From positions 1-7,173 of the forward strand of contig JAIVFU010000233.1 of NCBI GenBank assembly GCA_020829485.1: a stretch of 7,173 nucleotides of DNA, in the 5' to 3' direction. Positions 1-7,173 of this stretch are shown one piece after another. Positions within the stretch are counted from its first letter, which is position 1; the number at the start of each line of letters is the position of its first letter. Source of the DNA: Nostoc sp. CHAB 5834. GTDB taxonomy: Bacteria; Cyanobacteriota; Cyanobacteriia; Cyanobacteriales; Nostocaceae. Position numbers and translations under genes: made by a program. The notes beneath the pieces are model-generated. The model was not told the DNA's origin. It made no database searches and saw nothing but the letters and a program-made list of their open reading frames with translations.

Positions 1-446
1 TGCTGCCAAGTTTTACCGGCGTCCGTCGATTTATACACACCGTCGCCGTAGGAGGTCATGACGCCCCTGGGTGCGTGTTCGCCCATACCGGCGTAAACCA
101 CCGCCGGGTCGGACTCGCATATGCCGATGGCACCCACCGACGATGTTTTCAGTTGGCCGTCGGAAACGTTTTTCCAGGTCTTGCCCGCGTCTTCCGTTTT
201 CCAGATACCGCCCCCCACGGTACCCATGTAATACAATTGCGGGTCGCTGGTGACGCCGGACCCGGCCACCGAGCGGCCACCGCGGAAGGGGCCAATGTTA
301 CGCCATTTTACGGGTTTGAAATAAGGATCGTTGTTGGTTGCCCCCTCAACGGCCGATGTCGATGGCGCTTTTGTTATTTTGGGTTTCTGCGCCAGCAGCG
401 ACGTTGACAGTAGGATGGAGGAAAGAAGAAGTAGGGTGTTTCGCAT
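1..446 (-). CDS. Secreted BNR-repeat / VPS10 sortilin-like beta-propeller protein, N-terminal part
   Basis: This minus-strand reading frame starts at the ATG complementary to 444-446 and stays open for 148 codons to the left edge, so only the N-terminus is present. Residues 1-19 form a signal peptide (a leucine-rich core ending LLA, then Gln20), so the product is exported. Two Asp-box (BNR) motifs of the form S/T-x-D-x-G-K-T-W are visible at about residues 84-91 and 140-147, each preceded by a G-(I/V)-(W/Y)-K strand; the segments FRGGRS (55-59 region) and [10 protein letters not shown] are typical of the large proteins annotated as glycosyl hydrolase or VPS10/sortilin-like propellers in Bacteroidota. 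Those proteins are usually around 1,000 residues, so most of this one lies outside. The true activity of the family is poorly established and hydrolase naming should be treated with caution. It is transcribed away from the block to its right. GC is about 55% in a hand-counted line. Confidence 0.85.
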
Positions 447-731
447 AGAAAGCCAATTGTTGATTTCGTCCCGGCTAAGATAACAGAAATCGGGATTTAG
501 GTGGCCTGAACAAGCGGGCGGGTTGGCGGGTAACTGTCAGCGTGGTGGTAAGCCAATGCCACGTGAGTCAACATGATTTCCCGACAACCCAGCCCTGTTT
601 TTCAACAACCCAACGGCAGTGTGTTTACCTCAGGTACGTATAGGTGGTACGTTTGCCGACCAACCGAATGCATATGCATCAGAACAGAACAACTCTTCTT
701 TATGCCGCAGTAACAGGTAGCCTGTTGCGGT
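447..731. other. Spacer between divergent BNR gene and DUF3500 remnant
   Basis: I see no convincing complete gene here. The interval should hold the promoter of the minus-strand BNR gene, but I could not find a good match to the Bacteroidota -7 element (TAnnTTTG) with a partner -33 element. It contains a 12-base perfect palindrome, ATGCATATGCAT, at 668-679 and a five-base-pair inverted repeat CGTGG/CCACG at 541-545 and 559-563. A frame starting at the ATG at 668 reads like the beginning of a signal peptide (MHMHQNRTTLLYAAVTGSLL) and could be the leftover N-terminus of the decayed gene to its right. Confidence 0.5.
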
Positions 732-1111
732 TTGCTGGTGCCAGATTCTGCATCGAATACGTTTCCGGGTACCAAGTTGGACGTAAAGGTCGGGAGCCTG
801 GGTGCGGCCGCTCAGGCGAAAGTGCTGGCCGCGATGAGACCCTGGCTCGATGATCCGGATGCAACGTCGGCCGCAGCTTTTACATCCGCTTACAGCAACG
901 AATTGGCAAATACCTGCGTAGTCTATTCAGGCAGTGCTTCCAGTACGTCGGGCAACGCGGCTAACTTTTGAAAGCCAATACGGATTACGTGCGGATCGAT
1001 GGCCCCAGCGTTTGGATCGAATTTGTTGTACACACTGGCGTATCCTTTGCAGCGAAGGGGCATTACCAAACCGTTTATCGGGATCGCAATAAAGATTATA
1101 GAGGATTGTAA
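732..1111 (+). pseudogene. DUF3500-family protein remnant (5' truncated, frameshifted)
   Basis: Two adjacent frames join into one recognisable C-terminal DUF3500 segment. The first (732-968) reads through FPGTKLDVKVGSL and a helical stretch LAAMRPWLDD, ending GNAANF at a TGA (969-971). The second frame continues without a gap from TTG at 968 as LKANTDYVRIDGPSVWIEF and on to HYQTVYRDRNKDYRGL, stopping with TAA at 1109-1111. The join is in a run of four T (966-969): one extra T would restore Asn-Phe-Leu-Lys and a single open frame, so one base appears lost. DYVRIDGP-VWIEF followed by a HYHT-like motif and YRD is, from memory, the usual end of DUF3500 proteins, which are exported proteins of roughly 350 residues and unknown function. 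The first two-thirds is missing: a stop (TAA 711-713) lies upstream in frame. The frameshift could be a sequencing error, but the truncation could not. It lies 60 bases before the kinase gene on the same strand. Confidence 0.65.
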
Positions 1112-1171
1112 AGGATACAAAATACTCGTCTATAAAGCCAATTTCATTTACAAACTCCTGCTTTAATATAA

Positions 1172-2212
1172 ATGAAAGCCGCAACCCAAAAAAGAATATA
1201 TACAGCCGGAACAGCCATAATCATTGCTATTTTGTTTAAACTGTTCTTTTTCAGATTGGATCAGTTTTTTGAGTTCGATCTGCTTTACATAGTTTGTGTT
1301 GTGCTGCTTCTATGGGAAGGTAATCTGTTCATTGACCGGTTGCTTAATACGTATTATAGCTGGCTGTTAGCTCCCCGAAAACGGTTGATTTTGCAAGTAC
1401 TTTGCTGCTCTTTATTCACCGCTATTTTTCTTTTTGATGTCATGTACTTGATTCATCAGCTCAAATTTGGAAACGGTGAGGTAGTGAATCAGAAAATGAA
1501 GGAAATATTTGTACCGACTCTGTTCATCGCCTTTACAATTCTAGCCATCGCCATTAGTAATCAGTTTTTTATTGCCTTGAAAAATAGTTTGGTTCAGGTA
1601 GAAAAATATAAAAACGAAAGCATAAACGCTCAATTGAAAAATCTGAAAAATCAGATCAATCCACATTTTTTGTTTAACAATTTAAGCGTATTAACGGCGC
1701 TTGTTTACAAAGATCAGGACAAGGCGACTCACTTTATCAACGAATTGTCGAAAGTGTATCGGTATATTCTTGAAAATAATAATATAGAGTTGATCTCTCT
1801 TCGGGAAGAGTTGAGTTTTCTGCAGCATTATATCTATTTACTGGAAATTCGCTTTGGCTCGTCGATAAAATTTTGTTTCGACATGTCCAGTATAAATGAT
1901 GCGATGTATATATTGCCTATGTGTCTGCAAATGATGGTTGAAAATGCCATACAGCACAACGAGACAATGCAGGATAAATCATTGCAAATCAGTATTCAGT
2001 CCACGACTGATTCGGTTGTCGTCAGGAACTCAATTCAACTCAGGCATGATTTCATTGATAGTTCAAAAACGGGCCTGCGTAATATCCAGTTACGGTACTC
2101 ATTCTTTACCGATAGACCCATCGAGATTGAGGAAACATCTACTTTTTTTTGTGTAACTTTGCCCCTAATTTTTAAAAACAAACCTGCCAAACAAAATGAA
2201 TATGTCGTATAG
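1172..2212 (+). CDS. LytS/YehU-type membrane sensor histidine kinase
   Basis: A 346-residue histidine kinase of the His_kinase (PF06580) class. Four hydrophobic membrane segments are visible at roughly residues 12-27, 36-50, 72-95 and 112-133, followed by a short basic/coiled linker (134-160). The phosphoacceptor motif QINPHFLFN spans 161-169 with His165; the N-box LQMMVENAIQHN lies at 252-263 and a G-box-like TGLRNIQLRY at 300-309, so the catalytic core looks complete. There is no large extracellular or PAS sensor domain, so the signal is probably sensed by the membrane segments or through a partner protein. The likely partner is the LytTR regulator encoded three genes downstream, an unusual separation because such pairs are normally adjacent. 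No Shine-Dalgarno sequence precedes the ATG, as is common in Bacteroidota. The gene is very AT-rich (about 27% GC in line 1621-1680). Its end abuts or overlaps the next gene, indicating co-transcription. Specific signal unknown. Confidence 0.9.
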   Translation: MKAATQKRIYTAGTAIIIAILFKLFFFRLDQFFEFDLLYIVCVVLLLWEGNLFIDRLLNTYYSWLLAPRKRLILQVLCCSLFTAIFLFDVMYLIHQLKFGNGEVVNQKMKEIFVPTLFIAFTILAIAISNQFFIALKNSLVQVEKYKNESINAQLKNLKNQINPHFLFNNLSVLTALVYKDQDKATHFINELSKVYRYILENNNIELISLREELSFLQHYIYLLEIRFGSSIKFCFDMSSINDAMYILPMCLQMMVENAIQHNETMQDKSLQISIQSTTDSVVVRNSIQLRHDFIDSSKTGLRNIQLRYSFFTDRPIEIEETSTFFCVTLPLIFKNKPAKQNEYVV

Positions 2213-2213
2213 T

Positions 2214-2981
2214 ATGAATCAATCCCGAATACTAGTGTCTGCCCTTGTTATGGCCTTCAGTCTGTCGGCTTGCAATAGTAGCGATAGCACCGATGATATA
2301 ACGCCAGTAACAACCGATGTAACGGTGCCGGACGTTTACAAAAAAATCTATGGTGCCACCAGTATTACCAACGACGGTACCTATATTTATATTAAAACTA
2401 AAAATTTACCCGATCACAAAAGTGCTTACTATGCCACGACTAATCCACTTTATGCGGACTATAGCGGCACAACGTTTAGTGGCGTTAAATTTGGGAAAAA
2501 TCCTAGCACAATTGTTGAGCAATCGGCAACTATAAAAATCCCGCTTAACCCCAAAGTAGCATCGACACATGCGGCTACCGCACTGGGCGTCATTGGCATT
2601 GCCTTAAACGGGGTCGCGCTTTTTAATCAATATGCCGGGGGGGGCGCGCCATTAACAAATGAAGTGGGTGGTTTTGACCAATATTGGGGCCACCCACAGG
2701 GATCGGGCGTTTATCATTATCACGTTGAGCCGCTTTATTTAACTACCGTTAAATCGACCAAATCGGGCTTGATGGGTTTTCTTCTGGACGGATTTCCGGT
2801 GTATGGTCCTCAGGAAGAGGATGGTACGGTCGTAACAAACAGTATGCTGGATGATTACCACGGGCATACGCACAAAACGGTCGATTATCCGAACGGAATT
2901 TACCATTATCATTTCACCACCGAAGCCCCCTATATGAATGGCAACGGCTATTACGGAACGCCGGGCACCGTAACGCAATGA
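2214..2981 (+). CDS. YHYH-domain lipoprotein
   Basis: A predicted lipoprotein of 255 residues with the YHYH domain (PF14240), whose biochemical function is not established. From the ATG at 2214, one base after the kinase stop, residues 1-19 are a lipoprotein signal peptide with lipobox L-S-A-C (Cys20); an upstream ATG at 2196 is possible and would add six residues and a 17-base overlap with the kinase. After an Asp/Thr-rich tether (about 22-42) comes the domain: GVALFNQ (133-139), YWGHPQGSGVYHYH (157-170), LLDGFPVYGP (190-199), YHGHTH (215-220) and GIYHYHF (228-234). The two YHYH motifs and eight to ten histidines in the domain suggest metal binding, which is inference. Cys20 is the only cysteine, so the mature domain has no disulfide or thiolate ligand. 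It ends in an ATGA overlap with the next gene. Its placement between a kinase and a SCO protein suggests an envelope sensing or metal-handling role. Confidence 0.88.
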   Translation: MNQSRILVSALVMAFSLSACNSSDSTDDITPVTTDVTVPDVYKKIYGATSITNDGTYIYIKTKNLPDHKSAYYATTNPLYADYSGTTFSGVKFGKNPSTIVEQSATIKIPLNPKVASTHAATALGVIGIALNGVALFNQYAGGGAPLTNEVGGFDQYWGHPQGSGVYHYHVEPLYLTTVKSTKSGLMGFLLDGFPVYGPQEEDGTVVTNSMLDDYHGHTHKTVDYPNGIYHYHFTTEAPYMNGNGYYGTPGTVTQ

Positions 2982-3574
2982 TAAACAGAGCGGCTTTACT
3001 TACCGTCGTCCTTCTGGCTTTTTCCTGCACTGGAAAAAAGCCAGAAGGGCAATTTAATTTAGTGCAGAACGTACCGGATACGTATCATCTTAAATCGTCA
3101 CCCGTTGTTTCGTTTACAAATGACATTGTCCACGTTAATAGCAAACCCTACACCGGTTTTATGTATGAGTTAAGTCCGGCCGGCGACACGCTCTTGATTG
3201 AAGGGTATATAAACGGCTTATTGACGGGGTACTGCAAAAAAAACTATCCCAGCGGGCAACGTATGGAAGAACGCTGGTATAAAAGCGGTCGGAAAAATGG
3301 TTTGCAGCTTGCTTATTGGCCGAATGGAAAAAAACGTTTTGAATTCGTGGCCAAAGACGATGCCTACGAAGGCGAACTGAAAGAGTGGACTATCAATGGT
3401 CATTTGTTTCATCTGGCCCATTACAAAAATGGTCAGGAGGAAGGTATTCAAAAATTATGGTATGATAATGGTAAAATCAGAGCCAATTATGTTATTGTTC
3501 AAGGTAAACGGTATGGCTTGCTGGGCACTAAAAACTGCAAAAATGTATCGGATAGTATTTTTGCTGTTCGGTAG
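2978..3574 (+). CDS. MORN-repeat (YwqK-like) lipoprotein
   Basis: A 198-residue predicted lipoprotein: residues 1-16 form a signal peptide with the lipobox A-F-S-C (Cys17). From about residue 57 to 183 it carries degenerate MORN_2 (PF07661) repeats, seen as recurring Tyr/Trp-x-x-G/N-G-x-x-x-G units: YINGLLTGYCKKNYPSG (77-93), WYKSGRKNGLQLAYWPNGKK (100-119), YKNGQEEGIQKLWYDNGKI (149-167) and GKRYGLLGTKN (176-186). Automated annotation usually calls this family YwqK antitoxin, but nothing here suggests a toxin partner; in Bacteroidota such proteins are widespread exported beta-repeat proteins of unknown function. The start is shared with the stop of the YHYH gene (ATGA at 2978-2981), so translation is probably coupled. 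Its last 32 bases overlap the SCO gene in another frame. I infer a structural or partner role within the same envelope unit; the exact function cannot be read from the sequence. Confidence 0.82.
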   Translation: MINRAALLTVVLLAFSCTGKKPEGQFNLVQNVPDTYHLKSSPVVSFTNDIVHVNSKPYTGFMYELSPAGDTLLIEGYINGLLTGYCKKNYPSGQRMEERWYKSGRKNGLQLAYWPNGKKRFEFVAKDDAYEGELKEWTINGHLFHLAHYKNGQEEGIQKLWYDNGKIRANYVIVQGKRYGLLGTKNCKNVSDSIFAVR

Positions 3575-4190
3575 CATTATGCTCTTGGGCTGTTCGTTAA
3601 AATCTGCCGAAATTAACAACCTGCCTTATTATAATGAGCCTGATTTTACGCCTATTTTCATTAGCGATATATCGAGCGTTTCGGGTAAAATTAGCCATAC
3701 GATCAGCGATTTTTCGTTATTGAATCAGGACAGTGTTCGTATCGATCAATCCATTATTTCCGGCAAAATTCATATCGCTAATTTCATCTTTACCTCATGC
3801 GGCATGATTTGCCCTACGATGACGCAGCATATGAAACGGATTAGTGATAGTACGAAACAAAACCCCGATGTAGTTATTCTATCGTACTCCGTAACGCCCT
3901 GGATCGATCAGCCTCATGTATTGAACAGGTATAAACATAAAAATGGTATTGATAATAACAACTGGCACTTCCTGACAGGCCCGAAAAGCGTGATTTATAA
4001 TTTGGCCCGGAAGTCCTACTTTGCCGAAGAAGATATTGGTTTCAGTAAAGACAGTACAGAGTTTTTGCATACCGAACATTGTGTACTGATCGATAAAACG
4101 AAACGAATACGGGGTATATATAACGGAACTTTAGCCGTAGATATGAAAAACTTACTGGACGATATCCGAATGCTGACAGCCGAGCCTTGA
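3543..4190 (+). CDS. SCO1/SenC-family copper chaperone-like lipoprotein
   Basis: A 215-residue SCO-family (SCO1/SenC, PF02630) thioredoxin-fold protein. I chose the ATG at 3543, inside the end of the MORN gene, because it gives a clean lipoprotein signal peptide: MYRIVFLLFG, then lipobox L-L-G-C with Cys17. The frame is open further upstream to 3396, but that part is an out-of-frame reading of the MORN gene. The copper site is intact: FIFTSCGMICP at 81-91 supplies Cys86 and Cys90 in the Cys-x3-Cys-Pro spacing of SCO proteins, and the third ligand is probably His176 in FLHTEHCVLID (174-184). SVTPWID (116-122) and WHFLTG (141-146) are further family blocks. SCO proteins deliver copper to cytochrome oxidase CuA or act as envelope thiol reductases. 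No oxidase genes are seen here, so a dedicated role with the YHYH protein, such as metal loading or redox repair, is plausible but inferred. It is followed after 18 bases by the response regulator. Confidence 0.9.
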   Translation: MYRIVFLLFGSIMLLGCSLKSAEINNLPYYNEPDFTPIFISDISSVSGKISHTISDFSLLNQDSVRIDQSIISGKIHIANFIFTSCGMICPTMTQHMKRISDSTKQNPDVVILSYSVTPWIDQPHVLNRYKHKNGIDNNNWHFLTGPKSVIYNLARKSYFAEEDIGFSKDSTEFLHTEHCVLIDKTKRIRGIYNGTLAVDMKNLLDDIRMLTAEP

Positions 4191-4208
4191 TAATCTATTT
4201 TATACGTA

Positions 4209-4964
4209 ATGAACGTTGTTATCGTAGAGGACGAAAAATTATCGTCGGAACATCTTGCTTTTTTACTAGCTAAAATTGATAAGGAAATACAGGTTGTTTC
4301 CTGCTTCGATTCGGTAAAACAAACGGTTGCCGCCTTCAAGGATGGTATGACAGTCGATTTGCTGTTTATGGATATTCATCTGGCCGATGGCAATAGCTTC
4401 GATATATTTACGAAAATAAAACTCGACACACCCCTTGTTTTTACTACCGCTTATGATAAATACGCCATTCAGGCATTCAAACAAAATAGTATCGATTATT
4501 TACTGAAGCCGGTTACGCTTGTTGATTTACAGGTTGCCCTTGATAAATATAGAAAGCACCATCAGAAAGTTGATACAAAACTAATTGAGTCGATTGCCGG
4601 GGTGTATCAGCGCATAAACCTGCAATACAAGACGCGGTTTTTGGTGAAAATGGGGCAGGTGATCGACACGGTTGATACCAACGATATTCACCATTTTGAA
4701 ACCGAAGAAAGCCTGTCATTTCTGGTCACCACCAAAGGCCACCGTTTCCAGATCGATTATACCCTTGATCAGTTAGAAACCATGCTGGCTCCCAGCGATT
4801 TCTTCCGAATCAACCGGAAGATCATTATCCGGTTTCAATCCATTGACAAAGCAATGGCCTATTTCAACGGGCGTTTAGCCATAACAGCCAAACGGCTGGC
4901 AGGTGACGCAACGATTGTCAGCCGTGAGCGGGTCGCCCCGTTCAAAGCCTGGCTGGACCACTGA
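4209..4964 (+). CDS. LytTR-family DNA-binding response regulator
   Basis: A 251-residue response regulator with an N-terminal receiver domain (about 1-115) and a C-terminal LytTR DNA-binding domain (about 143-250, PF04397). The receiver has all key residues: acidic Glu7/Asp8 in VEDE, phosphoacceptor Asp55 in LLFMDIHL, Thr80 in FTTAYD and Lys100-Pro101 in YLLKPV. LytTR features include FFRINRKIII (198-207) and the terminal VSRERVAPFKAWL (237-249). It is the expected partner of the LytS-type kinase at the head of the block, so the pair brackets the three lipoprotein genes; autoregulation of the whole block is likely but not shown. LytTR proteins usually bind paired short direct repeats; I did not recognise a convincing pair upstream of the kinase gene. 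Base composition changes inside the gene: the first half is AT-rich like the upstream genes, the second half closer to the flanking genome (about 47% GC in line 4741-4800). Confidence 0.93.
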   Translation: MNVVIVEDEKLSSEHLAFLLAKIDKEIQVVSCFDSVKQTVAAFKDGMTVDLLFMDIHLADGNSFDIFTKIKLDTPLVFTTAYDKYAIQAFKQNSIDYLLKPVTLVDLQVALDKYRKHHQKVDTKLIESIAGVYQRINLQYKTRFLVKMGQVIDTVDTNDIHHFETEESLSFLVTTKGHRFQIDYTLDQLETMLAPSDFFRINRKIIIRFQSIDKAMAYFNGRLAITAKRLAGDATIVSRERVAPFKAWLDH

Positions 4965-5479
4965 GTTGGATACCACTTTTCCGGAATTTGCCGTAGGCAA
5001 GATAACCTACTGACGCTGTCTCCTGCGTTGGCGGTCTGCCGTGCCGATTTTACTGCCAAATGTTCGCTACTAATGTACCCGGTACGCGCCCCCCAAAAAC
5101 AGTTATTAACGCTCATAACTGCAGTTCTTACCTGGAGGATAGCTGCATCTGGACAAGTACTACCAGCGACATAAGTATAATTAACTAATTTCTAATTTTT
5201 ATTTAATGTATTTTTAATGACGACTTTTGCATAAGGCATTCGAAAGCGGCTTTCTGAGTAGCCTTCATGTAAGGAGGTTATCGGTTTGCCAGCATTGATG
5301 CTACACCACAACAGGCCAAATTGGCACAATAAGTATTCTTACCGGGTACTCATCCAGATGCAAGCATGACCATGCCAAATTTTTTGGGTCATGGTCAAGG
5401 CAGTTGAAGGGTTTCTTAACGCATTGATTACCAATTTCCTAAACCAGAAAATTATCTTCTCAAGTTGCCAAACGAACCG
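4965..5479. other. Long intergenic region upstream of the SulP gene
   Basis: About 515 bases without a convincing gene. The left part (4965-5165) shows no clear terminator after the regulator gene; the small inverted repeat TTGCC/GGCAA at 4988-5000 lacks a T tract. An AT-rich patch at about 5176-5222 is the most promoter-like stretch, followed by GACTTTTG (5223-5229 area), one mismatch from the Bacteroidota -7 consensus, but without a clear -33 partner. The right part (5233-5397) has a series of inverted repeats listed separately. Reverse-strand open frames across 4859-5116 look like chance readings. Confidence 0.5.
5233..5397 (+). promoter_or_regulatory. Possible structured 5' leader of the SulP gene
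   Basis: Four inverted repeats lie close together ahead of the permease: GAAAGC-G-GCTTTC (5242-5254), enclosed by AAGGC/GCCTT (5233-5237 and 5261-5265); AGCAT-TG-ATGCT (5291-5302); GCCAA-A-TTGGC (5315-5325); and a hairpin with TGACCATG/CATGGTCA arms (5367-5374 and 5390-5397) whose inner CCAAA/TTTGG pairs (5375-5379, 5383-5387) extend the stem past a two-base bulge. An AAGGAGGT sequence (5271-5278), a perfect Shine-Dalgarno match that is unusual in this phylum, precedes a 27-codon frame (TTG at 5286, TGA at 5367-5369) that ends exactly where the last hairpin begins. This could be a regulatory leader, a small RNA, or chance; I do not recognise a known riboswitch. Confidence 0.25.
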
Positions 5480-6892
5480 ATGCCAATGAATACTGCTCAG
5501 AATACCTCTTCAGTAGGTCAACGTTTAAAGCTGTTTTTTACGCTGTTCGACAGCCGGTGGGAAGACCTTGAAAAACATAATTGGAAAATAACGGTCTATC
5601 GTGATTTCAGCGCGGGCCTGATTGTGGCCATGACCGCCATTCCGATGGCGATGGGCTTTGCGATGGCGATGGGCCTGCGACCTGAACAAGGCATCATTGC
5701 GGGGGCGTTGGCGTGTATCATTGGCCGAACATTTGGCGGATCGAAATACCAGGTCTACGGCCCAACGGCGGCTTTCATTCCCCTGATTGCTGCGCTGATT
5801 ACAAAATACGGTGTGGCGTCGGGCGGCACGGCGGAGCAGGCACACGGCTTTCTGATTTTCGTTTCGATCATCGCCGGTATTCTGTTGATGATCATGGGCT
5901 TGTCGGGTTTTGGGAAATACGCCAAACTGGTGCCCAACTCCATCATTGTGGGCTTCACTATCGGCATCGCCTTCGCCATTGCGTTCACGAATCTGGAAGA
6001 TATTCTGGGGATCGAGAGCTTCCGGGATATTCTCGGTCAGGACGAAGATATTCAGGGCGGGCTTATTCATAACCTGGGTGCCGCCTTTGGTAATCTGGAT
6101 AAAATCAACGTCTGGTCGCTGCTGATCGGGTTGCTGACGTTTGTGATTACGAAGTACGTGCTGAAAATATCCATTTTCATTCCGGCTCCACTGATCTCGA
6201 TTGCCGTTTCTACACTACTGGTTGCCACGGTGTTGGCCGATAAAAATATCCTGCTCGTCAAAGATATTTACGGCAGTATTCCCAATAATTTCTTTGTCTT
6301 CACCAGCCCGCAGTTACCGGCCATGACGGCTGGCGTGTTTCTCGATATTCTTTACTTTGTTTTTGCCATCGTCTTTGTTTCTGGGGTCGAAAGTGTCCTG
6401 TGTTCATCGATGGCCGACCGGCTGGCCAACAACAAACGCACACCCTTTAACCCCGACAAAGAATTCTGGGGGCAGGGTCTGGTACAGATCATTACGCCCA
6501 TGGTAAATGGTTTTCCGTGCACCGGGGCCCTGGCCCGTACGGCAACCAGCATTAAAGCCGGTGCCGTGACGCCACTGGCTGGCTATTTCAAGGGCGTTCT
6601 GAAACTGGTCATGGCCTATTATCTGGCTCCCTATCTGGAACTGATTCCTATGGCGTGCATCGGCGGTATCCTGATCTGGGTCGCTACGAACATGATAAAA
6701 CCGTCGGAAATTCGGGAGATAAAATCGTTGGGCAAATTTGAGTTTGCGATTATGATTTACACCGCCGTTATGGTGCCCATGACTGATTTTCTGACCGGTG
6801 TGCTGTCGGCGCTGATCATCTATTTTGTGGTTCGGAAGTTCTTTATCAAACAGGACACGACAACGCGTAAAGAAACGCTTGTCGATGCCTGA
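5480..6892 (+). CDS. SulP-family (SLC26-like) inorganic anion permease lacking a STAS domain
   Basis: A polytopic membrane protein of 470 residues from the ATG at 5480; a TTG at 5465 and an ATG at 5486 are possible alternatives, and the ATG is preferred over TTG without a ribosome site to decide. It belongs to the sulfate permease family (PF00916), which moves sulfate, bicarbonate or other anions across the inner membrane. The N-terminal DFSAGLIVAMTAIPMAMGFA (42-61) and GGSKYQVYGPTAAFIPL (86-102) match the family signature around the anion site, and the C-terminal half carries ESVLCSSMADR (304-314) and the GFPCTGALARTATSIKAG block (344-361). About ten or more hydrophobic segments are visible. 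The protein stops just after the last one with a short basic tail, so the cytoplasmic STAS domain normal in this family is absent. Substrate cannot be told; bicarbonate or sulfate are both possible. It has its own long upstream region and a terminator after it, so it is probably a single-gene unit. Confidence 0.9.
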   Translation: MPMNTAQNTSSVGQRLKLFFTLFDSRWEDLEKHNWKITVYRDFSAGLIVAMTAIPMAMGFAMAMGLRPEQGIIAGALACIIGRTFGGSKYQVYGPTAAFIPLIAALITKYGVASGGTAEQAHGFLIFVSIIAGILLMIMGLSGFGKYAKLVPNSIIVGFTIGIAFAIAFTNLEDILGIESFRDILGQDEDIQGGLIHNLGAAFGNLDKINVWSLLIGLLTFVITKYVLKISIFIPAPLISIAVSTLLVATVLADKNILLVKDIYGSIPNNFFVFTSPQLPAMTAGVFLDILYFVFAIVFVSGVESVLCSSMADRLANNKRTPFNPDKEFWGQGLVQIITPMVNGFPCTGALARTATSIKAGAVTPLAGYFKGVLKLVMAYYLAPYLELIPMACIGGILIWVATNMIKPSEIREIKSLGKFEFAIMIYTAVMVPMTDFLTGVLSALIIYFVVRKFFIKQDTTTRKETLVDA

Positions 6893-6967
6893 ATTAAGGC
6901 GTTTTTGGCCAGATTTCATAGAGTAGCTGTGTAAGTAATGCACTGATAGTTAGATGATTAAAAAGAA

Positions 6968-7016
6968 AAATTGCCCTGATGAACCGAGTGTTTCACTTGT
7001 TTCATCAGGGCAATTT
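6968..7016 (+). terminator. Strong intrinsic terminator after SulP gene, possibly bidirectional
   Basis: A perfect 16-base-pair inverted repeat: AAATTGCCCTGATGAA at 6968-6983 and TTCATCAGGGCAATTT at 7001-7016, with a 17-base loop that itself contains AGTG-TTT-CACT (6987-6997). The right arm runs into a T-rich stretch (TTTCTTTTG), and the left arm is preceded by an A-rich stretch that would give a T tract on the other strand. It begins 75 bases after the permease stop and 85 bases before the next ATG. Confidence 0.85.
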
Positions 7017-7100
7017 CTTTTGTGCCGTAGGAACAGGCGTTGGTATATCGTCTAATGGGATAGCCTGTAGAAATAAGGTACTCACCTTTTAGAACAAGAT

Positions 7101-7173
7101 ATGAACAGCGTAAAATCGAGAATGGCGGCATTGGCCCTGGCTGGTGTCATGGCCTGGAGTGTAACCGGTTGCA
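7101..7173 (+). CDS. Lipoprotein, N-terminal signal peptide only
   Basis: The frame from the ATG at 7101 is open to the right edge (24 complete codons) and encodes a lipoprotein signal peptide: a basic start MNSVKSR, a hydrophobic core MAALALAGVMAW and a lipobox V-T-G-C with the acceptor Cys24 as the last full codon. The basic residues favour this ATG over the internal one at 7122. It follows the permease terminator, so it should start a new transcript; no confident promoter element was seen in 7022-7100, although a six-base inverted repeat ACAGGC/GCCTGT (7033-7038 and 7063-7068) lies there. The mature protein is outside the window, so its function cannot be stated. Confidence 0.7.
   Translation, partial: MNSVKSRMAALALAGVMAWSVTGC

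Follow-up and report, generated by a model that had tools for sequence, protein, structure and literature searches.

The five genes at positions 1172-4964 of the window (the whole stretch of 7,173 nt analysed here) are built around YHYH-MORN-SCO, a three-lipoprotein envelope cassette of Bacteroidota, to which a LytS/LytTR pair is added as an optional regulator. In our view the best explanation, with a probability of roughly 0.55, is a cassette comprising a metal-binding YHYH protein, a dedicated SCO protein and a MORN protein as scaffold or relay, which controls itself via LytS/LytTR. The unit is apparently undescribed so far. The preliminary description of this DNA knew of no system of such composition, and literature searches likewise found no paper on the combination.

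All five genes lie on the forward strand. The first one (1172-2212, 346 aa) encodes a LytS-like membrane sensor kinase (PF06580, E 4.5e-24) containing His165 and, in the N-box, Asn258. It shares 17 nt with the gene of the YHYH lipoprotein (2196-2981, 261 aa; PF14240, E 5.1e-23), which in turn shares 4 nt with that of a MORN_2 lipoprotein (2978-3574, 198 aa; PF07661, E 1.3e-07) ending in a C-terminal GLLGTKNC motif (C187). The MORN_2 and SCO genes overlap by 32 nt. The SCO lipoprotein (3543-4190, 215 aa; PF02630, E 6e-20) carries CGMIC and H176; ATG 3543 was taken as its start, and the open frame begins at 3396. An 18 nt gap separates SCO from the LytTR response regulator (4209-4964, 251 aa; PF00072 and PF04397; Asp55 and Lys100). 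The earlier claim of five close-set genes on one strand, either overlapping or 18 nt apart, is thus borne out by gene coordinates and Pfam matches.

The three lipoprotein genes are found together at 76 of 81 loci, and the remaining five loci stop at a contig edge. In 296 Bacteroidota genomes from an even draw, loci whose YHYH protein does not exceed 300 aa contain MORN in 16/16 and SCO in 15/16 cases; one trio is without a local SCO (L103/L162). Wherever all three genes are present (90/90 loci) they follow the order YHYH>MORN>SCO on one strand, and since order and strand never change this arrangement is far beyond chance. A lipobox had been proposed for each of the three middle genes, and its cysteine indeed aligns across each family (YHYH C26 in 93/93, MORN C17 in 92/93, SCO C17 in 90/90). 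The co-occurrence of the three lipoproteins is a conserved feature. Among the carriers are environmental strains, namely Runella sp. (L001), Flavobacterium succinicans (L014) and Spirosoma panaciterrae (L055). From the gene order kinase-YHYH-MORN-SCO-regulator, suggested for a neighbourhood search across Bacteroidota, the YHYH-MORN-SCO part proved to be fixed, while the kinase comes first in the window only. SCO and MORN are both absent from those YHYH loci on alphaproteobacterial plasmids that were examined, and no such partners were seen in the stretches covered around the longer YHYH proteins of the even draw.

The window SCO matches PF02630 with 72 bits (cut-off 22.8). It resembles the SCO1/SenC family (B. 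subtilis Sco/YpmQ, 1xzo, 1on4) in this family match, in the CxxxC motif with a distal histidine and in its thioredoxin-like solved relatives (1xzo, 1on4 and 4hde; aligned to 1xzo). The CxxxC/His site described as intact is invariant (C86, C90 and H176 in 90/90 trio SCOs). In contrast to SCO1/SenC, the window SCO belongs to a clade of its own, has fixed YHYH and MORN partners and no oxidase genes were seen beside it in the window. A single branch of 43 rows (98/98) takes in all 41 trio SCO rows. Judged from these sequences, the trio SCO is a dedicated paralogue, whose clade is nearly exclusive and separate from the other SCOs of the same genomes. The SCO family is best known for assembling the CuA centre of cytochrome c oxidase, and with its intact motif the SCO of the operon could be an ordinary factor of this kind with YHYH and MORN as mere passengers. 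We regard this as very improbable, given that every genome searched (19/19) has two or more SCO matches, that a lone SCO in an oxidase setting between DUF420 and COX4_pro genes (L120) falls outside the trio branch, and that no cytochrome c oxidase gene is among the seven window proteins scanned.

The window YHYH protein matches PF14240 with 82.5 bits (cut-off 25) and has 3868 homologs at E ≤ 0.001. No fold match was found, and literature searches revealed no paper with a tested function for YHYH proteins. Seven histidines (H74, H166, H174, H176, H224, H237, H239) and three aspartates (D161, D198, D219) are invariant in 93 sequences. Family match and conserved His/Asp set are shared with YHYH domain proteins of phage tails and other bacteria, from which the window protein differs in being a ~260-aa lipoprotein encoded together with SCO and MORN in one operon. 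Bacteroidota surface lipoproteins are described as carrying an export signal of K-(D/E)2 or similar after the cysteine in the available part of one report (PMC5080379). At least two D/E at +2 to +6 were found in 34/89 YHYH, 10/86 MORN and 12/84 SCO proteins. A surface location is not supported for the window YHYH because it has one acidic residue only at these positions.

In the favoured reading YHYH would bind a metal, probably copper, through the invariant histidines, and the dedicated SCO would load this site or keep a partner thiol reduced. The dedicated SCO clade fits the earlier idea of YHYH as SCO client or ligand, as far as sequences can tell. MORN_2 was modelled with pLDDT 90 and beta strands along its whole length, and C187 is conserved in 91/93 sequences. 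The protein, probably a beta-solenoid carrying a single conserved cysteine near its C-terminus, would serve as scaffold or relay between YHYH and SCO. We infer both which metal is bound and in which direction metal or thiols are transferred. In its accessible text, a jumbo-phage survey predicts for the YHYH domains of phage tails a conserved His/Asp zinc site and a function as metal-dependent hydrolase (PMC7824862). YHYH could accordingly be a zinc-dependent hydrolase of an envelope or extracellular polymer, with SCO as thiol-disulfide reductase of the cassette rather than copper donor. The invariant His/Asp set would fit, a polysaccharide deacetylase gene neighbours several loci and ZnuA stands beside one trio. 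This rather unlikely alternative leaves unexplained, however, why a dedicated SCO clade keeps an invariant copper-type CxxxC and histidine, as well as the MbnP/MbnH neighbours of other YHYH genes.

A metal theme had been proposed for the unit, and the neighbourhoods of YHYH genes agree with it by holding MbnP and di-haem peroxidase, HupE/UreJ, ZnuA and FeoB genes. MbnP/MbnH lie near YHYH genes in five genomes, whereby MbnP is found in the vicinity of long YHYH proteins and is not within the trio itself. MbnP is present in 21/32 YHYH-positive vs 57/264 YHYH-negative genomes, a co-occurrence for which phylogeny may be the cause. HupE/UreJ_2 is encoded by both L003 and L014 within their LytS operons, and ZnuA with an ABC-3 permease is divergent from the trio of L165. 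Five related loci have FeoB on the strand opposite to the trio and 0.8-1.8 kb downstream of it (Pfam run on the L080 member), and FeoB also adjoins SCOs of the sister branch. Moreover, a secreted N-terminal-His domain occurs in fusions with YHYH, with a TonB-dependent receptor and with HupE. With HupE, ZnuA and FeoB as neighbours, not only copper but also nickel, zinc or iron is indicated. The cassette, together with the receptor, HupE-type permease and N-terminal-His proteins linked to it, might take up nickel, cobalt, zinc or iron instead of copper. We consider this unlikely, since the SCO proteins that have been studied are copper proteins and MbnP/MbnH accompany YHYH genes. We favour copper on the grounds of SCO and of the MbnP/MbnH genes located next to other YHYH genes. 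No receptor gene was recognised in the window, and the motif of OprC-type copper receptors, CxxxM and HxM according to the available part of its description (PMC11213822), is found in 0/7 neighbouring TonB-dependent receptors.

Related gene combinations exist in Proteobacteria, where copper-regulated TonB-transporter operons of the cruR-bfrG type can combine receptor, Sco, MbnPH-like and AhpC/TSA genes (PMC9426467). Similarly, trio loci have a nearby receptor, MbnP (L027) or AhpC/TSA (L067). In contrast, a copper-responsive upstream ORF controls the cruR-bfrG type, and the regulators found at trio loci are a LytS/LytTR pair or an ECF sigma factor. Neither YHYH nor MORN is named in the available text of that report.

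A LytS/LytTR pair is present in 14 of the 81 YHYH loci, with an ECF sigma factor instead in 13 others. The window kinase is 42-54% identical to the kinases of the 13 other pair-bearing loci (H165 and N258 invariant in 14/14), and its orthologs score 352-376 bits vs 178 for the next paralogue. The regulator is 50-68% identical to its 13 counterparts (D55 and K100 invariant in 14/14). The features of a two-component system are thus present, namely phosphoacceptor His and Asp and a DNA-binding LytTR domain. Bracketing of the lipoprotein genes by kinase and regulator, previously read as part of the system, turned out to be peculiar to the window. In the 13 other loci both genes are adjacent and downstream of SCO, joined by a 4 nt overlap in 12 and separated by a 2 nt gap in L062. 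A kinase in front of YHYH and behind a DUF3500 remnant is likewise seen in this window only. The remnant (741-1108, forward strand) is truncated and frameshifted and retains the 3' third of the gene. Its two pieces match PF12006 separately, 965-1108 at positions 255-295 of 297 (E 1.5e-9) and 741-968 weakly at 200-253 (E 0.036, below cut-off).

Upstream of the remnant, a candidate LytTR-type operator is located at 584-612 (forward strand). Its two ACAACCCA half-sites occupy 584-591 and 605-612, at a spacing of 21 bp, and form an exact ACAAYYCA-N13-ACAAYYCA repeat common to sister operons. Direct repeats of the LytTR family are two helical turns apart, with 9-bp repeats and 10-13 bp between them in the accessible parts of two reports (PMC11347149, PMC2766830). 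The window pair resembles LytS/LytTR systems (AlgR/AgrA/LytR) in its domains and repeat geometry and differs by an ACAAYYCA repeat common to this operon set and by the lipoprotein genes splitting the pair. The box has 19 matches at spacing 21 vs 0-4 at every other spacing. Its exact form matched 11 times, always ahead of operons of the YHYH-MORN-SCO system, although the pattern is not rare genome-wide (22 matches in 24 genomes vs 13 for a reversed control). A putative promoter -7 element, TACGTTTG (pattern TAnnTTTG; 648-655, forward strand), follows 35 nt after the operator, and exactly this distance is kept in 10 of 16 boxes examined, the window's included.

As this layout of repeat and TAnnTTTG matches that upstream of sister operons, self-regulation of the window operon through its LytTR-type repeat is well supported at the sequence level. 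The earlier notion of a self-regulated envelope unit also gains from the orthologous kinase and regulator. The sequences themselves show that cassette, repeat and promoter element are conserved, that the SCO clade is a dedicated one and that the SCO motif is intact. We further infer a single transcript and DNA binding by the regulator, which may be an activator. LytS would sense an envelope signal, and the LytTR regulator would act on the repeat and drive a promoter at ~650 for the whole operon, kinase and regulator included.

The same LytTR box is also found on some modules with a second YHYH, a TonB-dependent receptor, HupE-type or N-terminal-His proteins. One may tentatively go further and place the YHYH lipoproteins in a novel class of envelope cuproproteins, which their own SCO would mature via a cysteine relay in MORN and which would form together with these modules an undescribed Bacteroidota system of copper capture and sensing. 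In this system LytS/LytTR would be interchangeable as controller with an ECF sigma factor accompanied by a CpxP-like protein. If the favoured reading is right, the clients of SCO would extend beyond respiratory oxidases, and Bacteroidota would gain a metal-responsive LytTR system. YHYH proteins are common, and through the trio a family of unknown function acquires a role that can be tested. Owing to the strict partnership of YHYH with a dedicated SCO and to a named regulator and operator, the function of YHYH is open to short experiments.

The five-gene arrangement that a preliminary description had reported at 1172-4964 of the window is confirmed. It consists of a LytS-like kinase (1172-2212), YHYH (2196-2981), MORN_2 (2978-3574), SCO (3543-4190) and a LytTR regulator (4209-4964), all on the plus strand. 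Judging by its homologs, the window DNA appears to be Bacteroidota-like. The flanks hold a BNR-like gene on the minus strand (3-446, Pfam matches under cut-offs) and a SulP permease gene (5480-6892). Past the latter a strong inverted repeat was spotted by eye at 6968-7016 (AAATTGCCCTGATGAA ... TTCATCAGGGCAATTT), which is probably a terminator. A literature search, to which subscription journals are mostly closed, found no paper on YHYH together with 'SCO family protein'; YHYH is named in PMC7824862, PMC7029224 and PMC11992049.

Related loci were collected by searching genomes, sampled at one per species, with a profile of 18 YHYH proteins. Its top 80 loci out of 268, by construction those nearest to the window, form a set of 81 loci (L numbers) with the window included. 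MORN is present in 78 and SCO in 76 of these, LytS and LytTR in 14 each. In all five loci without the full trio of YHYH, MORN and SCO (L017, L018, L020, L048, L079) a contig edge lies inside the cassette. Because this set is biased to the closest relatives of the window, we also searched a less biased, even draw of 296 Bacteroidota genomes (G numbers), 32 of which match the YHYH protein query. Thirty YHYH loci were fetched. In the 16 with a YHYH of ≤ 300 aa, one of which (L090) is the same place as L055, MORN adjoins in 16 and SCO in 15 cases, down to 33-36% YHYH identity. The exception, L103, shows no SCO across the surrounding 19 kb (L162), and its genome carries SCO elsewhere (L132). The 14 loci with a longer YHYH (337-632 aa) have neither MORN nor SCO in the 2.3-3.7 kb covered. 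Given that a genome has between two and seven SCO matches, simple arithmetic predicts a chance SCO less than 2 kb away in well under 1% of cases.

The same-strand order YHYH>MORN>SCO is found in 90/90 loci with a complete trio. Of the five-gene order for which a neighbourhood search had been proposed, this central part is conserved, while kinase first and regulator last is seen in the window only. Distances between the families correlate at 0.75 (YHYH-MORN), 0.58 (YHYH-SCO) and 0.80 (MORN-SCO) versus maxima of 0.25, 0.17 and 0.13 in 200 permutations, correlations that are obtainable from shared descent alone. At the sequence level, the predicted three-lipoprotein cassette is very well supported. 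The link of YHYH to SCO and MORN is not a family-wide rule, since both are absent from the four alphaproteobacterial plasmid loci examined among 15 plasmid records matched. A Persicobacter plasmid (Bacteroidota) carries the complete trio. In Loktanella (L195, 4412-7834) two PEBP/YbhB-type genes lie between two YHYH genes, a partnership unlike the trio.

By its placement in the tree, the SCO of the trio is a separate paralogue. The tree has 65 rows, of which 60 are distinct, and one branch of 43 rows with a support of 98/98 includes 41/41 trio rows, five genes being entered twice. The two other members are L129, on a long branch, and the relocated SCO of the L103 genome. Each of the 19 trio genomes searched has at least two SCO matches. 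The sister branch comprises five SCOs, four of which (L123, L138, L139, L140) adjoin FeoB-like genes as judged by eye; FeoB was confirmed in both loci scanned (L123, L138). This suggests a second dedicated SCO type tied to iron transport. The trio SCO retains C86, C90 and H176 in 90/90 sequences. YHYH shows seven histidines (H74, H166, H174, H176, H224, H237, H239) and three aspartates (D161, D198, D219) invariant in 93 sequences, and MORN C187 within the motif GLLGTKNC is kept in 91/93. The predicted MORN model is confident (pLDDT 90) with beta strands throughout; that of YHYH is moderate (pLDDT 73) and gave no match to solved structures.

In 13 of the 14 loci with LytS and LytTR, both form an adjacent pair downstream of SCO, at times with intervening genes. 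The window is the exception. There, a DUF3500 remnant (741-1108), which comprises the last third of the gene at its 3' side and is spread over two frames, separates the promoter region from the kinase, and we infer from this remnant that the window order arose by rearrangement. Despite its displaced position the window kinase is, by similarity, an ortholog of the YHYH-locus kinases: among ten genomes it matches those of G002, G003 and G004 and one kinase of G156 at 52-54% identity and 352-376 bits; the best paralogue after these reaches 178 bits. In G156 the kinase gene lies apart, in an operon that also includes a receptor gene and a second YHYH gene (L164). An order-wide search of 291 genomes, with up to seven candidates scored per genome, yielded two orthologs adjoining a trio (358-361 bits) and four further matches (207-216 bits) with no trio beside them in the 4 kb covered. 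A polysaccharide deacetylase gene adjoins LytS/LytTR in several loci with the repeat described below (e.g. L003, 16596-17522; L164, 9849-10781).

Upstream of the LytS/LytTR-type operons we found the direct repeat ACAAYYCA-N13-ACAAYYCA, a candidate LytTR box. Across 99 loci (1,545,658 bases) a spacing of 21 gave 19 matches with ≤ 1 mismatch, each other spacing from 14 to 30 between none and four. All 11 exact matches precede operons of the YHYH/trio system: 5' of trio YHYH genes (L003, L006, L010, L011, L014, L015, L025), of a receptor gene (L014, L164) and of a lipoprotein gene that in turn lies ahead of YHYH (L013); the remaining one is that of the window, starting at 584. According to PMC11347149 and PMC2766830, LytTR proteins bind paired 9-bp repeats 10-13 bp apart. 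The element TAnnTTTG, given as the Flavobacterium sigma-A -7 box in PMC9723704, follows exactly 35 nt past the box in 10 of 16 boxes examined, including the window (648-655). It lies at other distances in L005 (25 and 34) and L013 (47), and is absent downstream in L001, L004, L010 and L032. The 16 boxes leave out the matches on the L005 minus strand and in L018; the L164 box, inspected separately, has no such element. In random 60-nt stretches it occurs in 3.7%. With the ortholog kinase, the shared box and the element at 35 nt, the earlier proposal that the operon is regulated by its own LytS/LytTR is well supported at the sequence level.

In 13 further loci of the set of 81, the trio is accompanied by an ECF sigma gene and by a small gene of CpxP-like type. 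In L055 the products match sigma-70 and Metal_resist; most other members of the CpxP-like cluster scanned fall under Pfam cut-offs. These 13 loci contain no exact LytTR box and one with a single mismatch (L018). Seventeen regions of the even draw, each containing either a trio or a YHYH-MORN pair, were also examined, and three show the ECF arrangement (L153, L158, L163; sigma factors confirmed by scan in L153 and L163). Three others have a more distant LytS/LytTR pair nearby (L157, L160, L161; 70-99 bits), which may be chance as LytS is abundant in some genomes (39-47 matches in each of G001, G002 and G196). LytS/LytTR and ECF appear to be exchangeable regulators of the trio.

Regarding the metal, SCO membership was counted toward copper, as was L027 (4334-7572), where three consecutive genes, 2.3 kb 5' of the trio, encode MbnP (PF20243), a di-haem peroxidase resembling MbnH, and a YHYH protein with type IX sorting tail. 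MbnP lies ≤ 3 kb from a YHYH in G018, G119, G210, G218 and G004 (four being even-draw genomes), and an MbnH-like gene adjoins YHYH in L117. MbnP occurs in 21/32 YHYH-positive versus 57/264 YHYH-negative genomes, a co-occurrence that may partly be phylogeny. Copper-regulated TonB-transporter operons of Proteobacteria carry Sco, MbnPH-like and AhpC/TSA genes (PMC9426467); an AhpC/TSA gene lies 5' of the trio in five related loci (L067 confirmed). HupE/UreJ_2, ZnuA with ABC-3 permease, and FeoB neighbours were counted toward other metals, and the OprC motif is absent from 7/7 receptors checked. In L165 (768-7245) the trio is divergent from a ZnuA/ABC-3 transporter, whose permease frame includes an iron-dependent-repressor C-terminal domain. 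A FeoB-like gene on the opposite strand is located 0.8-1.8 kb 3' of the trio in L067, L072, L073, L077 and L080 (L080 confirmed).

A secreted domain, in our own reading predicted to expose an N-terminal His upon signal cleavage (AHQPDLS and similar), exists alone and fused to HupE/UreJ (L014, 13862-14962), to a TonB-dependent receptor (L003, 9880-12867; L011) and to YHYH (L016, 5002-6321; L018, 7190-8518; L026). These shared fusions tie the YHYH, receptor and HupE modules together. As an idea only, this His could be a copper ligand. Metal handling by the trio unit, as proposed before, is a reasonable prediction, copper being predicted with moderate confidence and YHYH a plausible client of SCO.
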